Assembly: GCA_016186235.1 (NCBI GenBank)
Contig: JACPMD010000109.1
Location: forward strand, 1 to 5,848
From: Candidatus Roizmanbacteria bacterium
GTDB lineage: Bacteria; Patescibacteriota; Microgenomatia; UBA1406; GWC2-37-13
Length of the DNA stretch: 5,848 bases
Direction of reading: 5' to 3'
Position 1 is the stretch's first letter, and each line of letters begins with the position of its first letter. Position numbers and translations under genes: made by a program. The notes beneath the pieces are model-generated. The model was given only the letters and a program-made list of their open reading frames with translations. It did not search any database and was not told where the DNA came from. This document shows positions 1 to 5,848 of the stretch, piece by piece.

Positions 1-437
1 ACAATCTCAACCAGAGGAACACCGGATCTATTAAAATCAATGAGTGTATCATCTCCTAAGTGAATTAATTTAGCCGTGTCTTCTTCAAGATGCACACGAT
101 GTATTCGAAACTTCTCTAAGGAACCATTTACTGCGATGGGCTGCTCGTACTGAGAAATCTGAAAACCCTTAGGAAGATCAGGATAAAAATAATGTTTGCG
201 GTCAAACTTTGATATGGAGTTAATATTACAGTTCAAAGCCTTTCCAATGAGAACTGTCCATTCAATAGCCTTTTTATTTGGAACTGGAAGTGCTCCAGGT
301 AATCCTAAACATACTGGGCACACATTTACATTTGGATCCTTAGCAAAATATTGCGCTTCACATCGACAAAACATCTTCGACTTCGTCTGAAGTTCTATAT
401 GGATTTCGAGTCCTATTACGGGTATAAAGTTTTTCAT
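1..437 (-). CDS. gatB: Asp/Glu-tRNA amidotransferase subunit B (GatB), 3' end beyond window
   Basis: GatB is the tRNA-binding and kinase-like subunit of GatCAB. It activates the side-chain carboxylate of Glu-tRNA-Gln (or Asp-tRNA-Asn) with ATP and receives ammonia tunnelled from GatA. About 145 residues are visible of a family length near 480; the remainder lies off the left edge. My translation from the ATG at 437 opens [20 protein letters not shown], matching the family start 'VIGLEVHVQL.TKSKMFC'. The zinc-binding cysteines are present as CxC at residues 24 and 26 and CPVC at 40-43. Family blocks [37 protein letters not shown] and [12 protein letters not shown] follow in order. The start is 10 bp after the gatA stop, with only a weak purine stretch (AGAAAG) in front, so translation is probably coupled to gatA. 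Identification is secure; only completeness is unknown. Confidence 0.96.
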
Positions 438-447
438 AAACTTTCTT

Positions 448-1830
448 TTAAATCTCGGGTTTTGCATTGATTCCTGCTTCTTGTTCATACTGATAACCGA
501 TATTCAAAAGCTTTGCCTCATCAAAATGCTTTCCTATAATCTGAAACCCTATTGGCAATTTATTTTTTGTAAATCCAGCCGGTAGCGCTAATGATGGAAT
601 TCCGGCAAGATTTATAGGCGCAGTAAAAACATCCTCCAAATACGCGGTTAGTGGGTCGTGAGTCTTTTCGCCGATTTTAAAGGGTGGCGTCGGATTCACC
701 GGTCCGATGAGAAAGTCAACTTTCTTGAATGCTTCTGCAAAATCTTTTCGAATCAACGTTCTCATTTTTGTTGCCTTCTTATAATAAGCGTCATAATAAC
801 CGGCAGAAAGCGCAAATGTTCCCAACATAATCCTTCGTTTTGCTTCGGCGCCAAAAAGATCTCTATTGCCTCCATAGCGGATTCCGTCGTACCGCGCGAG
901 ATTAGAACTTGTTTCGCTCGGATTGATTAAGTAGTATGTTGCAATAGCATATTTAGTCATGGGCAGTGAAATAGATATAGCCTTTACTCCAAGTTTCTCA
1001 AAAATTTTTATCGCGCTTTCTACATTCGCTGCCACCTCTTCGTCAACCCCTTCTGTAAAATATTCTTTTGGAACGCCGAGTTTCATGCCTGAGATTTTGT
1101 TATGCAGTCCTTGGGTGTATTTTGGGATTTGTTGAGAACTCGAAGTTGCATCATAAATGTCTCGACCGGCGATAATTTCCAAAACGAGCGCAAGATCCTC
1201 CACGTTTTTTGCCATCGGCCCCACCGTATCGAGCGAGGAGGCAAACGCAATACAGCCGTATCGAGATACTAACCCATAGGTAACTTTTAATCCAGTCACC
1301 GAGCAAAACGAAGCCGGACAGCGAATAGATCCAGCGGTATCTTCGGCGATGCTAAATGTACAAAGATCTGCTACCAGAGCCGCTCCAGATCCTCCGCTTG
1401 AACCTCCCGGCACATATTCGAGATTCCAGGGATTTTTTGTCACGCCAAAGTCAGAGTTTACCGTAGATACGCCGTGTCCCCACGCGTCGCAGTTTGTTTT
1501 GCCGATGAGAACTGCACCAGCGTCTCTAAGTCTTACATATACTGTAGAATCGTACGAAGAAATATGGTGTTCCAGGACTTTTGAAGCTGCGGTTGTTTTT
1601 ATTCCCTTCACGTTGTACGTATCTTTCATGGAAAATGGGATACCAAAAAGTGGCTGGTCCTTTTTTGAGTAATCGATGTTCGGTTTATCAAGTACAGTAA
1701 GATACGCATTTAACATAGGATTTAATTTTTTAATTCTATTTACATAGTACGAGTATAGTTCTTCAGGGCTTATTTTCTTCTCTTGCAGCAATTTTCTCAA
1801 TTCTGTAATCGATTTATAGGAAAGTTCCAT
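448..1830 (-). CDS. gatA: Asp/Glu-tRNA amidotransferase subunit A (GatA)
   Basis: GatA is the glutaminase subunit of GatCAB, an amidase-signature hydrolase that frees ammonia from glutamine for GatB. At 460 residues it is slightly shorter than the usual 480-490. The Ser-cisSer-Lys triad can be placed by motif: Lys69 in GIPFSMKD, cis-Ser144 in [11 protein letters not shown], and nucleophile Ser168 in [10 protein letters not shown]. The spacings of 75 and 24 residues match those I recall for Staphylococcus aureus GatA (79/154/178). Further family blocks are [18 protein letters not shown], the [13 protein letters not shown] substrate region and C-terminal [15 protein letters not shown]. The nucleophile block differs from the common DTGGSIRQPA at two positions. 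The ATG overlaps the gatC stop by one base (TAATG) and has no Shine-Dalgarno sequence, so it probably relies on termination-reinitiation. Confidence 0.96.
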
Positions 1831-2123
1831 TAGAGTATTCGCTTGACTAAAAAATAATTTTTTCCATTCTTATTTACGATTTTGAGGTGCTTCAGCTCTT
1901 TTATCTTTTGTTTATTACTCGCTTCGTCATGACGTGAAACATTCTCGAGTCCTGCTGTGGAAGAAGTCGACGGGATATTCGAAGTATCAACTTCATTGAG
2001 TTGATCAACATATTCAAGAATAGAGGTCAATTGTTTACTGTAGGTATTGAGCTCTCCCCTGCTGAGCTTCAAATTTGCCAACTTTGCGAGGCGTTTTACA
2101 TCTTCTTCAGATATTTTTTTCAT
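1830..2123 (-). CDS. gatC: Asp/Glu-tRNA amidotransferase subunit C (GatC)
   Basis: GatC is the small subunit that wraps around GatA and GatB and stabilises the heterotrimer; it has no catalytic role. Its 97 residues match the family's usual 90-100. The N-terminal helical region (ISEEDVKRLAKLANLKLS, residues 4-21, then QLTSILEYVDQLNEVDTSNI) is the GatC signature, followed by the extended segment TAGLENVSRHDE and a C-terminal tail ending KRIL. The tail looks like the family ending 'F.V.KIL' but is lysine-rich, and the usual proline-containing 'P' box before it is replaced by LKIVNKNGKNYFLV. The ATG lies 2 bp after the asnS stop with no Shine-Dalgarno sequence. The order asnS-gatC-gatA-gatB with these tiny gaps implies one transcript. 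Confidence 0.93.
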   Translation of the reverse strand: MKKISEEDVKRLAKLANLKLSRGELNTYSKQLTSILEYVDQLNEVDTSNIPSTSSTAGLENVSRHDEASNKQKIKELKHLKIVNKNGKNYFLVKRIL

Positions 2124-2125
2124 GA

Positions 2126-3421
2126 TTAAGGCGAAAATCTTTCTAACATTCTGGGGAAAGGAATCGTTTCTCGAACATGAGGCAATTTACATATCCATGC
2201 TACGAGTCGCTCCAGTCCAACTCCAAATCCGCTGTGAGGAACGCTGCCATATTTACGAAGATCTAAGTACCATTCATAGTCCTTCATATCAATTTTCCTT
2301 TTTTTGATCTCGGAAACCAACGTATTATAGTCCCATTCTCTTTCTCCCCCGCCTATCACCTCTCCATATCCCTCTGGCGCCAAAAGATCAGAGGAAAGTG
2401 CATATGTTTCATCTTCTGAGTCTCTTTTTACATAAAAAGCTTTAACATCCGCAGGATAGTGTGTAACAAACACAGGCGTTTTAAAGTGATTCATAAGTAT
2501 GGTTTCGTCATCATTGCCAAAATCGCTCCCCAGTTCAATATCCGAACCTAGCGTATTCAAGAGTTTCACTGCTTCTTTATAGGTCATTCTTGGAAATGGA
2601 GTTTTAAACGATTTTAATGGCGATGCGTCTCTTTCAATAATCTTAAGCTCTTTTTCACACGTACTAAGAACATGTTCTATAACATAATAGATCAGATCTT
2701 CCTCAATTTTAAGAATGCCTTCAAAGTCAACAAAAGCAGCTTCTGCGTCCATCATCCAAAATTCGGTGAGGTGTCTTCGAGTTTTTGATTTTTCGGCACG
2801 TAGCACTGGACCGAAATCATAACATCTTCCCACTGATGCTATACTTGCCTCCAAATACAGCTGTCCTGATTGAGAAAGATATGCTTTTTCCCCGAAATAA
2901 TCAATTTCAAAAAGCGTCGTCGTCCCCTCACATGCAGAGGGTGTAATTATGGGACTATCAACTCTGACAAAGTCATTTTTCTGCAGAAATTCATTTATGC
3001 CACGAATCATTTCATTTCTAATCCGGAGTATTGCCCACTGCCTTTTGCTTCTCAGCCATAGATGCCTATTACTCAAGAGAAAATCAGGCCCATGTTCTTT
3101 TTTCCCAATCGGAAATTCATCTGCAAGCTGAATAATTTTGAGATCTTTTACTGTTAATTCATAGCCGTCCGGAGCTCGCTTATCTTCTCTTAAAAGCCCT
3201 ATTACTTCAACGGAGGATTCGAGGGTTACTTTATCTGCCGCAGCAAAAACCTCTGGGTTAACTTCACTTTTCACAACTGTCGCCTGGATAAATCCGGATC
3301 CATCTCTTACTTGAAGAAAATGAATCGACCCACTCGATCGCTTATTATATATCCAACCTTTTACTATTACCTCCTTGCCAACAAATTTTTCAGAATCTTT
3401 AATAAAAAAAGAAGATTTCAT
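2126..3421 (-). CDS. asnS: Asparaginyl-tRNA synthetase, compact class IIb type
   Basis: This enzyme ligates asparagine to tRNA-Asn in the cytoplasm using ATP. An N-terminal OB-fold anticodon-binding domain spans about residues 1-105 (VIVKGWIYNKRSSGSIHFLQVRDGSG), followed by the class II catalytic core. Motif 2 has Arg208 and Glu210 in FGPVLRAEKSKTRRHLTEFWMMDAE. Motif 3 is GFGVGLERLV at 398-407. ACEGTTTLFEI, YFGEKAYLSQSGQLYLEA and SSDLLAPEGYGEVIGGGEREWDY identify AsnRS rather than AspRS; archaeal AspRS carries 'SFDL..RG.EI.SGAQR' at the last place. At 431 residues it matches the compact Thermus/archaeal-like AsnRS rather than the longer E. coli form of about 466. The ATG is supported by the immediate OB-fold start and by a TATAAT 6 nt upstream. 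It starts 20 bp after the asnB stop and needs the asparagine that AsnB would supply. Confidence 0.94.
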   Translation of the reverse strand: MKSSFFIKDSEKFVGKEVIVKGWIYNKRSSGSIHFLQVRDGSGFIQATVVKSEVNPEVFAAADKVTLESSVEVIGLLREDKRAPDGYELTVKDLKIIQLADEFPIGKKEHGPDFLLSNRHLWLRSKRQWAILRIRNEMIRGINEFLQKNDFVRVDSPIITPSACEGTTTLFEIDYFGEKAYLSQSGQLYLEASIASVGRCYDFGPVLRAEKSKTRRHLTEFWMMDAEAAFVDFEGILKIEEDLIYYVIEHVLSTCEKELKIIERDASPLKSFKTPFPRMTYKEAVKLLNTLGSDIELGSDFGNDDETILMNHFKTPVFVTHYPADVKAFYVKRDSEDETYALSSDLLAPEGYGEVIGGGEREWDYNTLVSEIKKRKIDMKDYEWYLDLRKYGSVPHSGFGVGLERLVAWICKLPHVRETIPFPRMLERFSP

Positions 3422-3427
3422 GCTGAA

Positions 3428-3433
3428 ATTATA
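3428..3433 (-). promoter_or_regulatory. Candidate -10 box (TATAAT) for asnS
   Basis: A perfect TATAAT on the minus strand lies in the 20-bp gap between asnB and asnS, with TTCAGC separating it from the asnS ATG. Transcription starting about 7 nt downstream would begin at the A of the ATG and give a leaderless mRNA, consistent with the missing Shine-Dalgarno sequence. I found no good -35 hexamer at 16-18 bp (TTAGTT-like only). In AT-rich DNA the hexamer may be chance. Confidence 0.4.
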
Positions 3434-3441
3434 CCCTATTC

Positions 3442-5848
3442 TTATTCAAAAACTAAGACCACTGGAGTCTGTTCATCCGCTTGACCCATTGGATTATCAG
3501 AAAATATTTTTTCGATAAGATTGTTTGAGAGACTCGTCGAATTGCCCAAAACTTTTTGGCCTAAATCATTCGCATCTATGATTACAGTACCTAAGAAATA
3601 GTCTTTTGGGATTTGTGAGCTTGACAATATTTTTTCTCGCATTTGTTCGGCTATCTTCTCTGGATTCTTTGGCCCTAATTTTGCTGATACGTTTGAAGGA
3701 TACAGAGAATATTCTGTCGGTCCATCAATCGAAGCAACTTCTCTTCCAGCAATCTTATAAAATATGCCTTTCAATCCAATGGGCTTTGTTAAAAAAGCCA
3801 TAATTGACGCAAGTAAAATTTTTCCTAAGCCCACTTCTTCTATAGCAAGCTGCATCGTCCATGGGCTACCAAGGCCTATCCCATAGGGAGTTTTGCTGAC
3901 AAACTTTGAAAGTAACGTCGCTAAAAAACTTGGCTTGATATCCCAAATAAAATACGACCTGCCTTGCGTAATGGCGACTATTTTTTCGGAAATCACAATA
4001 AAGAATCTTTTAGTATTCATCTCGTTCCCCAATGTCTGTACGGCTGGGATTAGATGTCTTCTCACTTTTTCTTCAATGCTATCTCCTTTTTGAAACAGTT
4101 CTGTTCTGATGGGGTATCTTCTATATTCCTTCTTTTCTACTTTTATAATTAATTTTTTTCCCTCATTCGGCTCTCCTAACTTTCTAGAACGTAAAGCCTT
4201 TGACGTACTGGCAGATTTTTTATCAAAAAATACTCTCATCCACATCTCAAGATTCAAAAGCCTCCAGAAAATCATTGTATCTTCGACTTTTCCCTCTATA
4301 AACTCTTGAAATGCTTTCAATACTTCCTGCTGGTTGAAGTACTTTCGTTTTGCAAATGACTCGCTTAAAAAAATGGAATAAATCTTATTTTTCATCCGCA
4401 TGAACCACTCGTATTCTGGTGTTGTAAATCCAATTTTATCTCTCCGTTCAAGAATAGTGACTGGAAGCAAATCTTTAATAGCTTCTCGAAGAATATATTT
4501 ATTCCATCCATTTTTAATAATTGCTTCGTCTGGCAAACTAAAAAGATACTGAAGGAGAGTAAAATCTAAAAAGGGCACTCTGCCCTCGATAGAGAATCGC
4601 ATGCTGTTTTTATCTTCATAACGAAGAAGTGACTGGAGACTGTTACGAAATATGTCTTCAACTAATCGTTTCTTAAGATTATCACGGGTTATGATAAACG
4701 ATTCGGTTTTAAATTTCGCATTGAATTTGTTGTGTAAAAGATTCTCCGAATTAATATTTTTTTTAATTCCAGTAATGAGCAGCAATTTTTGTAGGAAGTA
4801 TTTACCAATCACATCTCGAGAAGACCATAGTTCCCTAATGAGTTTGCTATAATACTTTTCTTTTTTAAGCTGTCTCAAATAAACAAAATAGTAAGGCAGG
4901 TATCCTGCCATCATCTCATCCGATCCCTGTCCGTCTAACACAACTGTTACGTGTTTATGGGCTTCCTCCATTACTTTATACTGTGCGTATGGCCCAGTAC
5001 TAATAGTCGGCTCTTCCTGTGTTTTTACAAACTCTTCGAGTTCCTTGAAGAATTCTTCAGGTTTTGGATTGACTTTGTGACTTTTAACTTTTATTTTTTG
5101 AATAACCGCGTCGACATATTTCTCCTCATCGTTCGATCCTCCAGGAAACACAGCCGAAAAAGTATCTTGAATTTTCCCAACAGATTTTGCTTCTGAAACG
5201 CGCTCATAAAGAAGTTTATTTATTACAGAGACTACCGTCGAGGAGTCGAGTCCTCCAGACAAACACGTTCCAACTGGAACTTCGGATATTAACCTCAGTT
5301 TTACTGCCTCAATGATTCTTTTTCTAAATGCAGTAATTTCATTATCAGTTATAGTTCGAGCACGTTCACTTTGTTCAGTGTGAACGTGTCGAGAACTTTC
5401 TTTTAACTCTTCTTCCAACTCCGTAAATTTTTTTATTTGCACTTTGTCTTTTTGTATTAGCGCTATCTCTCCTGGCATCAATCGTTGTATACCTCCAAAG
5501 AAGGTTTCTTTTTGATCGTCGTGAATGCGAAACTTAAGATACCGGTAAATGATTCGATCATTTGGCTTTTTTTGTACTAAGCCAGAATTGATGATCGGTC
5601 TAATTTCCGAGGAAAATATCAAACGCTTACCGATTAGGGCGTAATAGAGAGGTTTTATGCCGAAATGATCTCTCGTTAATATCAACTTTTCTTTTCTCGT
5701 ATCATACAACGCGACGGCAAACATACCATTAAATCGATCAAAACAGTTGTCCCCCCACTCTTCGTATCCATGTACAATCACCTCTGTATCTGAGAGCGTC
5801 TTAAACTGATGCTTTTTCTTCTCTAACAAGATTCTTAGCTCTCTGTAA
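3442..5848 (-). CDS. asnB: Asparagine synthetase B fused to a CofE-like ligase domain, 5' end beyond window
   Basis: Glutamine-hydrolysing asparagine synthetase converts aspartate, glutamine and ATP to asparagine. The frame is open to the right edge, so the true start, including catalytic Cys2, is off-window; the TTG at 5829 is internal because family residues (YRELRI) precede it. Of 801 visible residues, about 1-130 are the class II glutaminase domain (SDTEVIVHGYEEWG, FGIKPLYY at 62-69). A charged linker follows, then the synthetase domain: ATP pyrophosphatase motif SGGLDSS at 197-203, LDGQGSDE at 304-311, and SMRFSIEGRVPFLD from 415. Residues about 561-801 are a CofE-like domain (F420-0:gamma-glutamyl ligase family) with SEKIVAITQGR, GIGLGSPW at 656-663, DGPTEYSLYPSN from 708, IIDANDLG near 758 and NPMGQADEQTP from 785. 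The role of CofE-like proteins in such bacteria is unknown to me. The domain join is suspicious (see 4153-4177). AsnB is secure and the CofE-like call is good by motif, but true F420 activity is doubtful. Confidence 0.92.
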   Translation of the reverse strand, partial: YRELRILLEKKKHQFKTLSDTEVIVHGYEEWGDNCFDRFNGMFAVALYDTRKEKLILTRDHFGIKPLYYALIGKRLIFSSEIRPIINSGLVQKKPNDRIIYRYLKFRIHDDQKETFFGGIQRLMPGEIALIQKDKVQIKKFTELEEELKESSRHVHTEQSERARTITDNEITAFRKRIIEAVKLRLISEVPVGTCLSGGLDSSTVVSVINKLLYERVSEAKSVGKIQDTFSAVFPGGSNDEEKYVDAVIQKIKVKSHKVNPKPEEFFKELEEFVKTQEEPTISTGPYAQYKVMEEAHKHVTVVLDGQGSDEMMAGYLPYYFVYLRQLKKEKYYSKLIRELWSSRDVIGKYFLQKLLLITGIKKNINSENLLHNKFNAKFKTESFIITRDNLKKRLVEDIFRNSLQSLLRYEDKNSMRFSIEGRVPFLDFTLLQYLFSLPDEAIIKNGWNKYILREAIKDLLPVTILERRDKIGFTTPEYEWFMRMKNKIYSIFLSESFAKRKYFNQQEVLKAFQEFIEGKVEDTMIFWRLLNLEMWMRVFFDKKSASTSKALRSRKLGEPNEGKKLIIKVEKKEYRRYPIRTELFQKGDSIEEKVRRHLIPAVQTLGNEMNTKRFFIVISEKIVAITQGRSYFIWDIKPSFLATLLSKFVSKTPYGIGLGSPWTMQLAIEEVGLGKILLASIMAFLTKPIGLKGIFYKIAGREVASIDGPTEYSLYPSNVSAKLGPKNPEKIAEQMREKILSSSQIPKDYFLGTVIIDANDLGQKVLGNSTSLSNNLIEKIFSDNPMGQADEQTPVVLVFE
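4153..4159 (-). other. A7 homopolymer, possible indel or frameshift site at the domain junction
   Basis: There are seven consecutive T on the plus strand, read as A7 in the mRNA. With A7 the asnB frame runs on into the CofE-like domain. With A8 the upstream ATG would read MREKKLIIKV and continue through the whole CofE-like domain, while AsnB would end at a TAG about ten codons after the run. In the ATG frame the site reads A AAA AAT followed directly by TAA. That is an X XXY YYZ slippery heptamer at which a -1 shift would also enter the CofE-like frame. Confidence 0.55.
4164..4177 (-). promoter_or_regulatory. Shine-Dalgarno plus out-of-frame ATG at the AsnB/CofE-like junction
   Basis: On the minus strand, AGGAG (4177-4173) is followed after 6 nt by ATG (4166-4164). 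It is the only strong Shine-Dalgarno/start pairing I found in this window; the starts of asnS, gatC, gatA and gatB lack one. The ATG is not in the asnB frame and reads only five codons (MREKN) before TAA. It sits exactly where a free-standing CofE-like protein would begin. It may be a vestigial or active start. By chance, AGGAG could also arise from the Leu-Gly-Glu codons it overlaps. Confidence 0.5.
5361..5388. repeat. Inverted repeat in the asnB interdomain linker
   Basis: CACGTTCAC (5361-5369) and GTGAACGTG (5380-5388) form a perfect 9-bp inverted repeat around a 10-nt loop. TCGA-containing flanks on both sides extend the symmetry imperfectly, with small bulges. It lies inside asnB and encodes part of the linker (around SRHVHTEQSERAR) between the glutaminase and synthetase domains. 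It is not a terminator, since no U-tract follows. Confidence 0.7.

What the first reader, a model, noticed from the sequence alone, without database searches (positions are those of the whole stretch)
4153..4177. Junction carries a ready-made start site one base out of frame: AGGAG-N6-ATG then A7
At the domain boundary the minus strand has a strong Shine-Dalgarno sequence and an ATG that misses the CofE-like frame by exactly one base, with the homopolymer in between. Adding one A gives MREKKLIIKV, a natural N-terminus for the CofE-like protein, and a stop for AsnB shortly after. This looks like two formerly overlapping genes joined by a one-base deletion, or a sequencing error that mimics that. 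A third option is a biological switch: -1 slippage at A AAA AAT before TAA, or RNA polymerase slippage on A7, could yield both fused and free forms.
Basis: partly seen in the sequence, partly recalled or inferred. Interest (0 to 1): 0.72.

Follow-up and report, generated by a model that had tools for sequence, protein, structure and literature searches.

The report
Old AsnB–CofE-like gene fusion junction
The apparent "ready-made start site" is likely a coincidence of codons inside one continuous gene, which joins an asparagine-synthetase-like enzyme to a CofE-like domain and has the same fused layout in dozens of related bacteria.

Summary
The reported sequence is there: minus strand AGGAG (4177-4173), six bases, ATG (4166-4164), AGGG, A7 (4159-4153). 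That ATG reads only M-R-E-K-N-stop. In the main frame these bases encode Pro-Asn-Glu-Gly-Lys-Lys, a conserved motif opening the CofE-like domain: AAT|GAG makes the ATG, GGA-AAA-AAA the A7. Relatives carry the same in-frame fusion: the 119 other listed best protein hits, and 36 of 81 distinct loci, against 8 adjacent separate pairs. Of 34 fused loci aligned at the motif, 13 have the out-of-frame ATG but only 2 (window included) a strong Shine-Dalgarno before it. In 33 of 34 unfused copies with the Asn aligned, an in-frame ATG lies upstream of it, so MREKKLIIKV is unlikely to be the natural N-terminus. Two trees put the fused copies on one well-supported branch. Adjacent or overlapping gene pairs exist in distant relatives, so the fusion is likely old, not a recent one-base deletion, sequencing error or slippage switch. 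What remains of interest is the fused enzyme, often near GatCAB genes, in a family without CofD or CofH above cut-off.

The parts
3442..5847 (-). One open reading frame, 801 codons, AsnB-like plus CofE-like; its 5' end is cut by the contig edge
   Evidence: Pfam PF13537, PF00733, PF01996 in order; the window is the whole contig C99 of the genome
4222..5847 (-). Asparagine-synthetase (AsnB) part, ends ...LEMWMRVFFD
   Evidence: TIGR01536 337.9 bits against cut-off 267.1; tblastn boundaries in relatives
4171..4221 (-). Variable linker (KKSASTSKALRSRKLGE)
   Evidence: the motif lies 18-41 residues after the conserved Trp-Leu/Met at the AsnB end in 79 fused proteins, window included; pLDDT about 63, under 50 at residues 547-551, in the fused model
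4153..4170 (-). Codons of the conserved PNEGKK motif that opens the CofE-like domain; contains the out-of-frame ATG and the A7
   Evidence: the Asn and first Lys at 90% or more in 62 aligned proteins; table of codons
4173..4177 (-). AGGAG (Shine-Dalgarno-like), part of the Leu-Gly-Glu codons of the linker
   Evidence: strong SD before the ATG in 2 of 34 fused loci
4149..4166 (-). Out-of-frame ATG mini-frame MREKN-stop
4153..4159 (-). A7 run: last A of Gly GGA plus Lys AAA Lys AAA
   Evidence: A run of 7 or more in 7 of 34 fused loci
3445..4131 (-). Part of the CofE-like domain that matches the solved CofE fold
2126..3421 (-). Asparaginyl-tRNA synthetase-like gene downstream
   Evidence: PF00152 and PF01336, which are shared with the Asp and Lys enzymes; the choice of Asn is my reading
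1830..2123 (-). gatC
   Evidence: PF02686
448..1830 (-). gatA
   Evidence: PF01425; beside gatC and gatB in relatives
3..488 (-). gatB, cut by the contig edge
   Evidence: ORF; homologous gene after gatA in relatives; named by sequence reading, not scanned with Pfam here

Best explanation
The junction lies inside one continuous gene, conserved in relatives, that joins an AsnB-type asparagine synthetase to a CofE-like domain, and the AGGAG-ATG-A7 pattern is likely a chance by-product of linker codons next to a conserved Pro-Asn-x-Gly-Lys motif. Ribosomes are expected to read straight through and make one two-domain protein (inferred; no expression data). Shown by the calls: the shared fused frame, the motif, the variable linker, the poor conservation of the Shine-Dalgarno, and in-frame ATGs upstream of the motif in unfused copies. 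Inferred: the fusion arose once, long before this species, from neighbouring genes of the kind still seen as adjacent pairs, and four relatives later kept only the CofE-like half. Predicted function: an AsnB-type amide synthetase tied to a CofE-fold, nucleotide-dependent ligase that does not serve F420, most likely two amide-forming steps of one nitrogen or amino-acid pathway; the substrate is unknown. The confidence given is for the junction reading; the function guess alone is about 0.35.
For: Fusion conserved: the 119 other proteins in the listed best 120 (of 5758 hits, from a capped candidate set) cover 99-100% of the fused query (a fused query favours such hits). Of 42 family genomes with a match, 35 look fused by frame length or context (one of them, G032, broken within CofE), 2 are adjacent pairs, 4 are free without AsnB, 1 is a fragment (for G005, G009, G035, G042, G043 and G057 from frame length alone). 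81 distinct loci: 36 fused, 8 adjacent pairs, 1 fused gene broken within CofE (L078, labelled split in the script), 34 free, 2 cut. Motif: the Asn and first Lys at 90% or more in 62 proteins. Codons: 34 of 36 fused loci aligned at the Asn column, 25 with Asn, 13 with the out-of-frame ATG, 2 with a strong SD before it, 7 with an A run of 7 or more. Unfused copies: in 33 of 34 with Asn at that column (28 solo, 6 paired; L078 left out) the nearest in-frame ATG lies 2-12 codons upstream; L068 and L108 keep the same AATGAG inside the motif and still have an upstream ATG. No in-frame ATG/GTG/TTG in the window's linker. Trees: the CofE-like tree has all 35 fused rows plus 4 nested free rows on one 100/100 branch (77 rows); the AsnB tree has all 33 fused rows on one 100/95 branch and 8 paired rows outside.
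Against: The complete SD-ATG-A7 trio is uncommon: 3.5% under codon resampling and one case in 59 sampled ORFs; the ORF has more SD-ATG sites than resampling expects (4 against 1.3). L009 also has AGGAG (10 nt) before its ATG. The nearest relative found is only 67% identical in the domain, so conservation within the species or genus could not be tested. Six fused loci, window included, have an in-frame A-AAA-AAR heptamer. 11 of 36 fused loci lack Asn at the aligned column or are unaligned there, and several clearly lack the motif; among the unfused ones counted, L056, L061 and L071 have Asn but no clear motif. There are no reads, RNA or protein data.
Confidence: 0.92

Rival explanations
1. A recent one-base deletion, or a sequencing error, in an A8 run has fused two overlapping genes in this genome only.
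For: Adding one A gives the ATG the CofE-like frame; overlapping pairs exist in distant relatives (L105, L067).
Against: Relatives are fused in frame too; the A7 frame spells the conserved motif exactly, which another A would shift out of the AsnB frame; unfused copies have their ATG upstream of it.
Confidence: 0.02
2. A biological switch: ribosomal -1 slippage or RNA polymerase slippage on the A run yields both fused and free forms.
For: In-frame A-AAA-AAA heptamer in the window; A-AAA-AAR in 5 others of the 34 aligned fused loci; AGGAG lies 13 nt upstream of the run, roughly like dnaX (recalled).
Against: The heptamer is missing in 28 of 34; many relatives use AAG or other codons. RNA folding is weak: z -0.72 for the first 53 nt after the run, -1.42 for 83 nt, and -1.73 for 101 nt including the run, with 45, 19 and 9 of 200 shuffles as stable. 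A product starting at the ATG would lack the conserved Pro-Asn.
Confidence: 0.03
3. The out-of-frame start is used to translate the short peptide MREKN and affects translation of the fused message locally.
For: AGGAG with 6-nt spacing is a good ribosome-binding site by consensus.
Against: A strong SD before the ATG in only 2 of 34 fused loci; such out-of-frame sites occur in 10 of 59 sampled ORFs of the genome.
Confidence: 0.03

Closest known systems
AsnB, glutamine-hydrolysing asparagine synthase (TIGR01536, PF00733)
   Same: Above the NCBIfam cut-off; SGGLDSS loop present; aligned relatives begin MCGIAGF
   Different: Carries a C-terminal CofE-like domain of about 240 residues after a variable linker
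CofE, coenzyme F420-0:L-glutamate ligase (PF01996; solved 2phn, 2g9i, 7uld)
   Different: 14-22% identity in the structural alignments; extra N-terminal PNxGK segment; no NCBIfam match for the domain alone; CofD and CofH above cut-off in 0 of 72 family genomes
FbiB, mycobacterial two-domain F420 ligase
   Same: A CofE-type domain joined to another domain (PMC10861534, section 8 read)
   Different: There the CofE-like part is N-terminal; here it is C-terminal, behind an AsnB

Membership tests
AsnB asparagine synthase | Score above the curated family cut-off | tested here: met
   TIGR01536 337.9 bits against 267.1
AsnB asparagine synthase | N-terminal nucleophile Cys2 | tested here: inconclusive
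   cut off in the window by the contig edge; M, C and I of MCGI at 90% or more in the aligned set
AsnB asparagine synthase | Synthetase PP-loop SGGxDS | tested here: met
   SGGLDSS in the ORF; S, G, G, D, S, S invariant in 57 proteins
CofE F420 gamma-glutamyl ligase | CofE fold | tested here: met
CofE F420 gamma-glutamyl ligase | Pfam F420_ligase above cut-off | tested here: met
   29.2 bits (whole ORF) and 35.4 bits (domain) against 25
CofE F420 gamma-glutamyl ligase | Occurs with the F420 pathway | tested here: not met
   CofD above cut-off in 0 of 72 and CofH in 0 of 72 family genomes; weak matches far below cut-off in 61 and 4 of 72; each search rang over the cut-off in 3 of 14 control genomes
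CofE F420 gamma-glutamyl ligase | GTP, Mn and glutamate contacts of CofE | not tested
   no residue-by-residue superposition was made
Programmed -1 frameshift site | Slippery heptamer conserved among homologues | tested here: not met
   6 of 34 fused loci, window included
Programmed -1 frameshift site | Stable RNA structure just downstream | tested here: not met
   z -0.72 for the first 53 nt; -1.42 and -1.73 for longer pieces
Overlapping gene pair with coupled start | Upstream gene stops at the junction | tested here: not met
   frame open through the junction in the window and in 35 other fused loci

The most novel reading that the evidence does not exclude
The fusion is an undescribed two-step amide-forming enzyme: the AsnB half makes an amide and the CofE-like half, using a nucleotide, ligates glutamate or another amino acid to a partner that is not F420, giving a conjugate unknown in these reduced bacteria and feeding from or into the nearby GatCAB and glutamine synthetase genes.
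Probability: 0.25. Interest if true: 0.55.

Novelty: new variant of a known kind. Interest (0 to 1): 0.2.

Why it matters
As a start site or switch it likely does not matter: it shows how AAT-GAG plus lysine codons in an AT-rich gene can imitate a ribosome-binding site, start and slippery run at a domain boundary. The novelty grade is for the fused enzyme, not for the start site. The enzyme matters a little more: proteins whose given names say only 'asparagine synthase' carry a CofE-like domain of unknown use in bacteria without recognisable CofD or CofH.

Tried and rejected
Recent frame change, sequencing error and slippage were considered and rejected as above. A conserved in-frame internal start in the linker: 5 of 36 fused loci have an in-frame ATG there and 6 have some in-frame start with an SD-like word of 4-6 bases; the window has none. 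Sequence search of solved structures with the CofE-like domain alone and with its profile found nothing; the fold search did. Neighbours of free CofE-like genes (10 proteins from 6 loci) were mixed (DUF5667, RNase Y, HU, transglycosylase-like, O-antigen ligase, VanW, ATPase, glycosyltransferase, GlmS-like, one without a family) and gave no function. Paper searches: (listings only; PMC10861534 was searched by term and its section 8 read; nothing else was opened). No title listed there is about an AsnB-CofE fusion; one search listed 10 of 16 papers and 8 of 10, and the library lacks most subscription journals. A first motif finder mis-picked some loci (for example L003) and was replaced by the alignment-based table. 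In one search the domain-end pattern failed for all loci, so the region scanned there was -90 to +30 of the CofE match (2 of 34 loci with a strong SD before an ATG). L078, labelled split, is a fused gene broken inside CofE; it was not mended and was too short for the CofE tree. One search used 77 of 81 rows (short domains dropped); one search used 41 rows (AsnB pieces that were short or held stops dropped; L078 counted there as fused). In one search, of 120 proteins 3 lacked the AsnB end pattern, 37 of the other 117 did not match the motif pattern, and one of the 80 matches (offset 7) was discarded as false. In one search, L045 and L062 end at a contig edge and were left out of the gatA count.

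Full report
What is in the sequence. The window is a whole 5,848-base contig of an 820-kb, 162-contig, 80%-complete assembly; many of its named relatives are labelled Candidatus Roizmanbacteria. On the minus strand one frame runs from the contig edge (5847) to 3442 and encodes an asparagine synthetase followed by a CofE-like domain. The reported AGGAG-N6-ATG and A7 are exactly at 4177-4153. The ATG is one base out of the CofE-like frame and its own frame stops after five codons.

Why the pattern is there. In the reading frame the bases spell Gly-Glu-Pro-Asn-Glu-Gly-Lys-Lys. The Asn and the first Lys are at 90% or more in an alignment of the window with 61 other CofE-like proteins chosen from the 120 listed. 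AAT followed by GAG gives an out-of-frame ATG; GGA AAA AAA gives seven A. In 34 fused loci that align at the Asn column (of 36), Asn is present in 25, the out-of-frame ATG in 13, a strong Shine-Dalgarno in front of it in 2 (window and L009), an A run of 7 or more in 7, and an in-frame slippery heptamer in 6. The motif stands 18 to 41 residues after the conserved Trp-Leu/Met of the AsnB end in 79 fused proteins, so the linker varies. With the protein held fixed and codons drawn from the same ORF, a strong SD before an out-of-frame ATG appears in 12.5% of draws, and together with A7 in 3.5%. Against this reading, the full trio occurs once in 59 sampled ORFs of the genome, here, and 11 of the 36 fused loci have no Asn at the aligned column.

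Fused, paired and free relatives. The 119 other proteins among the best 120 listed hits are full-length fusions, though a fused query favours them. In the window's family 42 of 72 genomes have the CofE-like domain; in a phylum sample 26 of 379. Among 81 distinct loci, 36 are fused, 8 are adjacent separate genes (L059, L067, L068, L073, L074, L105, L116, L125), one is a fused gene broken in its CofE part (L078), 34 are free and 2 are cut. In L105 the AsnB stop and the CofE-like start share ATGA; in L067 they overlap by 25 nt if its ATG is the start. In 33 of 34 free or paired copies with Asn at the aligned column, the nearest in-frame ATG lies 2-12 codons upstream of it (starts are inferred from the frames). 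L066 is the exception and appears to lack the motif.

History. A tree of 77 CofE-like domains has one 100/100 branch with all 35 fused rows and four free ones nested within; the genomes of those four (84-98% complete) have no AsnB match. A tree of 41 AsnB parts puts all 33 fused rows on one 100/95 branch, with the 8 paired rows outside and L105 nearest (L105 is a long branch and the bootstrap had not settled). The simplest reading is one old fusion of neighbouring genes and a later loss of the AsnB half in one group; the roots are midpoints, so direction is inferred.

Verdict. Interest is low for the finding and moderate for the uncharacterised fused enzyme.

Noticed in passing
L032-L039, L041, L043, L047, L063, L064, L067, L068, L073, L074: The fused or paired AsnB and CofE-like genes lie upstream of gatA (with gatC and gatB in most). 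In the loci scanned with Pfam, LemA and M48 peptidase genes lie upstream (L034, L067) and a DNA polymerase III alpha gene downstream (L033, L067, L073)..
   Followed up: partly
L034:6673-8085, L064:5759-7117: A glutamine synthetase gene sits between the fused gene and gatC in these two loci; L034 also has an NAD-synthase-like gene.
   Followed up: no
L078 (G032:C19): A fused gene whose CofE-like part is broken by a change of frame; described only.
   Followed up: no
L060:3326-5836: Actinocatenispora rupis has a very diverged fused AsnB-like and CofE-like protein on a long branch.
   Followed up: no
L020, L028, L071, L072: Free CofE-like genes nested in the fused branch, in genomes without an AsnB match: likely loss of the AsnB half.
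   Followed up: partly
window 2126-3421: An asparaginyl-tRNA-synthetase-like gene directly follows the fused gene; among the loci shown only L047 also has one nearby.
   Followed up: partly
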